64,000 nt of DNA from Sulfurovum lithotrophicum (GTDB lineage: Bacteria > Campylobacterota > Campylobacteria > Campylobacterales > Sulfurovaceae): NCBI RefSeq assembly GCF_000987835.1, contig NZ_CP011308.1, positions 1,178,001-1,242,000 on the forward strand, read 5' to 3'. The notes beneath the pieces were generated by a model. It had not been told where the DNA came from, did no database searches, and saw only the letters and a list, made by a program, of their open reading frames with translations. The number at the start of each line of letters is the position of its first letter. Position 1 is the first letter of the stretch. Of this stretch, positions 1 through 64,000 are shown piece after piece. Position numbers and translations under genes: made by a program.

Positions 1-387
1 GCAGGACTGAAACCCACACATGTAAAACTTGACCTTGTCGATGAAAAGTGCTACAGTGAGTCACACAAGAAACTGCATGAGATACTGACTGATCAGGCAG
101 GCCGCTTTAAAGGCGGAAGTCAGGGACGAGGTACATTCACACAGGGCAGTATCGGAGAGAAGCATACGATTGAACAGGAAATTGAAGAAGATGTGTTGAG
201 AGAACTCGCTAAAGATATCTCGGATATCATTATTCAAAAGAGCGCTCCAGCATATCTTGCTCTACCCGATATGATCTGCAAACGTATTGTGGAGCGTATA
301 TCTCCTGACGCAAAAGCAAAAGTGGTCAAAACAATAGAAAAAGATCTTATAAAAGTAAACAAAACAGAACTGCCGAACCAATTCTAG
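1..387 (+). CDS. Host-attachment family protein, C-terminal part
   Basis: Open from the first base of the window, so the 5' end is missing; 128 residues remain. The segment GRFKGGSQGRGTFTQGSIGE followed by EQEIEEDVLRELAKDISDII, and then an LALPDMICKRI strand-helix, matches the C-terminal layout of the host attachment protein family (Pfam Host_attach, PF10116: glycine-rich basic loop, a helix with conserved acidic residues, then a hydrophobic strand). The biochemical role of this family is not settled and its name comes from plant-associated bacteria. It ends just before a strong terminator hairpin, so it closes its transcription unit. Confidence 0.6.
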   Translation, partial: AGLKPTHVKLDLVDEKCYSESHKKLHEILTDQAGRFKGGSQGRGTFTQGSIGEKHTIEQEIEEDVLRELAKDISDIIIQKSAPAYLALPDMICKRIVERISPDAKAKVVKTIEKDLIKVNKTELPNQF

Positions 388-400
388 TCTGCCCTCTCCC

Positions 401-444
401 GGTCTTGTCCTGATAGATAACTGGACAAGACCATTTCTCTTTTT
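401..444 (+). terminator. Rho-independent terminator after the host-attachment gene
   Basis: GGTCTTGTCC (401-410) and GGACAAGACC (423-432) form a perfect 10-bp stem with a 12-nt loop, followed by a T-rich run (ATTTCTCTTTTT). It lies 13 nt after the stop codon. Confidence 0.85.
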
Positions 445-464
445 CCCGATTGGAATATACCGGA

Positions 465-492
465 TTGACTTTTCCGCAAAAATATGTATAAT
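465..492 (+). promoter_or_regulatory. Sigma70-type promoter for gph operon
   Basis: TTGACT at 465-470 and TATAAT at 487-492 are separated by 16 bp, a near-consensus promoter. The expected transcription start is near 499. That is inside or after the ATG at 497, so translation more plausibly starts at the TTG at 527. Confidence 0.75.
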
Positions 493-526
493 CACAATGA
501 ATAATAAAAATAATACAGGACAACGT

Positions 527-1204
527 TTGAAACTTCATAACAAAGAACTCATACTATTCGACCTGGACGGTACACTTATAGACAGTGTACCTGACCTCAC
601 GCTTGCGGTCAATGAAATGCTCAGCGCACTTAACAGAAAAACTTTCCCTGAGGATACGGTACGGTACTGGGTGGGTAACGGAGCCCAAATGCTGGTCAAA
701 CGTGCCCTGCTGGGAACAAGAGAAACAGATGAAGAGGTGGATGAAGTACTATTCGAGAAGGCAATGGCCCTTTTTCTGGACTTCTATGCAAAGCATTTGG
801 CAGAAAGTACGGTCACCTACCCTCATGTGGAAGAGACACTCCGCAGCCTGAAGAATAACGGCTACAGACTTGCCGTCATTACCAACAAACCTTTTGCCTT
901 CGTTGGTCCGATCCTGAAAAACCTGGGCCTAGATGACCTCTTTGAGCTGATCCAGGGCGGCGACTCTCTGCCCCAAAAAAAACCGAACCCCGCCCCGCTT
1001 CTGCATACCTGCAGGACACTTGGGCTCTCTGTGGAGACCTCCCTGATGGTTGGAGACTCCAAAAATGACATTATTGCTGCCAAAGCTGCCGGTATGCAAA
1101 GCATCGGTGTGACTTACGGGTACAACTACGGGGAAGATATCGCAGTACACGGACCCAATGTCATCGTCGATGACTTTGCCGACATCATAAAGCATTTGAT
1201 ATAG
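527..1204 (+). CDS. gph: Phosphoglycolate phosphatase (HAD family)
   Basis: Predicted to hydrolyse 2-phosphoglycolate to glycolate, clearing a product of DNA repair or Rubisco oxygenation. HAD motif I is LFDLDGTLIDS near the N-terminus, motif II is VITNKP, and motif III/IV is KPNPAP then MVGDSKNDIIAAKAAG. Together they give the Gph/PGP subfamily pattern at normal length (about 225 residues). An ATG exists at 497, but it lies only 4 nt after the -10 box; the TTG at 527 has AGGA six bases upstream and starts at MKLHNKELILFDLDG, so it is preferred. It is the first gene of an operon with the FAD oxidoreductase and magIII. Confidence 0.85.
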   Translation: MKLHNKELILFDLDGTLIDSVPDLTLAVNEMLSALNRKTFPEDTVRYWVGNGAQMLVKRALLGTRETDEEVDEVLFEKAMALFLDFYAKHLAESTVTYPHVEETLRSLKNNGYRLAVITNKPFAFVGPILKNLGLDDLFELIQGGDSLPQKKPNPAPLLHTCRTLGLSVETSLMVGDSKNDIIAAKAAGMQSIGVTYGYNYGEDIAVHGPNVIVDDFADIIKHLI

Positions 1205-1215
1205 GAATGGAAAAT

Positions 1216-2667
1216 ATGAACGAAAAAGCCAAAATCGCTATTATCGGAGGTGGTGTTGCCGGTGCCACATCTGCACTTTACCTCGGCCAGCTCGGGCTGG
1301 ATGTTACATTGTTCGAAAAGGAGAAGAGCCTCATCAGCGGACCACCCTTCTGTCATTTGCACGCGGGAGGAAACCTCTACAGGGAGATCTCCGATGCACA
1401 GTGCATCACCCTGCTCAAACAATCCATTGACTTTCTGCGATACTATCCCTTTATTGTGGACTACCGTCCGACTGTCATTGCCATTCCTACAGAGGACAGA
1501 GGAACACCCCAGGATCTGCTGCCACGTCTGGACCTTCTTGCAGAAACCTATGAAACACTCATCCAGAACGATCCCATGAACAAAGTGTTGGGGGAGAGCA
1601 GTAACTACTACAAGCTCTACAGCAGTGACGAGATAGAATCTCTCAGGCAGCAGCCTGTCGTACCTGTACCCAAAAGTAGTGACGAATGGATGATCCCTGT
1701 GGCCAAACAGATCGATCTTGACAAAGTGAAGTATCCGCTTGTTCTGGTACAGGAATACGGGCTCAACCTTTTTCGTCTGGCTTCAGGTGTGACACTGGCA
1801 CTCAAAAGCCTCTCAAACGTAGACCTGAAATCCGAATCCATTGTAAGTAATATTCAGGAGAACTGTCCCTCAGGATCCTGGGATGTTACCTACGTTCAGA
1901 ATGACCGTGTCCAAGAAGAATACTTCGACTATCTCATCAATGCGGCAGGCTTCCGGTCCGGGAAGATCGATGACCTGATCGGCGTGGAGTGCAAACGTAT
2001 GGTTGAATTCAAGGCAGCCTATATCAGCCAATGGGAAAGCTGCTGCGACACGCTCTGGCCGGAGGTCATTTTTCACGGTGAACGAGGAACACCGCACGGA
2101 ATGGGGCAGTTCACTCCTTACCCCGACGGTTATTTTCAGCTTCACGGTATGACAAAAGAGATCACACTTTATGAAGAGGGGCTGGTCTCCAATACACCTT
2201 TCAGCTGTCAGCCGCATCTGAAACAGGACTTCATCGAAAAGATCGAAAAATCATGGCGACCTGAAGAAACAGAGAAACGCACACGAAATGCCATCAGACA
2301 TCTCTCACAGTACCTTCCTGCATTTTCCAAGGCTAAAGTGGGTTCCAAACCACTCTTCGGCGCACAGCAGATACCCGGTGACGACCCTACTCTGCGGGTG
2401 GCAGAAGTCTCCTTTCCTGCCCCGAGATACGCCCGTTGCGAGATCGTGAAGGTCTCTTCTGTCCTCGATATGGCCGATGCAATCGCAAGAGACCTGGTCA
2501 AGTGCGGATACCTCCCGCCCTCCGCGCAGCACCAACGGAACAAAAATTCCATCGATGCACTGGAAGAAGCAGAAGTGGCCGAGTATGCAAAAGAGATCGC
2601 TCTTTCAAGAGAATACCCGGCTTCTCTTGCCAAACTTACCATGCCCAAGAAGATGTCAAACCTTTGA
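1216..2667 (+). CDS. FAD-dependent oxidoreductase (DAO fold)
   Basis: The N-terminal dinucleotide-binding motif IAIIGGGVAGATSALYLG followed by an acidic strand end (LFEKEKS) shows an FAD-binding GR2/DAO-type flavoprotein of about 483 residues. The later LINAAGFRSGKID resembles the second FAD-contacting ATG-like motif of this class. The substrate cannot be read from the sequence; no cysteine cluster or membrane segment is evident. ATG at 1207 has no spaced Shine-Dalgarno; ATG at 1216 has AGGA nine bases upstream and is chosen. It follows gph by 11 nt and overlaps the next gene at TGATG, so the three genes are translationally linked. Confidence 0.75.
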   Translation: MNEKAKIAIIGGGVAGATSALYLGQLGLDVTLFEKEKSLISGPPFCHLHAGGNLYREISDAQCITLLKQSIDFLRYYPFIVDYRPTVIAIPTEDRGTPQDLLPRLDLLAETYETLIQNDPMNKVLGESSNYYKLYSSDEIESLRQQPVVPVPKSSDEWMIPVAKQIDLDKVKYPLVLVQEYGLNLFRLASGVTLALKSLSNVDLKSESIVSNIQENCPSGSWDVTYVQNDRVQEEYFDYLINAAGFRSGKIDDLIGVECKRMVEFKAAYISQWESCCDTLWPEVIFHGERGTPHGMGQFTPYPDGYFQLHGMTKEITLYEEGLVSNTPFSCQPHLKQDFIEKIEKSWRPEETEKRTRNAIRHLSQYLPAFSKAKVGSKPLFGAQQIPGDDPTLRVAEVSFPAPRYARCEIVKVSSVLDMADAIARDLVKCGYLPPSAQHQRNKNSIDALEEAEVAEYAKEIALSREYPASLAKLTMPKKMSNL

Positions 2668-3281
2668 TGAAAAAGATCCAAGAGAGCTATGCCCTCTATA
2701 AAGAGCTCGAATCCCTCGATCTTTTGCAGCACAGACCAAAATACTGGTGGCCCGGTGCCGGCAGTTTCGAAGTTATTGTCGGTGCCGTCCTTACACAGAA
2801 TACGACCTGGAAGAACGTTGAAAGATCTCTGCAGAACCTTGAAGGATGCCTGACACTTGAAAATTTTTTCAAACTGAGTGAAGAGCAGCTCAAGGAACGT
2901 ATCCATCCCAGCGGATTTTATAACCAGAAAGCCCCGAGACTGTTTGACCTTGCTAAAAATATCAAAGCAGAATTTAGGACCTTTGAGCGGTTTCAGACTG
3001 ACGTGAGCCGTGAATGGCTTCTAAAGCAGAAAGGTGTCGGCCCCGAAACGGCGGACAGCATCCTATGCTATGCCTGCTTCCGGGATGAAATGGTCGTTGA
3101 CAGCTACACCAAAAGAGTACTTAGAGAGCATGATATTGTACTTCCAAACTACACTGCCTACAAAACATTCCTGGAAAAAGGCATTAGAGAACAGTGCCAC
3201 GAAGAAGATCTGAACCTGATATTCGCCCGCTTTCACGGCATGATTGTGGAGTACAACAAAAAGATGAAACTAAAAGCCTAA
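2667..3281 (+). CDS. magIII: 3-methyladenine DNA glycosylase, MagIII type
   Basis: A 204-residue HhH-GPD glycosylase that excises alkylated purines in base excision repair. The motif GAVLTQNTTWKNVE, the hairpin LKQKGVGPETADSIL and the catalytic aspartate in VVDSYTKR are in the endonuclease III superfamily order. There is no C-terminal four-cysteine iron-sulfur loop, which together with the sequence fits the Helicobacter MagIII group rather than Nth. The start ATG overlaps the stop of the FAD gene by one base. Pairing with gph, which removes phosphoglycolate from DNA end repair, suggests a DNA-damage clean-up operon (inference). Confidence 0.85.
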   Translation: MKKIQESYALYKELESLDLLQHRPKYWWPGAGSFEVIVGAVLTQNTTWKNVERSLQNLEGCLTLENFFKLSEEQLKERIHPSGFYNQKAPRLFDLAKNIKAEFRTFERFQTDVSREWLLKQKGVGPETADSILCYACFRDEMVVDSYTKRVLREHDIVLPNYTAYKTFLEKGIREQCHEEDLNLIFARFHGMIVEYNKKMKLKA

Positions 3282-3286
3282 ATTCC

Positions 3287-4108
3287 CTAGAGAAAGTGAT
3301 GGCTTTTACAGGGAAAGCGTTCACTGTTTTTAACGACTTCTGCAAAAACTGTCAGTGTCGTTCCTGATACTTCGGCAATTCTTTTCAATGTCTCCAGATG
3401 CGCTTTGTTGAAACCGACAAGCATTTCATACTCTTCCCCGCTAAAGCCTATTTCATCGCTTATATTATTTAATATTTCAAATCCATATTTATTCATATCA
3501 AGCAACTTGTTCGTATCGCAGTACAGCCCGTCGGAGATATCCATCCCGGCACTCAGGAACGGTCTTGCTTTCGTGACGAAACCGGCTCTCAGTTTTGGTT
3601 CATAGAAGCAAGAATTCTCTGCGATCGTCTCTCCGCTTAAAAGTCTGTCCAGGTCTCGTTTGCACTCACCCAGTGTTCCGGTGTAGGCAAGCAGGTCACC
3701 CTCTTCCAACCCCTTACGTAAAAGCGGAGCATCACTCTGTGAAATGATGGCGATGGAGAGGTGAAGCTTGTCTCCGGCAACGGTATCGCCACCGATGATC
3801 TCACAGCCGAACTGGGCAGCCGTGTCCTCAAGGCTTTGCGTCAACGCGTCTATCTCTTCCGTGGTCACATCCTGAGGCAGGGAGATCGTTACCAGGGCAT
3901 ATTTGGGCTCTGCATTCATCGCTATGGCATCCGAGAGGTTTACCAGCATGGCCTTCCTCCCTATCTGCGTCATGCTCATCCACGCTCTTTTGTAGTGTGT
4001 ATCTTCAAAGAAGGCATCCATACTGTAGAGTGTATTCCCTACCACAGCGGCATCGTCACCGATATATTTGGAGCTCAGTTTATGAATGAGATAGTGCTCT
4101 TTGTCCAT
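3287..4108 (-). CDS. thiL: Thiamine-monophosphate kinase
   Basis: ThiL phosphorylates thiamine monophosphate to the diphosphate cofactor with ATP. Diagnostic pieces are GDDAAVV near the N-terminus, SMDAFFEDTHY, the metal-binding NLSDAIAMNAEPKYALV, IIGGDTVAGDKL and MDISDGL, in family order. At 273 residues it is slightly short of the usual ~320; the N-terminus begins almost at the GDD motif, so the leading helix is reduced. It converges on magIII with only 5 bp between stop codons. Confidence 0.9.
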   Translation of the reverse strand: MDKEHYLIHKLSSKYIGDDAAVVGNTLYSMDAFFEDTHYKRAWMSMTQIGRKAMLVNLSDAIAMNAEPKYALVTISLPQDVTTEEIDALTQSLEDTAAQFGCEIIGGDTVAGDKLHLSIAIISQSDAPLLRKGLEEGDLLAYTGTLGECKRDLDRLLSGETIAENSCFYEPKLRAGFVTKARPFLSAGMDISDGLYCDTNKLLDMNKYGFEILNNISDEIGFSGEEYEMLVGFNKAHLETLKRIAEVSGTTLTVFAEVVKNSERFPCKSHHFL

Positions 4109-4222
4109 TTTACATACTTTATATACAGAAAATTCTGCAGATTATTTGGCAAAATTGTAACATACTTCTACATATTTAATACCAAAAGAGTCCGAAATTG
4201 GGATCAGTAGAAAAAAGTAAGT

Positions 4223-4228
4223 TATAAT
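4223..4228 (+). promoter_or_regulatory. -10 box for the degenerate SdhB/E paralogue
   Basis: TATAAT lies 28 nt upstream of the ATG at 4256, and AAGGAA lies between them as ribosome binding site. No good -35 is visible, as is common in Campylobacterota sigma70 promoters. Confidence 0.5.
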
Positions 4229-4255
4229 GATTTCATCAAAAAACAAGGAATATCT

Positions 4256-5311
4256 ATGTCATATACACTCAATATCAAAGCATTTTTTTTCAATGCACAA
4301 ACGGATTATCTTCCTTATTATAAACATTTCATGATCACTCTGGACGAAGATACAAAAGCCGTTGACATGCTCGAACTGATAAAAGAGCAGAATGAAAACT
4401 TTGCCTATCCGGAGGAAAACCTTGTCTTCCGGATCAACGACCTTGTTGTGGAGGGTGACCAGCCTATGAAAGAAGTAGTAGAGAAACTGGGTACCGCTCT
4501 TCAGATCGATCCTGTCAATGCCTACCGCTCCAACAACGGGCTGATCATAAATGACGATGACTTCATGCAATCCTATGAGTTACTTGCCCCGTATGCCTCA
4601 GAAGAAGACCTGGAGTACTACAAGACACTTTACGCCCTGCATTATGCTTCTGAAACAGAGAAATTCGACCATGACTACATCGGGGATGCCATTCTTGTAT
4701 TGGCACACAGGCTCATCGCCGAAGAGAGCGAACATGCCGAAGTGATCCTGCATACGATCTCCACTACCCACAGCGGCCTGTTCGAATGCGAATACGAGAA
4801 CAACCTCTTCAGGGTACAGGAACATACGGATGCCATCGAGGCGCTCAAGCTGATGGTCAAACCACCCAAAAAGACCGAACCGGGATTAATAGACAAAATG
4901 ACCGCAAAATTCATTAAAAAGCCTGAATCCAAAAAGGAATCTGTCGTACTTTCCGAGACTGAAGGTAAAGAGATCGCCTATTATTATGGTGGAGGCAGTG
5001 ACAACTCCGAAGCCATCGCAAAAAAGACCGCTGCGTTGGGTGCGACCATGACCACCTTCTCAAGAGCCCATAAACTTTCCGGCCTGACACTGCTTGAAGA
5101 CCGTAAGGAGCTTGCTTTCAAAAAAGCAGGTACTACACTGCTGGATGCCCTTGACAGCGGAGCGGATATTCTGATCGTTGAAGATGCCGAGGCCTACGGT
5201 ATGTTCAAAAAAAACCTTCCTGCGATCGAAAGAACTATGGGAAGAGACATAGAACTCACGCTGATCACGACCGAAAACTTTCTTGCTATGAACGAATCAG
5301 TAGCCGCTTGA
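4256..5311 (+). CDS. Cysteine-depleted SdhB/SdhE-like fusion protein
   Basis: 351 residues with a single cysteine (C178). Residues 7-20 (IKAFFFNAQTDYLP) nearly copy residues 9-22 of the SdhB encoded 3 kb downstream (IKAFRFNAETDYLP), but the [2Fe-2S] cysteine loop is replaced by YPEENLVFRINDLVVEG. Residues 140-200 follow SdhB around its third cluster (DYIGDAILVLAHR against DYLGPAALNAAYR; GLFECEYENN against GVWDCVKCFE). Residues 296-345 match the CCG subunit (ADILIVEDAEAYG and GRDIELTLI against ADIMVTPCPLCHL and GRDIELPVL), again without cysteines. It may correspond to a Campylobacterota DUF family. Function is unknown; an assembly or decoy partner of the SdhABE complex is an inference. Confidence 0.7.
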   Translation: MSYTLNIKAFFFNAQTDYLPYYKHFMITLDEDTKAVDMLELIKEQNENFAYPEENLVFRINDLVVEGDQPMKEVVEKLGTALQIDPVNAYRSNNGLIINDDDFMQSYELLAPYASEEDLEYYKTLYALHYASETEKFDHDYIGDAILVLAHRLIAEESEHAEVILHTISTTHSGLFECEYENNLFRVQEHTDAIEALKLMVKPPKKTEPGLIDKMTAKFIKKPESKKESVVLSETEGKEIAYYYGGGSDNSEAIAKKTAALGATMTTFSRAHKLSGLTLLEDRKELAFKKAGTTLLDALDSGADILIVEDAEAYGMFKKNLPAIERTMGRDIELTLITTENFLAMNESVAA

Positions 5312-5320
5312 TAAAAATGT

Positions 5321-5353
5321 CTGATGCATTACATTAGGTAATGTAATGCACAG
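5321..5353. promoter_or_regulatory. Perfect dyad upstream of sdhA
   Basis: TGCATTACATTA (5325-5336) and TAATGTAATGCA (5339-5350) form a perfect 12-bp inverted repeat with a 2-bp centre, and the CTG/CAG flanks extend it. There is no T-tract, and it lies about 80 bp upstream of the sdhA -10 box. It reads more like a protein-binding operator than a terminator, though mRNA hairpin formation after the upstream gene is possible. Confidence 0.55.
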
Positions 5354-5429
5354 ATGAAAAACTGTAACACTCTTCTATTCTATTATCCTATTCTCCCACC
5401 ATATTAATTAAACTTAATGACTAAATAGC

Positions 5430-5457
5430 TATAATCAATGTAAATTGCAACAAAGGA
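5430..5457 (+). promoter_or_regulatory. sdhA -10 box and ribosome binding site
   Basis: TATAAT at 5430-5435 is followed by AAAGGA at 5452-5457, ten bases before the sdhA ATG at 5468. The sdhABE genes therefore probably have their own promoter, separate from the upstream degenerate paralogue. Confidence 0.55.
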
Positions 5458-5467
5458 CATAGCTACT

Positions 5468-7195
5468 ATGAATACGAACTCAGATGTTAAAATCTACGAA
5501 TATGATGCTGTGATTGTCGGTGCCGGTCTTGCCGGTCTCGCTGCTGCCAAAGAACTGACAGCTGCGGGGAAAAAGACTGCGGTCATCACCAAGCTTCATC
5601 CCCTGAGGTCACACTCGGGTGCTGCACAGGGTGGTATCAATGCCGCTTTGGGTAAAGACGACTCTACGGAACTACATGAATTTGATACAGTCAAAGGGTC
5701 TGACTACCTTGCGGACCAGGATGCGGTCGAACTTATGTGTACCAAAGCCCCTGAAACGATCCGGTGGGCAGAGCACATGGGAACGGTCTTCTCCAGAGAT
5801 GAAGAAGGTGATATCGCTATCAGACCATTCGGCGGCCAGTCCAAACCCCGTGCCTGCTATGCGAAAGACAGAACCGGTCTTGCATTGCTCCAGGCAATCT
5901 ACGAGCAGGCATTCCGTGAAGGTATTGAAGTATTCGACGAGTGGTACTGCGCAGACCTGCTGTATGAAGACGGGAAAGTTTCAGGGGTCTCTGCTTTCAA
6001 TATTCGCAATTCAGAGCCGGCTATTTTCAATGCAAAAGTAACCATGTTTGCGACAGGCGGACATGCAAGAGCGTACAGATTTAACTCCAATGCGCATGCC
6101 AATACGGGTGATTCACTTTCAATCGTTGCAAGACACGGCCTTCCGCTTGAAGATATGGAATTCGTACAGTTCCACCCGAGCGGACTCGGTGGTTCGGGGG
6201 TACTTATCTCTGAAGCAGCACGTGGTGAAGGGGGTCGTCTTTACAATTCTGAAGGTGAAAGATTTATGTCCAAGTATGCTCCCAATGCTATGGAGCTTGC
6301 ATCAAGGGATGTTGTAAGCCGTGCGATCATGGAAGAGGTCCGTCAGGGACGCGGTGTGGGTAAGGACGGTCAGTCCGTGAATATCGACCTGACGCACCTC
6401 GACCCAGAGATCATTCTGACAAGACTGCCGGAGCTTCGTGAACTCGCCATCGCTTTCCAGGGGCAGGATATGCTTAAAGAGCCTATCCATATCTCTGCAA
6501 CGGCACACTACTCCATGGGGGGTATTCCGGTCAATATCGACTGTCAGGTACGCAAAAGCCCTACGGAGTTCGTAGAAGGTTTCTATGCTGCGGGTGAATG
6601 TTCCTGTGTTTCCGTACACGGAGCAAACAGACTGGGTGCCAACTCGGTACTCGAAGCCCTGCTTTTCGGACGTCATGCCGGTGAAAACATGGTAAAAGCA
6701 CTTGATGAAGGTGTAGAATTGCGTAAAGCGAACAAAGCAGATGCACAGAGAATGCTCGATGAGCTCAAGAGGATCAAGACATCCAATGGAACAGAGAGGG
6801 TTGCGGACCTCAGAACGGAACTGCAGAACGGGATGACAGCTGATGCAGGTGTATTCAGGACTAAAGAATCACTGGAAAGACAGCTCAAACTGATCGACAG
6901 ACTGCTGAAGCGCTTCAATAACATCCGTATTGATGACAAGTCTCATACTTTTAACACCGAATTGCAGGAAGCTCTTGAGCTTGGTCATATGCTTGAGTTC
7001 TCCAAATTCATTGTCGTAGGCGCGCTCAACAGAGAAGAGAGCCGCGGTGGCCACTACCGTGAAGACTTCCCGACACGAGATGATGAAAGATTCCTCAAAC
7101 ATACGTACGCCTATATGGATGAAGACTTCAACATAACCACGGAATGGGGAGACGTTGTCCTCGGCAAGTTTGAACCTAAAGAAAGAACATATTAA
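5468..7195 (+). CDS. sdhA: Succinate dehydrogenase/fumarate reductase flavoprotein subunit
   Basis: Catalytic subunit interconverting succinate and fumarate; 575 residues. FAD-binding [15 protein letters not shown] is at 13-27, and the covalent-FAD histidine is H49 in [11 protein letters not shown]. Further markers are HPSG in [12 protein letters not shown], the active-site RGEGGRL, and HYSMGGIPV. There is no twin-arginine signal, unlike the periplasmic MfrA type, so it should face the cytoplasm. It is followed directly by sdhB and the CCG subunit, giving a type E complex with no cytochrome b subunit nearby. Confidence 0.95.
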
Positions 7196-7205
7196 GGAGG
7201 GCATG

Positions 7206-8195
7206 ATGAGTGATACAAGAAAAGTAACGATAAAAGCATTCAGATTCAATGCTGAAACAGACTATCTTCCATACTATAAAGAGTATGAGATGGAAGTGGG
7301 AAAAGATGAACTCATTCTCGACCTCCTCAACAGGATCAAATGGGAACATGACGGTTCTTTCTCCTACAGACGTTCATGCAGGCACGGTATCTGCGGTGCC
7401 TGTGCGATCAAGGTGAACGGAAGAGCGACACTGGCATGTAAACAGAATGCCATTGAACTGCTTGATCTGTTCAACAATGAACTGGTATTTGAACCTTCCA
7501 GTAAAAAACGCGTGGTTAAAGATATGATCATCGACAAAAAGGACTTCTGGGACAAACATGCGGCGGTCCAGCCGTATGTAGTTGCAGATATCGACCCGCA
7601 TCCCGAGCATGAAACAAAGCAGAGTATTGCAGAATTCAACAAATTCCTTGATTCCGACCTTTGTATCCAGTGTGGTGCCTGTCACTACTCCTGTCCTGCA
7701 CTTGAAGCGAATCCTGACTATCTCGGGCCTGCAGCACTCAATGCAGCATACCGATTCACGGTCGATACCAGAGACCATGCCGGCAAAGAGAGACTTGAAC
7801 TCACAGCTGAACCGGGTGTGGGTGTCTGGGACTGTGTGAAGTGTTTCGAGTGTGCCGAAGCCTGCCCCAAAGATATCAATCCTATCGAGAAGATCACTAA
7901 ATTGCACAATATGCAGTTTGAGCAGCATGTGGCAAAAAGCAATGTCGCTACAAGACACGCGGAAGGTTTTGTACGAAGTATCAAAAAGCACGGTTTCCTT
8001 GACGAAGCGGATATCGTGGTATATTCAGAGGGGTACCTCGGTATGTACAAACACCTCAAAACCGCGATGAAAATGATGAAAGCCGGCAAGATCCACTGGA
8101 ACGACGGACTGCCTTGGGTGGACAATGTGCCTAAATCCAAAAATCTTGATGAAATCCAGAAACTCATCGAGATCTCACAAACGAACAAGCTGTAA
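7206..8195 (+). CDS. sdhB: Succinate dehydrogenase/fumarate reductase iron-sulfur subunit
   Basis: Electron-transfer subunit between SdhA and the membrane-associated CCG subunit. From MSDTRK, the [2Fe-2S] ligands are C58, C63, C66 and C78. A CIQCGACHYSCP set (153-163) and a CVKCFECAEACP set (210-220) follow; the latter has four cysteines where classical [3Fe-4S] SdhB enzymes often differ. At 329 residues it is longer than E. coli SdhB, with an extra C-terminal stretch (about 250-329) typical of this type. AAGGAGG at 7194-7200 sits 5 nt before ATG 7206 (2 nt before ATG 7203), so 7206 is chosen. Ten bases separate it from sdhA. Confidence 0.93.
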   Translation: MSDTRKVTIKAFRFNAETDYLPYYKEYEMEVGKDELILDLLNRIKWEHDGSFSYRRSCRHGICGACAIKVNGRATLACKQNAIELLDLFNNELVFEPSSKKRVVKDMIIDKKDFWDKHAAVQPYVVADIDPHPEHETKQSIAEFNKFLDSDLCIQCGACHYSCPALEANPDYLGPAALNAAYRFTVDTRDHAGKERLELTAEPGVGVWDCVKCFECAEACPKDINPIEKITKLHNMQFEQHVAKSNVATRHAEGFVRSIKKHGFLDEADIVVYSEGYLGMYKHLKTAMKMMKAGKIHWNDGLPWVDNVPKSKNLDEIQKLIEISQTNKL

Positions 8196-8204
8196 GGAGA
8201 AACG

Positions 8205-9089
8205 ATGAGCAAATTAAAATATGCACTATTTACAGGATGTACCGCAAAGCAGTCCACACCTGAACTACTGTCATCTACGCTTGCAGTAGCGGATAAACTG
8301 GGTATCGAAATCACCATTCTGGAAGAGGCTTCCTGCTGCGGCGCGAGCCATCTTCAGGACTTCGACGAATTCCTGGCACATGTACTGAATGCAAGGAACA
8401 TCTGCTATGCAGAAAAGCTTGGTCTTACCATGATCACCATCTGTAACACCTGTCAGCTCAACTCTGCCATGACAAAACATGCGCTTGACACGGATCCGGA
8501 TCTCAAAGCGAGGGTCAACGAGAAACTTGCAGAGGTAGGCTTGGAATACAAGGGTACTTCAGAGATCAAACACTTCCTCTACTGCCTCATCGACGAGTAT
8601 GGTCTTGAAAACATCAAGGATAAGGTGGAGGTACCACTCAGCCATCTGAACATTGCGCCATTTTACGGATGTCACAACATCCGCCCGTCCGAACTGCACC
8701 ACACGAGCAACGGCGGAGAGAACCCGTACAACCCTACCTCACTCGACCAGCTCATCGATGCGCTCGAGGGCCATCCGGTCAACTACGACCACAAGAACAA
8801 GTGCTGCGGTTTCCACGTAGAGCTTCAGGCGAACCATACCTCAGAAATACTTGCAGGTAATGCCATGGTAGATGCTATCGACAACAATGCTGATATCATG
8901 GTAACACCCTGCCCACTCTGCCATCTCAAGATGGATACCTACCAGGACGATGTAGGCAAGGTTATCGGACGCGATATAGAACTTCCCGTTCTTCACATGC
9001 CTCAAATGGTTGCGCTTGCACTCGGCTGTACACCAAAAGAAATCGGCCTGAACTACCACGTTCAGAAAGCCACGCACCTTACGGCATAA
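8205..9089 (+). CDS. CCG-domain subunit of type E succinate dehydrogenase (HdrB-like)
   Basis: 294 residues with two CCG domains like heterodisulfide reductase subunit B. The first has a GCTAKQ cysteine and EEASCCGASH (C44, C45) plus ITICNTCQ. The second has APFYGCHNIRP, NKCCGFHVE and VTPCPLCHLKMD. In SdhABE complexes this protein, often called SdhE (unrelated to the flavinylation factor), takes the place of the cytochrome b anchor and passes electrons to or from the quinone. It overlaps nothing, has AAGGAG just before its ATG, and closes the operon at a hairpin. Confidence 0.85.
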   Translation: MSKLKYALFTGCTAKQSTPELLSSTLAVADKLGIEITILEEASCCGASHLQDFDEFLAHVLNARNICYAEKLGLTMITICNTCQLNSAMTKHALDTDPDLKARVNEKLAEVGLEYKGTSEIKHFLYCLIDEYGLENIKDKVEVPLSHLNIAPFYGCHNIRPSELHHTSNGGENPYNPTSLDQLIDALEGHPVNYDHKNKCCGFHVELQANHTSEILAGNAMVDAIDNNADIMVTPCPLCHLKMDTYQDDVGKVIGRDIELPVLHMPQMVALALGCTPKEIGLNYHVQKATHLTA

Positions 9090-9097
9090 CTGCTGAC

Positions 9098-9132
9098 ATA
9101 CTTCCGTATTCTGCGGAAGTATCTGCTTTTCT
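9098..9132 (+). terminator. Terminator after sdhABE
   Basis: ATACTTCCG (9098-9106) pairs perfectly with CGGAAGTAT (9114-9122) around a 7-nt loop, followed by CTGCTTTTCT. It begins 8 nt after the stop codon of the CCG subunit. Confidence 0.75.
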
Positions 9133-9177
9133 CCAAACTAAATATTTCAAATTTAACTCCGATTAGTATTAATCCAC

Positions 9178-9183
9178 TATAAT
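9178..9183 (+). promoter_or_regulatory. -10 box for the haem-binding gene
   Basis: TATAAT lies 28 nt upstream of the ATG at 9212, with TTAGGAAT between as ribosome binding site. Confidence 0.5.
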
Positions 9184-9211
9184 GCAAAAAATATAATTTT
9201 AGGAATATTTC

Positions 9212-9649
9212 ATGTTCAAAATAATACTTGCCTGGCTCTTTGGTGCCCTCATCCTTATACAGGCCATCCAAATATCTATACCCAAACCCGAAAAGGTCAC
9301 TCCAGATGAAGAGATCAAGGCACCTGCAGAGATCATGAAGATGCTGAAAACTTCCTGCTATGACTGCCACTCCTATGAAACAAAAATGCCATGGTACGGC
9401 AATATAGCGCCTCTCTCATGGGAAGTCAAGAGCCATATCAAAGAGGGACGTGAGTGGCTGAACTTTCAGACATGGGACCGTTACGATGATGAGAAGAAAC
9501 AGAAACTCTACAAGGGTATTGCAAAGACCATAAACTTTTCTATGCCTATGCCAATGTATCTTAGCCTGCATAAAGAGGCCAAACTCAGCAGAGAACAAAG
9601 AAGACAGATAAAAGAATGGGCGGAAAGTAACATCAAAGAGGATTATTGA
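9212..9649 (+). CDS. Haem-binding domain protein (single CxxCH)
   Basis: 145 residues: an N-terminal hydrophobic segment (MFKIILAWLFGALILIQAI) as signal anchor, then TSCYDCHSYETKMPWYGNIA with one CxxCH haem-attachment site, then SWEVKSHIKEGREWLNFQTW. This is the pattern of the haem-binding domain family (Pfam Haem_bd, PF14376), a periplasmic mono-haem protein. The SMPMPMY methionines near residue 110-115 could provide an axial ligand (inference). It sits alone between the sdh operon and superoxide reductase, so a redox role is likely but its partner is unknown. Confidence 0.75.
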   Translation: MFKIILAWLFGALILIQAIQISIPKPEKVTPDEEIKAPAEIMKMLKTSCYDCHSYETKMPWYGNIAPLSWEVKSHIKEGREWLNFQTWDRYDDEKKQKLYKGIAKTINFSMPMPMYLSLHKEAKLSREQRRQIKEWAESNIKEDY

Positions 9650-9691
9650 TCAAATAAGATAATTTTTGTCCTATTTGTTAATTATTTATGT

Positions 9692-9723
9692 TATAATAAT
9701 TCTACAAAACCAAATTCAAAGGA
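9692..9723 (+). promoter_or_regulatory. -10 box and ribosome binding site of superoxide reductase
   Basis: TATAAT at 9692-9697 and AAAGGA at 9718-9723 precede the ATG at 9730. Confidence 0.6.
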
Positions 9724-9729
9724 TATAAC

Positions 9730-10116
9730 ATGCCAAAAATCAATAAATATGTTGACATCGACACAGTAGAAGGAGAAGCAAAAAAAGACCTTATCGACAG
9801 ACACTCACCGTTCATTACAGTAGAAGGTGACGCAAAAAAAGGTGAAATGCTTGCAGTAAACGTTAAAATGGGTCAGGAGTACACTCACCCTGACGATTTT
9901 GACCACTACATCGAGTCTATCACACTTTTCGACGGTGACACAAAGCTCGCAATGGCTACATTCGTACCCGGAACACTCGGTAACGAAAAATCACATGCTG
10001 AAGTCACATTCAACATCAGACCAATGAAAAGCAAACTTAACCTTGTTGCACACGGATACTGTACAAAACACGGTATCTGGGAATCTACTCCGGTTGAAGT
10101 AACTGTAGTAGACTAA
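9730..10116 (+). CDS. Superoxide reductase (neelaredoxin class, desulfoferrodoxin family)
   Basis: Reduces superoxide to hydrogen peroxide at a mononuclear His4Cys iron centre. The ligands are visible: DRHSPF supplies the first histidine, YTHPDDFDHYI the next two (HPxxxxH), and GYCTKHGIW the cysteine and last histidine. At 128 residues it has no N-terminal desulforedoxin (four-cysteine) domain, so it is the one-iron class. The glutamate often found before the first histidine (ERH) is aspartate here. It has its own promoter and a terminator immediately behind it, so it is monocistronic. Confidence 0.88.
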   Translation: MPKINKYVDIDTVEGEAKKDLIDRHSPFITVEGDAKKGEMLAVNVKMGQEYTHPDDFDHYIESITLFDGDTKLAMATFVPGTLGNEKSHAEVTFNIRPMKSKLNLVAHGYCTKHGIWESTPVEVTVVD

Positions 10117-10121
10117 TCTAC

Positions 10122-10144
10122 GGCCCGTATTTACGGGCCTTATA
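10122..10144 (+). terminator. Terminator after superoxide reductase
   Basis: GGCCCGT and ACGGGCC (10122-10139) form a 7-8 bp perfect stem with a tight ATTT loop, followed by TTATA. It begins 6 nt after the stop codon. Confidence 0.8.
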
Positions 10145-10320
10145 GCATTCTAAAATTCAGACATACGGATTCATATTCTCCTTTAATTCTTCTCTTTGCT
10201 TATGATACATATCAAATAACTCTCTTTATTTTTCCACAAAAGACATTATTGCTTATTAAAAAGTCCTATTTCAGCAGTTGTTCCTAAAATATATTTATTT
10301 TTAGTCTTATACAATTAGGT

Positions 10321-10326
10321 TATAAT
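10321..10326 (+). promoter_or_regulatory. -10 box for the diguanylate cyclase gene
   Basis: TATAAT lies about 60 nt upstream of the ATG at 10386; AGGAAGG at about 10371 is the likely ribosome binding site. Apart from this, the interval 10145-10385 shows only AT-rich sequence. Confidence 0.45.
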
Positions 10327-10385
10327 ATGTTAGTTTTGAATTTTGACTATTATTATATGTATTAGATGCAGGAAGGTAATCTTAA

Positions 10386-12653
10386 ATGATATTTTTAAGC
10401 AGATATTTTCTGTTATTGATAACAATACTTAATTTTGCTTTTCCCGCTGATATTCCCGAGAAAGTTTCGGTCCAGCTTCAATGGAAGCACCAATTCGAGT
10501 TTGCCGGTTTCTATGCGGCCAAGGAGAAAGGGTTTTACAAAGAGGCAGGACTGGATGTTGATCTCATAGAATTTGATGGTGTATCAAATATTATAGATGA
10601 TGTTCTCAACGGCGATGTAACATTCGGTATAACCTATTCTACTCTGATATACCGCTACCTCAAAGGCGATCCTCTTGTGATGCTCGCCAATTTTCTCAAG
10701 CAGTCTCCCCTTGTGCTTGTCACACAAAAACAGTACAAACTTCCAAGCGATCTTCGGGGCAAAAAAGTGATGGTCTCCGATACCATCATCAATGATGCCA
10801 AACTGATGATGATGTTTAAAAAATTCGATATGAATGAATCAGATTTTATCTCGGTACTTCCCACTTTCAATCTTCAGGACTTCATCGACAAAAAAGTGGA
10901 CGCGGTAACGGTCTTCGTTACCAATGAAACCTTTCAGCTCGACAAAAGGGGCATTGCATACAATGTTCTCGACCCCAGCGCATACGGGGTCCGATTTTAT
11001 GACCTGAATCTCTTTACCTCCCAGAAAGAGCTTAGAGAGCATCCTCAGCGTGTCTCGGCATTTAGAAATGCCACGATAAAGGGATGGAAATATGCGCTAA
11101 AACACAAAGACGAGATGATCAGGCTGATACTCGCTAAATACAATACACAGCACAAGGATTACGCTTCCTTGAAGTATGAGGCCGACCAGATGGAAAATAT
11201 GATCCTGTCAAAACTCTATCCGGTCGGCAGTATCGATCCCAAGAGAGTCAAGGAGATTTCCCAAACATTCATTTCCCTTGGGATGCTATCTCCTTCGACC
11301 CCTTTGGACCTTGATCCGTTTATCTACAACACTGTTCCAGATGATATCGGTTTAAGTCAAGAAGAGTCGAGCTATCTCAATACAAAAAATGTTATTACCT
11401 ACTGTTCCGATCCGGACTGGCTGCCACTGAGTGCCATTGTTCAAGGAAAACATATTGGTATGGATGCCGATTATCTTTCGATCCTTTCTGAAAAAATTGG
11501 AAGACCTTTCCATCTGGTTCCGACTAAAAACTGGAATGAATCGCTTCGTTTTGCCAAAGAAGGCAAGTGTGATATCCTTACTTTGGCCATGGAAACACCA
11601 AAGCGAAAAGAATACCTTCTTTTTACCAATCCGATACTGAATATTCCGCTGGTACTTGTAACTGGTATTGATAAAGGTTTCTATACGAACCTAAGGGAAC
11701 TCGCCGACAAAAAGATCGGTATCACCAAAGGCTACGCCTATGAGGAACTTTTCAAAAAGATAAATCCGGGCATCAAGCTGGTCGGGGTTGAAAGTGTCAC
11801 AAAAGGGATGCAAATGGTAGCCAAAGGACAACTTTTCGGTTTTATCGACAACCTTAAGAGTATCGGGTATCTTATACAAAAAGAGTATGTCGGTACCCTG
11901 AAGATATCTGCAAAATTTGATCAGAACCTTGTTCTGGGATACGGTGTACGCAAAAACCAGCCACAGTTACGATCCATACTCAATAAAGCAATAACAACAC
12001 TCAACGAGGGAAAGATACAGGCTATCGAAAATCGATGGACAAGCGTCAAAATAGAAAATGGCGTAAATCATACAATGCTTCTGATGATCTTGCTTGTTGT
12101 ATTGCTTCTCATTCTTATCTTCTATTATCGCTTTAGGAAAATCCATGCTGAAAAGAATGCACTTGAGACCATTTCAAACATAGACGCCCTTACAGAACTT
12201 TTCAACAGAAGAAAGATCGATCAGCTCATAAATAGCGAAGTAAAGCGCATCACTACCAAAGGCCGTTTCAGCCTTATCTTGATCGATATTGACAATTTTA
12301 AAAACATCAACGACAGCTATGGCCATGATGTGGGTGATATTATACTTAAACATATCTCGATAATATTGAAGAACAATGTCCGAAAAAAAGACTGTGTCGG
12401 ACGATGGGGAGGCGAAGAGTTTCTCATCGTCTGTCCCGATACCGGTAAGCAAGAAGCTGCTAGATTTTCTGAACGTATCCGGGCAGCTATCGAGAACGAA
12501 CGTTTCGAAAAGGTACTGAATGTAACTGCCAGTTTCGGTATCGCCGAGTACAACAGGGAAAACATCGACGATACTCCTCTTATCAGGAGACTAGACAAGG
12601 CTCTCTACCAGTCCAAAAGAGCAGGAAAGAACAGGGCAAGCGTGGCCTCCTAG
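10386..12653 (+). CDS. Diguanylate cyclase with two periplasmic solute-binding sensors
   Basis: 755 residues. A signal peptide (1-20) is followed by an NMT1/THI5-like solute-binding domain (about 22-300, starting VSVQLQWKHQFEFAGFYAAK). A family-3 solute-binding domain follows (about 330-555, VITYCSDPDWLPLSAI), then a membrane segment (about 562-582) and a cytoplasmic GGDEF domain. The active site is intact: GGEEF at 675-679, with an inhibitory RxxD site (RKKD 666-669) five residues earlier, so it should make cyclic di-GMP with product feedback. The tandem sensors suggest that it reads two small periplasmic ligands, possibly a pyrimidine-like compound and an amino acid (inference). Confidence 0.85.
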   Translation: MIFLSRYFLLLITILNFAFPADIPEKVSVQLQWKHQFEFAGFYAAKEKGFYKEAGLDVDLIEFDGVSNIIDDVLNGDVTFGITYSTLIYRYLKGDPLVMLANFLKQSPLVLVTQKQYKLPSDLRGKKVMVSDTIINDAKLMMMFKKFDMNESDFISVLPTFNLQDFIDKKVDAVTVFVTNETFQLDKRGIAYNVLDPSAYGVRFYDLNLFTSQKELREHPQRVSAFRNATIKGWKYALKHKDEMIRLILAKYNTQHKDYASLKYEADQMENMILSKLYPVGSIDPKRVKEISQTFISLGMLSPSTPLDLDPFIYNTVPDDIGLSQEESSYLNTKNVITYCSDPDWLPLSAIVQGKHIGMDADYLSILSEKIGRPFHLVPTKNWNESLRFAKEGKCDILTLAMETPKRKEYLLFTNPILNIPLVLVTGIDKGFYTNLRELADKKIGITKGYAYEELFKKINPGIKLVGVESVTKGMQMVAKGQLFGFIDNLKSIGYLIQKEYVGTLKISAKFDQNLVLGYGVRKNQPQLRSILNKAITTLNEGKIQAIENRWTSVKIENGVNHTMLLMILLVVLLLILIFYYRFRKIHAEKNALETISNIDALTELFNRRKIDQLINSEVKRITTKGRFSLILIDIDNFKNINDSYGHDVGDIILKHISIILKNNVRKKDCVGRWGGEEFLIVCPDTGKQEAARFSERIRAAIENERFEKVLNVTASFGIAEYNRENIDDTPLIRRLDKALYQSKRAGKNRASVAS

Positions 12654-12737
12654 TCAGATGTTTATTTATTATTCCCTCTAAATAAGTAAATTCTCAAGCA
12701 GCCCAGGCTAATTGGCATTGGTTGGTATTTCTCATCA

Positions 12738-12935
12738 TCACTGCACATCCAAAAATGCATTGATCTTCGCTAACTTTTTACCCTCTTCATCATTCATTAC
12801 TTTTACATAATACTCCGACATCGCCGTTCTGATGATATTGGTTGCATCTTTTCCGGTAAGTTTTTTCAATTCTTCGAGATGTTCTGCCTGCTCTGCAGTG
12901 AAAGAGATAGTGATCTGCTGTGGTCTGACTGCCAT
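12738..12935 (-). CDS. Ribbon-helix-helix DNA-binding protein
   Basis: 65 residues. PQQITISFTAEQAEHLEELK followed by TGKDATNIIRTAMSEYY gives the strand-helix-helix pattern of CopG/Arc-type regulators, which bind operators as dimers through the N-terminal strand. AAAGGA precedes the ATG. There is no toxin gene next to it, so it is probably a stand-alone regulator rather than an antitoxin; its target is not visible. Confidence 0.65.
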   Translation of the reverse strand: MAVRPQQITISFTAEQAEHLEELKKLTGKDATNIIRTAMSEYYVKVMNDEEGKKLAKINAFLDVQ

Positions 12936-13009
12936 ATGAATCCTTTTTTGGCACTATATTACCACAGAAGTATTCCCGAACATTAACAAAAATCAATAGA
13001 AACTAAAAA

Positions 13010-13768
13010 TTATCTGTCCACACTAAAACGTCTTTGCCATTTTTCTCTCAGGTTTGGGTAACGGTGTTTCAAAGTGTTCAACTCTTTTTCCAGCTTGGAG
13101 TTGAAATCAACCTCTTTCTTTTTTAGTACCTGCAGGAAAGCGATACGGCGCTCTACAAAATAGAAGTAGAGCAGGACACTGATCGCAGCGGCATAGAGGC
13201 ACCAGACAGAAGTCAAACCGTATGGGATGAAAACATAGACAAGAACTAGAAATAAAAAGTTCAGTAAACCAAAAAGCTGTATGGCGATACTTCGGCTTAA
13301 AAGCAGTGCACCGCATGTGGTCAGAACGTACAGGAACCCTACCCAGATTTTGTCTGTCCATTCATTGACATAGACCAGTATATGATTTTTTACATAAACA
13401 GAGGTAGGTTCTTCGGCAAGTCCGTAGAGTGTATACGCTGTAAGGATACCGCCGATGACCATCAGCACCCCTATGAGTTTTCTGCGTGTTCCCGCCGGTT
13501 CAATCAGCCAAAGTGACAAAGGAATGAGGAACTGCAGCAGTCCCTGAGCATAGAATACGAAGATACCCTCTGCGAGTTCAAGAGGACGGGGACCGATAAG
13601 ACCGTACATCCCCAGCCAGACGAAGCCCTGCGTGAACTGATGCAGGGCAAAAAGAAACGGCAGGCTCGCAAAGACCACCTCATTGGGGGTACTGACTTTC
13701 TTAAAAGTCAGGATCGCTACGACAAAAAGTGCCCCCGAAAGAGTAAAATTCAAAATAATAGAAAACAT
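13010..13768 (-). CDS. Seven-helix membrane protein, DUF6629-like
   Basis: 252 residues with about seven hydrophobic segments and a charged C-terminal tail (KKKEVDFNSKLEKELNTLKH). The patterns FALHQFTQGFVWLG in the second helix and a C-terminal FYFVERRIAFL resemble the DUF6629 family as I remember it; no function is assigned. It lies downstream of the E3 gene on the same strand, separated by the 27-bp mini-element, so it may or may not be cotranscribed. Confidence 0.55.
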   Translation of the reverse strand: MFSIILNFTLSGALFVVAILTFKKVSTPNEVVFASLPFLFALHQFTQGFVWLGMYGLIGPRPLELAEGIFVFYAQGLLQFLIPLSLWLIEPAGTRRKLIGVLMVIGGILTAYTLYGLAEEPTSVYVKNHILVYVNEWTDKIWVGFLYVLTTCGALLLSRSIAIQLFGLLNFLFLVLVYVFIPYGLTSVWCLYAAAISVLLYFYFVERRIAFLQVLKKKEVDFNSKLEKELNTLKHRYPNLREKWQRRFSVDR

Positions 13769-13791
13769 AGGATTATTATACTTGAATCCTC

Positions 13792-13826
13792 TGAAGGGAA
13801 CCTCTAAATATTAGAGGTTCCCTGAA
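13792..13826. mobile_element. 27-bp minimal foldback element with TGAA target duplication
   Basis: GGGAACCTCTAA (13796-13807), the spacer ATA, then TTAGAGGTTCCC (13811-13822) form a perfect palindrome. Direct TGAA repeats flank it (13792-13795 and 13823-13826). The 12-bp arms are identical to the ends of the 266-bp element at 49450-49715. It therefore looks like that element with its interior deleted. Lying 15 nt past the stop of the E3 gene, it could also act as a weak terminator. Confidence 0.75.
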
Positions 13827-13837
13827 CTTGACGTAGA

Positions 13838-15166
13838 TCAGAGACGCATAAAACTCTTTTCCAGGCTCTCGCTGAAGGTGGGATGCGCCAGTATCGTTCG
13901 TTTGGCGAGTGTGGCATCCATCTCTCCGGCGATCGCCATGGCAACGATGGCAACAAGCTCTTCAGCATGGGGCGCAAAGATCTCGGCACCTATGATGAAG
14001 TTCTCCTCATCACCGTACACAGCCATGAGCCCGAGATCGGCATCGTTGATATGCGGATAGGGCAAGCCTCCCAGCGGTACGCTGCTCTCATGATAGGTGA
14101 CATCCCCATCTTCCAGTTGCGAGCGTATCTTACCGACATAGGCATAGGAGGACGGCAGAGTATGTATGAATTTGACGATATTTTCCATGCGTATCGCTTC
14201 ACGTTGTTTCCCGAGGATACGCCGAACCACATAGAGCACTTCCGCCCTGGCGGCATGGGCGAGCTGTATCTTCCCGTTACAGTCACCGACGGCGTAATGG
14301 TCACGCAGCGTCGTTTCAAAGTGCACGTCAGTCTCTATCCCTTTTTTACCGACCTTCACTTCCTCTGTCTGTACGGCATCCGTATTGGCACGGCGCCCGG
14401 TCGCTACCAGCAGTTTTGGGACATAATGTTCTTTCCCGTCACCAAAGACGATATGCACGCCGCGTTTTGTCTTCTTCGCTGTTTTGACCGTCTGGTATCC
14501 CATCAGGGTCACACCAAGATTCTCGAACTGTTTCATCAAATGCTTTGAGATCGTCGGATGTGCTTTCCTTAAAAGCCTGTCATGCCGCCAGATCAGCTCG
14601 GTCTCTACGCCTGCAGCCGCAAAAAAGCTTGCCATTTCCAGACCGATCGCCCCCGCACCATAGACCGCGATCTTCTCGGGAAGCTCCTTCATATTGAGCA
14701 CATCGTCACTGCTGATGACATCTTCTCCGTCATAGTCGACCCCCTCAGGGATAAATGCAGAGGATCCCGTACCGATGACGATATGTTTGGCCGTAACGGT
14801 ACGGTCAGCGACTTTCACGGTATATGGTGCGATAAGGACCCCTTCCCCATCTATCAGCTCCACATCGCTGCACTGTTTGGTGATCGCACCCGTCGCCATG
14901 GAGAGCATGGTCTCCTTCTCGGTATCGAGTTTTGCCATATCCAGTTCTATCTTTCCTGTAAAATGGTTCTTTCTTGAAGCCAGAACCGTTTCAGCGGCAT
15001 GCAAATACATTTTGGAGGGAATACACCCGTTATGCAGGCAGGTCCCTCCCAGATGTACCATCTTTTTTTCTACCAGTGCCGTTCTCAGCCCGGCTTTCGC
15101 CGCGGTTACGGCACCCGCATAGTTCAGGCCTCCACCCAGAAAAAGAATATCGTAGTCGTAGATCAT
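13838..15166 (-). CDS. Dihydrolipoamide dehydrogenase-like (E3), second copy
   Basis: 442 residues of the pyridine-nucleotide disulfide reductase family. FAD motif FLGGGLNYAGAVTAAKAGL, redox disulfide GGTCLHNGCIPSK, NAD motif VYGAGAIGLEMASFFAA, and the C-terminal ILAHPTFSESLE holding the catalytic histidine region. The first glycine motif is unusual (GGGLNYAG instead of GxGxxG). The start overlaps the E2 stop as ATGA, so it is coupled to E2. Two E3 genes flank one E2 gene here, suggesting different partner complexes or a moonlighting redox role. Confidence 0.8.
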   Translation of the reverse strand: MIYDYDILFLGGGLNYAGAVTAAKAGLRTALVEKKMVHLGGTCLHNGCIPSKMYLHAAETVLASRKNHFTGKIELDMAKLDTEKETMLSMATGAITKQCSDVELIDGEGVLIAPYTVKVADRTVTAKHIVIGTGSSAFIPEGVDYDGEDVISSDDVLNMKELPEKIAVYGAGAIGLEMASFFAAAGVETELIWRHDRLLRKAHPTISKHLMKQFENLGVTLMGYQTVKTAKKTKRGVHIVFGDGKEHYVPKLLVATGRRANTDAVQTEEVKVGKKGIETDVHFETTLRDHYAVGDCNGKIQLAHAARAEVLYVVRRILGKQREAIRMENIVKFIHTLPSSYAYVGKIRSQLEDGDVTYHESSVPLGGLPYPHINDADLGLMAVYGDEENFIIGAEIFAPHAEELVAIVAMAIAGEMDATLAKRTILAHPTFSESLEKSFMRL

Positions 15167-16500
15167 TGTGCTGCCTCCTTGAAGAACATTTCATCCTGTG
15201 CCAGTGTTTTGAGTTCCTGCATGAACAATGCCGCCTGATATCCGTTGACGATCCTGTGGTCAACCGTAAGAGTAACTGTGATCCTTCCCTCTGTCTCACT
15301 ACCGATCGCAGCTATGGCGCAGTCATCTTTGTTGATCATCGCATCGAACTGTTCGATACCGGTCATCCCCAGATTGGAAATCCCGAAGGTCGAACCTGTC
15401 AGGTCTTCCTTTGTCAGTCTCTTTTGAGAGATCTTTGTCTTGAACTGCTGCAGTTCTTCAGCGATCGCCGCAGGTCTCTTTCCGTTCACCGCCTTGAATA
15501 CCGGCATATAGAGATATTCGCCATGGGCCATGGCAACAGAGATAGAAGCATTCGGCCAGAGCTGCATATGATCGTCCGTAAGGGTCAGACGGAAATATTT
15601 CTGCCGCATCATCGCTTCGGCAAAGAGTTTGAGCAACCAGACCGTGATCGTCAGATCTTTGGATACATAGCGGTTCAGCAATGTAGCATCGATATGGTCC
15701 GTCATATGGTAGACTGGACGTTTCTGCGCAGAGTTTACAATGGCTATCATCGCTTTGTGCGGCATGTCGATCGGTTCGGGCAGAGGTACTTCATGCGATT
15801 CGATATAGGCCTTAATCTCGGATTCATTATGTTTCTTCCGTGCTTCAAAAAGATCGATTGAAAGATTGTATCTGGCAATAAGTTCAAGTGCTTTGGGCGT
15901 AAAGTAGCGACGCAGCCAATACCCTTTGACATCTGCCGAATGTGCCGGAACGGGTAGTTTGCCTTCATTCTGCAGGGTTTCTATATCGAGACCGTACTTC
16001 GCAGCAAGCGCTCTGGCTCTGGGAGATGCATTACCTCCGGTATAGGAGGACTTCTCTTCTGTTGAAGTACCAGAAATTCCCATAAGCATATCGATGGTAC
16101 TTGGTGCAGATGCCCGGGTTTCAACAGGTGCTTTTTTCATTTCCGGTGCAGGAGAATGCTTTTCTTTTGCAGATACGGTTTCTACAGGCTTCTCGATCGC
16201 GGGGGCAGGCTTGCTTTGCTCTTTGGATTTTTCTTCCGTTTTGATGCTGCTTCCGGAGTCTGTATCCGTATCGATCACCGCCATCGGCGTTCCGACCGGC
16301 ACAGTACTGCCCGCATCTATCAGCAGTTCTTTTACTGTTCCACTTTTGAAGGTTTGTATCTCCATGACCGCTTTGTCGCTTTCTACCTCTGCGATCACAT
16401 CACCGTTCCTGACCACATCCCCCGGTCGGATCTTCCATTCTACCAGCTGTCCTTCATCCATCGAATCCGATAGACGGGGCATCACGACCTTGTAGTCCAT
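15163..16500 (-). CDS. Dihydrolipoamide acyltransferase (E2 of a 2-oxoacid dehydrogenase)
   Basis: 445 residues. An N-terminal lipoyl domain has the acceptor lysine K43 in VESDKAVMEI. A proline/lysine-rich linker (about 80-155) follows, then a peripheral-subunit-binding region (NASPRARALAAKYGLDIETL, 157-176). A second similar segment (FTPKALELIARYNLSIDLFE, 200-219) is present. The catalytic acyltransferase domain ends in LTVDHRIVNGYQA with the DHRxxxG active-site histidine. It transfers acyl groups from lipoamide to CoA. GGAGGAG precedes the ATG. No E1 gene is present within the window, so the oxoacid substrate is unknown. Confidence 0.85.
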   Translation of the reverse strand: MDYKVVMPRLSDSMDEGQLVEWKIRPGDVVRNGDVIAEVESDKAVMEIQTFKSGTVKELLIDAGSTVPVGTPMAVIDTDTDSGSSIKTEEKSKEQSKPAPAIEKPVETVSAKEKHSPAPEMKKAPVETRASAPSTIDMLMGISGTSTEEKSSYTGGNASPRARALAAKYGLDIETLQNEGKLPVPAHSADVKGYWLRRYFTPKALELIARYNLSIDLFEARKKHNESEIKAYIESHEVPLPEPIDMPHKAMIAIVNSAQKRPVYHMTDHIDATLLNRYVSKDLTITVWLLKLFAEAMMRQKYFRLTLTDDHMQLWPNASISVAMAHGEYLYMPVFKAVNGKRPAAIAEELQQFKTKISQKRLTKEDLTGSTFGISNLGMTGIEQFDAMINKDDCAIAAIGSETEGRITVTLTVDHRIVNGYQAALFMQELKTLAQDEMFFKEAAQ

Positions 16501-16522
16501 AGCACTCCTCCTGTCCTTTTAT

Positions 16523-17917
16523 TTATCTTCTTGACTGCATCATACTTTTAAAAAAGATCTGCTGTGCCAGTTTTCCGAAGCTTTCCGTCAGCGTCGGATG
16601 CGGATGGATCGTTTTCATTACATCCATCGCCTTGAGTTCATTGGCGACGATCAGTGAAGCTTCGCCGCTGAGCGAAGAAGCGTCCTCACTCACGATCTGA
16701 ATACCGCGTATGATCCCGCTTTTCTTTTCTATGACAAATTTCAGGAAGCCCTCTTCAGCTTTATCGAGCTGGGCACGGGCATCCACGGCATAGTCATAAC
16801 GTTCTACGGATACTTCCATCCCCAGTTTTTGTGCATCTGCTTCGCTAAGCCCAACAGAGGCGATCTGTGGATCAGAGAAAAGTACCCAGCTGAGCTTGGA
16901 CATATCTGTTTTATGCTTCATAGGTGCGAAAATATTATGGATGGCTATCCCCGCTTCATAGGTGGCCCAGTGTGCGAACTTCGGCCCTACCGTACAGTCA
17001 CCTACCGCATAAATGTTCTCCTGTGTGGTCTGCAGTGTTTCATCGACATGGATACCGTGCCGGTCGAAGTCCACGCCTACAGTTTCAAGTCCGAGACCTT
17101 CCACATTGGCAGCACGTCCCGTAGCGATGAGCAGATAGGGTGTTTCAAGGACTTTTGCTTCACCGTCCTGCGTATAGCTGACAGAGAACGCCCCCTCCTC
17201 ACCCTCTATTTTTCCAAAAGTGATATTGAGCTGTACATCGATGCCCTCACGTATCATCTTCTCCTGCACCACCATGGCTGACTCTTCATCGATGTGCTTC
17301 AGAATTCTTTCACTACGTTCAAGCATGTGGCATTTGGTTCCCAGTTTGTTGAACATCTGTACCAGCTCACAACTGATCGCCCCCGCACCGATAAAGGTGA
17401 TCTCTTTGGGTAGTTCCGTTTTTTCAAAAACTTCCGCATTGGTCCAGGCATTTTTGACCCCTTCTCCTTCAAAAGGAGGAAGGAATGCTGCAGCCCCTGT
17501 TGCGATAATCGCATGGTCAAAGGCGATCTGCTCTCCGTCTATATCAATGGTATGCATATCGGTGAAGCGTGCCGTTCCCTGTCTGAACTCCAGATTCGGA
17601 AACCTCTCCATCTGCTTCATAGCCCCCATCGACCTGCGTTTGAGTATCTGTTTTTTGTCTTCAAGCACGGCTTCCCAGTGTATCTGTTCTTTTCCTTCGA
17701 CATCGATATGAAAGGCTTTCATCTCTTTAAATATCTCAAACCGGTTGGCGGCATTCTCCAGCACTTTGGAGGGGATACATCCCTCAAAAAGGCATTCTCC
17801 GCCGGGTGCATCTCTCTTGTCGACAAGCAATACACTTTTACCGAACTGTGCCGCTGCCATAGCCGCAGGTGTACCGCCGGGCCCTGCCCCTATGACTACG
17901 AGATCATATTTCTTCAT
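16523..17917 (-). CDS. lpdA: Dihydrolipoamide dehydrogenase (E3)
   Basis: 464 residues; reoxidises dihydrolipoamide with NAD+. FAD motif VVIGAGPGGTPAAMAAAQFG, redox disulfide GGECLFEGCIPSKV, NAD motif FIGAGAISCELVQMF, second FAD motif NIYAVGDCTVGP, and the C-terminal IHPHPTLTESFG with the catalytic His-Glu pair. First gene of the lpd-E2-lpd cluster, 22 bp upstream of E2. It is transcribed from the region containing the 164-bp foldback element, which separates it from the gluconeogenic operon. Confidence 0.85.
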   Translation of the reverse strand: MKKYDLVVIGAGPGGTPAAMAAAQFGKSVLLVDKRDAPGGECLFEGCIPSKVLENAANRFEIFKEMKAFHIDVEGKEQIHWEAVLEDKKQILKRRSMGAMKQMERFPNLEFRQGTARFTDMHTIDIDGEQIAFDHAIIATGAAAFLPPFEGEGVKNAWTNAEVFEKTELPKEITFIGAGAISCELVQMFNKLGTKCHMLERSERILKHIDEESAMVVQEKMIREGIDVQLNITFGKIEGEEGAFSVSYTQDGEAKVLETPYLLIATGRAANVEGLGLETVGVDFDRHGIHVDETLQTTQENIYAVGDCTVGPKFAHWATYEAGIAIHNIFAPMKHKTDMSKLSWVLFSDPQIASVGLSEADAQKLGMEVSVERYDYAVDARAQLDKAEEGFLKFVIEKKSGIIRGIQIVSEDASSLSGEASLIVANELKAMDVMKTIHPHPTLTESFGKLAQQIFFKSMMQSRR

Positions 17918-17948
17918 TCTTTATCCTTTTATAACAGGTTTATTACTT

Positions 17949-18112
17949 ATACCAAATTAAATTTAAAACATATACGATAACGGCATATGCTTGTGTACAG
18001 ATGTGAAATGGCAAAGATGAAGGGCTGGCCGTAGCCAACTCGAATCTTTGGTATTTTGCAGATGTACGCAAGTCTTGTTGTTTGCGTGTATGATTTTAAT
18101 TTGATTTGGTAT
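17949..18112. mobile_element. 164-bp foldback (MITE-like) element
   Basis: 28-bp terminal inverted repeats (17949-17976 and 18085-18112, 24 of 28 matching, ends ATACCAAAT and ATTTGGTAT). The interior is itself an imperfect palindrome: CTTGTGTACAGATGTGAAAT pairs with a GCAGATGTACGCAAG arm around a GGCTGGCCGTAGCC centre. No coding capacity and no clear target duplication. It overlaps the 3' end of fba. The centre resembles CCTAGCCGTAGCTAAG in the 266-bp elements, hinting at a distant relation. Confidence 0.65.
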
Positions 18113-19016
18113 TACCTTCCAGTATCTGCAAAGCTTCCTCGACAGAAGCGTTCTTCACCGTGACGGCATAAATGGCGTCCGCCATACGAATGGCTTCATC
18201 GAGTGGACGCTGGTGAATGTTGCGCCCCGTTCCGTTCCCGCGGCTTTCGCCATGGTGTATCTGCTCATGCAGTTCCATCAGGAATGCTTCAGGCGACGTT
18301 TTGTCTCCGCCTTCACACAGCACACCAGTCCGTCCCGCAGCGGTTGTCACTTCTTTGAGCCCCTCAGTATCGAGTTTGCCGTCTATGTACGGTACTTTGA
18401 GTTTGGCAAAGTCCGCTCCGAGTGCCGCACCTACTCCGGCCGCACCCGAAATGAGATGTCTGTCATGCTGGTCTTTGACGAAATTGCCTTTAGGATAAAT
18501 CCAAAGCACGGCAATCCAGCCGTTGCGATGCGCCTCATGCACGATGCGTGCCGCTTCGCGGAGCATGGCATGTTCATGTTCGCTGCCCAGATAAAGCGTA
18601 TAGCCCACCCCGCGTATATCCAGCCCGCTGCTCTTTTGAAAACGGACGACATCTTCCACTTCAAGCCACTGCTGTGAGTAAGGGTCTTTGGCTTCGTAGG
18701 GGATGAGATTGGTCTTGGCATTGAGTTTTACCAGATAGGGAATATCGCTGTAGTCACGTCCGTAACGGGTAATAAGCCCGAACTGTGTCGCAAAGACACC
18801 GATGTCGGCTTTTGAGGCGATCTTGAAAAGATGTTCGGGGTCATTGTCTTCGAGCGGAATACCTTCACCATAGAAGTCATTGTTGAGATGCTCGACTTTC
18901 TGGTCTCCGGCAAAGAGCATCAGCCGTCCGCTTCCGCCGGTCGTTTTCTCGAAATTCTCAATAAACGCTTTTTCTTTATCGGCAGGGACATCTGCCGGGA
19001 GTGTCATTTTCATCAT
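18096..19016 (-). CDS. fba: Class I fructose-bisphosphate aldolase, archaeal/DhnA type
   Basis: Condenses glyceraldehyde-3-phosphate and dihydroxyacetone phosphate in gluconeogenesis. RLMLFAGDQKVEHLN, a mid-protein DIRGVGYTLYLG, IAVLWIYPKG and GADFAKLKVPY (probable Schiff-base lysine) follow the DhnA/LacD TIM-barrel order; 306 residues. The chosen ATG at 19016 follows AAGGAG, with another ATG at 19013. The final residues (about GNTKSN) are encoded inside the 164-bp foldback element, so the native C-terminus was probably replaced. Last gene of the ppsA-eno-gap-fba operon. Confidence 0.8.
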   Translation of the reverse strand: MMKMTLPADVPADKEKAFIENFEKTTGGSGRLMLFAGDQKVEHLNNDFYGEGIPLEDNDPEHLFKIASKADIGVFATQFGLITRYGRDYSDIPYLVKLNAKTNLIPYEAKDPYSQQWLEVEDVVRFQKSSGLDIRGVGYTLYLGSEHEHAMLREAARIVHEAHRNGWIAVLWIYPKGNFVKDQHDRHLISGAAGVGAALGADFAKLKVPYIDGKLDTEGLKEVTTAAGRTGVLCEGGDKTSPEAFLMELHEQIHHGESRGNGTGRNIHQRPLDEAIRMADAIYAVTVKNASVEEALQILEGNTKSN

Positions 19017-19023
19017 CCTCTCC

Positions 19024-20037
19024 TTACGCTTCCATTTTTTTCGCGACATAATCGGCAAGTTCCAGTAGGCGCTGTGAATAGCCGTATTCATTATCATACC
19101 ATGCCAGTACTTTGACCATACGCTCACCTACAACCGCCGTCGAGAGACCGTCGATAATGCTTGAGTGCAAGTTGCCCAGCATATCGGAGGAGACGACCTC
19201 TTCCGTCGTAATATCAAGAATACCGTTCATCTCGCCCGCAGCCGCGGCACTGTATGCCTTGTTCACCTCTTCGACAGTCACCGGCTTGTTCAGCAGTGCC
19301 ACGATCTCAGTCACCGCACCGTCCGGTACCGGCACGCGCAGCGCCATCGCTTCCATCTTGCCTTTGAGTGCAGGGATCACCTCTGTCGTGGCGATCGCCG
19401 CACCGGTAGTGGTCGGGATGATATTCACCGCTGCCGCACGGCCGCGTCTGCGTTTTTTCGCACGCTTGTCCACCGTCGTCTGTGTCGAAGTATAGGCATG
19501 GGTCGTTGTGATCATCGCATTTTCCACACCGAAATTCTCTTCGAGCACTTTCATGGCAGGTGCCAGTGAATTGGTCGTACAGGAAGCATTGGAGAGGATA
19601 TGATGCGCCGCGGGATCGTATTCGTTCTCATTGACCCCAAGCACGATCGTTTTGTCTACGTTTTTTCCCGGAGCAGAAATGATCACTTTTTTTGCACCGG
19701 CTTCAAGGTGCTGTGCCGCAAGGCTGCCTTCGGTGAAATGTCCCGTACACTCAAGCACGATATCGATATTCATCTCTTTCCACGGCAGTTCGCGCGGATC
19801 ATGGCTGCTGACGATCGCAATCTCATGCCCGTCAATAATGAGTTTTTTCTCTTCCGTACCGATGTCGAAATCTGCCCGTCCGTGTACCGAGTCGTATTTG
19901 AGCAGATAGGCCGCATCTTCAACACTTGAAGTATTGGCGGCGACAATTTCGCAATGTTCGGGCAGCGCGTGTATATAGTGTCTGAGTACCTGGTTGCCTA
20001 TGCGTCCCAGTCCGTTGATAGCAATACGTTTTTTCAT
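19024..20037 (-). CDS. gap: Glyceraldehyde-3-phosphate dehydrogenase
   Basis: 337 residues with INGLGRIGNQVLRHY for dinucleotide binding, catalytic C153 in NASCTTNSLAP, TTTHAYTSTQ and a C-terminal WYDNEYGYSQRL. The residue after the second beta strand that confers NAD preference in GapA enzymes (ND) reads NTSS (35-38) here, as in NADP-using GapB types. A gluconeogenic NADPH-linked or dual-cofactor role is inferred, in keeping with its operon. Its stop lies 7 bp before the fba start and its start 12 bp after the eno stop. Confidence 0.9.
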   Translation of the reverse strand: MKKRIAINGLGRIGNQVLRHYIHALPEHCEIVAANTSSVEDAAYLLKYDSVHGRADFDIGTEEKKLIIDGHEIAIVSSHDPRELPWKEMNIDIVLECTGHFTEGSLAAQHLEAGAKKVIISAPGKNVDKTIVLGVNENEYDPAAHHILSNASCTTNSLAPAMKVLEENFGVENAMITTTHAYTSTQTTVDKRAKKRRRGRAAAVNIIPTTTGAAIATTEVIPALKGKMEAMALRVPVPDGAVTEIVALLNKPVTVEEVNKAYSAAAAGEMNGILDITTEEVVSSDMLGNLHSSIIDGLSTAVVGERMVKVLAWYDNEYGYSQRLLELADYVAKKMEA

Positions 20038-20049
20038 GAAGTTTCCTTT

Positions 20050-21327
20050 CTATTTCCAGTAATATTTGGCATCCGTACCAAGCGCGTGTTCGATCTCAAG
20101 GAGACGGTTGTATTTGGCGAGGCGTTCACTGCGTGAGGCCGACCCGCTTTTGAGATGGCCGCTCTGCATGGCAACGGCGAAGTCGGCGAGGAAGGTATCT
20201 GCCGTCTCACCGGAACGGTGGGAGAGAAACGCTCTCCACCCGTTCTCTTCGCAGAGCCTGACCGCCGCAACGGTCTCGCTGACCGTGCCTATCTGGTTGA
20301 GTTTTATCAGAGAGGCATTGGCCGTATGTTCTCTGATACCGCGGGAGATGAATTTCGTGTTGGTCACAAAGATATCATCACCTACGACCTCTATCTTGTC
20401 CCCGAGCGCAGAGGTGAAGCGGGCAAATCCCTCCCAGTCCTCTTCTGCCAAAGGGTCTTCCCAGAGTATGATAGGATACTTGTCAACCCACTCTTTGGCC
20501 AGTGCGATGAGGTCAATGCTCTGCATTTTCCCCGCACCGGACCATTTCAGGTCGTAGTGCCCTTTTTTGTCCGTCGAGAACGAAGTGGCCGCACTGTCGA
20601 TAGCTATGGAGATATCTTCTCCGGGACGGTAACCGCTTTTTTCGATCGCTTCTACAATGAGCTCAATGGCTTCTTCGTTGCTGCCGAGATCGGGAGCGAA
20701 ACCGCCTTCATCGCCGACTGAGGTGGCAAGACCTCTCTCGTGCAGCAGTTTTTTCAGCGTATGGAAGGTCTCCGCCACATAACGCAGTCCTTCGGAAAAA
20801 GAGGGTGCGCCGTGCGGTACCGCCATGAACTCCTGAAAATCTACACTGTTATCTGCATGTTCGCCGCCATTGAGGATATTCATGCACGGCACCGGCAGAC
20901 GTTTTGCTTCCGCACCGCCGAGGTAGCGGTACAACGGCATATGGTGGCTCTGGGCCGCCGCTTTGGCCGCCGCCATGGAAACCCCGAGGATAGCATTGGC
21001 ACCCAAACGGCTTTTATCGTCCGTACCGTCGAGTTCGATCAGTATACGGTCTATCTTTGCCTGCTCTGAAGCATCCATGCCCAACAGGGTCGGCGCGATC
21101 TGTTTTACGATGTTCTCACAGGCCTTTTTCACGCCCTTACCTCCGTAACGCTTTTTGTCACCGTCACGCAGTTCATGCGCCTCGTACTCTCCGGTACTGG
21201 CACCCGACGGTACCGAAGCACTCGCTTCCGTACCGTCATCTAGTTCCATCAGTACACGTACGGTAGGATTGCCTCGTGAATCGAGGATCTCTATGGCGTC
21301 GATCGATACTATACTGCTCTTTGTCAT
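20050..21327 (-). CDS. eno: Enolase
   Basis: 425 residues; interconverts 2-phosphoglycerate and phosphoenolpyruvate. Markers are EILDSRGNPTVRV at the N-terminus, PSGASTGEYEAHELRDGD, the metal ligands in AIDSAATSF and WEDPLAEEDW, and the signature LIKLNQIGTVSET followed by LSHRSGETADTFLADFAVA. The usual metal-ligand aspartate after EVVGDD is intact. Located between ppsA and gap, consistent with flux from PEP towards sugars. Confidence 0.95.
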   Translation of the reverse strand: MTKSSIVSIDAIEILDSRGNPTVRVLMELDDGTEASASVPSGASTGEYEAHELRDGDKKRYGGKGVKKACENIVKQIAPTLLGMDASEQAKIDRILIELDGTDDKSRLGANAILGVSMAAAKAAAQSHHMPLYRYLGGAEAKRLPVPCMNILNGGEHADNSVDFQEFMAVPHGAPSFSEGLRYVAETFHTLKKLLHERGLATSVGDEGGFAPDLGSNEEAIELIVEAIEKSGYRPGEDISIAIDSAATSFSTDKKGHYDLKWSGAGKMQSIDLIALAKEWVDKYPIILWEDPLAEEDWEGFARFTSALGDKIEVVGDDIFVTNTKFISRGIREHTANASLIKLNQIGTVSETVAAVRLCEENGWRAFLSHRSGETADTFLADFAVAMQSGHLKSGSASRSERLAKYNRLLEIEHALGTDAKYYWK

Positions 21328-21340
21328 TGCTTATCCTTTC

Positions 21341-23755
21341 CTATCTTCCCAGCTCTTTTTCAAGTTTGCCAATGTTCTCTATGGTCTTCAGCACACTGTC
21401 GGGGTTCAGGCTCATAGACTCGATGCCAAGACGCACAAGATATTCGGCCATTTCCGGGTAATCAGACGGTGCCTGGCCGCAGATACCGCTGTGCCGTTTG
21501 TTGCGCTGACATCCCTCGACCGCCATTCTGATCATTTCCTTGACACCCTCGTCGCGTTCATCGTAATCAAACGCGACCACCTGACTGTCACGGTCTACAC
21601 CGAGGGTAAGCTGCGTAAGGTCGTTGCTTCCGATGCTGAAACCATCGAACAGCTTGCTGAAGGCATCTATCTGGATGACGTTATTCGGAATCTCGCACAT
21701 CACATAGATCTTCAGGCCGTTCTCACCCTGCTTGAGTCCGTATTTGGCCATCGTATCGATGACCCTCTGTCCCTCATCCACCCTGCGGCAGAACGGTATC
21801 ATCAAAGTGACATTGTCAAATCCCATCTCGTCGCGTACACGCTTCATGGCCGCACACTCAAGCGCAAAGCCCTCTTCATAGTTGGGATGGGCATAACGCG
21901 ATGCCCCGCGGAAACCGATCATAGGGTTGTCTTCTTTAAGCTCAAAGGTATCACCGCCCAGAAGCGTGGCATATTCATTCGATTTGAAGTCACTCATGCG
22001 CACGACACAGGGCTTGGGATAAACAGCCGAAGCAATGGTAGCCACCCCTTCGGAGAGTGTTTTGACAAAGAAGTCTTCCATCGAATCATATGCCTGTGTC
22101 AACTCCTGAAGTTTGGCTCTTGTAGCTTCATCCACTTTTTCGGGATGCTTGAGCGCCATCGGGTGGGCTTTGATGTATTCATTGATGATGAATTCCATAC
22201 GTGCAAGCCCGATCCCGTCGACCGGCAACGAGGAGAGTGAAAAAGCGATATCCGGATTACCGAGGTTCATCATGATCTCGGTTTTTGTTTTGGGAAGGTT
22301 GCTCAGGTCCGTTTTAATGACCTCGAAATCCAAAATACCCTCATAAACCATACCCGTCTCACCCTCAGCACAACTCACTGTCACTTCATCTGCATCTTTG
22401 AGCATCTCTGTTGCATTGTCACACCCAACCACTGCCGGAATGCCGAGTTCACGGCTCAGGATTGCCGCATGGCAGGTACGCCCGCCCTTGTTCGTGATGA
22501 TGGCCGAAGCAATCTTCATGATCGGTTCCCAGTCAGGGTTGGTCGTATCGGCGACAAGTACTTCGCCGGCTTTAAAGGTGTCGAGCTCTTTCACACTTGC
22601 GATGTAGTGCACTTTCCCCTGCCCTATTTTGGTACCTATGGCCTGTCCGGTTACCAGGACTTTGCCTTTCTCTTTAAGGTGGTAGGTTTCCAGGACATTG
22701 CCCTTTTTCTGTGACTCCACTGTTTCCGGACGTGCCTGTACCATGTAAAGATGCCCGTCGATCCCGTCCTTTGCCCACTCCATATCCATCGGTTTGTGGA
22801 AGCCCGCTTTCTGTGAGTAATGGTTCTCCACTTTGATGGCATAGCCGGCCAGTACCATGACATCCTCGTCGGTGATACAGAAACGGTTCTGTTCTTCCAC
22901 TGTCGTCGGAACATTCTTCGTGTATTCCACCGCAATATTGTCCAGGTTGATCGTATCGGTGAAGATCATCTTTTTCTCTTTGGAACCCAGAGAACGCTTC
23001 AGAACCGTTCTGAACCCCTTGTTGTAGGTAGGTTTATGAACATAGAAAGCATCCGGGTTGATAGTGCCCTGTACGACATTCTCACCAAGTCCGAGTGCCG
23101 CGTTGATAAATACGACATCTTTGAACCCTGTTTCCGTATCGAGAGAGAACATTACACCGCTCGCACCGATATCACTGCGCACCATTTTCATCACGACCAC
23201 AGAAAGATAGACTTTCAGGTAATCAAAACCATTATCGTATTTGTAGTGGATGGAACGGTCGGTAAAGTTGGAAGCCAGACAGCGTTTGTAGGCGTCGAGC
23301 AGTTCATCTTCATTCGAAATGTTCAGGTAAGTGTCGTTCTGTCCGGCAAATGAGGCTTCAGGAGAATCTTCGGCTGTAGCGGAGGAACGGACGGCAAGTG
23401 AGAGGCTCTCGCCGTACTCCTCTTTGAGTTTTGCATAGGCAGAAAGGATCTCCGACTTGAGATCATCGGGGAGTTCACAGTTGTAAACGATCTCTCTCGA
23501 TGCCTTTCCCGCTTTCTGCAGCGCATCGACGTTGGTGACATCGAGGTCATCAAGCAGCGCATGAAGCTTTTCCCACGCGCCGTTGCTTTTCAGTACATGT
23601 CTGTAGGCACTGGAAGTCACGGCAAAACCGTTGGGAACACGGACACCCTCCTGCGTCAGGTTTTGGTACATCTCACCAAGAGAAGCGTTCTTTCCTCCGA
23701 CTTCGGCGACATCCTCTATACCTATTTCATTGAACCATTTGATATTTTTACTCAC
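21341..23755 (-). CDS. ppsA: Phosphoenolpyruvate synthase
   Basis: 804 residues; makes PEP from pyruvate, ATP and water, the entry step of gluconeogenesis. An N-terminal ATP-grasp pyruvate-binding domain (KWFNEIGIEDVAEVGGKNAS) leads to the swivelling phosphohistidine domain (TNKGGRTCHAAILSRELGIP, histidine carrier). The C-terminal PEP-utilising barrel contains EFIINEYIKAHP, GFRGASRYAHPNY and FSIGSNDLTQLTLGVDRDS. First gene of the gluconeogenic operon; a TATACT -10 box lies about 60 bp upstream (23817-23822 on the minus strand). Confidence 0.95.
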   Translation of the reverse strand: MSKNIKWFNEIGIEDVAEVGGKNASLGEMYQNLTQEGVRVPNGFAVTSSAYRHVLKSNGAWEKLHALLDDLDVTNVDALQKAGKASREIVYNCELPDDLKSEILSAYAKLKEEYGESLSLAVRSSATAEDSPEASFAGQNDTYLNISNEDELLDAYKRCLASNFTDRSIHYKYDNGFDYLKVYLSVVVMKMVRSDIGASGVMFSLDTETGFKDVVFINAALGLGENVVQGTINPDAFYVHKPTYNKGFRTVLKRSLGSKEKKMIFTDTINLDNIAVEYTKNVPTTVEEQNRFCITDEDVMVLAGYAIKVENHYSQKAGFHKPMDMEWAKDGIDGHLYMVQARPETVESQKKGNVLETYHLKEKGKVLVTGQAIGTKIGQGKVHYIASVKELDTFKAGEVLVADTTNPDWEPIMKIASAIITNKGGRTCHAAILSRELGIPAVVGCDNATEMLKDADEVTVSCAEGETGMVYEGILDFEVIKTDLSNLPKTKTEIMMNLGNPDIAFSLSSLPVDGIGLARMEFIINEYIKAHPMALKHPEKVDEATRAKLQELTQAYDSMEDFFVKTLSEGVATIASAVYPKPCVVRMSDFKSNEYATLLGGDTFELKEDNPMIGFRGASRYAHPNYEEGFALECAAMKRVRDEMGFDNVTLMIPFCRRVDEGQRVIDTMAKYGLKQGENGLKIYVMCEIPNNVIQIDAFSKLFDGFSIGSNDLTQLTLGVDRDSQVVAFDYDERDEGVKEMIRMAVEGCQRNKRHSGICGQAPSDYPEMAEYLVRLGIESMSLNPDSVLKTIENIGKLEKELGR

Positions 23756-23816
23756 TGCATATCCTTTTTAATCTAATCATATATTTTAAAAGTAGCTAAA
23801 ATTTACACATTAAATA

Positions 23817-23822
23817 AGTATA
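23817..23822 (-). promoter_or_regulatory. Probable -10 box of the ppsA operon
   Basis: TATACT on the minus strand, about 62 nt upstream of the ppsA ATG, in AT-rich sequence. No clear -35 box. Confidence 0.4.
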
Positions 23823-23994
23823 CTACGATTTTTGTTTACGTTATGTTAGCATTAAACATTAAGCTTGAGAAGAAAGCCCCTCTAATCAGTTATCTCAAAT
23901 AAATTTGAAACCGACAACGCAAAGTTCATATATGGGAAAGCCAATAGAATTTCAACGATAAATGAGTAATGGGATGGTATATCCGCTAAGAGCT

Positions 23995-24034
23995 ACAAAA
24001 AAATCACAGAACTTTCTTTAAGTCAAGTTCTGTG
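23995..24034 (-). terminator. Terminator of the marC-DUF190-crcB unit
   Basis: Read on the minus strand, CACAGAACTT (24034-24025) and AAGTTCTGTG (24014-24005) form a perfect 10-bp stem, followed by ATTTTTTTTG. It begins just after the crcB stop at 24037. Confidence 0.85.
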
Positions 24035-24036
24035 TC

Positions 24037-24417
24037 TTATCCATACAGGCGTCTAAAAAGTATCATACCCAGCATAGTGGCGACCACACACAGGAAAACA
24101 TTAAGCGTGATGTTCATGGTCACACGTCCCCACAGTCCTCCCTGAAGCATGGTTACTGTTTCGAGGGAAAAAGTTGAGAAGGTCGTCAATGCACCGAGCA
24201 TACCGGTGATTACCAGTGCTTTTTGGTGCGGAGCCACGACTGACTCAAAATAGAGTGCCAGAAAACCGATAATAAAACTTCCCAACACATTCACACTCAG
24301 CGTACCGACGGGAAACAGTGTCGGCGAAAGTCTCTGTACCCAGCCGCTGATGAGAAAACGAAGGATCGCACCTACAAAACCTCCCGTACCCACGGCTAGC
24401 AACAAATAAGGCTGCAT
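24037..24417 (-). CDS. crcB: Fluoride exporter CrcB/Fluc
   Basis: 126 residues with four hydrophobic helices. The signature GTGGFVGAILRFLISGW near the N-terminus, GTLSVNVLGSFIIGFL and GMLGALTTFSTFSLET are the conserved Fluc motifs, including the pore asparagine and the TTFS phenylalanine box. Works as an antiparallel dimer channel exporting fluoride. Its ATG overlaps the stop of the upstream DUF190 gene by one base (TAATG). I see no fluoride riboswitch upstream. Confidence 0.9.
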   Translation of the reverse strand: MQPYLLLAVGTGGFVGAILRFLISGWVQRLSPTLFPVGTLSVNVLGSFIIGFLALYFESVVAPHQKALVITGMLGALTTFSTFSLETVTMLQGGLWGRVTMNITLNVFLCVVATMLGMILFRRLYG

Positions 24418-24767
24418 TACGCTTTTCCGAATTTGGGATGATGGTAATGAAGTACTTCAGTGTCACTTATGGTCACAAGCCCCTCTTCTATCATATCCCC
24501 CGCAGCATCGAGAAATACTTTTATGTTCTCTTCCGTATCTATCATGGTGATAATCAGCGGTACTTTCTGCTTGAGGACCCAGACATTGAAACTGTGTATC
24601 TCGGAGTGTGCTCCCATTCCGGCGACGGCTTTCAGAACGGTTGCTCCAGCTATCCCTTTCTCTTTTGCCAAAGTCAAAAGTGCTTCAAAAAGCGGTTTGC
24701 CATCTACCGTATCTTCATTACTGATATAAATCTTTAACTCTTTCCGTATTCCCAAATAACGTTGCAT
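24417..24767 (-). CDS. DUF190 protein
   Basis: 116 residues of the DUF190 family (PF02641), a small ferredoxin-like fold related to PII proteins. LKIYISNEDTVDGKPLFEAL, KEKGIAGATVLKAVAGMG and VPLIITMIDTEENIKVFL are typical. It is often encoded beside crcB, as here, and may sense a small ligand for the channel, but its function is not established. Confidence 0.8.
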   Translation of the reverse strand: MQRYLGIRKELKIYISNEDTVDGKPLFEALLTLAKEKGIAGATVLKAVAGMGAHSEIHSFNVWVLKQKVPLIITMIDTEENIKVFLDAAGDMIEEGLVTISDTEVLHYHHPKFGKA

Positions 24768-24812
24768 CTTTTTCCTTTGATATGTGAAATTCTAACTTTG
24801 TTCAGTATATCC

Positions 24813-25457
24813 CTACATTGTTCCCCACAGCCCTTTGATACCGCTGATGATGAACTGTGCAGCGATCGCACCGACGATCAGGCCCATAATTCTGGTCAGG
24901 ATCTTCATTCCTGTTACACCGAGTGCCCTGTTGATCGCTCCGGCATAACGCAGTATCAGATAAACTGCCAAAGTCGCAGCAAATATGGCAATTGTGATCA
25001 GTCCATAGCTGATCATCATCGGATAACTTTGTATGTGGTTGTGGTTGAGTACGATGATCGTAGCGATTACACCGGGGCCGAAAAGAATAGGAATACCGAG
25101 AGGGATGATCGATACATCTTCTTTTTCATCTGCTTCATCAGCCTCTTCTTTGGAATGTTTTGATTTGCTCTGTTGTCCGTTGGCCATATTGATGGCGATC
25201 ATCATCAGGATGATACCGCCTATAACTTTCAGAGACAAGACATTGATACCAAAAAGTTTGAATACAAATTCGCCGCTGAAAAGAGTTACCAGTGATGCAA
25301 TAAGTATTGTCAATGTCGCCTTAAAGGCGATAGGCCTGATAACATTAGGTGTAGGTGGTGTCACCATTCCTACCATAATGCTCGCAGCGGCAATAGGGTT
25401 GAGTATGGTGATCAGTGCGATGATGTCATGCGATAAAACAGAAAGATATGCTGTCAT
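24813..25457 (-). CDS. MarC family membrane protein
   Basis: 214 residues, six hydrophobic helices. The start HDIIALITILNPIAAASIM, central GIPILFGPGVIATIIVL and RIMGLIVGAIAAQFIISGI are the MarC/UPF0056 signatures. A charged lysine/glutamate loop (SKSKHSKEEADEADEKED) lies between helices three and four. Despite the name, a role in multiple antibiotic resistance was not supported for E. coli MarC. Probably cotranscribed with DUF190 and crcB from the TATAAT at 25565-25570. Confidence 0.85.
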   Translation of the reverse strand: MTAYLSVLSHDIIALITILNPIAAASIMVGMVTPPTPNVIRPIAFKATLTILIASLVTLFSGEFVFKLFGINVLSLKVIGGIILMMIAINMANGQQSKSKHSKEEADEADEKEDVSIIPLGIPILFGPGVIATIIVLNHNHIQSYPMMISYGLITIAIFAATLAVYLILRYAGAINRALGVTGMKILTRIMGLIVGAIAAQFIISGIKGLWGTM

Positions 25458-25564
25458 TTTGTTACCTTGTTATTAGCTTGCTGTAAAAAAACGATTTTGA
25501 TGGACTTTCCTATTTTTTACTAAATGCTGTCGTATTGATTTTCATAAACAACAGGACTTTTCAG

Positions 25565-25570
25565 ATTATA
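25565..25570 (-). promoter_or_regulatory. Extended -10 box for marC
   Basis: TGTATAAT on the minus strand, about 108 nt upstream of the marC ATG, giving a long 5' leader (25458-25560) in which I see no recognisable riboswitch. Confidence 0.45.
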
Positions 25571-25590
25571 CAGAAAAATCTTGAGAGATG

Positions 25591-25836
25591 TTATATGATT
25601 TCTTCAAGGTCGTGAGCCAGTTCATCCGCTTTGGACTTCTCTTTGCTCTTTACATGGACCAGCGTGGCCCATATTGCTCCAACAAAACTAAGCACAATGA
25701 ATATCCACGGATTGATCAGATCATAGGCATAGTAGTCTATCATGGCCGTAAGGGCTATGAACAGTACAAAATAGACCGTGAAAAGTGCTATTTTGTATCT
25801 AAGGCTAATCTTTGTCTTCTTTTTTGTCGATCTCAT
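25591..25836 (-). CDS. Small two-helix membrane protein
   Basis: 81 residues: a basic N-terminus (MRSTKKKTKISLRYK), two hydrophobic helices (IALFTVYFVLFIALTAMID and PWIFIVLSFVGAIWATLVHV) and a charged tail. No family recognised. Its start lies 32 bp inside the end of the HdeD gene, so the two are translationally coupled and it probably sits in the same membrane context. Confidence 0.55.
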   Translation of the reverse strand: MRSTKKKTKISLRYKIALFTVYFVLFIALTAMIDYYAYDLINPWIFIVLSFVGAIWATLVHVKSKEKSKADELAHDLEEII

Positions 25837-26389
25837 CGAGAAAAATGCCTCCTGAAAGCAGTGCTACACCATCAAAAAGAAGGCTTATCCCGACAAGCAG
25901 ACCGACCATAAAGAGGGAACTGAACGGCCATCCGATAATAAAGATGACACCCAGCACCAGTGAAGTGATGGCATTGATAAGCCACAGCCACCACATTTTC
26001 TGGGGCTTCAGTGAAAATGCCAGGCCGAAACCGGCGAAGGCATCGGTAAAGAAATAGATGGCAAAAAGCAGTCCAAGTGCGGCGATCCCCTGCATAGGGT
26101 AGAAGATCATGAAAAGCCCTACCATGACAAGCAGGAAGCTTTTCAACCATCCGGCCCAGTCATTCTTGTTACTTTGCCACGTCAGCCATCCGGCAGATAT
26201 ACCGGCGAACAGCATCAGGTAGGCTACGAAAGCTAAAGTGGTAAATGACATGAACGTAGGAAAAAAGATTCCCGCCGAGCCAAGTATGATAAAAATGATC
26301 CCGCTTATCTTGGCATACTTCTTGAAGTTGTCTACCAGGTTCTTGTTAATGTTCATCTCAGGACTGAGATTGTTGTTCCAGTTCCACAT
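25805..26389 (-). CDS. HdeD family acid-resistance membrane protein (DUF308)
   Basis: 194 residues with six hydrophobic helices arranged as repeated helix pairs. The repeats SGIIFIILGSAGIFFP, MVGLFMIFYPMQGIAAL and LGVIFIIGWPF show the DUF308/HdeD pattern of a glycine-rich helix followed by a short proline turn. In E. coli HdeD contributes to acid resistance at high cell density. AAAGGAG precedes the ATG. Next to a YfdX family gene, whose E. coli homologue belongs to the EvgA acid-stress regulon. Confidence 0.75.
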   Translation of the reverse strand: MWNWNNNLSPEMNINKNLVDNFKKYAKISGIIFIILGSAGIFFPTFMSFTTLAFVAYLMLFAGISAGWLTWQSNKNDWAGWLKSFLLVMVGLFMIFYPMQGIAALGLLFAIYFFTDAFAGFGLAFSLKPQKMWWLWLINAITSLVLGVIFIIGWPFSSLFMVGLLVGISLLFDGVALLSGGIFLDEIDKKEDKD

Positions 26390-26404
26390 ATTGACTCCTT
26401 TGGT

Positions 26405-27391
26405 TTATTGTACCGTTTTTTTCTCGTCTTTTTGTGCATCCTGTTTGAATTCCTTTTTGACCTTCACCGCTTTTTGGGCCTCTTTCTTTTCAAATGCATT
26501 GACTTTCTGTTCTGCTACCTGTTCGGGTGTCTCTTTTGAGATCTTTGTATTGGCAATGATCTTCTTGAAATCATTCTTCAGTGTATCGTAAAGCTTTTCA
26601 ACAACGTTTTTGCCCTTGATCTCTTTCTGAATTTTTTCTATGTCGTCGTTGAGCAGTTTGTAGGCCGCTTCATGTCTCGAGACATAACCGAGAAGTTCCG
26701 CTCTCTTGAGCTCTTCTTTGGCTGCAGCCAGCAGTTTCTGGGCTTCTTCTTTTTTGCTTTTGTCCAGTTTGGATGCATCTGTAATGAGATCCTGAGCTGT
26801 CAGCAATGGTGTCGGGATGATCGCTTTGACCACTATAAGCGAGTTCATAGCTTCTGCAATGGCTGCAAATGCTGCCTTGTCGTTTCCTTTGTTCAGTTCA
26901 TCCAGCGCTTTTTTCGTCGCTACCGGATAAATCTTCATCGGTATGGAGATAACAGAAATATCCAGTTCATCTTTGAGGGGTGTCAGAACAGCAGTGGCAG
27001 CCTGTGTATCATGCGCTTTCAAAAGCTGCTGTGCCAGTTTGAGTCTTGCGTCTATGACATCGGATGTTCCCATAAAAGCAAAGGCCTGAAATCTCTCATC
27101 GATAGGAATAATGTCGAGTGACGGATCGGCTTTCAGCGCAGCATCAAAACTCTTCGTTGCCGCTTCAAGTGCTTTTTTCGCTTCATCCTTTTTCCCTGCC
27201 TGCATCGCCTGGAGTGCAGCAAAAGTATTTTGCATCCCTGAGATAATCTCTTTTGGCGCCTGTTTATGGTTCTTGACCTCCTGTTGTATCACATTGTTGA
27301 CCAGTTCTTTTTTCTCTGTTTTTGCCTGCAGTCCTGTTGCACTCAGGAGCAGTCCGCATGTTAAAGCTGAAAGTAAAAATCTTTTTTTCAT
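26405..27391 (-). CDS. YfdX family periplasmic protein
   Basis: 328 residues with signal peptide MKKRFLLSALTCGLLLSATGLQA. The body is almost all helical and Lys/Ala-rich; IDERFQAFAFMGTSDVIDARL and ISIPMKIYPVATKKALDELN match the YfdX family pattern of two helical repeats. E. coli YfdX is a periplasmic, chaperone-like protein linked to acid and antibiotic stress. The C-terminal 50 residues (EQKVNAFEKKEAQKAVKVKK) are extra, highly charged sequence. It is upstream of hdeD with 15 bp between. Confidence 0.75.
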   Translation of the reverse strand: MKKRFLLSALTCGLLLSATGLQAKTEKKELVNNVIQQEVKNHKQAPKEIISGMQNTFAALQAMQAGKKDEAKKALEAATKSFDAALKADPSLDIIPIDERFQAFAFMGTSDVIDARLKLAQQLLKAHDTQAATAVLTPLKDELDISVISIPMKIYPVATKKALDELNKGNDKAAFAAIAEAMNSLIVVKAIIPTPLLTAQDLITDASKLDKSKKEEAQKLLAAAKEELKRAELLGYVSRHEAAYKLLNDDIEKIQKEIKGKNVVEKLYDTLKNDFKKIIANTKISKETPEQVAEQKVNAFEKKEAQKAVKVKKEFKQDAQKDEKKTVQ

Positions 27392-27473
27392 TTTCTATCC
27401 TTATAGATTTAATTTGTTATAGTTAAATGATATTACTGTTAGTCTAACCGTTCTTTAATAAGGGGGTTCCTAC

Positions 27474-28721
27474 TTATTTCAGCGCCCATACAATCGTAGC
27501 AACCCCAAGCAGGGCGACCCATACGGCGGAACGGCTGCCGCCTTTCAAGCCTCCGAACCATAGAGCATACACTGCTTTAAGCAGGTTGTTACTGCCTGCT
27601 GCAATCATAATGGCTGTAACAAGTTCTGTCTGCGCTACGCTATACTTGCCTGTCAAAAGAGAAAATATAAAAGGGTCTATATCGGTAAATCCAACTACAA
27701 ATGAGAGTACCTGTAAGCCTCCGTTACCGTAATGACCAATGACAAAATGTGTAACCACCATCATCAGCACGAAAAGTCCGGCAAATACAAAAGCAGTTCT
27801 TAGTTCAAGCGGGTTTTCGTCGACAAAGTCAGTATTGGTGGTTTTATGCTCTCTTTGCTGCAAATATATAAAAGAGATGACCATACCTGCAACGGACAGG
27901 GCAATGAATGGTAGGGCAAGCGACTTTGCGACAGAAAAATTGAAGACCATCGCAACAACCAGAAGCCTCAGGTACATCATAGAGGTTGCTGCAATGATCG
28001 CTGCATCTATTACCGGGTTATTACCCCCTGCTTTTGCCTTCCGTGCCAGCACAACCGTCGTCGCGGTAGAAGAGTATGTCCCGCCGAAAATACCGGTAAG
28101 AAAATACCCTTTGGAAGGGAAAAGATACTTCTGTACCAGGTAGCCGCCGTAACTGATACCCGAAATGACGACGACTGCCAGCCACATCTTGAAAGGAGAG
28201 ATCGGAAGGTATGGTATGGTATTGGTATTGGGCAGCAGAGGAAGGATCACAGCGGAGAGAAGTACCATTTTCCCCAGGGTCTCGAACTCATGCATATTGA
28301 CATCATTGCTAAATCGCTGCAGAGACTGTTTGGCATTTAACAGAAAAATGATCAGCACAAAGAGAAGTGACGGCATCCAAAGCTCAAAGCGTTCGGTCAT
28401 CGGGCCGAATGCATAGACACTGAGCATGACCACATACGGCAGGATGCTTGATTTACCACTCTCGACCTTCTGCCTGTAAAAGACCAGAAAGAGAAGGGAC
28501 AGCATGATCAATACCGTAATATAGAGAGTGAAATGGACAGGTTCGATTTTATAGAAGATAAACCCAAGTATCCCTATGAAGGTATAGGTACGTGCCGTAC
28601 CGAAGAACAGATTATTATCTTTGGAATGGTATTGCTGACGGTAGGTTTTAAGCTCCATACCTACAAGAAAACTGAAGACAAAGGTAATGACAAGATGAAT
28701 GAGATCGGGAGACAGGTTCAT
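27474..28721 (-). CDS. MgtC/SapB family membrane protein with DUF4010
   Basis: 415 residues. The N-terminal MgtC-like part (LVITFVFSFLVGMELKTYR, then FFGTARTYTFIGILGFIFY) has the R-T-x-x-x-G pattern. The DUF4010 part has FLTGIFGGTYSSTATTVVLARKA and FVVGFTDIDPFIFSL. About twelve hydrophobic helices in all. Proposed substrates of such proteins are unclear; divalent cation or pH adaptation is a reasonable inference. The ATG overlaps the PPK2 stop by 4 nt, placing it last in a four-gene operon. Confidence 0.75.
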   Translation of the reverse strand: MNLSPDLIHLVITFVFSFLVGMELKTYRQQYHSKDNNLFFGTARTYTFIGILGFIFYKIEPVHFTLYITVLIMLSLLFLVFYRQKVESGKSSILPYVVMLSVYAFGPMTERFELWMPSLLFVLIIFLLNAKQSLQRFSNDVNMHEFETLGKMVLLSAVILPLLPNTNTIPYLPISPFKMWLAVVVISGISYGGYLVQKYLFPSKGYFLTGIFGGTYSSTATTVVLARKAKAGGNNPVIDAAIIAATSMMYLRLLVVAMVFNFSVAKSLALPFIALSVAGMVISFIYLQQREHKTTNTDFVDENPLELRTAFVFAGLFVLMMVVTHFVIGHYGNGGLQVLSFVVGFTDIDPFIFSLLTGKYSVAQTELVTAIMIAAGSNNLLKAVYALWFGGLKGGSRSAVWVALLGVATIVWALK

Positions 28722-29476
28722 GGTGCGATCATCTCTTTTTCATAACAGACCGGATCAAATTTGCAAATGACATCATGGTCATATACCAGCAGTGCTTTAT
28801 CTTTATCCGGATAGTCATTGAGACTCAAAAAATGTTTCATGATATTGATGCGTGCCTCTTTTTTGTCATCTGTATGGACGACATACCATGGCGCATAGAT
28901 AAAAGAAGTCTTGTTGAACATATCATCTCTTGCCTTGGAGTAAGCATCCCACATTTTTTGTGCTTTGGCATCTATAGGACTGAGCTTCCATTGTTTAAGT
29001 GGATCGGTCTTGCGTGCTTCCAGGCGCTTTTTCTGTTCTTTTTTGGTAATATCGAGATAATATTTGAAAAAACGAATATTCGAGTGTGTCAGCATCTGTT
29101 CAAAACTGCCTACTTCCTCCATAAAAGCCTTATACTGTTTTTTAGTACAAAAACCCATCACTTTTTCCACACCGGCACGGTTATACCAGCTTCGGTTGAA
29201 AAAAACAATCTCACCTGCACTTGGGAGATGCGGTACATAGCGCTGAAAATACCAGGACTTCTTCTCTTTGTCACTTGGTACTCCCAAAGCAACCGTACGT
29301 GCTTCACGTGGGCTCAGATGCTCGGTAAAACGCTTGATCGTCCCATCCTTCCCGGCTGTATCACGCCCTTCCAGGACCAGACATACAGCTACATTCTCTT
29401 CGATCACATATTTTTGGAATTTGACCAGTTCCACCTGTAACTTGTAAAGCTCTTTTTTATAGATATTTTTTTTCAC
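28718..29476 (-). CDS. ppk2: Polyphosphate kinase 2
   Basis: 252 residues. Walker A VLEGRDTAGKDGTIKRFTEH, the Walker B region GEIVFFNRSWYNRAGVEKVM and the lid LDITKKEQKKRLEARKTDPL are PPK2 signatures; single-domain length fits class I/III enzymes using polyphosphate to phosphorylate nucleoside diphosphates. The start is GTG at 29476, overlapping the TAG stop of the SQR-like gene by one base. In an operon with a proton-pumping ATPase, it could couple polyphosphate reserves to ATP supply under stress (inference). Confidence 0.9.
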   Translation of the reverse strand: MKKNIYKKELYKLQVELVKFQKYVIEENVAVCLVLEGRDTAGKDGTIKRFTEHLSPREARTVALGVPSDKEKKSWYFQRYVPHLPSAGEIVFFNRSWYNRAGVEKVMGFCTKKQYKAFMEEVGSFEQMLTHSNIRFFKYYLDITKKEQKKRLEARKTDPLKQWKLSPIDAKAQKMWDAYSKARDDMFNKTSFIYAPWYVVHTDDKKEARINIMKHFLSLNDYPDKDKALLVYDHDVICKFDPVCYEKEMIAP

Positions 29477-30864
29477 TACAGCATTCCTCTCATCATCAGG
29501 TCAAAATAGGCACGTCTCATCAGATGCAGATCCATCTCCCACCATATCCATCTGGGAGTAGTCGGATCAAGGGGGAACATTGGCGCGAGTCCTTTGGGTG
29601 TGTATTCGGCAAGCATTACCCTGCCGTATCGTGTCTTGATCGGTGAAACGGAATACCCTTCATAGCTCATTGGCTCTACTTTCCCCTCCATGATGGCAGC
29701 GATATTATCTTGAAGCACGATCGCCTGTTCCCTGACGGCACCACCGCTTTTCCCTGAAGAAAGTCCCACTACATCACCCAGACCGAAAACGTTTCTGTAC
29801 TTGGGATGGCGTAGTGTTTTTTCATCGACATCGAGCCACCCTTTATGCAGTCCGTCCTTTATACTAAGTTTAGAATCACGTACGACCTGTGGTGCCTTCA
29901 TAGGTGGCGTGATATGCAGGTAGTCATAGCTGACATTCACTTCCTCATCTCCATTCGCATAGACCGCTACCTTTTTCTCTTTATCGATACGTTTGAGAAT
30001 ATACCCATAGGAGACAGAAACATTGTCTGTTTTTTTCATTGTTCTTTTTAGTGCTGCATCGATCTTTGCAGAAGGAAAAAGTACTTTACCCGCTTTGGTC
30101 AATGTAAACTTTACTTTATGCTGAAGGTCTTTGCCTTTTATTTTCAGCCCATTTCCTTTGAGCATATCATTGGCCAAAAAGAGCATGGAGAGAGAAGCAC
30201 CCTCCCCTTTGACAGGCGTTTGGGGATCGGAAAACAGAACCTTGACCTCTGACCTTTGGGCTTTACGGCGTATGGCTTTAAGCCATAATCGTGATACGAT
30301 GGCACCTGTTGACGTTCCCTTCTCTATATCATTAAGGTGTACACTGGCGATACCGTGTTTTCCTATATCTGAAACATCCAGTCCCTCCACTGCATTGTAA
30401 TCATATTCACATCCAAGGGCTACAACAAGATAATCGTAGGGAACTGTGTTATGTTTTGCTGTCTGTACCCGGTTTTTGTCGGGATCGAATGCCGTCACTT
30501 TGTCCTTCACCCAAGTCACATTGTCCGGAAGGAGTTCACTGGTAGGGCGCTTGTTGTCAAATTCACTGAAGAGCCCTGCGGCAACATAGACCTGTCCGCT
30601 TTGGTAGAGGTGCGTCTCATTGGGAGCGATCAGTGTGATCTTCGCATTGGGTGCCGAACGTCTCAGACGGGCTGCAACGGTCATTCCTGCTGTACCGCCT
30701 CCGACGATAACGATATCGGCTTTTTTCTTACTTGCGAATGTGGAAAGTTTTGTTTTTGCCGAAGCGGACGTACCGCCACCGGCCAACAGTGCGGCACCGC
30801 TTATTCCCATGACCTTAAGAGCGTCCCTTCTTTCCATAGTACTGCCTTTAGATGATATCTTCAT
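29476..30864 (-). CDS. SQR-like flavoprotein with Tat-type signal and only one cysteine
   Basis: 462 residues. A twin-arginine-like leader (MERRDALKVMGISGAALLAG) precedes DIVIVGGGTAGMTVAARLRR for FAD and NVFGLGDVVGLSSGKSGGAV for the second FAD motif; overall the order is that of sulfide:quinone oxidoreductase/flavocytochrome c dehydrogenase. The only cysteine is C152 (ALGCEYDY). In the motif YxGYxSCP the cysteine position is serine here (YEGYSVSP, 401-408), so sulfide chemistry through a cysteine pair seems impossible. Start at 30864 chosen because AGAAGGA lies just upstream; it overlaps the ATPase end by 17 nt. Confidence 0.7.
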   Translation of the reverse strand: MKISSKGSTMERRDALKVMGISGAALLAGGGTSASAKTKLSTFASKKKADIVIVGGGTAGMTVAARLRRSAPNAKITLIAPNETHLYQSGQVYVAAGLFSEFDNKRPTSELLPDNVTWVKDKVTAFDPDKNRVQTAKHNTVPYDYLVVALGCEYDYNAVEGLDVSDIGKHGIASVHLNDIEKGTSTGAIVSRLWLKAIRRKAQRSEVKVLFSDPQTPVKGEGASLSMLFLANDMLKGNGLKIKGKDLQHKVKFTLTKAGKVLFPSAKIDAALKRTMKKTDNVSVSYGYILKRIDKEKKVAVYANGDEEVNVSYDYLHITPPMKAPQVVRDSKLSIKDGLHKGWLDVDEKTLRHPKYRNVFGLGDVVGLSSGKSGGAVREQAIVLQDNIAAIMEGKVEPMSYEGYSVSPIKTRYGRVMLAEYTPKGLAPMFPLDPTTPRWIWWEMDLHLMRRAYFDLMMRGML

Positions 30865-33469
30865 GATATTTCCTTCTATAATAACGTAATACACCCATTT
30901 TCACTACATCGTTGAAGACGAACCAGGTCAATGCATAAGCCCACATGCTGAGTCCCCATGCCCAACCGATCGGTTCCATCAGACCGAAGCCGTACACGGC
31001 AATGATCGTACCGGCGACACGGCTGAAGAAGGTGGCATTAAAGAGCGTCCAGGACGGCCACGGGCGCTTCCAGAACCAGTCATCGATACGGGTATTGTAG
31101 ATCGTCCCGTGCCCAGCTATGACCAGTTTGGCAAAGAAGGCCGATTGAACAAAATCCAACGGCAGATGCATCAGGGAGATCAGAATCCAGAAAAGTGTAA
31201 AGGAGGATAGAACGCCTGCCAGTCCGAGCCAGGAAGCCAGGATGAAGACCTCTTTCATATCCCATCTTACCGGTGTCTCCCGCAGCTTCGTATTGTCATA
31301 GGCGATCGTCATGATAGGGATATCGTTCAAAAGCGCCAGGATGATGATCATCAGTGCCGTAATAGGATAGAAATCATAGATTACGATGGCAAGTGTCATG
31401 AAAATAATGACACGGATCGTCTCTGCGATACGGAAGATCGTATAGCTTTTCATACGTTCAAAGATCTGTCTTGCTTCTTTGATCGCATCGACAATCACCG
31501 TCAACCCCGGAGCCATCAGTACGATGTCAGCTGCAGCACGTGCCGCATCGGTCGCACCGCTTACGGCAATACCGCAGTCAGCCTTTTTGAGTGCAGGCGC
31601 ATCGTTCACACCATCCCCTGTCATACCGACGATATGGTCTGCTTTTTGCAGCGAATCGACAATCATATACTTGTCTTCAGGGAAGACCTGCGCAAATCCG
31701 TCCGCCTTTTCTATCAGTGCGACGATCTCCGATTCGTGTTTTTTCACACTGCCTTTTGGAACGGGCATATTGTAAAGCTCTTTTTGCACTTTCTGGACGA
31801 TCTTTTTGACTATAGTATCGATTTCATCCTTGGAGGCGTCGGGATGCATAGACTCGGCAATGGCCCGCGAAAGGATCTGTGAAAGATAGAGATACTCCTC
31901 GACCGACTCGCCCTTGAGCGTATGGATATCTTCTATATTGTCACCGATCTTCAGCATCGAAGCGATGTATTTGGCGACAGCAATGTTGTCACCGGTGACC
32001 ATCTTGACGGATACACCTTTATCTTTGGCTTCGCTGATGGCTTCGACCGAATCCTCACGCGGAGGATCAAACAGAGGGATGAGGCCTACAAAGTGATAGG
32101 CGTCCTCTTCGCATTTTCGAAATGCCACACCGAGGGTTCTGAAGCCTTTCGAAGCAAAGTTCTCAACCTGCTTGTAGGCTTTCGCTTTATCGAACTCTTT
32201 GTCGTCGCTCTGTTCTATGATGACCTGTGGAGCGCCCTTCGTGTAAATGAGTTCACAGTCATCCCCCTCATAGATCCCTTCGGTTCTTTTGTGGACAGGA
32301 TCGAAGGGGAGGAATTTTTTAAGATGTTTGTTACTGAGTTTCTCTTCCAGCTTATTCTGATGTATGTAGTCAAAAATAGGTTTTTCAATAGGATCATTGT
32401 TCTCTTCTTTGCTGGCAAGCGCGGCAAATACCATTAGTTCTTCAGCCGTATATTGATTGGCAAGATAGGGATCTGCCAAACTCATTTTATTTTGTGTCAG
32501 CGTACCTGTTTTGTCCGAACAGAGCACATCCATTCCTGCGACTTCTTCGATGGCAGCCAGACGACTGACGATCGCCTGTTTGGTTGCCAGCACCTGTGCT
32601 CCGATAGCCATGGTCACGGTTAAGACGGCGGGCATTGCCACAGGAATGGCAGAAATGGTAAGTACCAGTGCAAAAATGAGGAGTTCTACCGTCGGCTGCT
32701 GTGTTTCTATACCGTGATACACAATAATCGCAATCATAAAGAGTGTCAGGATAATTAAAAAGTTACCGACCTTGATCACCATTTTCTGGAAGTGGCTTAC
32801 TTCTTCCTGCTCTGCTTTTGCAACAAGTCCTACGGTTTTTCCAAAGTAGGTATTCTTGGCTGTTGCTGTGACTTTTGCTATCATCTCACCCTGTTTGATG
32901 ATGGCATTGGCATAGAGGTCATCTCCGATCTTCTTATGGACGGGGAGTGATTCACCGGTCAGGGCTGACTGATCGACCAGAAGAAAATCCCCTCCAGCAA
33001 GCAGGGCTACATCTGCGGGGACGATATCACCTATCTTGACCTTGATGATATCGTCAGGAACCAGTTCTTTGGCATCGATCTCCTGCCATTTTCCGTCACG
33101 CAGTACCAGTGCCTTTCGCGCAAGCTTCTTTTTGAGTACCGCAATGGCGTTAAGCGCTTTAGACTCCTGGTAGAAATCGACAAAGGCATTGACGAATAAA
33201 AGGATTATGATAATCGTAAAATCTTCCCAGCGTTGCGCCGCTGCAGAGAGAACAGCTGCCACTTCGATCATCCAGGGGATGGGTCCCCAAAAACGCTTGA
33301 AAAGACGTTGTAACCAACTCTTTTCTTTGGCTGTGATGGCATTGGGGCCGAATTTCTTAAGGCGCTCCTGTGCCTCTTCGTGTGTCAGGCCTTTAATATC
33401 CGTATTTACTGATTTTTCTTGATCTTCAGGGATAGAGCTGTTTTCCGTATCTTTTGGATCGTTTGGCAT
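30848..33469 (-). CDS. Plasma-membrane proton-efflux P-type ATPase (P3A)
   Basis: 873 residues. Phosphorylation site CSDKTGTLTQNKM, actuator loop SALTGESLPVHKK, nucleotide-domain hinge MVTGDNIAVAKYIA and GMTGDGVNDAPALKKADCGIAV are all intact. Sequence and helix layout are those of the fungal/plant/archaeal H+-ATPase group, so it probably extrudes protons at the cost of ATP. AAAGGA precedes the ATG and TATAAT lies at 33503-33508 on the minus strand. First gene of the operon with the SQR-like protein, PPK2 and the MgtC/DUF4010 protein. Confidence 0.88.
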   Translation of the reverse strand: MPNDPKDTENSSIPEDQEKSVNTDIKGLTHEEAQERLKKFGPNAITAKEKSWLQRLFKRFWGPIPWMIEVAAVLSAAAQRWEDFTIIIILLFVNAFVDFYQESKALNAIAVLKKKLARKALVLRDGKWQEIDAKELVPDDIIKVKIGDIVPADVALLAGGDFLLVDQSALTGESLPVHKKIGDDLYANAIIKQGEMIAKVTATAKNTYFGKTVGLVAKAEQEEVSHFQKMVIKVGNFLIILTLFMIAIIVYHGIETQQPTVELLIFALVLTISAIPVAMPAVLTVTMAIGAQVLATKQAIVSRLAAIEEVAGMDVLCSDKTGTLTQNKMSLADPYLANQYTAEELMVFAALASKEENNDPIEKPIFDYIHQNKLEEKLSNKHLKKFLPFDPVHKRTEGIYEGDDCELIYTKGAPQVIIEQSDDKEFDKAKAYKQVENFASKGFRTLGVAFRKCEEDAYHFVGLIPLFDPPREDSVEAISEAKDKGVSVKMVTGDNIAVAKYIASMLKIGDNIEDIHTLKGESVEEYLYLSQILSRAIAESMHPDASKDEIDTIVKKIVQKVQKELYNMPVPKGSVKKHESEIVALIEKADGFAQVFPEDKYMIVDSLQKADHIVGMTGDGVNDAPALKKADCGIAVSGATDAARAAADIVLMAPGLTVIVDAIKEARQIFERMKSYTIFRIAETIRVIIFMTLAIVIYDFYPITALMIIILALLNDIPIMTIAYDNTKLRETPVRWDMKEVFILASWLGLAGVLSSFTLFWILISLMHLPLDFVQSAFFAKLVIAGHGTIYNTRIDDWFWKRPWPSWTLFNATFFSRVAGTIIAVYGFGLMEPIGWAWGLSMWAYALTWFVFNDVVKMGVLRYYRRKYHEDII

Positions 33470-33502
33470 CTCGGTTTCCTTTTTGGTATCAATTATTTTT
33501 TT

Positions 33503-33508
33503 ATTATA
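33503..33508 (-). promoter_or_regulatory. -10 box of the proton-ATPase operon
   Basis: AGTATAAT on the minus strand, 34 nt upstream of the ATPase ATG. Confidence 0.5.
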
Positions 33509-33539
33509 CTCCCAAACCTTACAAAAAAGTTAATGAAGA

Positions 33540-34232
33540 TCAATTAACTTTCACTTTTTTGATGGCAGTCATCCCTGTGTCATAACGGTAGACCAGCGGT
33601 TTCCCTGTCGGGATCTCGAGTTTAACGACGGCATCGGTACTTAAGTGCTCTATCTCCATGACCAGGGCACGCAGTGAATTTCCGTGCGCGCTGACAAGGA
33701 CTGTTTTTCCCTTCGCCAACTCGGGTATGAGCACGTCGCGATAATATTCTTTCACTCTCGCGTGGGTGTCTTTCAGTGATTCGCTTTTGGGCAGCAGTGC
33801 CGGGTCGAGATCTCTGTATTTGGGGTCGAACTTCGCGGCGCGGGGATCGTTCTCATCCAGTGGGGGCGGCGGTGTGCTGTAGCCTCTCCTGACGCTCAAG
33901 AAGGCTTCCTCCCCTATTTCCTGTTTTACAACATCTTTGTTACGTTGCTGCCAGGCGCCGTAGTGGCGTTCATTGAGCTTCCAACTCTTGATACAGTCTA
34001 TATGTTCCCATACCATCTCCAACAATGCAATCTGTGCCGTATGGATCGCACGTTTAAGCCATGAAGTATAACAGACATCGGGATAGAGCTTCAGTCTTTT
34101 CAGTTCCGCTGCCGCTTTTATTGCCTCCTGCCGTCCCTGATCGCTCAGTTCGATATCTGTCCATCCCGTGAAGATATTCTCTTTATTGTAGACACTTTGG
34201 CCGTGTCGTAAAAGTATCAATGTTGCAGCCAT
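33540..34232 (-). CDS. gpmA: 2,3-bisphosphoglycerate-dependent phosphoglycerate mutase
   Basis: 230 residues. The phosphohistidine motif LILLRHGQSVYNKENIFTGW, LNERHYGAWQQRNK and VLVSAHGNSLRALV are the dPGM active-site pieces. Interconverts 3- and 2-phosphoglycerate, linking to the enolase and GAPDH genes at 19-21 kb. The start at 34232 follows GGAGGAAG and overlaps the DedA stop (TAATG); upstream in-frame sequence is only the DedA gene read in another frame. Placement with transporters rather than with the glycolytic operon is unusual. Confidence 0.9.
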   Translation of the reverse strand: MAATLILLRHGQSVYNKENIFTGWTDIELSDQGRQEAIKAAAELKRLKLYPDVCYTSWLKRAIHTAQIALLEMVWEHIDCIKSWKLNERHYGAWQQRNKDVVKQEIGEEAFLSVRRGYSTPPPPLDENDPRAAKFDPKYRDLDPALLPKSESLKDTHARVKEYYRDVLIPELAKGKTVLVSAHGNSLRALVMEIEHLSTDAVVKLEIPTGKPLVYRYDTGMTAIKKVKVN

Positions 34233-34777
34233 TATACTTCCTCCTCTTTTTGCAGCAGATAAATGATATAGAAAAACAGTATTACCAGCAGTGCAATGGT
34301 GAGATGCCGCTGCACAAACGTCAGCAGATCTATGACCGTATGGCCGAAGTAATAACCCAAAGTCGTAAAGGTTACTGCCCATAGCACCACACCGATAATA
34401 TCCAGTAACAAAAACTTCCAAAAACTGAAACCCGATACACCCAGCATCAGAAGTGCCGGGATATGTGTACCGTAAACAAAACGTTCAAAAATAACGATCC
34501 AGCTTCCATAGTGAAGGAACCAGCTTTCGATTCTCTGCATCTTTTCCTCATAATTTTTAAGTAAGATTTCGGTTTTAGTCTTGAACAGACGTCCGGTTAG
34601 GAATACTGCCGTATCACCTATCAATGCACCACCGATAGTGAGAAGTAGGACTTGCGGCAGATCGAACTTACCCACTTTAACCATGTATCCTGCCAGTGTC
34701 AACCCGATCTCTCCTTCCAGAATGCTCCAGATGAAGAGTATTCCGTAGGAGAAATGCGCTATGAAAAAATCTATCAT
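34232..34777 (-). CDS. DedA family membrane protein
   Basis: 181 residues. Helices and motifs of the DedA/SNARE-associated family are seen: GEIGLTLAGYMVKVG, GALIGDTAVFLTGR, ERFVYGTHIPALLMLGVSG (normally an E/F-x-R-F-x-P-x-x-R-x-x-x-P-x-x-AG motif) and FLLLDIIGVVLWAVTF. DedA proteins are associated with membrane potential and phospholipid flipping. The VYGTHIP segment lacks the usual arginine and second proline, so this is a divergent member. Coupled to gpmA by a one-base overlap. Confidence 0.75.
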   Translation of the reverse strand: MIDFFIAHFSYGILFIWSILEGEIGLTLAGYMVKVGKFDLPQVLLLTIGGALIGDTAVFLTGRLFKTKTEILLKNYEEKMQRIESWFLHYGSWIVIFERFVYGTHIPALLMLGVSGFSFWKFLLLDIIGVVLWAVTFTTLGYYFGHTVIDLLTFVQRHLTIALLVILFFYIIYLLQKEEEV

Positions 34778-34780
34778 TTT

Positions 34781-36337
34781 TTACGCCCCCATATTTTCAA
34801 GCTCGAAAAGCTGACTGTCAAATTCATGTTTCACTGCCTTGTAGACTTCCAGACTGATGGTTCCACTCTGATATCTTTCCAGTAGAGCCTTTGTCTCTTC
34901 CATGATCATTCTACGTTTTGTCTTGAGTACCTCTTCTTTGACCAGGGTCTCTTTGTCCACTTCTATTTTATTGAGCTCTTCGGAGAGCGCATCGATCTTT
35001 GTCTGGTATTCATTTGTCAGAGACTCAAGACTCTCTGCACTCAGAAAACGCCGTTTATGCAATTTGTCCATTTTTTCCATTATATCCTGATAAAGCAGAA
35101 TCTCCGTTTTGAGAAGTTCATAGTTTTTCAGCTGGGAAACAGGGGAAAGGATCCCCAGTATTTTCATCAGCGGCGACATCGTCATCCCCTGTACGAAGAT
35201 AGAGATGAGGACCACACCGAACACCAGTGTTACGATCAGCTCTTTCAATGCAAACGAGTCGGGAATACTGAGTGCCAGAACCATCGAGAGTGCGCCGCGA
35301 AGCCCTCCCCACGTCATCACTGCCGCCCAGGAAAAAGGAAACTTGTGATTGGTAGGGTAGAATACCGCCCAGGTACCTGTCACGACAAAAAAACGTGCGG
35401 CAAGCACTGAACCGTAAGCGATCAGAACAATGGGAGAAAGCTCCCACAGCAATGTCAGATTCACTGCAAAACCCATCAAAAGGAAGATAAGAGAGTTCAT
35501 GGCAAATGCGATGTATTCCCAAAAAGTTTCCGTAGCAAGGCGTATAGAAGGGAAAAGTATCTCTGACAAACCTTTTCCTCCGGTGATAAGCCCTGCGGCT
35601 ACCGTACTCATGACACCGGAGACACCAAGCCTGTCCGCGATAAGAAATGAACCGTATGCTGCGATGGTCGTCAGTGTAATCGTGATCATCGCATCATCGA
35701 GGTGGTGCATCACCGCAGCTGTAGCAAGCCCGACTATGGCACCCACAAGCAGACCGAAACCGACGATTCTGAAGAAATCAACTACAGCATCCTGCGGTGT
35801 TCCCAAATGTCCCAAAATATACTGCATGGCAAGAATAAAGACAACAATAGATGTACCGTCATTAAGAAGGCTTTCACTTTCTATGAGCAGTCTCAGCCGT
35901 CTGGGTGCACCCAGTTTGTTGAAAAGAGAGACGACCGCTACCGGGTCGGTCGCAGCAACAGCCGCACCAAAGAGGATACCAACAGGCCAGGTGATCGCAT
36001 TGATCTGGGCAAAATGAACACTCACAGGGACCATAACGGCAGCCGTAAGCAGTGTCGAAGCGATCACCCCGGGAATGACCAGTGTGGCAATGGGCCAGCC
36101 GTCACGCCACAGTTCTGAAGCCCGCAGATGGATCGCCGCTTCAAAAATGAGCGGCGGCAGAAAGACAGAGTAAAGCAGTTCCTGTGTCAAAGACGGCGGA
36201 TGCAAAAGGTGTAATCCCCCCAGCATAAGCCCTACAGCCACCAATGCAATGGTATAGGGAAGATTGATATACCTCGTAATGACCGCAACAATAGAAGCAA
36301 TGACAAAGAGTATCAGTATTACCGATTCATACGACAT
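34781..36337 (-). CDS. Na+/H+ antiporter, CPA1/NhaP type
   Basis: 518 residues with about twelve helices followed by a cytoplasmic coiled-coil tail (about 400-518). The ion-binding ATDPVAVVSLFNKLGAP with its conserved Asp, LIESESLLNDGTSIVVF and the later TWGGLRGALSMVLALSIP are characteristic of CPA1 exchangers. Exchanges Na+ or K+ for protons across the inner membrane. It lies between NRAMP-like and DedA genes in one minus-strand run with gaps under 10 bp. Confidence 0.85.
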   Translation of the reverse strand: MSYESVILILFVIASIVAVITRYINLPYTIALVAVGLMLGGLHLLHPPSLTQELLYSVFLPPLIFEAAIHLRASELWRDGWPIATLVIPGVIASTLLTAAVMVPVSVHFAQINAITWPVGILFGAAVAATDPVAVVSLFNKLGAPRRLRLLIESESLLNDGTSIVVFILAMQYILGHLGTPQDAVVDFFRIVGFGLLVGAIVGLATAAVMHHLDDAMITITLTTIAAYGSFLIADRLGVSGVMSTVAAGLITGGKGLSEILFPSIRLATETFWEYIAFAMNSLIFLLMGFAVNLTLLWELSPIVLIAYGSVLAARFFVVTGTWAVFYPTNHKFPFSWAAVMTWGGLRGALSMVLALSIPDSFALKELIVTLVFGVVLISIFVQGMTMSPLMKILGILSPVSQLKNYELLKTEILLYQDIMEKMDKLHKRRFLSAESLESLTNEYQTKIDALSEELNKIEVDKETLVKEEVLKTKRRMIMEETKALLERYQSGTISLEVYKAVKHEFDSQLFELENMGA

Positions 36338-36346
36338 CTGTTCCTC

Positions 36347-37600
36347 CTACCCTATCCATTGCCAGACCATCACGACGGTAAGCCCGAGTGTAACAAGCAT
36401 GGCAAACAGGGAAAAAACGTTTTGAAACCGTGTGGCGACATACTCACCCATGATCGTTTTGTTATTTCCGATCGCCAGGGCGAAAGCTATGAGAACGGGA
36501 ATGAGCATTCCGTTGAGCACTTGGGAATAGTACAGTGCATCGACGACGGTAATACCCGGATACATATCGATCATATCTCCAATGATCAGCGCACCGATAA
36601 ATACGATATAGAACCCTTTCGCATCACTGACTTTGTAATCCATACCCTCCCGCCAGCCAAAAGTATCGGCTACGGCATAGGCGGTCGATCCTGCCAGTAC
36701 AGGAATCGCCAGAAAACCGGCAACAACAATACCCAGTGCGAACAGGGCAAAAGCATAATCCCCTGCGGCAGGACGCAGGGCTTCCGTCAGTGTCATAACA
36801 TCTTCTATATTGCTGTGGGTACCATAGAGCATCACTGCCCCGGTGATAATCATGGCATAAGCGAGCAGGTTCGAGTAGACCATACCGGTGATAGTGTCGA
36901 AACCGACTTCATCTGCCTGAACGATACTTTTTTTCTCTTCTTTTTCTTCCGCCGCCTGCCAGAACATCAGGTAGGGAGAAATGGTCGTTCCCAGCATTCC
37001 GAGCGCTGCAATGATCCACGCACTGTTCATCTCTATATGCGGCACCAGTGTATTTTTCAGCAGCAGCAGTACCGGCGGTTTAGAAAGAACAGCTGCAATG
37101 ATATAGACGACAAGGACTGCTGTCATGCCAATGAAGATCGATTTTATCTTTTTATATTGACCAAAGGTGATCAAGTAGGCGATGAGTGCAGTAATAGGGA
37201 TGAGAAAATACACGGTACGATAACCGGTGAGTGTATGGAAAATAGCCGCGATTGCATTAAGGTCTGCACCGATGGTCAGGATGTTGGCCAGAGCCAGTAT
37301 CATGATCATCAGAACGGTCAGTTTTTTTGAATAGTATGCTGTTGTGATCTCCGGCAGGCTTTTCCCTGTCACGATCGCAATGCGCGCCACCAGGTTCTGG
37401 ATAGCGATCATCATCGGTGTTGAAAGCAGCAGAAGCCATAACTGGGAAAAACCGGTCGTAGCTCCGACGACCGTGTAGGTAACGATTCCGGCCGGATCGT
37501 CCCCTGCCCCGCCGGTAATGAGACCCGGCCCGAGCTGCTTTATGCGTTCACGGTTTTTGGCAATGTCAAAACGTATCTTTTCTTTAAGTCTTAACTGCAT
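36347..37600 (-). CDS. NRAMP-related divalent metal transporter, divergent metal site
   Basis: 417 residues, eleven helices. LGPGLITGGAGDDPAGIVTY in helix one and LGTTISPYLMFWQAAEE in helix six align with NRAMP. The canonical DPGN reads DPAG, and the helix-six methionine of the MPH motif is replaced (ISPY). Loss of that methionine is associated with transport of ions other than Mn/Fe, such as Mg2+, in NRAMP-related transporters, so substrate is uncertain. ATG at 37600 has GGGAAG just upstream; a GTG at 37603 is an alternative. Confidence 0.75.
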   Translation of the reverse strand: MQLRLKEKIRFDIAKNRERIKQLGPGLITGGAGDDPAGIVTYTVVGATTGFSQLWLLLLSTPMMIAIQNLVARIAIVTGKSLPEITTAYYSKKLTVLMIMILALANILTIGADLNAIAAIFHTLTGYRTVYFLIPITALIAYLITFGQYKKIKSIFIGMTAVLVVYIIAAVLSKPPVLLLLKNTLVPHIEMNSAWIIAALGMLGTTISPYLMFWQAAEEKEEKKSIVQADEVGFDTITGMVYSNLLAYAMIITGAVMLYGTHSNIEDVMTLTEALRPAAGDYAFALFALGIVVAGFLAIPVLAGSTAYAVADTFGWREGMDYKVSDAKGFYIVFIGALIIGDMIDMYPGITVVDALYYSQVLNGMLIPVLIAFALAIGNNKTIMGEYVATRFQNVFSLFAMLVTLGLTVVMVWQWIG

Positions 37601-37663
37601 CACTTCCCTTGTCTTAGCTTATCTATCCTCTTGACTTAATATCTGAACCGTTTATAGTGCGGG

Positions 37664-39067
37664 TCAGGAGAGGTATATCACCTCTTCCGGTGCAACAATA
37701 TGTGCTTTTTCATGCAACTTTTCACCCATGACTTTTCTAAGAACTTCCTGTTTTTCTTCTTCTCCGTGAATGAGGAAAATACGCTGCAGATCTTCGATAT
37801 CTTTTACCCACTTGATGATGCCGTTCTGGTCGGCATGTGCGGAAAAACCGTTGATCGTATACATACTTGCCTTGATACGGATATCTTCATGATAGATCTT
37901 GATCCATTTGGCGCCGTCCACGATACGTCGTCCCAATGTCCCTACTGCCTGGTAGCCGACAAAAATCACTGCATTTTTAGGGTTCCACAAACGGTTCTTG
38001 AAATGATGCAGTATTCTGCCCCCGTTACACATACCGCTTCCTGCGATGATGATCGCCCGTTCGTCAACATCATTGATCGCTTTGGATTCATCCACGGTAA
38101 GCGTATAGTTCAATCCGTCGAAATCAAATACCGTACCGTCACGCTTCTTGATCGTCTGGCATTCGGTACTCAGGAGTTCTTCTGCAAACTCTTTATAGAC
38201 AGCGGTCGCCCGGGTTGCCATGGGACTGTCCAGAAAGATCTTGCATTCAGGCAGTTCTTTTTTATCATGCATCTCTTTGAGAATACAGAGAAGCTCCTGT
38301 GTCCGTTCTATGGCAAAAGAAGGGATAATGACATTTCCCCAGTTCTCGAGTGTTTTGGTAATGACGGAACGGAACTCCTCTTCACTCTCCAGCGCACCCT
38401 TGTGGTTACGGTCACCATAGGTGGATTCCACATAAAGGAAATCCGCTGATTTACACGGAACGAGATTGGGGATGACCATATCATTGTCATTTCCGATATC
38501 TCCGGAAAAAACGATATGGCGTTCTTCGTTCCCTTCTTTGTAACGTATCTCTATATAGGCAGACCCGAGAATATGCCCGGCATTACGGTAAGTAACCGTG
38601 ACATCTTTACAAAGTTCAAAGGGTTTGTCATACTCCGGCATGATATGCGGCAGTGCCAATGCAGCCTGAACATCTTTCTCTTCATAAAGCGGTAAAAGTA
38701 CTTTTCCTTCGTTTCCTCTTCTCTGTGCTTTCTTATAGTGGGTATGATAATCCTCTTTCATGATCTTTGCACTATCAAGCAACACGACTTCTGCCAGGGC
38801 AAACGTAGCATCTGTAGCAACAATGGTCCCGCTAAAGCCTTCCTTGACCAGCTTGGGTATCCTCCCCACATGATCGAGGTGTGCATGGGTTACCAGCAGA
38901 TAATCAACACTCTTCGCATCAAAATCAAACAGACCGTAATTGCGATGCTCCTCGCGCCCCTGGAACATCCCGCAATCTACAAGAATACGTGTTCCGCTGT
39001 CAAGTTCAAGCAGGTGACATGACCCGGTCACGACTTCCGCTGCTCCGTATGATACTACTGTTGCCAT
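37664..39067 (-). CDS. Metallo-beta-lactamase/beta-CASP RNase
   Basis: 467 residues. Zinc ligands in VTHAHLDHVG (H61, H63, D65, H66), NAGHILGSAY and FSGDIGNDND. The beta-CASP domain has PSFAIERTQELL and IIAGSGMCNGGRILHHF, and NGFSAHADQNGI gives the final histidine motif. This is the CPSF-73/YSH1-like prokaryotic family that processes RNA by endo- and/or exonuclease action. AAGGAG precedes the ATG. No obvious partner gene. Confidence 0.85.
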   Translation of the reverse strand: MATVVSYGAAEVVTGSCHLLELDSGTRILVDCGMFQGREEHRNYGLFDFDAKSVDYLLVTHAHLDHVGRIPKLVKEGFSGTIVATDATFALAEVVLLDSAKIMKEDYHTHYKKAQRRGNEGKVLLPLYEEKDVQAALALPHIMPEYDKPFELCKDVTVTYRNAGHILGSAYIEIRYKEGNEERHIVFSGDIGNDNDMVIPNLVPCKSADFLYVESTYGDRNHKGALESEEEFRSVITKTLENWGNVIIPSFAIERTQELLCILKEMHDKKELPECKIFLDSPMATRATAVYKEFAEELLSTECQTIKKRDGTVFDFDGLNYTLTVDESKAINDVDERAIIIAGSGMCNGGRILHHFKNRLWNPKNAVIFVGYQAVGTLGRRIVDGAKWIKIYHEDIRIKASMYTINGFSAHADQNGIIKWVKDIEDLQRIFLIHGEEEKQEVLRKVMGEKLHEKAHIVAPEEVIYLS

Positions 39068-39152
39068 TTTTGCTCCTTTATGGCTGATATGGTACTTCTA
39101 TGAACAGTATAGCACTTTTAAGTAAACATTAATTTTGTCATAAACAAACAAT

Positions 39153-39307
39153 TCACCAGTCTATACCTTCCTGCGGGTCAAAATCATCCGGATCCACTTT
39201 TTCCTGTTTGCAGCCGCCCGGTTTTGTTTCACCGTATTTCTTGTAGGCGAATCCTGCAAGAATGATCAGCAGTGCCAAAATAATAAATATCAATAAGGGT
39301 TTTTCAT
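39153..39307 (-). pseudogene. Small membrane protein gene with a one-base frameshift near its start
   Basis: Reading minus from ATG at 39307 stops after five codons. If the A-run in ATGAAAAACCC had one more A, the frame would read MKKPLLIFIILALLIILAGF, then AYKKYGETKPGGCKQEKVDP, then DDFDPQEGIDW and a stop: 51 residues with one membrane helix and an acidic tail. The long, sensible frame argues for a real gene with a recent deletion or a sequencing error. An extended -10 (TGCTATAGT) lies just upstream. Within 39068-39369, the rest is promoter-like sequence for the + strand gene. Confidence 0.5.
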
Positions 39308-39369
39308 AATACCAACTATAGCAAAATATTTTTAGATATAATAATCATCACTTATTATAGGAGAAGTAT

Positions 39370-40725
39370 ATGGAAAAAATATGGGCATTCATCATGATGC
39401 ACCAGATCGAGACACTGCTGCTTGGCTTTGGTGCGATCGTTCTGGCTTTCATCATCACACACTGGCAGGAAGTGAAGTTCTGGTGGCTGAACTTTACCTA
39501 CAATTTTCCTATCATCGGTAAAATCTCCCGCCTCGCACAGGATATCGAAGGGTTTGATGAAAAACACAAATGGTTCTACTCCGAAGAGCGTCTCTGCCGA
39601 GACTACTACAACTTCTATGAAAAAGTGGACAAGGACAGCGAATCGTACGACGAGGCCAAAGAGTACCTGCATGCCGCAGGTGAATTGGGACGCAAACCGA
39701 CTCCTACCTTTATCTGGATCATGATCTTTGTGCTTGTCATTGTCGAAGCCTTCGGTTTTGCCTATGTACTGGCAGGGTTCACCATCCCCGGAGCCAGTGA
39801 AGCGACACAGCAGAAAGGTGCTATCGGCGTGGCTGCCATGCTTGCCATCCTGCTGGTCTGGCTGACGCATATGACAGGACAGGAACTGCACAAAAACACG
39901 CTCATCAAGAAGATCCGCCGCTGGTACAAGAACGACAATGCCGGCGGTTCGAACTGGAGAGACCTCAAACCTGACGAGCAGCTCATCAGCATCGACAACA
40001 CTTTTGACGACAGTAGTTCTCCCAACTACATCAGAATGCTCAACCGTCTCGATGTGAACGATAAGGTCAAGACGACCTATACAAAGACCATTCTGACACT
40101 GATCTTCATCTTTGCCGTTGCCATCGGGGCAACCTATATCAGACACCAGGTCCTGACGCAGGAGATCGCCAGTTCCCATGAAACGGCAATGAATATCTTC
40201 AACGAAGATGCTTCACCTTTTGCAGGAGCGGAGAATGCCGGCAGCGATGACGACATCGGCGCACTCTTCGGAGATGACGCTGCAGCAGATGCCAAAGAAG
40301 ACCTCTCTTCACTGTTCGGAGATAACGCAAAAGATGCGACAACCCCGGCAGAAAAGAATACGGCGGCAATCGAAGATGAAACAAACCAGAAAGGCGGCGA
40401 CGCCACCTTTATTGTACTGGGACTGATGTTCATATTCATACAGATACTGGGTATCTTCTTCGGAATGCACTGGGACTTTGCAGGACGCGAATCCAAGGAG
40501 GCCTACGAGTGCCTGAGAGGCTTTGCAACCAAAAAAGCCTTCCTTTCCTACTACGACAGGGTCAAAACACACATTGCAAGGGTAGCGCAGCAGCAGCTTC
40601 AGAAACTGCAGCACAAGATGAACATCATCAACGACAACACGGGAACAGATGCCGAAACGACCGCCCTGCTGCGCAACAACAAAGAGAGAACTTTCCGACA
40701 GTACCTGACATTCGAGGACAAATGA
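39370..40725 (+). CDS. Unrecognised five-helix membrane protein with acidic repeat loop
   Basis: 451 residues, no family recognised. Hydrophobic helices at about 11-30, 114-136, 150-168, 236-256 and 345-367. A soluble tyrosine-rich segment (about 35-110) and an acidic alanine-rich loop (about 275-335) lie between them. The loop contains two related units, DDDIGALFGDDAA and KEDLSSLFGDNAK. The C-terminal 80 residues are helical (HIARVAQQQLQKLQHKMN). AGGAGAAG precedes the ATG. Its stop overlaps the start of the next gene, a secreted vWA-like protein, so the pair probably acts together at the inner membrane. Confidence 0.6.
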   Translation: MEKIWAFIMMHQIETLLLGFGAIVLAFIITHWQEVKFWWLNFTYNFPIIGKISRLAQDIEGFDEKHKWFYSEERLCRDYYNFYEKVDKDSESYDEAKEYLHAAGELGRKPTPTFIWIMIFVLVIVEAFGFAYVLAGFTIPGASEATQQKGAIGVAAMLAILLVWLTHMTGQELHKNTLIKKIRRWYKNDNAGGSNWRDLKPDEQLISIDNTFDDSSSPNYIRMLNRLDVNDKVKTTYTKTILTLIFIFAVAIGATYIRHQVLTQEIASSHETAMNIFNEDASPFAGAENAGSDDDIGALFGDDAAADAKEDLSSLFGDNAKDATTPAEKNTAAIEDETNQKGGDATFIVLGLMFIFIQILGIFFGMHWDFAGRESKEAYECLRGFATKKAFLSYYDRVKTHIARVAQQQLQKLQHKMNIINDNTGTDAETTALLRNNKERTFRQYLTFEDK

Positions 40726-41534
40726 TGAAACGACTATTTTTAACCCTTCTGACACTCGGTACACTGCTTCTGGCACGCAACGATGTGCCAAGCTGCTACA
40801 AAGCCCTGCAGATAGAGAACCCGAACCCTGCGGTGGAGAAAGAACTCTTCATTCTTGTCGACCAAACCACACCGCTTGACAAGAATATGATGATCTATAC
40901 CTACAAAAACATGATGAAGTTCATCAAGAACGGTTATGCCGTGACCATCGCCTCCTTTTCGGCCAACGCCAAAGGCAAATATACCGATGTACCCTACTCC
41001 GGAAGCCTCGAAGCGCTGCTGCCCGAAAGTGCAAAACACGAGATCGCAAAAAAGAAACTCAGAAAATACCAGGCCTGTATGAACGGACAGTACAAATATG
41101 CCAAGAAGAAAGCGACCAAAGCATTGGTCCATACACTAAAAGGTGCGAACAAGAAACTGCCACACTCAGACATCCTCAAGTCGCTCGACGATATTGCAGA
41201 ACACATCATCAAACCTTCCAAAGCCAAAGAGAAAGTGGTACTGCTGGTCTCGGATATGATGGAACACTCTTCCATCACCACCTTCTATTCCAAAGGTTCG
41301 CTCAGAAGGATCGATACAAAAAAAGAGATGACCAAACTGCAAAAGAGCGGTTACACAGCCGACTTCGACGGTGCGAGGGTCTACATCATCGGTGCAGGTA
41401 TGGTCGGGAAGAACAGCTACCGGGACTCCAAAACACTCAAAGCCCTCACCTCTTTCTGGGAAACCTACTTTAAAGCAAGCAATGCCAGACTACAGGCCAT
41501 CGGTACACCGATGCTACTGGAAGATGTCAAGTAA
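40722..41534 (+). CDS. Secreted vWA-like protein of unknown function
   Basis: 270 residues from MMKRLFLTLLTLGTLLL, a signal peptide ending near residue 20. KELFILVDQTTPLDKNM followed later by KEKVVLLVSDMMEHSSIT has the strand-DxT and strand-SD arrangement of a von Willebrand A-like fold, though the exact DxSxS metal site is not complete. Two cysteines (SCYKAL, QACMNG) may form a disulfide. The start overlaps the previous membrane protein gene (ATGATG; 40722 or 40725). Function unknown; it and its partner look like a two-gene membrane-associated system. Confidence 0.6.
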   Translation: MMKRLFLTLLTLGTLLLARNDVPSCYKALQIENPNPAVEKELFILVDQTTPLDKNMMIYTYKNMMKFIKNGYAVTIASFSANAKGKYTDVPYSGSLEALLPESAKHEIAKKKLRKYQACMNGQYKYAKKKATKALVHTLKGANKKLPHSDILKSLDDIAEHIIKPSKAKEKVVLLVSDMMEHSSITTFYSKGSLRRIDTKKEMTKLQKSGYTADFDGARVYIIGAGMVGKNSYRDSKTLKALTSFWETYFKASNARLQAIGTPMLLEDVK

Positions 41535-41540
41535 TATTGA

Positions 41541-41558
41541 GGGTTATTAGAGGTGCCC
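41541..41558. repeat. Solo end of the 266-bp foldback element family
   Basis: GGGTTATTAGAGGTGCCC matches the inverse of the left end of the copy at 59593 (GGGCCCCTCTAATAACCC) with one mismatch in 18. It sits 7 nt after the stop of the vWA-like gene. No 4-bp direct repeat flanks it, so it may be a decayed end. Confidence 0.5.
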
Positions 41559-41574
41559 ATAAGTACCATAGAGG

Positions 41575-41580
41575 TATAAT
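41575..41580 (+). promoter_or_regulatory. -10 box abutting the uracil-DNA glycosylase start
   Basis: TATAAT ends 6 nt before the ATG at 41587, inside the small dyad GAGGTATAATGCCTC (41571-41585). A start of transcription at or next to the ATG would give a leaderless mRNA. Confidence 0.5.
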
Positions 41581-41586
41581 GCCTCT

Positions 41587-42255
41587 ATGAAAAATCTACA
41601 CAATGCCCTTCTTTTAAAACAACTTTACCAGCTTAAGCAGTTGGGATACAGGTATACCGATATCACGCCCTATCAGGAAGAGAAGCTCGACCTTACCCTG
41701 CCTGACACACTGGACTCGCTGCAGAAACAGGCAATGAACTGCCACCTCTGTGAGCTGAGCAAAAGCCGAAAAAAGGTTGTTTTTGGAGAGGGAAATCCCC
41801 ATGCAAATATACTCATCATTGGAGAAGGTCCCGGAGCAACAGAAGACAGTACGGGAAAACCCTTTGTAGGACGTTCCGGGGAACTGCTCTCAAAAATGCT
41901 TGAGAATGTACTTGGGGTCACAAGACAAGAGGTCTACATTACCAACATCGTCAAGTGCCGTCCACCCAACAACAGAGCCCCTACTCCTACAGAGGCACAC
42001 ACCTGCCAACCCTACCTGCTCAAGCAGATAGAACTCATCAAACCCAAACTCATCCTCACGCTCGGGGCGACCGCCTACCACTATCTGACCGGAGACGATA
42101 CCGGCATCACCAAGGTCAGAGGCAGTATCCACAAACATGGAAACGCCACGCTCATACCCACCTACCATCCAAGTTATCTGCTGAGAAATCCCAGTGCCAA
42201 AAAAGAGGTATTTGAAGATCTCTTGAAAGTAAAAGAGTTGATGAAGAGCTTTTAA
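41587..42255 (+). CDS. Uracil-DNA glycosylase family 4 (iron-sulfur)
   Basis: 222 residues. Removes uracil from DNA. C52 and C55 (CHLC), C124 (VKCRPP) and C140 (HTCQPY) are the four [4Fe-4S] ligands; the active-site loop is IIGEGPGATEDSTGKPFVG and the C-terminal loop is TYHPSYLLRNP. The N-terminal 40 residues (leucine-rich helix) precede the usual catalytic core and recall the extension seen in phage-polymerase-like UDG members. Its promoter is so close that the transcript may be leaderless. Confidence 0.88.
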   Translation: MKNLHNALLLKQLYQLKQLGYRYTDITPYQEEKLDLTLPDTLDSLQKQAMNCHLCELSKSRKKVVFGEGNPHANILIIGEGPGATEDSTGKPFVGRSGELLSKMLENVLGVTRQEVYITNIVKCRPPNNRAPTPTEAHTCQPYLLKQIELIKPKLILTLGATAYHYLTGDDTGITKVRGSIHKHGNATLIPTYHPSYLLRNPSAKKEVFEDLLKVKELMKSF

Positions 42256-42261
42256 AGCATT

Positions 42262-42300
42262 TGTCATCTTGAACTTGTTTCATGTATTCTACGATATAAC
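42262..42300. repeat. Degenerate dispersed-repeat fragment
   Basis: TTGTCATCTTGAACTTGTTT followed by CATG resembles the half of a dispersed bacterial intergenic palindrome (GTCATCCTGAACTTGTTTCA type). The partner arm is absent. The remainder of 42256-42450 shows no gene or clear hairpin. Confidence 0.3.
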
Positions 42301-42450
42301 TACGAAATTAACTAAAGGTGAGTATCGCTCTAATCTTATTTTTTCACAGTTAAGTTTTTAACTGCGTAAAAGAGTAATTAACTGTAGAATTCTTCAATAT
42401 GTTGACCAATTCCGCACTATCTTCATCCGAGTCATCTGCAGACAACTACA

Positions 42451-42891
42451 CTAAAATTTTTCATTTTTGAAACTCTTCCACATATCCCCTATAGAATTAT
42501 ATTTATTAATACTACTTTGATTGCCTTCTGTTTTTGTGACGGTGATGTCGATTTTCTCTTTTTCTTCTATACGCGATCCGGGGTTATTCCCGTAGCCCAG
42601 CAGCTTGTAGGTCACAGCGAGTACGATCATGAAAACTCCCATCCACGAAACTGCTTTATCCAAGAACATTGCCTGTTTTACTTTTTTGTCATAAGGTTGC
42701 ACCGTTGCAAACCCTTTTATACATCGCAGCCTTGCCCGATACCCCTTCCAGAGTGATGTCTTCACACCTTTTTTTAAAATACATATTTCATTGTAGAGCT
42801 TTCTTATGAGAAAAAACTCCAAATAAGCCCCTATGACGAAGAGCAGGAAAAGCAAGAGTGCGATGGTATAGATCAGTATGTTTTCAAGCAT
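42451..42891 (-). CDS. Two-helix membrane protein, unrecognised
   Basis: 146 residues: helix at about 5-27 (IYTIALLLFLLFVIGAYLEF), a basic segment (KGVKTSLWKGYRARLRCIKG) and a second helix (WMGVFMIVLAVTYKLLGYG). A polar tail follows. No family recognised. First of four membrane-protein genes on the minus strand in an AT-rich stretch. Confidence 0.5.
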   Translation of the reverse strand: MLENILIYTIALLLFLLFVIGAYLEFFLIRKLYNEICILKKGVKTSLWKGYRARLRCIKGFATVQPYDKKVKQAMFLDKAVSWMGVFMIVLAVTYKLLGYGNNPGSRIEEKEKIDITVTKTEGNQSSINKYNSIGDMWKSFKNEKF

Positions 42892-42956
42892 GAGGCACCT
42901 TTATCGTGAAAATATTTTTCTGTTTTTGGTTTATTGTATCTCGCATTGTAGGAACA

Positions 42957-43718
42957 TTACTTCCTCTCATCTTTTGTCCATTGGCCGCACCCAGGCTCAA
43001 TAATTCCATTATCATCCATATTCGGTACATCTTTAATATACTGCTCATAATCATGTTTGGCATTACCTTTTGTGCTGATCCAAAAATAAGAAGTGATCTC
43101 TTTTTTACCTTCCCTTCGAGAAGTATATCCTCCTCCAAGTTCTATCTCTTCTGCTTTTCTGGTTCCATTGTCAGAGTAATAATAGTATTCATCATATGTA
43201 GGGATGTAATATCCTTCTTTTGTATGTGAACCCATTGGAGAAGAAGTTTTTACGATGCCGCTTGGGGGTATTTTTATGATCCGAAAACCTTCCTCTTCTT
43301 TTAGTGGAGGGAAATTTTCATCATTGTAAGTAATACATACCCAACCTCTGTATTTTTCTGGAAGAAGATATCTAATTCCTTTTTCTGGTGAAGTTCCGTA
43401 AATGAATAGAGAAAAAAATGAAACAAAGAGCAACAGGGTTGAACCCAATATAATTTTATTGAATTTATTCATTTTCAGGACTTTCACAAACAATATAATG
43501 AAAACCCATTGCAATAACCCAAGTGTTCCAACTATCAAAAGACTTGTGACTCCACCATTGGGATGTATATCCCAACCAAAAACAGATAGGGGTAAACCTG
43601 TGATCGTCAAATAAAAAAAGCCGCTAATACCATATTCAGGATCTATCTGAGACATACCTATCCAGAACAATATCCAAATAACATATACAGCTGTAAGTTT
43701 AAATATAGTGTTCTTCAT
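42957..43718 (-). CDS. Membrane protein with extracytoplasmic DUF6843-like domain
   Basis: 253 residues. Three or four helices in the first 110 residues (KLTAVYVIWILFWIGM, TSLLIVGTLGLLQWVFIILF, IILGSTLLLFVSFFSLFIYG). They lead to a soluble domain with RYLLPEKYRGWVCITYND, GFRIIKIPPSGIVKTSSP and a tyrosine-rich EYYYYSDNG. The LPEKYxGWV...IPPSGI pattern resembles DUF6843 proteins. Function unknown. Its start overlaps the stop of the next gene upstream (43715) by 4 bp. Confidence 0.5.
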   Translation of the reverse strand: MKNTIFKLTAVYVIWILFWIGMSQIDPEYGISGFFYLTITGLPLSVFGWDIHPNGGVTSLLIVGTLGLLQWVFIILFVKVLKMNKFNKIILGSTLLLFVSFFSLFIYGTSPEKGIRYLLPEKYRGWVCITYNDENFPPLKEEEGFRIIKIPPSGIVKTSSPMGSHTKEGYYIPTYDEYYYYSDNGTRKAEEIELGGGYTSRREGKKEITSYFWISTKGNAKHDYEQYIKDVPNMDDNGIIEPGCGQWTKDERK

Positions 43719-44047
43719 TTTGATTTACCAAAATTTATAATTTTATTTTTTGAAAGAACATAACTCAAAATTAGAATAGGGAGAGCATATAAAACTATTT
43801 GAATAACCCAAATACTACTCGGAAACTCCGTTAAGACTTTTAGTAATGTTTCATTTATTGCTTTATTGGTTTTGAGTAAACTCATAAAAACGATCCATAA
43901 ATACCCTGCTATTGAATTTATAAATAAATATTTTAGTTTAGATGTAATTATTTGTCTTTTAAGTAAAAGACAGCAAATTGATATAATTATGGGAAACAAA
44001 AAACTTACCCAAATAAACAATATACAAAAAGTACCGCATTCAGACAT
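43715..44047 (-). CDS. Small three-helix membrane protein, unrecognised
   Basis: 110 residues with hydrophobic segments FCILFIWVSFLFPIIISICC, YLFINSIAGYLWIVFMSLL and IWVIQIVLYALPILILSYVL. No family recognised. Strongly AT-rich codons (many ATA, AAA, TTT) unlike the neighbouring metabolic genes. Overlaps the DUF6843-like gene by 4 bp. Confidence 0.45.
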   Translation of the reverse strand: MSECGTFCILFIWVSFLFPIIISICCLLLKRQIITSKLKYLFINSIAGYLWIVFMSLLKTNKAINETLLKVLTEFPSSIWVIQIVLYALPILILSYVLSKNKIINFGKSK

Positions 44048-44067
44048 AGTTTTACTTTCCCAATTTT

Positions 44068-44427
44068 TTATTGATTATAGCTTTTTTTAGAAGAAAAAAC
44101 TTTTCTTAAAAAATATAAATATGCTTTATGGCTAACATCCATTATAAACATTAAAACCAAAGCATAAACCCAACCGAATAAATAGCTAAAAGCTACTGCT
44201 GCTCCATCACTATTCGCAACTTCTTCGGCAATTTTTTCTGTTGGTGCATAATAAATTGAATATTCCTGCATTGCTAATGCCGAGAAAAATATGACAATCC
44301 AACCAGATATCATCACAATCGGATATCTATATGACCATATGAAATTTTTTACAACAATAAACACTATAAATATAAAAATTATTGGTAATAATCCCAATAT
44401 TATTTTTGTTATTTCGTAAAGTTCCAT
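44068..44427 (-). CDS. Small four-helix membrane protein, unrecognised
   Basis: 119 residues with helices at about 10-28, 34-52, 68-90 and a final amphipathic segment. Contains EEVANSDGAAVAFSYLFGWV. No family recognised. AT-rich like its neighbours; probably the first gene of this minus-strand set. Confidence 0.45.
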   Translation of the reverse strand: MELYEITKIILGLLPIIFIFIVFIVVKNFIWSYRYPIVMISGWIVIFFSALAMQEYSIYYAPTEKIAEEVANSDGAAVAFSYLFGWVYALVLMFIMDVSHKAYLYFLRKVFSSKKSYNQ

Positions 44428-44684
44428 TATTTATATCTCTTCAAATTGATATCGTGTGAGTACTTTTCTCTTTTTGCTTAATTATAGCCTAATAGGAAAA
44501 TTTAATTAAATAAAGTTATTTAAAAATCCAATTCTCTTAGATCAGTATCAAGGGCATACATACATTCCAAAAAGAATGCAAAACTGAAAGTTCCTCTACT
44601 TACTTTTGTAACTATTGAGTTAATATAGCTTAGAATATTTTGTTTTATGGAGAATTTGCATAATATGGATAAAAAAGGGCCTCC

Positions 44685-44706
44685 CAACACCCTCTATGTA
44701 GTGTTG
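44685..44706. repeat. Short hairpin in non-coding region 44428-44833
   Basis: CAACAC and GTGTTG (44685-44690, 44701-44706) flank a 10-nt loop. The surrounding 44428-44767 is AT-rich with no gene that I can support. Confidence 0.3.
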
Positions 44707-44773
44707 AGTTAATTAGTTAATATACCATAGAACAGGATCCCTTTGAATCAAAATGGATTTTGTATGCAGGAGA

Positions 44774-44803
44774 GAGATTCCGGGTCTTGCCTGGAATGAC
44801 GGG
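44774..44803. repeat. REP-like palindrome downstream of acs
   Basis: ATTCCGGG (44777-44784) and CCTGGAAT (44790-44797) form an 8-bp stem with one G-T pair and a 5-nt loop, followed by GACGGG. The sequence GAGATTCCGGGTCTTGCCTG closely resembles a dispersed intergenic palindrome seen in many proteobacteria. Confidence 0.5.
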
Positions 44804-44833
44804 AAAGATGTTTTTTCTTCCCCGGATATGTGC

Positions 44834-46789
44834 CTATTCGCACTCTTTCTTGAGGATATCTTCGATGATACCAACGATGCTCGGATCTTCAAGTGTTGAA
44901 GTGTCCTGTGTGATCGCTTCGCCTTTTACAAGGCTTCTGAGGATCCTTCTCATGATCTTTCCTGACCGTGTTTTTGGAAGGTCAGGTACGAATGCCATAT
45001 CGTCACACAATGCGATGGCACCGATCTCGGACTTGATGATCGTATTGATCTCTTTCATGGTCTCGAGCTCATCGGCTACACCTTCATCATCTTTAAGAAC
45101 GATATAGGCAAAGATACCCTCACCTTTGATCTCGTGCGGCTTACCGACCACGGCAACTGCCGCGACATTGTCATGTTTCTTGACCGCAGCTTCCACTTCT
45201 GCCGTACCCATTCTATGGCCCGAAACGTTGATGACATCATCAGTTCTACCCGTGATTGTGATATAGCCGTCTTCATCCATCATCGCACCGTCACCCGTAA
45301 AGTAGACCGCTTTGCCGTCTTTCTTGCAGTCGCCAAAGTAGGACTTCACGAATCTTTCAGGGTCGTTCCAGATCGTTCTGATCATACTTGGCCAAGGTTT
45401 GGTGATACACATGAACCCTTTTTCGCCTACCGGTGTCGGTGTGCCGTCCTCTTCCATGATCTCAGCTACGATACCCGGAAGCGGGAATGTCGCACAGCCA
45501 GGCTTGATAGGTGTTGCCGCAGGCAGTGGCGAGATCATATGCCCGCCTGTTTCTGTCTGCCAGTAGGTATCAACAATGGAACAGTTGGAGTTGCCCACCG
45601 CTTCATAGTACCATTTCCATGCAGCAGGGTCGATAGGCTCACCCACGGTACCGAGGATACGCAGTGAAGACAGGTCGTATTTTGCCGGCTCGTCCACACC
45701 CATCTTGTGAAGGAGTCTGATGGCGGTCGGCGCCGTATAGAACTGGTTTATCTGATATTCTTCTACCATTTTCCAGCATCTTCCCGCATCGGGGAAGGTC
45801 GGTACACCCTCGAACATCACCGTCGTTGCACCCGCAGCAAGCGGCCCGTAGACAATATAGGTATGTCCCGTGATCCAGCCCACATCGGCCGTACACCAGT
45901 AGGTATCGTTGTCTTTGATATCAAAGACCCACTCCATGGTCATCTGCGCCCAAAGGATGTACCCTGCACTTGAATGCTGGACCCCTTTTGGTTTTCCGGT
46001 ACTTCCCGAAGTGTAAAGAAGGAAAAGGGGATGCTCGGAGTCCACCATCTCAGGCTCACATTGAACGGATTCATTCTCTACCAGTTCATTGTAGGCATAG
46101 TCGCGTCCCGCTTCCCAGTGGATATCTTCACCGTTACGCTCGACAACACAGACCGCCTCGACACAGTCGCACCCCTCTTCAAGCGCTTCGTCAACAACCG
46201 GCTTGAGCATATACGGTTTTCCTTTTCTGAAGGCACCGTCAGCGGTAACGACCAGTTTGGCTTCCGCATCGATGATACGGTCTCTGAGCGCTTCAGCCGA
46301 GAATCCACCAAATACCACAGAGTGGATAGCACCGAGCTTGGCACAGGCAAGCATGGAGATCGCCGCTTCGGGGATCATCGGCATATAGAGCACGACCCTG
46401 TCGCCTTTTTTAATGTTGAATTTGTTCCTGAAGAGGTTCGCCGTTCTGTTTACCTCGTAGTAGAGTTCACGGTAGGTCAGTGTTCTCTGGTCGCCGTTGT
46501 CACCTTCAAAGATGATCGCTGCTTTGTTCTTCTTGGTCTTGAGATGTCTTCCCACACACTGATAGGCGACATTCAGCTCTCCGCCTTCGAACCACTTGTA
46601 GAACGGTGCATCATCCTCATTCAGCACACGGTCGAACGGTTTGAACCAGTCTATTTTCTCCTGGGCATATTTGCCCCAAGTGCCTTCATAGTCCTTTTCG
46701 AACTCTTCGACAAGATCATTGTACTCGCACATGTTTTTGATAAGGGGATCAGTGAACATCTCTTTTTTCGGGTAGTATATTTCGCTCAT
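44834..46789 (-). CDS. acs: Acetyl-CoA synthetase
   Basis: 651 residues; activates acetate to acetyl-CoA through acetyl-AMP. AMP-binding signature [58 protein letters not shown] and the C-terminal hinge [20 protein letters not shown]. The acetylatable lysine is in [22 protein letters not shown] lies before the ATG. It neighbours the actP/DUF485/porin operon and a two-component system 4-9 kb away, forming an acetate-use region, though a proofreading exonuclease and DUF294 gene intervene. Confidence 0.95.
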
Positions 46790-46880
46790 ATATTTTCCTT
46801 TTTATATTTTATTTTCATTGGTTTTAGTTTAACATAAATCATCATATTTTAAAATGGTTTCTCCCAAAATATTTTAATTA

Positions 46881-46895
46881 GGACTATTTTAGTCC
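46881..46895. promoter_or_regulatory. Small dyad between exonuclease and acs
   Basis: GGACTA and TAGTCC (46881-46886, 46890-46895) around TTT, about 95 bp upstream of acs and 33 bp after the exonuclease stop. On the minus strand AT-rich sequence follows, so it may be a weak terminator or an operator. Confidence 0.35.
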
Positions 46896-46927
46896 CAATT
46901 GTAACATCATGAGAAAATATGACCATA

Positions 46928-47563
46928 TTATGTACGCCTCAGACTTTTCGTATGTTTCAATTTAAGATAGATCATCGCCGTCATCACCGCATCGTTCAGG
47001 GCATCGTGCGCCTGAAGTTTCGGCAGTGCCAGGTCCTCGATGATCGTCTCAAATCCCAGGTCTATGTTTCCCTGAGGAATCGTGGATATTTTTTTGTCGT
47101 AATAAATTGCTGAAACCTCCTCTTGTTTATTGGGTAAAGTAATACCGTACATCGGTTTGATGTATTTGTTTATCATCGCAACATCGAACTCCAGGTAGTA
47201 CCCTGCAAGTGTCCTGCCGCCTATGAAATAGAGAAATTCCTCTATCGCCTCTTCGATGGGAACGGCATTTTCGAGATCACAATGGCGTATTTGATGGATC
47301 GTGATACTCTCATGCGATATCTGCTTCTCCTGCTTCACGTAAATGTGCATTGCTTCATCTGTCAGGATCCTGTTCTCTTTTATTCTGACCGCACCGATGG
47401 AGACAATCCCGTCTTTTTTGGGGTCAAGTCCGGTCGTTTCACAGTCAAAGACCACTACCTCTCCACCGGAATCTTCCTCGAACAGAAAAGTAAAGCGCTC
47501 ATCTGTCAGATGTTTGCGGTTCCATTTTTTTGTCAAACTTCCAAACACCCTGTCTTCCCTCAA
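46928..47563 (-). CDS. DnaQ-type 3'-5' exonuclease
   Basis: 211 residues. VVVFDCETTGLDPKKDGIVS carries the Exo I Asp-Glu pair, LAGYYLEFDVAMINKYIKP the Exo II aspartate, and QAHDALNDAVMTAMIYLKL the Exo III His-Asp. Similar to the polymerase III epsilon-type exonucleases. It is encoded directly after a DUF294/CBS protein with an ATGA overlap, a pairing seen repeatedly in proteobacteria, suggesting a nucleotide-signal-linked nuclease rather than the replicative proofreader (inference). Confidence 0.85.
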   Translation of the reverse strand: MREDRVFGSLTKKWNRKHLTDERFTFLFEEDSGGEVVVFDCETTGLDPKKDGIVSIGAVRIKENRILTDEAMHIYVKQEKQISHESITIHQIRHCDLENAVPIEEAIEEFLYFIGGRTLAGYYLEFDVAMINKYIKPMYGITLPNKQEEVSAIYYDKKISTIPQGNIDLGFETIIEDLALPKLQAHDALNDAVMTAMIYLKLKHTKSLRRT

Positions 47564-49386
47564 CTCACTATGGAAAGATGAAAGTGGTACGCTACTCGCT
47601 TCTTGAATGACTCTACCATTTTGAGCGCTTCTTTGAGCGTATCTCTTTCCAGTTTACTCAGTACATTCCAATCAACGTAATTATCCGGGACTTTGCCGTG
47701 CTCCAGCTTCTCCAGTCTGGCATGCAGACGGAACGTGTTGAGTACTTCAAGCGTCTCTATGAGGTTGGAGGCATCTTTCTTGTCCATGTAGCCAACGTCG
47801 TTCAGGGCTTTGATGCGTTCATTGGTATTGGTCTTGGTGATGCCGTGTTCAAGAGCCAGCGCCCTCACGCCGTGTACCAGTGCGAAGATCGCCCCTTTTT
47901 TGATGTCGATCTCGTCTTTATGCGCTTTGTCCGTGCTGACAAAACGTGAGAAGAGCCCTATGGGAGACTCGAAACTCTCCACAGATTTTGCAAAATAGGG
48001 CAAAAAGGCCGTGTGCTCTTTCACTTCATGCAGGAGCATCTCCCTAAGCCCTTTGAAAAGGTCTATGTTCCCTGCCACGGCAAAGGCATCATAGAATATG
48101 GCAAGGTCCATCACTCCCTGATAGTCAGGCATTTCGATCCAGCGTCTGATCTCCTCCTTGTATGCGCCGGCATTCTTGGCCCATTTGGGGTTGATGACCA
48201 TAACATTGCCTTCACAGCGCGGAAAACCGATGGCATCGAGCGTTTCAGTGAACTTCAGAAGGTACTTCTCTTTCTCTTCAGGTTCGAACCCCTTTTCGAA
48301 AACCATCGCGTTGTCCTGATCGGTCTTGAGTATCTGCTCTCCCCTGCCCTCGCTGCCGAGCAGCAGCAGCGTACATCTTTCATGCCATGTTGCAGGAAAG
48401 ATCAGTGCAAAAATGCGCGCATACATCTTTTTGTGCATCTCCGAGACCAGTCTGGCGATATAGCGTGACTTCACTCCTTTGTAATGCAGGGTCTTTATCA
48501 TGACATCGATGCGCTTGGAGGCATCGACGACACTTTCGATATCCTCAGCCTTTTCGATCTGGTTGCCTATGATATGGGACTGGTTTGCAAAATAGCTCAA
48601 AAGGTCGATGAGGGTAAGTATACCGACGGGGTCATCGTTCCCGTCAGTCACGGGGAGGTGCTTGATGGAATTCCCCGTCATCAGAAGCAGCACATTAAAG
48701 AGCAACTCTCCCTCATGGACGGCAATGATCGGGTAGCTCTGAATCTGCGAGATCGTTTCGAGGTTCTGCTCTTCTTTGTGCAAAATGTACTTGCGCAGGT
48801 CCGCATCGGTCACGATACCGTAACCCTTTTCATTCTTCACAAGCAGCGCTACGGCTTTTTCACTTTCGAGTTTGGCAAGTGCTTCGACAATGGGTATATC
48901 GGCATCCACCAGGCAGGCATCGTGCAGTATGGCTTCATCGATACGTGCGACCATAATGTCAGCCATTTTGGCACTTTCCTGGCGCTCTTTGATCATTTCT
49001 ATGCGTTCAACGATGGAAGAAAAGAAGTAGTTCTTGAAGTCGCTATTCTTTTCACAGAGCTTCAGGATTATCTCGCCGGGTATCTCATAGCATATCAGCT
49101 CTTCAATGACACGGTAGTCATAGGCCGATTCCTGCTCCTCTATGATCTCTATGCCTCCAAAGCTGTCGTCCTCGTGGTAGAGGTCTATGAGTTCATCATT
49201 CTTTCTGGCTTCCACAACACCTTTGATGATATAGTAGAGTCTCTCGGGCCTGCGTTGGGCAGAAATGAGCTTTTTGCCCTCAGGGTAATAGGCGATCACT
49301 GCACTTGACTCTATGGTCTGCAACTCCTGCCGGTCCAAAAGTGAAAACGGCAAGTGAGCGTGGAGTCTCTCAAGTAAGGCTATCAT
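47560..49386 (-). CDS. Cyclic-nucleotide-binding, CBS and DUF294 nucleotidyltransferase-like protein
   Basis: 608 residues. Domain order: cyclic-nucleotide-binding-like (about 15-125, SAQRRPERLYYIIKGVVEAR), a CBS pair (about 150-275, DADIPIVEALAKLESEKAVA and SIKHLPVTDGNDDPVGILTL), a DUF294 nucleotidyltransferase-like domain (LLLGSEGRGEQILKTDQDNA, the GS-x-DxD-type site) and DUF294_C with helices to the end. Such proteins probably sense adenine nucleotides and modify an unknown target. An operator-like dyad lies 35 bp upstream at 49421-49446. Confidence 0.8.
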   Translation of the reverse strand: MIALLERLHAHLPFSLLDRQELQTIESSAVIAYYPEGKKLISAQRRPERLYYIIKGVVEARKNDELIDLYHEDDSFGGIEIIEEQESAYDYRVIEELICYEIPGEIILKLCEKNSDFKNYFFSSIVERIEMIKERQESAKMADIMVARIDEAILHDACLVDADIPIVEALAKLESEKAVALLVKNEKGYGIVTDADLRKYILHKEEQNLETISQIQSYPIIAVHEGELLFNVLLLMTGNSIKHLPVTDGNDDPVGILTLIDLLSYFANQSHIIGNQIEKAEDIESVVDASKRIDVMIKTLHYKGVKSRYIARLVSEMHKKMYARIFALIFPATWHERCTLLLLGSEGRGEQILKTDQDNAMVFEKGFEPEEKEKYLLKFTETLDAIGFPRCEGNVMVINPKWAKNAGAYKEEIRRWIEMPDYQGVMDLAIFYDAFAVAGNIDLFKGLREMLLHEVKEHTAFLPYFAKSVESFESPIGLFSRFVSTDKAHKDEIDIKKGAIFALVHGVRALALEHGITKTNTNERIKALNDVGYMDKKDASNLIETLEVLNTFRLHARLEKLEHGKVPDNYVDWNVLSKLERDTLKEALKMVESFKKRVAYHFHLSIVS

Positions 49387-49420
49387 CTTTTATATTGTCT
49401 CCCAAGTGTGAATTCTCTCT

Positions 49421-49446
49421 ATAATATCATACAGTAATGATATTAT
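49421..49446. promoter_or_regulatory. Perfect dyad upstream of the DUF294 gene
   Basis: ATAATATCAT (49421-49430) and ATGATATTAT (49437-49446) are a perfect 10-bp inverted repeat with a 6-bp centre ACAGTA. It lies 35 bp before the DUF294 start and abuts the target site of the 266-bp foldback element. Confidence 0.5.
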
Positions 49447-49719
49447 AAAGGGAACCTCTAACAATAGGTAATACCCACAATGGGTTTTGCAAATGTGAGA
49501 TTGTGCAAGAGATTTTCAAGTCCTAGCCGTAGCTAAGACGCAGTAAATATCTTGTGCAAGATTGCGTTTGCAAAGCCCACCCTACGGGCATCACTAGCTT
49601 TCGCCCATGCGTTGTTACTCTTTTTCACCTTAGCTATGGCTAGGGTTTCAAAAGAGTGCCTAGCCTAGACAAAAGCTAGAGATGTTGTGGGTATCACCTA
49701 TTTTTAGAGGTTCCCTAAA
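49446..49719. mobile_element. 266-bp foldback element, copy A, with TAAA target duplication
   Basis: The element (49450-49715) starts GGGAACCTCTAA and ends TTAGAGGTTCCC; the terminal repeats extend to 31 bp with two mismatches. TAAA flanks both sides (49446-49449, 49716-49719). Inside, CCTAGCCGTAGCTAAG (49522-49537) pairs with CTTAGCTATGGCTAGG (49629-49644), making a long imperfect palindrome. About 85% identical to the inverted copy at 59593-59858. There is no coding capacity. It lies between actP and the DUF294 gene and fills most of the 49387-49765 gap. Confidence 0.85.
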
Positions 49720-49765
49720 GAAAGTTCCGCACAAAGCCTTTTTGGCTTTGTGCAAAAAACGCTGT

Positions 49766-51442
49766 TTAGTGTGCCGAGGCACCTTCTGCACCGATACCTG
49801 TCTGTGAACGGATATCCTGCGCTTCGAAGGCTTCTCTCTCCAGTTTCGCATTTTCACTGTTGTCAGTGATGGAGAAGAACCAGATACCCACGAACGCTAC
49901 CGTCACAGAGAAGAGTGCCGGATACTTGTACGGGAAGACCGGTGTTTCATAGCCGAAGATCTGCACCCATACGATCGGACCGAGGATCACAAGCATGACT
50001 GCCGTTGCAAGTCCGAGACTTCCACCGATGACCGCACCTCTTGTGGTCAGCTTGCTCCAGAACATGGAGAGGAAGAGTACCGGGAAGTTCGCCGATGCTG
50101 CGATGGCGAATGCCAAACCGACCACGAAAGCGATGTTCTGCTTTTCAAATGCGATACCCAGAATGATCGTGATGATACCAAGGATCACAGTCGCTATCTT
50201 GGAGACTTTCATCTCTTTAACCTCGTCTACCTCGCCTCTTTTAAACACGTTGGCGTAGAGGTCGTGCGAGATCGCCGAAGCACCCGCAAGTGTCAGGCCT
50301 GAAACGACCGCAAGGATCGTCGCGAACGCTACCGCCGAGATGAACCCGAGGAAGAAGTTCCCGCCCACTGCATGGGAGAGGTGGATCGCAGCCATGTTGT
50401 TACCGCCAAGTATCGGTGAACCGCCGCTAATCGCCTGCTTCGCCACATCGAGATACTGAGGGTTGTTGAGTACCATAACGATCGCACCAAAACCGATGAT
50501 AAAAGTCAGGATATAGAAATACCCAATGAAACCGGTTGCAAAAAAGACCGATTTTCTCGCCTCTTTGGCATCGGCAACGGTAAAGAATCTCATCAGGATG
50601 TGAGGAAGTCCCGCCGTACCGAACATCAGCGCAATACCGAGTGAGATCGCCGAAACAGGGTCTGAAACCAGTCCTCCAGGCGCCATGATGGCCTGATGTT
50701 TCGGATGCACTTCCACCGCTTTGGCAAACAGCGCCTCAAGCGAGAACCCGAAGTGCGCCATAACTGCGATCGCCATGAACGTCGCACCCGAAAGCAGCAG
50801 TCCCGCTTTGATGATCTGTACCCAGGTAGTCGCCAGCATACCACCGAACGTCACATAGAGGATCATCAGTGCACCGACGAGAACAACCGCCAGCTCATAC
50901 GGAAGACCGAACAGCAGCTGGATCAGTTTACCCGCACCAACCATCTGGGCGATCAGGTAGAGGATGACCGTCGCGATGGAACCGAGTGCTGCCAGTGTTC
51001 TGATGGGTGTCTGCTTGAGTCTGTAGGCTGCAACATCGGCGAAAGTGTACTTACCGAGGTTTCTCAGTCTCTCTGAAATAAGGAAAAGAATGACAGGCCA
51101 GCCGACAAGGAAACCGATGGAATAGATCAGTCCGTCATATCCTTTCAGATAGACCAGGCCGGAAATACCCAGGAACGAAGCCGCCGACATATAGTCACCC
51201 GCGATCGCCATACCGTTCTGAAAGCCGGTGATCCCGCCGCCGGCAGTATAGAAATCCTTCGCAGTCTTCGTTCTTTTTGCCGCCCAGTAGGTAATACCGA
51301 GCGTACCACTCACGAAAATAAGGAACATGATGATGGCCGAGATATTCAACGGCTGCTTCTGCACCTCGCCTTCGATCGTACCCGATGCCACCGCGGCCAC
51401 ACTCAACAGAAGTGTCAATGATATAAACAGAAACTTTTTCAT
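49766..51442 (-). CDS. actP: Cation/acetate symporter
   Basis: 558 residues, about thirteen helices, sodium:solute symporter family. An N-terminal signal-like segment, then [40 protein letters not shown] and the later [20 protein letters not shown] are characteristic of ActP. It imports acetate (and related short acids) with Na+. The start overlaps the DUF485 stop by one base. In the same operon as the porin upstream; acs nearby supplies the next metabolic step. Confidence 0.92.
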
Positions 51443-51756
51443 TATGCAATATCCTTCAACTCTTCTTTGACCTGATGACTGAGTTCATCAAATTCACTGT
51501 TGGCCCTTCTGACATAGACACCCGTCAAAATAAACGCGATAATAATGATTGCCACACCGATAGGAATACCGATGGTCATGACGCCGTCACCCATGCGTAT
51601 ACCCAACAGTGACGGATCGAATGCGATCGTCAGGATGAATGCATAGTAGACGACCAGCATAATGATGGAGAGCGTCCAGGCGAACCGGCTTCTCTCTTTT
51701 ACGAGCTTCTGATACTTCGGATTGTTCCGAACGTGTTCGATCTGTTCTTTTGTCAT
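51442..51756 (-). CDS. DUF485 small membrane protein
   Basis: 104 residues, two helices ([20 protein letters not shown] and [22 protein letters not shown]) after a basic [14 protein letters not shown]. This is the DUF485 family almost always encoded just before actP, as here; a role in assembly or regulation of the symporter is inferred from that linkage. Confidence 0.9.
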
Positions 51757-51769
51757 CGATTATCCTTAA

Positions 51770-53209
51770 TTAAAAATTGTAGTTTGCGATAAGTCTGTAC
51801 TCATCCCATCCTGTTCCACTAGATGAAAAATCATCTGGGAAGTTTCCTCTAAATCTCAACTGAAGTCCTTTAACAGATTCCGGTGTATAAATAAAGTCAA
51901 ACCCCGGTTCTGTTGCTGTCCAGCTGTTTCCAGGACTATACGCATTATCAGCACCTACATCAAAACTTGTATAGTATACCGTTGCTTTAAGGTTTAATCC
52001 CATATCTTTGAAATTATAAGTTGCAGCAACTTTCCACGCATCCGTATCTGCAAAGAACTGGTGTCTTGTCACCATTCCTTGAGTAAAGGCCGGCATACCA
52101 CCCCAGGGAGTGATCGTTCCAAGATTGGCAGGACCACTTGCATCACCAGAAATTGAATATGCTGCATATGCAGTAAGTCCCGCATACTTCACACCGATTT
52201 TTGCCGCACCATAATTACTGCTGATACCTGCACCGGTCAAACGCTCAAGATAGCTACCGATATCACTCTCATTAATATACTGGCCGGCAACGAACATATT
52301 TACATCTTCATTTACTTTGAAGTTATAGTCAGCCTGTAGATATAGTGCATTCAGAATATCCCATCCGATATAATCCCAAGCTTGCAGTTTAAGCCCTTCA
52401 ATACCACTATAGATAGCTGCAATGGCTGTCACACCAGCAGTACTGTTGTCCAATCCTGTCTGTGTTTCATCACCAAGTGCGATCGTACCCATGTTGACAA
52501 AATCACCACTAAGTCCCAACTCTGCACCTAAACCGTAACCACTATGCAATGCAAGCATTGAGCCTGCTTTTGTACGATCATGCGGCATATAAACATTAGC
52601 AAAAGTACCAACGGTTTCTCTGAACACATGTCCTGCAATCAAGGTCGTATTTTCAATGTCCGTATTACTTACCAAGGCTGCTTCAAAAAGGTTTGGAAGC
52701 ATTCTGGCATCATCTGCACCTGCAAGCGGTGTATCAAGTCTCATGCGACCTGCTTTTAAGTTCGTATTATCTGTTTTATAGTTCAGGTATGCCTGTCCAA
52801 TAAATGCATAGTTGTCACCATTGTATCCTTGTAGGGATGGGTCATACCTTGTAACACCTAAGCCATCACGGAAATCATCTTCAAGTGATTGATCATGTAT
52901 ATCAAATCCATAAGTTCCATATACCGCGGCTGCGGCTGAAAAACCACTCATTACCGGTGTTTTATACCCAATGTAACCACCTATAGCCCAAGAGTTACGG
53001 TTATTATCTGGTTTAGTTGCATAGCTATATGTTCTGTCTACATAGAAAGACCTTGCCTGTCCAAAGATCTCTCCATTGCTGTCATCTCCATCATTGATCA
53101 CTTCTGCAACTGATCCATGGTTGACGTTTCCATCTGTACTTGCCTCGTCATGTGCATAAGCAATACCCATTGCCAAAATAGCAGCAAGACTTAATTTTAC
53201 TAACTTCAT
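51770..53209 (-). CDS. OprD-like outer-membrane porin
   Basis: 479 residues with signal peptide MKLVKLSLAAILAMGIAYA. The mature part alternates aromatic and polar residues in about 18 strands and ends ...YRLIANYNF with a terminal phenylalanine, typical of outer-membrane barrels. LKAGRMRLDTPLAGADDARM resembles the conserved strand of the OprD family found in Campylobacterota. First gene of the porin-DUF485-actP operon, so acetate uptake across the outer membrane is likely. GAGGAG precedes the ATG, partly covered by a leader hairpin. Confidence 0.8.
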   Translation of the reverse strand: MKLVKLSLAAILAMGIAYAHDEASTDGNVNHGSVAEVINDGDDSNGEIFGQARSFYVDRTYSYATKPDNNRNSWAIGGYIGYKTPVMSGFSAAAAVYGTYGFDIHDQSLEDDFRDGLGVTRYDPSLQGYNGDNYAFIGQAYLNYKTDNTNLKAGRMRLDTPLAGADDARMLPNLFEAALVSNTDIENTTLIAGHVFRETVGTFANVYMPHDRTKAGSMLALHSGYGLGAELGLSGDFVNMGTIALGDETQTGLDNSTAGVTAIAAIYSGIEGLKLQAWDYIGWDILNALYLQADYNFKVNEDVNMFVAGQYINESDIGSYLERLTGAGISSNYGAAKIGVKYAGLTAYAAYSISGDASGPANLGTITPWGGMPAFTQGMVTRHQFFADTDAWKVAATYNFKDMGLNLKATVYYTSFDVGADNAYSPGNSWTATEPGFDFIYTPESVKGLQLRFRGNFPDDFSSSGTGWDEYRLIANYNF

Positions 53210-53222
53210 TGTTTTTTCTCCT

Positions 53223-53238
53223 CGTATTTTTTTACGAG
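53223..53238 (-). promoter_or_regulatory. Porin 5' leader hairpin and ribosome binding site
   Basis: On the minus strand CTCGTA and TACGAG pair around six A residues immediately before GAGGAG and the porin ATG. The hairpin touches the Shine-Dalgarno and could stabilise the mRNA or tune translation. Confidence 0.4.
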
Positions 53239-53241
53239 TAC

Positions 53242-53287
53242 AGTATGGACGATGAAAATAGCATTAAAATAGCATTAAAATAGCATC
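53242..53287 (-). promoter_or_regulatory. Three 11-bp direct repeats at the porin operon promoter
   Basis: AAAATAGCATT occurs at 53255-53265 and 53266-53276, and AAAATAGCATC at 53277-53287, perfectly spaced at 11 bp, one helical turn. A -10-like CATACT (minus, 53247-53242) follows, so the repeats take the -35 position. OmpR/PhoB-family regulators bind such 11-bp direct repeats as head-to-tail dimers, and an OmpR-family regulator gene lies immediately upstream. Confidence 0.7.
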
Positions 53288-53366
53288 ACTGTTTTAGAAG
53301 AAAAAAAAGAAGAAAAATAATGAAAATGTAACCAAAAGTAACCAAAGATTTAACAAAAAAGTCAGA

Positions 53367-54029
53367 TCAGTGTTTCTGGGTCATGCGGTAACCGATGCCC
53401 TTGAGGCTTTCTACAAGCTCCTCTTTCAGGACCTTCTTTACCCTATGTATCTCCGCTCTGATAGTGGCGTTGTCCACATTCGCATCTTCCCAGACATAAT
53501 GCCTGAGCATATCAAAATCGACGATCTTGTTGATGTTGGAAGCGAACAGATCGATAATCTGGGCCTGTTTGAGGGTCAGTGTCTGCTCCTCATTGTCGAA
53601 GAGCAGTCTTTTACACTCCAGGTCATAACTGTACATCTTGCTGATATTGACGATGCATTTGGGAGCGATGTTGGCCATTTTGAGCAGCCGTTCTATATGT
53701 AATGTAAGTTCCTTGAGATGAAAAGGCTTTTTGAGGTAGTCGTAGCATCCAAGTTCATACGCCTTTGATATCTGCTCTATCTCGGTGATCGCCGAGATGA
53801 AGATGGTGGGGACGAATATTTTCTCCGTCTGCAGCTTGTCAAGAAGCGTGAGTCCGTCTATGGATGGGGTATTGATATCGAAGATGAAGAGGTCATAACT
53901 GTTTTGCAGAGAGCTTTCAAGCGCCTCTTTTCCGTCCTCATGGGCATCCACTTCATATCCGCTGTCCGTAAGGTACTCGACCATGGCTGTCTGCAGCATC
54001 AGCTCATCTTCAAGCAAGAGGATCTTCAT
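53367..54029 (-). CDS. OmpR-family response regulator
   Basis: 220 residues. The receiver domain has the acidic pair in ILLLEDELMLQ, the phosphoacceptor in DLFIDINTP-like FIFDINTPSIDGL, the conserved Thr/Ser in TIFISA and the lysine in YLKKPFHL. The C-terminal winged helix includes TLKQAQIIDLFASNINKIVD and IRAEIHRVKKVL...GIGYRMT. It overlaps the end of the kinase gene by 20 bp. Expected target: the 11-bp repeats at 53255-53287 controlling the porin-actP operon. Confidence 0.85.
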   Translation of the reverse strand: MKILLLEDELMLQTAMVEYLTDSGYEVDAHEDGKEALESSLQNSYDLFIFDINTPSIDGLTLLDKLQTEKIFVPTIFISAITEIEQISKAYELGCYDYLKKPFHLKELTLHIERLLKMANIAPKCIVNISKMYSYDLECKRLLFDNEEQTLTLKQAQIIDLFASNINKIVDFDMLRHYVWEDANVDNATIRAEIHRVKKVLKEELVESLKGIGYRMTQKH

Positions 54030-55665
54030 CGGGACTCCTTTCGGTACTGTTATGGAAAGTATAGCTAAATATCGTTATCTCAGTGTCCGATATCACTTCG
54101 ACTTTAACCCCTTCTTTTTCACAGATGGACCTGACGATCTCCAGCCCCAGACCAAAACCACCGTGTACGGATTCTTCCTGGTGAAAAGGTTCGAAGATCA
54201 GGCCGGTGTCTTCTATCGGCTTGGAATGTGTTTTGAAGGAGAGTACTGTTCTTCCTTCCTCTTTGTGGTCCAAAGTAACTTCTATATTACTGTTCCTGTC
54301 GGCATACTTTACCGCATTGGACAGGTTGTTGTCTATGATGCGCTGCAGCTCAATATCGGAAAACCAAAGTGTGATCTCCGGTTCAATCTTCGAGATGATC
54401 CTGTGCTTGTTTCCCCTGGCGATCTCCGCAAAAAATGCTATGCGCTCTTCAAGGAAAAGAGAAAAAGAGATCCATTTCTTGTCGTACTCAAAACGGTCTT
54501 TTTTGACCATATAGCTCAGATCGTCATAGATATTGGCGATCATCTTGCTTGCAGCCTCTATCTGGGAGAGGTATTTGTCTTCCCCAAACTTGATCTTGTG
54601 CATGTCTATATGCATCATAATCACTGCAAGGGGCGTGTTGATCTCGTGTATAGAGTGCTTGATGAAGCTGTCCTGTGCCTTCACCAGAGATTCACTGAAC
54701 TCCTTTTCCTTCTCAAGCAGCCTGTTCTTTTCTCTTAGGTCTTCGGTCTTCTCCTCTACCTTCTTCTCGAGTGTCAGATTCATCTCTTGAAGTTTTTCGT
54801 TCCGTTTGTGAATGGTATCGACCATGGTGTTTATGTATTTCACCATGCGTTTGAATTCACGAAGGTGTATCTGCTCTTCATCGATCGTTGTATGGCTTTT
54901 TGCTGCCTTTTTGAAGAAGGACCTGAAAGTGTCTATCTCTTTGCCGATCATTTTGTTGATAATGGCAATGCCCGCAAAGCCTATGCCAAGGAAAATAACA
55001 GTCAAGGTGAAGATGTCCATCATATATTTGACAAGGAGGTCTTTGAGTACTGCTTTTCTCTGGACAATGAGTTTTTCCACTTCATCAAGATACACACCCG
55101 TACCCACCATCCACTTCCAAGGTTTGAAAGCCCTGGCATAAGACAGCTTTGAAGCAGCCATACCGGTTCCGGGTTTGATCCACATATATTTTACGAAACC
55201 GCCGTCAGGTTCCTGAGAAACATTTATGAGTTCCTTGATGACCTCCACGCCATTGGGGTCTTTGAAAGTATAAAGGTTCTTACCCTTGTTTTGGAGATGT
55301 ATCGGGTCGGAAAGATTGGTACCGTTAAAATCATAGATAAAGACATATCCTGTTCCGTCCGGACGGCCATACAATTCTTCTATTGCATTGATGACCTGTG
55401 ATTTGAGTTTCTCTTCGTCCAGTATATTCTTCCAGCTACCGTAACTATGTTCAATGAAACCCAGAACCCTGTCAATATCGTACCTGATCGTACTTTTCTG
55501 TTCCTCTATATACTGTTTGCGTATAACCGCTGTCTCTTTTTCCAGATCACTGTACTCCTCATACACGACAAGAGTGGTGAAAAGAATGACAAAAAGAAAG
55601 ATGATCAGCATTCCCCACATATAGAGAGAAGTGATCGATCGATTTTTGAAAAAAGCATGTGTCAT
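54010..55665 (-). CDS. Sensor histidine kinase with extracytoplasmic Cache domain
   Basis: 551 residues from ATG 55665. Two membrane helices (about 14-38 and 210-230) enclose a Cache-type sensor (GRPDGTGYVFIYDFNGTNLS, KYMWIKPGTGMAASKLSYAR, PWKWMVGTGVYLDEVEKLIV), the sCache_2 pattern that often binds small carboxylates. A coiled coil (about 285-345) leads to the dimerisation helix SFIKHSIHEINTPLAVIMMH with the phosphohistidine. The ATPase domain has DNNLSNAVKYADR and GGFGLGLEIVRSI. Upstream in-frame starts (55698, 55734) exist, but none has a good ribosome site. Acetate as ligand is an inference. Confidence 0.8.
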   Translation of the reverse strand: MTHAFFKNRSITSLYMWGMLIIFLFVILFTTLVVYEEYSDLEKETAVIRKQYIEEQKSTIRYDIDRVLGFIEHSYGSWKNILDEEKLKSQVINAIEELYGRPDGTGYVFIYDFNGTNLSDPIHLQNKGKNLYTFKDPNGVEVIKELINVSQEPDGGFVKYMWIKPGTGMAASKLSYARAFKPWKWMVGTGVYLDEVEKLIVQRKAVLKDLLVKYMMDIFTLTVIFLGIGFAGIAIINKMIGKEIDTFRSFFKKAAKSHTTIDEEQIHLREFKRMVKYINTMVDTIHKRNEKLQEMNLTLEKKVEEKTEDLREKNRLLEKEKEFSESLVKAQDSFIKHSIHEINTPLAVIMMHIDMHKIKFGEDKYLSQIEAASKMIANIYDDLSYMVKKDRFEYDKKWISFSLFLEERIAFFAEIARGNKHRIISKIEPEITLWFSDIELQRIIDNNLSNAVKYADRNSNIEVTLDHKEEGRTVLSFKTHSKPIEDTGLIFEPFHQEESVHGGFGLGLEIVRSICEKEGVKVEVISDTEITIFSYTFHNSTERSPDEDPLA

Positions 55666-55811
55666 AAAAAGATATCCGTTTTTTGGATAGTGTATCATAA
55701 ACTTTTGATAAAGTTTAACTTTGTATTTGGCCATTTGGAATTTTATTTTTTATGTCTTCTCTTTTATCCCTTTTTGTGTATGATTTTGGATCATTTTCTT
55801 TAGGGGCCTCC

Positions 55812-56564
55812 ATGCTTACAAAAATCCTGCTTTCCATTCTCTGTTCTGTATCCCTCTCTTACGGTTTCGTATCGGTAAAACCGCCGGTCATCGGTGAAAA
55901 GGAAGGATGGGACGGAGAAATCAGTCTCGGCGGTGCCTACAATTCGGGCAATACTGACTCTTCTGCCGTGAATTTCGGCCTTAAAGCAGAATACCATGAA
56001 ACTATCTGGATGCTCTATTCACTCGCTTCCTATACCTACGGTGAGGCCAACGGGGAAAAGAACAAGGACCAGGGGATCTTTCATCTGCGATACATACACA
56101 ATATCGGAAATACTTTGTATGACTACGAAATCTTCGGACAAACTGAATTCAATAAGTTTCAGGATATCAAGGTACGAAACCTTGCGGGAGCCAATATCAG
56201 ACGGAAGATTACAGACTTCTTTGACCGCTGCTATGTCGGTCTGGGACTTTTCTACTCCCATATGGAACCCGATGTCGTATCAGACCTGAACCCTGTTTAT
56301 GATCGTATCAAACTCAACACGTACCTCTCCTTTACCAAAAAAGTCAATGAACATTTCTCCGTTACCTATCTTGGCTTCTATCAGCCCAATGTCGAAGACT
56401 TTTCCGACTATCGTATCTACCAGATACTCCAGCTTGACACGCTTCTTGGCAAAAATCTCTCCCTGGGTCTCGACTTTAGCCACAAATACAATGCCACTCC
56501 CTATCATCAGGTGGACAAAACTGACATCAGCTCAATGATCTCACTCAAATACAAGCTTAAGTAA
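55812..56564 (+). CDS. DUF481 family outer-membrane protein
   Basis: 250 residues starting MLTKILLSILCSVSLSYG, a signal peptide. GWDGEISLGGAYNSGNTDSS with repeated amphipathic strands and the last residues SLKYKLK is the DUF481 pattern (salt-induced/YdiY type beta barrel). The start at 55812 is chosen because AGGGG precedes it and the extension upstream lacks signal-like sequence. Divergent from the histidine kinase gene. Function unknown. Confidence 0.7.
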   Translation: MLTKILLSILCSVSLSYGFVSVKPPVIGEKEGWDGEISLGGAYNSGNTDSSAVNFGLKAEYHETIWMLYSLASYTYGEANGEKNKDQGIFHLRYIHNIGNTLYDYEIFGQTEFNKFQDIKVRNLAGANIRRKITDFFDRCYVGLGLFYSHMEPDVVSDLNPVYDRIKLNTYLSFTKKVNEHFSVTYLGFYQPNVEDFSDYRIYQILQLDTLLGKNLSLGLDFSHKYNATPYHQVDKTDISSMISLKYKLK

Positions 56565-56569
56565 GCACT

Positions 56570-57397
56570 ATGAACATCAAACCGGACTGTATCACCTGTA
56601 TTATGAACCAGACACTCAAAGTGTGCAGACTGCTCGAAGTGGACGATCCTACTGCCAAAAAGCTTTTGGACAGTACCGCAGAGATCCTTGTGCAGCATGA
56701 CCTCACGTACACACCGCCCCAGATCGCAAAAGAGACTTACGCAAAAATAGCTGAACTGACCGGTGTGGATGACCCTGTAGCCAAAGCAAAAGTACATGCT
56801 ACCCAAATGGCACTGCAGGTCGATACTGCTTTTGTACAGACCCTGCATGATGCGGTAAAATTCGCTGTCATCGGAAATGTCATCGACTTTGGCGCGCAAA
56901 AGCAGCTTGATCTCAACGAAACCATACAGACGCATTTCCATCGTCATTTCGGCATTGATGATTTCGAGGTATTCGAAAAAGAGTTGAAAACGGCAAAAAC
57001 ACTGGTCTATATCGGTGACAATACCGGTGAACATATTTTCGACAAACTTCTCATTGAAACGATCACAAAGCAGTATGATGTTGAAATATTCTATTTCGTA
57101 CGGGGGATGCCTATTATCAATGATGTTACTGTCAAAGAGGCACAAATACTGCAGCCCGCAGCAACTATTGTCGACACAGGCGTACCGACACCGGGCTATG
57201 ACCTGCGCTATGCCAACGAATCATCCAAAGCACTGTTCGAACAGGCAGATATCGTACTGGCCAAAGGCATGGGGAATTTTGAAAGCCTGTACGATGAAAC
57301 CGACCGTGCGGTCTACTACCTTTTCATCGTCAAATGCAATGTAGTCTCAGAAGCGATCGGACAGAAAGAGGGAGAACTGATCTTTGCCCGACATTGA
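56570..57397 (+). CDS. DUF89 family protein (damage-control phosphatase-like)
   Basis: 275 residues. It starts MNIKPDCITCIMNQTLKVCR, with the CxxC of the prokaryotic DUF89/ARMT1-like group. LVYIGDNTGEHIFDKLLIET holds the metal-binding Asp-Asn pair, and later come PIINDVTVKEA and VLAKGMGNFESLYD with the second metal/phosphate site. Members dephosphorylate damaged phosphometabolites using Mn, Ni or Co. It follows the DUF481 gene by 5 bp, so is probably cotranscribed. Confidence 0.8.
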   Translation: MNIKPDCITCIMNQTLKVCRLLEVDDPTAKKLLDSTAEILVQHDLTYTPPQIAKETYAKIAELTGVDDPVAKAKVHATQMALQVDTAFVQTLHDAVKFAVIGNVIDFGAQKQLDLNETIQTHFHRHFGIDDFEVFEKELKTAKTLVYIGDNTGEHIFDKLLIETITKQYDVEIFYFVRGMPIINDVTVKEAQILQPAATIVDTGVPTPGYDLRYANESSKALFEQADIVLAKGMGNFESLYDETDRAVYYLFIVKCNVVSEAIGQKEGELIFARH

Positions 57398-57399
57398 GA

Positions 57400-58431
57400 T
57401 CAAACGACTTCTATCTTCTCCACCACATCAAGCCCAAATCCGGAAAGCCCCACGAATTCTGTTTCTTTGTTATTTGTAAGCAGGTTGATGTTCTTGATAC
57501 CGAGGTCTTTGAGTATCTGCGCGCCGACACCGAACTCTTTAGCCTGTTCATGTGAAATGGTCTTCGTATCCAGAAATACCAGTATCCCGCCGTTCTGCTT
57601 AAGGTACTCTATGGCGTGGTCCAGTGCACTGAAACGCTTGTCATCGAGTATGAGGTCGACATCACGCCCGATATTGTGGAACTTCACATTGGCGCTCTCA
57701 TGCAGTTTGTAGAACTGTATCACCGTGTGGCATCGGTCAAGATGGTCGCTGTAGACAATCTTCTCTATCTTGATGCCTTTAAGTTCGCTCTCTTCGGTTG
57801 AAACACGCTTGACCAGTTTTTCATTCGCCAGACGGTACTCGACGATATCGGAGATGTAGACGATGGGCATATCGTATTTTTCAGAGAAGACTTCAAGGTC
57901 GTCTTTGCGCGCCATCTTCCCGTCATCATTGATGATCTCACAGATCACTGCTGCCGGTGCCAGGCCCGCCAGCTTACAAAGGTCGACAGAGCCTTCGGTA
58001 TGCCCTGTCCTTACCAGTACACCGCCGTCTTTGGCTATGAGCGGGAAGATATGTCCCGGACGCACAAAGTCGTCTGCTACAGTCAAAGGGTTTGACAGTT
58101 TTGAGATACAGTCATCTCTCTCAGCAGCCGAGATGCCTGTTTCTGCATTGGCAGAGTCGATGGAAACAGTAAAAGCCGTTTCATGGTTGGAGACATTGTT
58201 GTCGACCATCGGCATCAGATCAAGCTTGGCCGCTATCTCTTTGGTAATGGGCGTACAGATGAGCCCTCTAGCTTCTTTTGCCATGAAGTTGACAAGCTCG
58301 GGGGTCGAAAAAGTAGCGGCATAGACAAGATCGCCTTCATTTTCACGATCCTCATCATCCATCATAATGACCATTCGGCCTCTTTTGATCTCATCGATGG
58401 CTTTCTCTACTCTTTGTATTGCGTCTGACAT
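57400..58431 (-). CDS. ribB: 3,4-dihydroxy-2-butanone-4-phosphate synthase with degenerate RibA-like domain
   Basis: 343 residues from ATG 58431 (AGGA eight bases upstream). The RibB half (about 1-205) has VIMMDDEDRENEGDLVYAA, FMAKEARGLICTPI and RPGHIFPLIAKDGGVLVRTGHTE-type substrate motifs. The second half (about 206-343) follows GTP cyclohydrolase II in outline (HDIGR-like NIGRDVDLI, GVGAQILKDLGIKNINLLTN). The zinc-binding cysteine cluster and catalytic segment are missing. So it should make the riboflavin precursor from ribulose-5-phosphate only. Converges on the DUF89 gene with 2 bp between. Confidence 0.85.
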   Translation of the reverse strand: MSDAIQRVEKAIDEIKRGRMVIMMDDEDRENEGDLVYAATFSTPELVNFMAKEARGLICTPITKEIAAKLDLMPMVDNNVSNHETAFTVSIDSANAETGISAAERDDCISKLSNPLTVADDFVRPGHIFPLIAKDGGVLVRTGHTEGSVDLCKLAGLAPAAVICEIINDDGKMARKDDLEVFSEKYDMPIVYISDIVEYRLANEKLVKRVSTEESELKGIKIEKIVYSDHLDRCHTVIQFYKLHESANVKFHNIGRDVDLILDDKRFSALDHAIEYLKQNGGILVFLDTKTISHEQAKEFGVGAQILKDLGIKNINLLTNNKETEFVGLSGFGLDVVEKIEVV

Positions 58432-58494
58432 GTTTTTTTTCCTAAATTGTAATATGAATCGAATTATATCGTATATCGCTATAGATTGGGATTT

Positions 58495-58581
58495 GGTGTG
58501 CTGTTGCACACCCTACAATATTATTGCAGATATAAAATTGTTATACATATTCAGTACGCGTAGGGTGTGCAACAGCACACC
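58495..58581. repeat. REPIN-like inverted pair of hairpins with GTAG tails
   Basis: 58495-58516 and 58560-58581 are perfect 22-bp inverted repeats. Each arm is itself a hairpin (GGTGTGC-TGTT-GCACACC) with a 5' GTAG on the strand where the hairpin follows it. This is the layout of REP sequences used by RAYT transposases, paired head-to-head as a REPIN. No RAYT gene is in the window. It occupies the gap upstream of ribB. Confidence 0.7.
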
Positions 58582-58676
58582 TTCAACACGATCCGGCAGT
58601 TTATTATATGAGAACATTTATAGTATAATATGTTTTCACTGCCTATCACGGATAAATGACTGCGAAAAGGAATAGT

Positions 58677-58955
58677 ATGCCTGGAAGATCACTGCTATTG
58701 GCAACCATCATTCTCTCACTACTGTCAGCCTCAGAGAAAGCGGACAGTAACACCACCCCAAAAGCACGGATACAAAAAGCAGTCCGGCAAGCCATGGAAA
58801 AAGAAAAAAAGTATGCCAAAGAGCAGAAGTTCTACAATGCCGACGAATATGACTTCAAAAGTGTAGAGGTCGATCCTGACACCCTAAAAGATATACAGAC
58901 CGTCGAGCCGGACTACAACTATACCGATGCCTGGGGTGCATGTGACAATGAGTGA
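58677..58955 (+). CDS. Small secreted protein, unrecognised
   Basis: 92 residues starting MPGRSLLLATIILSLLSASEKA, a signal peptide, then a charged lysine-rich helix (KARIQKAVRQAMEKEKKYAK) and an acidic tyrosine-containing tail. One cysteine near the C-terminus (WGACDNE). AAGGA lies 5 nt before the ATG at 58677, which is preferred over ATG 58656. No family recognised. Confidence 0.5.
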   Translation: MPGRSLLLATIILSLLSASEKADSNTTPKARIQKAVRQAMEKEKKYAKEQKFYNADEYDFKSVEVDPDTLKDIQTVEPDYNYTDAWGACDNE

Positions 58956-59060
58956 TCCAGTACGCAAAAACAGATACCATCAAAATCAGTAATAATATAA
59001 ACGTTTTCATCAGACATCTTTACGGAAGGAAAGAATACAACTCTTTGACTCTTTTTTCCG

Positions 59061-59186
59061 TCATAGGGTATTGAGTTTTTTATCCCAGTAGTCATACTCA
59101 CTGTAAGCACACTGCATCCAGTTATTTGTTGCCGGATTGTTTTCTTTGGGCTGTCTATAGAGAGTGCCCAATGGTGTTAGCTTGCC
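59061..59186 (-). pseudogene. Remnant resembling an LprI-type lysozyme-inhibitor domain
   Basis: A minus-strand frame without start codon reads TLYRQPKENNPATNNWMQCA then YSEYDYWDKKLNTL before a stop. N-x-x-W/M-x-x-CA-x-x-E/Y-x-x-x-D-x-x-LN matches the core of DUF1311/LprI N-terminal domains, which are normally longer and followed by more helices. No signal peptide or second half is present, so it is probably a decayed fragment. The rest of 58956-59215 holds no gene that I can support. Confidence 0.35.
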
Positions 59187-59215
59187 TCACAAAAAGAGAG
59201 GAGGCTTCTTCCGCA

Positions 59216-59569
59216 CTAATCAACAGGCTCACTGCTTACACTATCTTCGGCTGGCTCTTCTTCACTTGCTTCTTCTTTGATCGATTTTAACGGTTTGGGT
59301 GCAGCTTTTGCCATAATCTCTATGTAGACTTGCGTGGCACCTGTAGCATGTATGCTGTCCAGTGCCGCCAAAAGTTCTTTATAGACGATATTCTCTGCCT
59401 CTTCTGCTGTGGTGCCTATCTTGCAGTCAAAATCCCAGTAGGTAGTTTCCGGGTCTGCCAGTTCTTTTCTCTTTTCGCGTTTGACATATTTTCTGATGTC
59501 ATGCTTAACGGCTTCGAGTACGCGATCTGTATGCTTCTTGGGGTCGGCCAGTTGAAAAACTTTTTTCAC
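59216..59569 (-). CDS. DUF6172-like protein
   Basis: 117 residues from a GTG start (AGGAAA upstream). KKVFQLADPKKHTDRVLEAV, KHDIRKYVKREKRKELAD and WDFDCKIGTTAEEA match what I recall of the DUF6172 family of small conserved proteobacterial proteins; function unknown. The C-terminal 25 residues are acidic and serine-rich. The 266-bp foldback element copy B ends 23 bp upstream, so its transcript must start inside or beyond that element. Confidence 0.6.
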   Translation of the reverse strand: MKKVFQLADPKKHTDRVLEAVKHDIRKYVKREKRKELADPETTYWDFDCKIGTTAEEAENIVYKELLAALDSIHATGATQVYIEIMAKAAPKPLKSIKEEASEEEPAEDSVSSEPVD

Positions 59570-59588
59570 TATTATTTCCTGTTTATTG

Positions 59589-59862
59589 TTATGGGCCCCT
59601 CTAATAACCCCGGATGCTCATAACATCTCTAGCTTTTGTCTAGGCTAGGCACTCTTTTGAAGGCCTAGCCGTAGTTAAGTCGAAAAAGAGTAACGACGCA
59701 TAGGCGAAAGCTAGTGATGCCCACAGGGTGGGCTTTGCAAACGCAATCTTTCACAAGATGCTTACTTCGTCTTAGCTTTGGCTAGGACTTGGAAGCCTCT
59801 TGCAAAATCTCACATTTGCAAAACCCATTATGAGTATCTGGGGTTTTTAGATGTGCCCTTAT
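59589..59862. mobile_element. 266-bp foldback element, copy B, with TTAT target duplication
   Basis: The element (59593-59858) begins GGGCCCCTCTAATAACCC and ends TTAGATGTGCCC, with TTAT direct repeats at 59589-59592 and 59859-59862. Inverted relative to copy A at 49450-49715 and exactly the same length. Its 31-bp ends differ from those of copy A, yet pair with each other. Internal arms CTAGCCGTAGTTAAGTC and GTCTTAGCTTTGGCTAGG match the palindrome of copy A. Non-coding; explains most of 59570-59940. Confidence 0.85.
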
Positions 59863-59940
59863 GTTTGTCAGTGTATCCAGTTTATACTAAATTCCTGAGC
59901 ATCAACATGGGTACGGTGTCAATGTTACTGACCTCTAATA

Positions 59941-60336
59941 TTACAACGTAAAAGATAAATTGGCAAACGCTCCTTCAGCACTTAGCGCACTCTTATATCG
60001 CGTACCAAGTACCCTGACACGTTTCGTCTCCAAATCACATATAGCAATACGAAAACTCGCCCCCATCTGTGGCTCGACGACGCAGATAATCTTTCCTTCG
60101 TATTCTCGTGTAGCGTGGATGATACCCTGTAATTTCGGGAAAAAGTATTTCGGATAACTCAGCGGTGTAATCTCCACGATCTTGATCTGTTCCTTTTTTT
60201 CAAGACTCTCCAGCATAAGCTGTGCATCTTCAATGCTCTCAAACTGCACACACCAATCATCAAAAACTTTGTTGAAGTTTTTAAGGTCTTCATCCAAGAA
60301 ACCTCCGACAAGTGATTGTAAAGCAAAAATTCCCAT
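59941..60336 (-). CDS. Hypothetical cytoplasmic protein
   Basis: 131 residues, no signal peptide or membrane helix, no family recognised. Visible pieces: FNKVFDDWCVQFESIEDAQL, SYPKYFFPKLQGIIHATREY and FRIAICDLETKRVRVLGTRY; alternating predicted strands suggest a small alpha/beta fold. It lies 65 bp downstream of the RhuM-Fic gene on the same strand and may be part of that unit. Confidence 0.5.
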   Translation of the reverse strand: MGIFALQSLVGGFLDEDLKNFNKVFDDWCVQFESIEDAQLMLESLEKKEQIKIVEITPLSYPKYFFPKLQGIIHATREYEGKIICVVEPQMGASFRIAICDLETKRVRVLGTRYKSALSAEGAFANLSFTL

Positions 60337-60401
60337 TTGTGTTGTCCTGTATTTAATAGCGCTATATTAGCATAATTCTCTCTTGCAATCTCACTCATCA
60401 T

Positions 60402-61373
60402 CTAATCCCTCAACATCAAAAGTACCAACCCAACCATACGATCCTTATCATTCGGATTTGATTCCGCGATGAGCAAGGTCAATGCGGTCAAAGCATTGGG
60501 ATTTATAAATTTTTCTACATCAAATCCTGCTCTTTTCAGCAACCAGACAAAACTAAAAGCACCCGTACGTTTGTTACCGTCGTTAAAAGGATGGTTTTTC
60601 ACAATGAAATAAAGTAAATGTGCCGCCTTTTCCTCTACTGTAGGGTAGGCATCTTCACCAAAAACCGATTGAAATACATTACCGACTATGCCCTCCAGAC
60701 TCTTCTTTGTTTTCTCAGTGGCAAATATCTCGGAGGCTTCGCCTTTTTTCATCAACTCCTCCTTGAAAATAGCAACATCTTTATAAAGCTTTTCAACTTC
60801 AAACTCAAGATTTACTTTACTGATACCCTCTTGGGGTAATTCTTCTCTGTCATAACTGTCTAATCCAAACCAAGTAGCCGAAAAGGACTTGATAAGCTCC
60901 AATACATCCCCTGCTTTGACACTATCTGCATTTTGAGATAGCACTTTCATATCTTCAACTACTCGTAAAAATTCATCATAATTTTTTTGAAGGCGTTCAT
61001 TGTTTATTGTATAACCTTTAATAAGATGATCTTTTAACACATTGGTAGCCCATATTCTAAATTGTGTAGCTCTTCTACTATTAATCCTGTATCCTATCGA
61101 GATAATACTATCTAAATTGTAAATATTTATATTTTTTGTTTGTGTTTTATCCGATACAGCACCATGTTTAGTGGTCATTTCCATTTTGGAAACAACCACT
61201 TTTTCATCTAACTCACCACTATTAAAGATATTTTTCAAATGTTTTGAAACAGCAGGCACTTTAACATCAAATAGCTCAGCTATTTGCTTTTGACTAAGCC
61301 AGATACTTTCAGCATCAACCATAGCATCTAATACAACATTTCCATCCTCATAAATAACTATATCACTCATCAT
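60402..61373 (-). CDS. RhuM-like protein fused to a Fic domain
   Basis: 323 residues. The N-terminal RhuM-like region (IWLSQKQIAELFDVKVPAVS, then INIYNLDSIISIGYRINSRR and TQFRIWATNVLKDHLIKGYT) carries a helix-turn-helix-like segment. The C-terminal Fic/Doc domain has HPFNDGNKRTGAFSFVWLL. The histidine, phenylalanine and GN are kept, but the usual GNGRxxR reads GNKRTG. Such proteins could modify a target with AMP or phosphate; the fused DNA-binding-like region may direct or inhibit it. The start overlaps the DUF2130 stop by 11 bp. Confidence 0.8.
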   Translation of the reverse strand: MMSDIVIYEDGNVVLDAMVDAESIWLSQKQIAELFDVKVPAVSKHLKNIFNSGELDEKVVVSKMEMTTKHGAVSDKTQTKNINIYNLDSIISIGYRINSRRATQFRIWATNVLKDHLIKGYTINNERLQKNYDEFLRVVEDMKVLSQNADSVKAGDVLELIKSFSATWFGLDSYDREELPQEGISKVNLEFEVEKLYKDVAIFKEELMKKGEASEIFATEKTKKSLEGIVGNVFQSVFGEDAYPTVEEKAAHLLYFIVKNHPFNDGNKRTGAFSFVWLLKRAGFDVEKFINPNALTALTLLIAESNPNDKDRMVGLVLLMLRD

Positions 61374-62676
61374 CCAAACCCTCAGGCAATTCCAAAGCCT
61401 CTATATGCCCTAACGCTCCAGCCCCAGCAATGCCTTGGAGTGAACCGTACATCTCCGTCGTGTTCTGCAACACACCGTCTATAAGCTTTTGGCGGCGTTT
61501 CCAGCTTGCCATGAGCGAGCGGCGCTCTTTGTCCAATTCGGTCTGCATCTGCATAAAGCCGTCCACAATGGCTTTGAGCTGCATCTGAAACTCGTTACCT
61601 GTCAGGTAGCTGTAAAGCAGGCTCATTTTGTCACTCTTGTTCTCTTCTTTCTGGACGGTCTTTTGTACACGTATGAGACTTTCTCTCAGAAGTGAAGCAG
61701 ACCCTTTGAACTCATCTAGGCTGCATACCCAGATGCCCTCCACAAAGCCCATCCTGTCCATACCGTTGGGATAGACCGAAGTTACGAGTACACCAATGTC
61801 AGCATTGACCTTGAGCATATCCTGTTTGAGTTTTGTGATCCAGCCGTCCGACCATGCCTTGGTGTTCTTACTCTCATAGCAGATGGTACCGCAGTTCTGT
61901 AATTCCCGGGTGTGAATAGTATGTACGCAGTCCGCCCCGAAAGCCCCCTTTTTAACCTCTTCGATGTTATCGAACGGGAACTGTGAAGCCAGCCATGACT
62001 CTATGGCAAGTTCCAGCGCTTCTCCCTGTACCTGCATGCTGCCCTGCTCCGCTTTACGTTTGGCACTTTCGATGTCTCTTCTCATCTGTTCGATCTGCTC
62101 GTCTTTGGCTTTGAGCTTGAGTTCGTTGGCCTCGAGCACTTGCTTGGTAAGCAATTCTTTCTCTTCCAGCGCTTGTTTGGCAAGTTTTTCTTTCTCAGCC
62201 CTAAGCTCATCGCTCAGAGCCTTTTGTGCTTCTATCTTCGCGGCTGAGGCGAGCTCTTCTTTTTCGCGTTTGAGCTGTTCAATCATGGCTTTAGAGGCGT
62301 TGAGCTCCTGTACCTGCTTGGATTTCTCTTCCAGCTCTTTTTGAAGCAGTGCCATCGACGCTCTCTGCTCTTCTACAAGTTCCCTCTTAAGCTCATCTTG
62401 AAGCTTGGTACGTTCTATACGTAACTGTTCTTTCGTAGCCTTACGCAATTTCTCATCAAACTTCTCTTTTTGCTCTTGCATGGAGCGTTTTTGGGTTTTG
62501 AGGTCATCAAAAGCTTTTTTATACTCTTGACGTTTGGCTTCTACCTCATCACGTAGTTTTTTCTGTTCTGCTAAATTTTTTTGCTTGTACTGCTCTTCTA
62601 TTTGATGGTAAAATATTTCATCGATGTCAATATCAGTACCGCAGTTTGGGCATTTGATGGTGTTGGTTGTGGACAT
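61363..62676 (-). CDS. DUF2130 nuclease-like protein with zinc ribbon and coiled coil
   Basis: 437 residues. A start-proximal half zinc ribbon (IKCPNCGTDIDIDE), a long coiled coil (about 30-215, Lys/Glu/Gln-rich heptads), then a PD-(D/E)xK-like region (ESWLASQFPFDN, FGADCVHTIH, ICYESKNTKAW) with the E-x-K catalytic signature, ending in a helical tail. This is DUF2130 (PF09903). Predicted to cut nucleic acid; biology unknown. Coupled to the RhuM-Fic gene, suggesting a conflict or toxin-type module (inference). Confidence 0.8.
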   Translation of the reverse strand: MSTTNTIKCPNCGTDIDIDEIFYHQIEEQYKQKNLAEQKKLRDEVEAKRQEYKKAFDDLKTQKRSMQEQKEKFDEKLRKATKEQLRIERTKLQDELKRELVEEQRASMALLQKELEEKSKQVQELNASKAMIEQLKREKEELASAAKIEAQKALSDELRAEKEKLAKQALEEKELLTKQVLEANELKLKAKDEQIEQMRRDIESAKRKAEQGSMQVQGEALELAIESWLASQFPFDNIEEVKKGAFGADCVHTIHTRELQNCGTICYESKNTKAWSDGWITKLKQDMLKVNADIGVLVTSVYPNGMDRMGFVEGIWVCSLDEFKGSASLLRESLIRVQKTVQKEENKSDKMSLLYSYLTGNEFQMQLKAIVDGFMQMQTELDKERRSLMASWKRRQKLIDGVLQNTTEMYGSLQGIAGAGALGHIEALELPEGLDDE

Positions 62677-62757
62677 GTGTATTTCCTAAATCTATAATAT
62701 TAAAACTATTTTATCTAAAAAGTGGAAGATGTAGGAAAAATATGGCAATTTGACATA

Positions 62758-62882
62758 TCAGTATCTAGACTTAATGGTATCACCTTTGTCCAAAAGCATT
62801 AGAATACTTTTGATCTGGGTTTGGTTGAGGGTGGTTTTCTTAGCTAAAAGTGCTGTGATGTTTTGTGCATAATCGTCCCTTG
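62758..62882 (-). pseudogene. Truncated N-terminal fragment resembling Tex
   Basis: A minus-strand frame without start codon reads YAQNITALLAKKTTLNQTQI then KSILMLLDKGDTIKSRY and a stop. LNQTQIKSILMLLDKGDTI resembles the first helices of the transcription accessory protein Tex (...VQATVELLDEGATVPFIARYRK); the PFIARYRK continuation is lost, leaving SRY. Only about 40 of some 700 residues remain. Upstream 36-residue gene and downstream DUF2130 gene flank it. Confidence 0.45.
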
Positions 62883-62900
62883 ATTTAACCCGGATTATAG

Positions 62901-63011
62901 CTATTTTTTATCTTTATCCTCAACAGACTTTTCCAGTTTCTTGGCCACGTGGTCTATTTCCCCAAGAAAATGTTCAATCTTTTTGAACAGTTCTTCTTTT
63001 TCTTTAGGCAT
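62901..63011 (-). CDS. 36-residue charged protein
   Basis: ATG at 63011 is preceded by AAAAAAGGA at a suitable distance and reads MPKEKEELFKKIEHFLGEID then HVAKKLEKSVEDKDKK. It is a single amphipathic charged helix, possibly a coiled coil. Too short to assign. Intact start, ribosome site and stop support a real gene. Confidence 0.45.
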   Translation of the reverse strand: MPKEKEELFKKIEHFLGEIDHVAKKLEKSVEDKDKK

Positions 63012-63060
63012 AGAGCGTATCCTTTTTTAGGACTATTATATCACAAGGCAGGCAGATCTG

Positions 63061-64000
63061 TTACTGTACCTTCACGTGCACCGTTCGTGAAGCGCTTGTG
63101 ATATCGAAATCCTGCGTACCTTCCGGCATGGCTGAAATCTTCAGGGTATGATTGTCTACAAAAGAGATGTCCACATCGGCGGGGAAACGGATATCGCTGA
63201 TGATATCATGCGGGCCGAGGGGACGGAAATAGAGCAGATGGGCCTGCATCGGGTCAAGGCTGACCGTCTCTTCTCTTTTTGTGATGGTATGCAGTTTTTC
63301 CGTGGGTCTCTGCGTCTCGAAAGACCAGCTTAAATGCTCTCTGCCTTTGGGGGTACGGTAAATGATCTCTGCACGGTATCGTGTACCGTATTCCAGACGT
63401 TCAAGAGGGAAAAGCGCAAACTGGTGTGCTGTGAATCGATGGTGAGGATCATTGCTTTTGTCCATGAAACGTACCTTTTCAACCTCTTTCCCGTCCGGCG
63501 TAAAAAGTTTGAACGATACAAGGTCAACTTTTTTGAAGTAGTAGTCGTTAAAGACCACAGAGACAGGAAAACCACTCACTTCATAATCAGGCAGCGGATC
63601 AGGAACTTCACTGTAGAAGGCAGGCGGCACTTCCTCCTGCCCGTCATATGGGTAGAGAATGATCTTTGGGTTGAGCTGCCTGTTGTGGTTCAGCGCACTA
63701 TTGAATCTCTTTTCGGCGATGCGATGCTCAGGCTCACGACAGACTTTGTAGACATATTTGCCGCTTCCTTTAAAAGCCGGCGTACTACAAAGCACTTCAA
63801 GTTCACTGTTCCCCATAAGGTAGACAAAAGCACTTTTTTCGCGTGCTGAAGGATCCTGGGCAGCACCTACACCGATCTGGTCTATGGCTACATCCAGAAA
63901 GCCAAAGCGATGATAGATCGCAGAGAAGAGCCCGTCAATGGAACTTTTACCGCTGTTATTCTTTGTAGAAAGATTCTCGCTGACATAGGAAACATCGTAA
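63061..64000 (-). CDS. CAP (SCP/PR1)-domain protein, 5' end beyond window
   Basis: The minus frame stays open to the last base of the window, so the N-terminus is missing; about 313 residues are visible. The first part (YVSENLSTKNNSGKSSIDGL, FSAIYHRFGFLDVAIDQIGV) is the CAP-domain core with the conserved HR-x-x-x-L pattern. After that come IILYPYDGQEEVPPAFYSEV and two beta-sandwich-like repeats including YRAEIIYRTPKGREHLSWSF. Probably exported, acting at the cell surface; enzymatic role unknown. Confidence 0.7.
   Translation of the reverse strand, partial: YDVSYVSENLSTKNNSGKSSIDGLFSAIYHRFGFLDVAIDQIGVGAAQDPSAREKSAFVYLMGNSELEVLCSTPAFKGSGKYVYKVCREPEHRIAEKRFNSALNHNRQLNPKIILYPYDGQEEVPPAFYSEVPDPLPDYEVSGFPVSVVFNDYYFKKVDLVSFKLFTPDGKEVEKVRFMDKSNDPHHRFTAHQFALFPLERLEYGTRYRAEIIYRTPKGREHLSWSFETQRPTEKLHTITKREETVSLDPMQAHLLYFRPLGPHDIISDIRFPADVDISFVDNHTLKISAMPEGTQDFDITSASRTVHVKVQ

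Follow-up and report, generated by a model that had tools for sequence, protein, structure and literature searches.

A cluster-less SdhB-SdhE-like protein of the DUF5644 family encoded next to sdhABE in Sulfurovum

The 8-methylmenaquinol:fumarate reductase SdhABE of Wolinella and Campylobacter is an E-type complex, described in Wolinella as consisting of three subunits (PMC2680327). In E. coli, loss of the Fe-S subunit reduces FAD attachment, and the assembly factor SdhE (called YgfY below, SdhE being kept for the HdrB/CCG subunit) occupies on FrdA the site used by FrdB (PMC5773532). The third system of interest is the H. pylori protein of crystal structure 3KWL, released in 2010 and given no more than the label "uncharacterized protein" in the one paper found to mention it. 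Its sequence closely matches a 496-aa frame in one of our loci (L150), and the size of this frame fits HP0468, which is termed a DUF5644 protein (PMC9570263). We infer that 3KWL is HP0468.

The window analysed here is a stretch of 64,000 nucleotides from Sulfurovum lithotrophicum (contig NZ_CP011308.1, positions 1,178,001 to 1,242,000). Its plus strand carries, in this order, the gene of a protein called P0001 (4256-5311), sdhA, sdhB and sdhE. As the original prediction had stated, P0001 is an open frame of 351 residues placed directly before sdhABE. It is a protein of the DUF5644 plus HdrB-like_C type, in which a cluster-less SdhB-like domain (residues 1-205, 4256-4870) is fused to the second half of an HdrB/SdhE-like domain (residues about 227-350, 4934-5305). 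The flavoprotein gene sdhA (5468-7195) was assigned from its frame and family matches, and its product carries a motif whose His we take to be the residue of covalent FAD attachment, as in relatives. The gene of the genuine Fe-S subunit, sdhB, with 12 cluster cysteines, extends from an ATG at about 7203 to 8195 (the listed frame opens upstream, with a TTG at 7155), and that of the genuine HdrB/CCG subunit, sdhE (8205-9089), was recognised by its frame, family matches and cysteine columns. After sdhABE come genes for a haem-binding-domain protein (PF14376, 9212-9649) and for a desulfoferrodoxin-type protein (PF01880, 9730-10116); a desulfoferrodoxin-type gene is also found 3' of a split gene pair, described below, in several Sulfurospirillum genomes.

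The promoter of its own that had been attributed to P0001 was not recovered: a consensus scan gave no promoter-like site upstream on the plus strand, and the 4 promoter-like sites of the P0001 region represent no excess over the 3.3 obtained in shuffles. The gap between P0001 and sdhA (5312-5467) begins with a strong hairpin right after the stop codon (5319-5355), followed by GTAACA at 5364-5369 and TATAAT at 5430-5435. Most Sulfurovum relatives exhibit a hairpin of unlike sequence at the equivalent place, together with GTAACA and a TATAAT-like box. Because these elements recur in most relatives, sdhABE may have its own promoter.

Residues 7-22 of P0001, IKAFFFNAQTDYLPYY, agree with the SdhB segment IKAFRFNAETDYLPYY at 14 of 16 positions, in line with the N-terminal near-identity first reported. 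Both halves were then compared profile to profile using hhalign and alignments built for this analysis. Residues 1-205 matched SdhB with a probability of 99.8% (E 4e-30) and residues 235-351 matched SdhE with a probability of 97.1% (E 5e-11), while control comparisons with unrelated families of these loci reached about 1% or less. Residues 4-138 also matched the NCBIfam SdhB families with E values of 3e-6 to 1e-5.

Cys is found at all 12 cluster columns in 16 of 16 reference SdhB sequences. Eleven of these columns are without it in P0001, where deletion of the loop has removed three of the four [2Fe-2S] cysteine columns, and the sole cysteine of the protein, C178 (codon 4787-4789), lies in a former ligand column; both counts are those of the original prediction. 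Among 102 SdhB-like family members, 10 of the 12 columns are devoid of any Cys and the two others retain one in 62 members (the C178 column) and in 11 members; the [2Fe-2S] loop is deleted. The cluster-binding set is kept by none of the 102, i.e. no homologue retaining the cysteines was found among them. The SdhB consensus is kept at 28 of the 32 strongly conserved positions of the family. Of the other positions, two were once cluster cysteines and are now mostly Tyr (at 122) and Ser (at 132), as if the emptied cluster site had acquired new residues at an early stage and held on to them.

The first half of the SdhE part is missing in the Sulfurovum form. P0001 still covers 5 SdhE cysteine columns and has lost the Cys at all 5, as anticipated for the CCG cysteines of the matched part; both CCG cysteine motifs are absent, the first half being missing and the remaining columns having no Cys. 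The split SdhE-like proteins of other genomes, referred to as E-like proteins, also lack the cluster-binding cysteine set. Their former cysteine columns are occupied by Glu/Asp (29 of 29 sequences), Ser (24 of 29) and Asp (18-19 of 29). Such replacements, of one kind per column in nearly all E-like proteins (L116, L110-L119, L033-L034), could mark a new ligand or metal site. Separately, SdhE was matched in two pieces inside one frame of 323-381 aa in several genomes of groups f1 and f4 (e.g. G039, G061, G075, G125), which suggests that SdhE carries additional inserted sequence about halfway along its length there.

An AlphaFold2 model of P0001, computed from an alignment built here, had a mean pLDDT of 93.4 and a pTM of 0.87. 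Compared using VIA-align, it superposed on 3KWL with a Z score of 24.4 over 331 residues and on W. succinogenes FrdB (1qlb_B) with a Z score of 17.2 over 196 residues, so that the resemblance to SdhB proposed from the sequence extends to the predicted structure. Many SdhB/FrdB chains matched residues 1-204 with Z scores of 15-17, corresponding to the SdhB fold, and HdrB chains matched residues 227-350 with Z scores of about 12.3 over 116-118 residues, corresponding to the second half only of the HdrB fold. Foldseek agreed with VIA-align, matching the model to SdhB/FrdB chains at 6e-9 to 1e-5. Together with the two hhalign matches and the level of their controls, these values rule out a chance resemblance. 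The de novo TIM-barrel matches of the first PDB search were weak and involved repetitive designed sequences; they were discarded. The P0001-family profile detected 3KWL at E 1.7e-25. 3KWL is a full-length fusion of both halves, and the split E-like protein has a full-length HdrB fold, with TM scores of 0.87 to HdrB 5odc_B and 0.82 to part of 3KWL.

In Pfam, residues 99-191 of P0001 resemble DUF5644 (PF18712) and residues 279-332 HdrB-like_C (PF22196), in the expected order, with scores under the curated cut-offs (20.1 versus 25 bits and 21.9 versus 33.4 bits, respectively); the relatives in L107, L116 and L150 score above them. The family is already catalogued, with its function unassigned and its crystal structure unexplained. 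In the Sulfurovum genomes compared, the gene is located directly before sdhA wherever the contig extends far enough. Sulfurospirillum, some Campylobacter and some Helicobacteraceae have a split form, two adjacent genes encoding a cluster-less SdhB and a cluster-less full-length SdhE; in Sulfurospirillum and some Campylobacteraceae MAGs these measure 216-255 aa and 271-301 aa, respectively. The profile of the SdhE-like protein matches SdhE over 280 columns at E 5e-35. Fused proteins, 324-510 aa long, are found in other families. Both states can occur within one family-level group: a genus-level group carrying the H. pylori-type protein has the full-length fusion, and others of its family-level group have the split pair. 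On a careful tree the fused or split state changed at least four times, which suggests that the halves act as one unit. In L107 (2077-3609), a DUF309 domain is fused in front of a DUF5644 protein encoded directly upstream of sdhABE.

In a tree of 83 rows the family forms one clade (SH-aLRT 100), 3KWL-type proteins included, on a long stem of 1.88 changes per site. It groups with the SdhABE-type SdhB proteins, and the branch separating FrdB has a support of 98, so that FrdB is not favoured as the source. The tree fits one old duplication of an SdhABE-type SdhB, although the exact attachment point of the family appears unsure given the long stem. A tree built without an outside HdrB outgroup sets the E-like proteins apart from SdhE as a single clade (100/100). 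P0001 groups with the DUF5644 proteins of other families and not with Sulfurovum SdhB, and a recent local copy of the neighbouring sdhB and sdhE was rejected. The view of P0001 as a duplicated, fused and de-metallated copy is well supported, by the profile matches and the fold as well as by the tree and the gene pairs that relatives keep unfused, but the duplication is old and common to Campylobacterales rather than local, and the fused or split state changed repeatedly. As judged from sequence, predicted fold and tree, P0001 is almost certainly an old SdhB plus SdhE duplicate that lost its ligand sets and kept its folds. Pairwise dN/dS values of 0.06-0.13 in the family indicate purifying selection, and the gene is, as first argued, not a pseudogene.

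The distribution of the family was established on 150 Campylobacterales genomes using a purpose-built profile, which scored family members at 66 bits or more and SdhB at 58 bits or less. By counts read from match tables by eye and raw with respect to kinship, the family is present in 54 of the 150 genomes: 28 of the 111 having SdhABE (periplasmic Mfr type included) and 26 of the 39 lacking it, the latter comprising 25 of the 37 FrdABC-only genomes and 1 of the 2 having neither complex. SdhABE or FrdABC is present in 53 of the 54 positive genomes. Conversely, 83 SdhABE-bearing genomes are devoid of the family, and nearly all of the 96 genomes lacking it have complex II. In a search of the phylum, all positives among the matches listed belong to Campylobacterales, and the named loci having the family come from Campylobacterota or unplaced MAGs.

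Linkage to sdhABE was seen in several arrangements. Among the 20 positive genomes of the non-Mfr type, defined as those whose SdhE falls short of the Mfr cut-off, 17 have the family and sdhABE on one contig within about 8 kb; the family also occurs in the 26 genomes without SdhABE. The gene is mostly upstream of sdhABE and co-oriented, with a 4-nt, operon-like overlap with sdhA in L037. Four genomes belonging to a single family have it in divergent orientation; in others it lies downstream (L074, L086, L087, L092) or is divergent (L088, L099). No linkage to frd was seen in the FrdABC-only genomes examined (G119, G065). In two family-positive MAGs, G135 (99% complete) and G187 (the genome of L111), neither FrdB/SdhB nor a complex II flavoprotein was detected, possibly by an assembly gap, possibly a real absence. 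The split pair of Sulfurospirillum lies between truD-thiL and, in several genomes, the desulfoferrodoxin gene; in Sulfurovum, sdhABE also occupies this truD-thiL/desulfoferrodoxin place. The genes recurring near the family (thiL, truD, desulfoferrodoxin and a uracil-DNA-glycosylase-type gene) look unrelated and were rejected as partners, as was an FrdA-like flavoprotein that accompanies the pair at certain Sulfurospirillum loci but not in general. A literature search on Cj1459/Cj1460, tentatively taken from synteny to be the pair in C. jejuni, returned nothing.

Since the cluster ligands are lost, P0001 cannot transfer electrons by the SdhB/SdhE route. Nor can the family serve SdhABE alone, because it is present in FrdABC-only genomes. 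The kept fold, the SdhB-type residues, the linkage to sdhABE and the co-presence with FrdABC point to the flavoprotein, the shared part of both complexes, as the partner. P0001 would stand in structurally, in the cytoplasm, for the SdhB-SdhE module, docking on SdhA or FrdA at the usual SdhB/FrdB face. There it might hold or mature the flavoprotein, by assisting FAD attachment or by covering the exposed flavin site, and would later give way to the real Fe-S subunit. We tentatively regard this model as the best explanation, somewhat short of an even chance; a role in maturing or holding the complex II flavoprotein is, from this analysis, plausible at about the same tentative level. PF03937 (YgfY/Sdh5) was detected in the E. 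coli and Caulobacter controls and in 0 of 60 Campylobacterales; as the E. coli factor uses the FrdB site and its family was not found here, a cluster-less mimic could hold or mature SdhA/FrdA. The narrower proposal, that the dead SdhB-SdhE copy is a dedicated Campylobacterales complex II maturation factor mimicking YgfY/SDHAF2 at the Fe-S-subunit face during FAD attachment, is doubtful. The 96 genomes doing without the family, nearly all with complex II, imply that flavoprotein maturation does not generally require it. G135 and G187, positive with no complex II detected, and the unlinked state in G119 and G065 also count against the stand-in model. So does the deletion of the [2Fe-2S] loop, which in known structures is part of the SdhB face turned toward the flavoprotein.

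Another reading starts from the same anatomy. The cluster-less module could be a regulator or decoy, roles that the original prediction had named besides that of a scaffold, and would rival SdhB-SdhE in binding the flavoprotein, so that a fraction of the latter stays inactive. Such competition is conceivable, if unlikely, and the hairpin and the promoter-like elements that lie in the gap before sdhA would permit independent control, in addition to the sdhABE linkage. Its effect, an equally unlikely one, would be a tuned succinate/fumarate flux or less superoxide from the reduced flavin. The desulfoferrodoxin-type genes after the window sdhABE operon and after the Sulfurospirillum split pair also speak for this reading. 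Sequence, however, does not tell a decoy from a maturation role, and in many genomes the family is unlinked and without SdhABE. The function may instead have moved off complex II to another protein or ligand, possibly via the acidic and serine residues replacing the E-like cysteines; we hold this to be rather unlikely. The family is kept in FrdABC-only genomes with no frd linkage and in G135/G187, two former SdhE cysteine columns are Glu/Asp and Ser in nearly all E-like proteins as counted above, and the HP0468 gene is reported to be induced by hydrogen (PMC6090961). Yet the truncated Sulfurovum form does not keep the replacing residues, 17 of 20 genomes show the sdhABE linkage, and no other conserved partner gene was found near the family loci.

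That P0001 binds at another face as a permanent, stoichiometric non-redox subunit, either in complex II or in some larger assembly, is quite improbable: repeated fusion of the halves speaks for a stable unit and the operon-like overlap with sdhA in L037 also favours this reading, but 83 of 111 SdhABE-bearing genomes lack the family and the characterised Wolinella complex has three subunits (PMC2680327). Least of all can we believe in a decaying pseudogene of an sdhBE duplicate. P0001 does evolve faster than its neighbours (78% identity between the window and L043, versus 93% for SdhA and 97% for SdhE), its E half is truncated in Sulfurovum, some Sulfurovum genomes are without a P0001-type gene, and the L104 copy is broken into two frames. 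Against decay stand intact frames in nearly all members, the low dN/dS values and retention in many families since the old duplication.

In the stand-in model, P0001 is likened to YgfY/Sdh5 (SDHAF2, PF03937) by the flavoprotein face that it is proposed to share with it, as inferred from PMC5773532. The likeness would be one of role only; we know here of no relation in sequence or fold. A family that did act on SdhA/FrdA might account in part for covalent FAD attachment where the known factor is not found, and, were the maturation-factor reading true, the H. pylori 3KWL protein would be the first factor of this kind whose structure is available. With SdhB/SdhE of SdhABE, the likely evolutionary source of the family, P0001 shares the SdhB fold, most conserved positions and the SdhE/HdrB fold; it differs by the absence of all ligand sets and of the [2Fe-2S] loop. 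It also provides a clear example of how an electron-transfer module of respiration can lose all its metal centres yet retain its fold and remain under selection. The 3KWL-type proteins are closest, with an identical order of DUF5644 and HdrB-like_C domains, both cluster-less, in one clade. In P0001, unlike in them, the HdrB-like part has no first half; the protein also falls under both Pfam cut-offs, and its gene adjoins sdhABE, which H. pylori-type genomes do not have. What is new here is the reading of the DUF5644 family as the metal-free twin of the SdhB-SdhE module, in split and fused forms. With it, domains conserved in both H. pylori and Campylobacter acquire an evolutionary source and a proposed partner open to testing.
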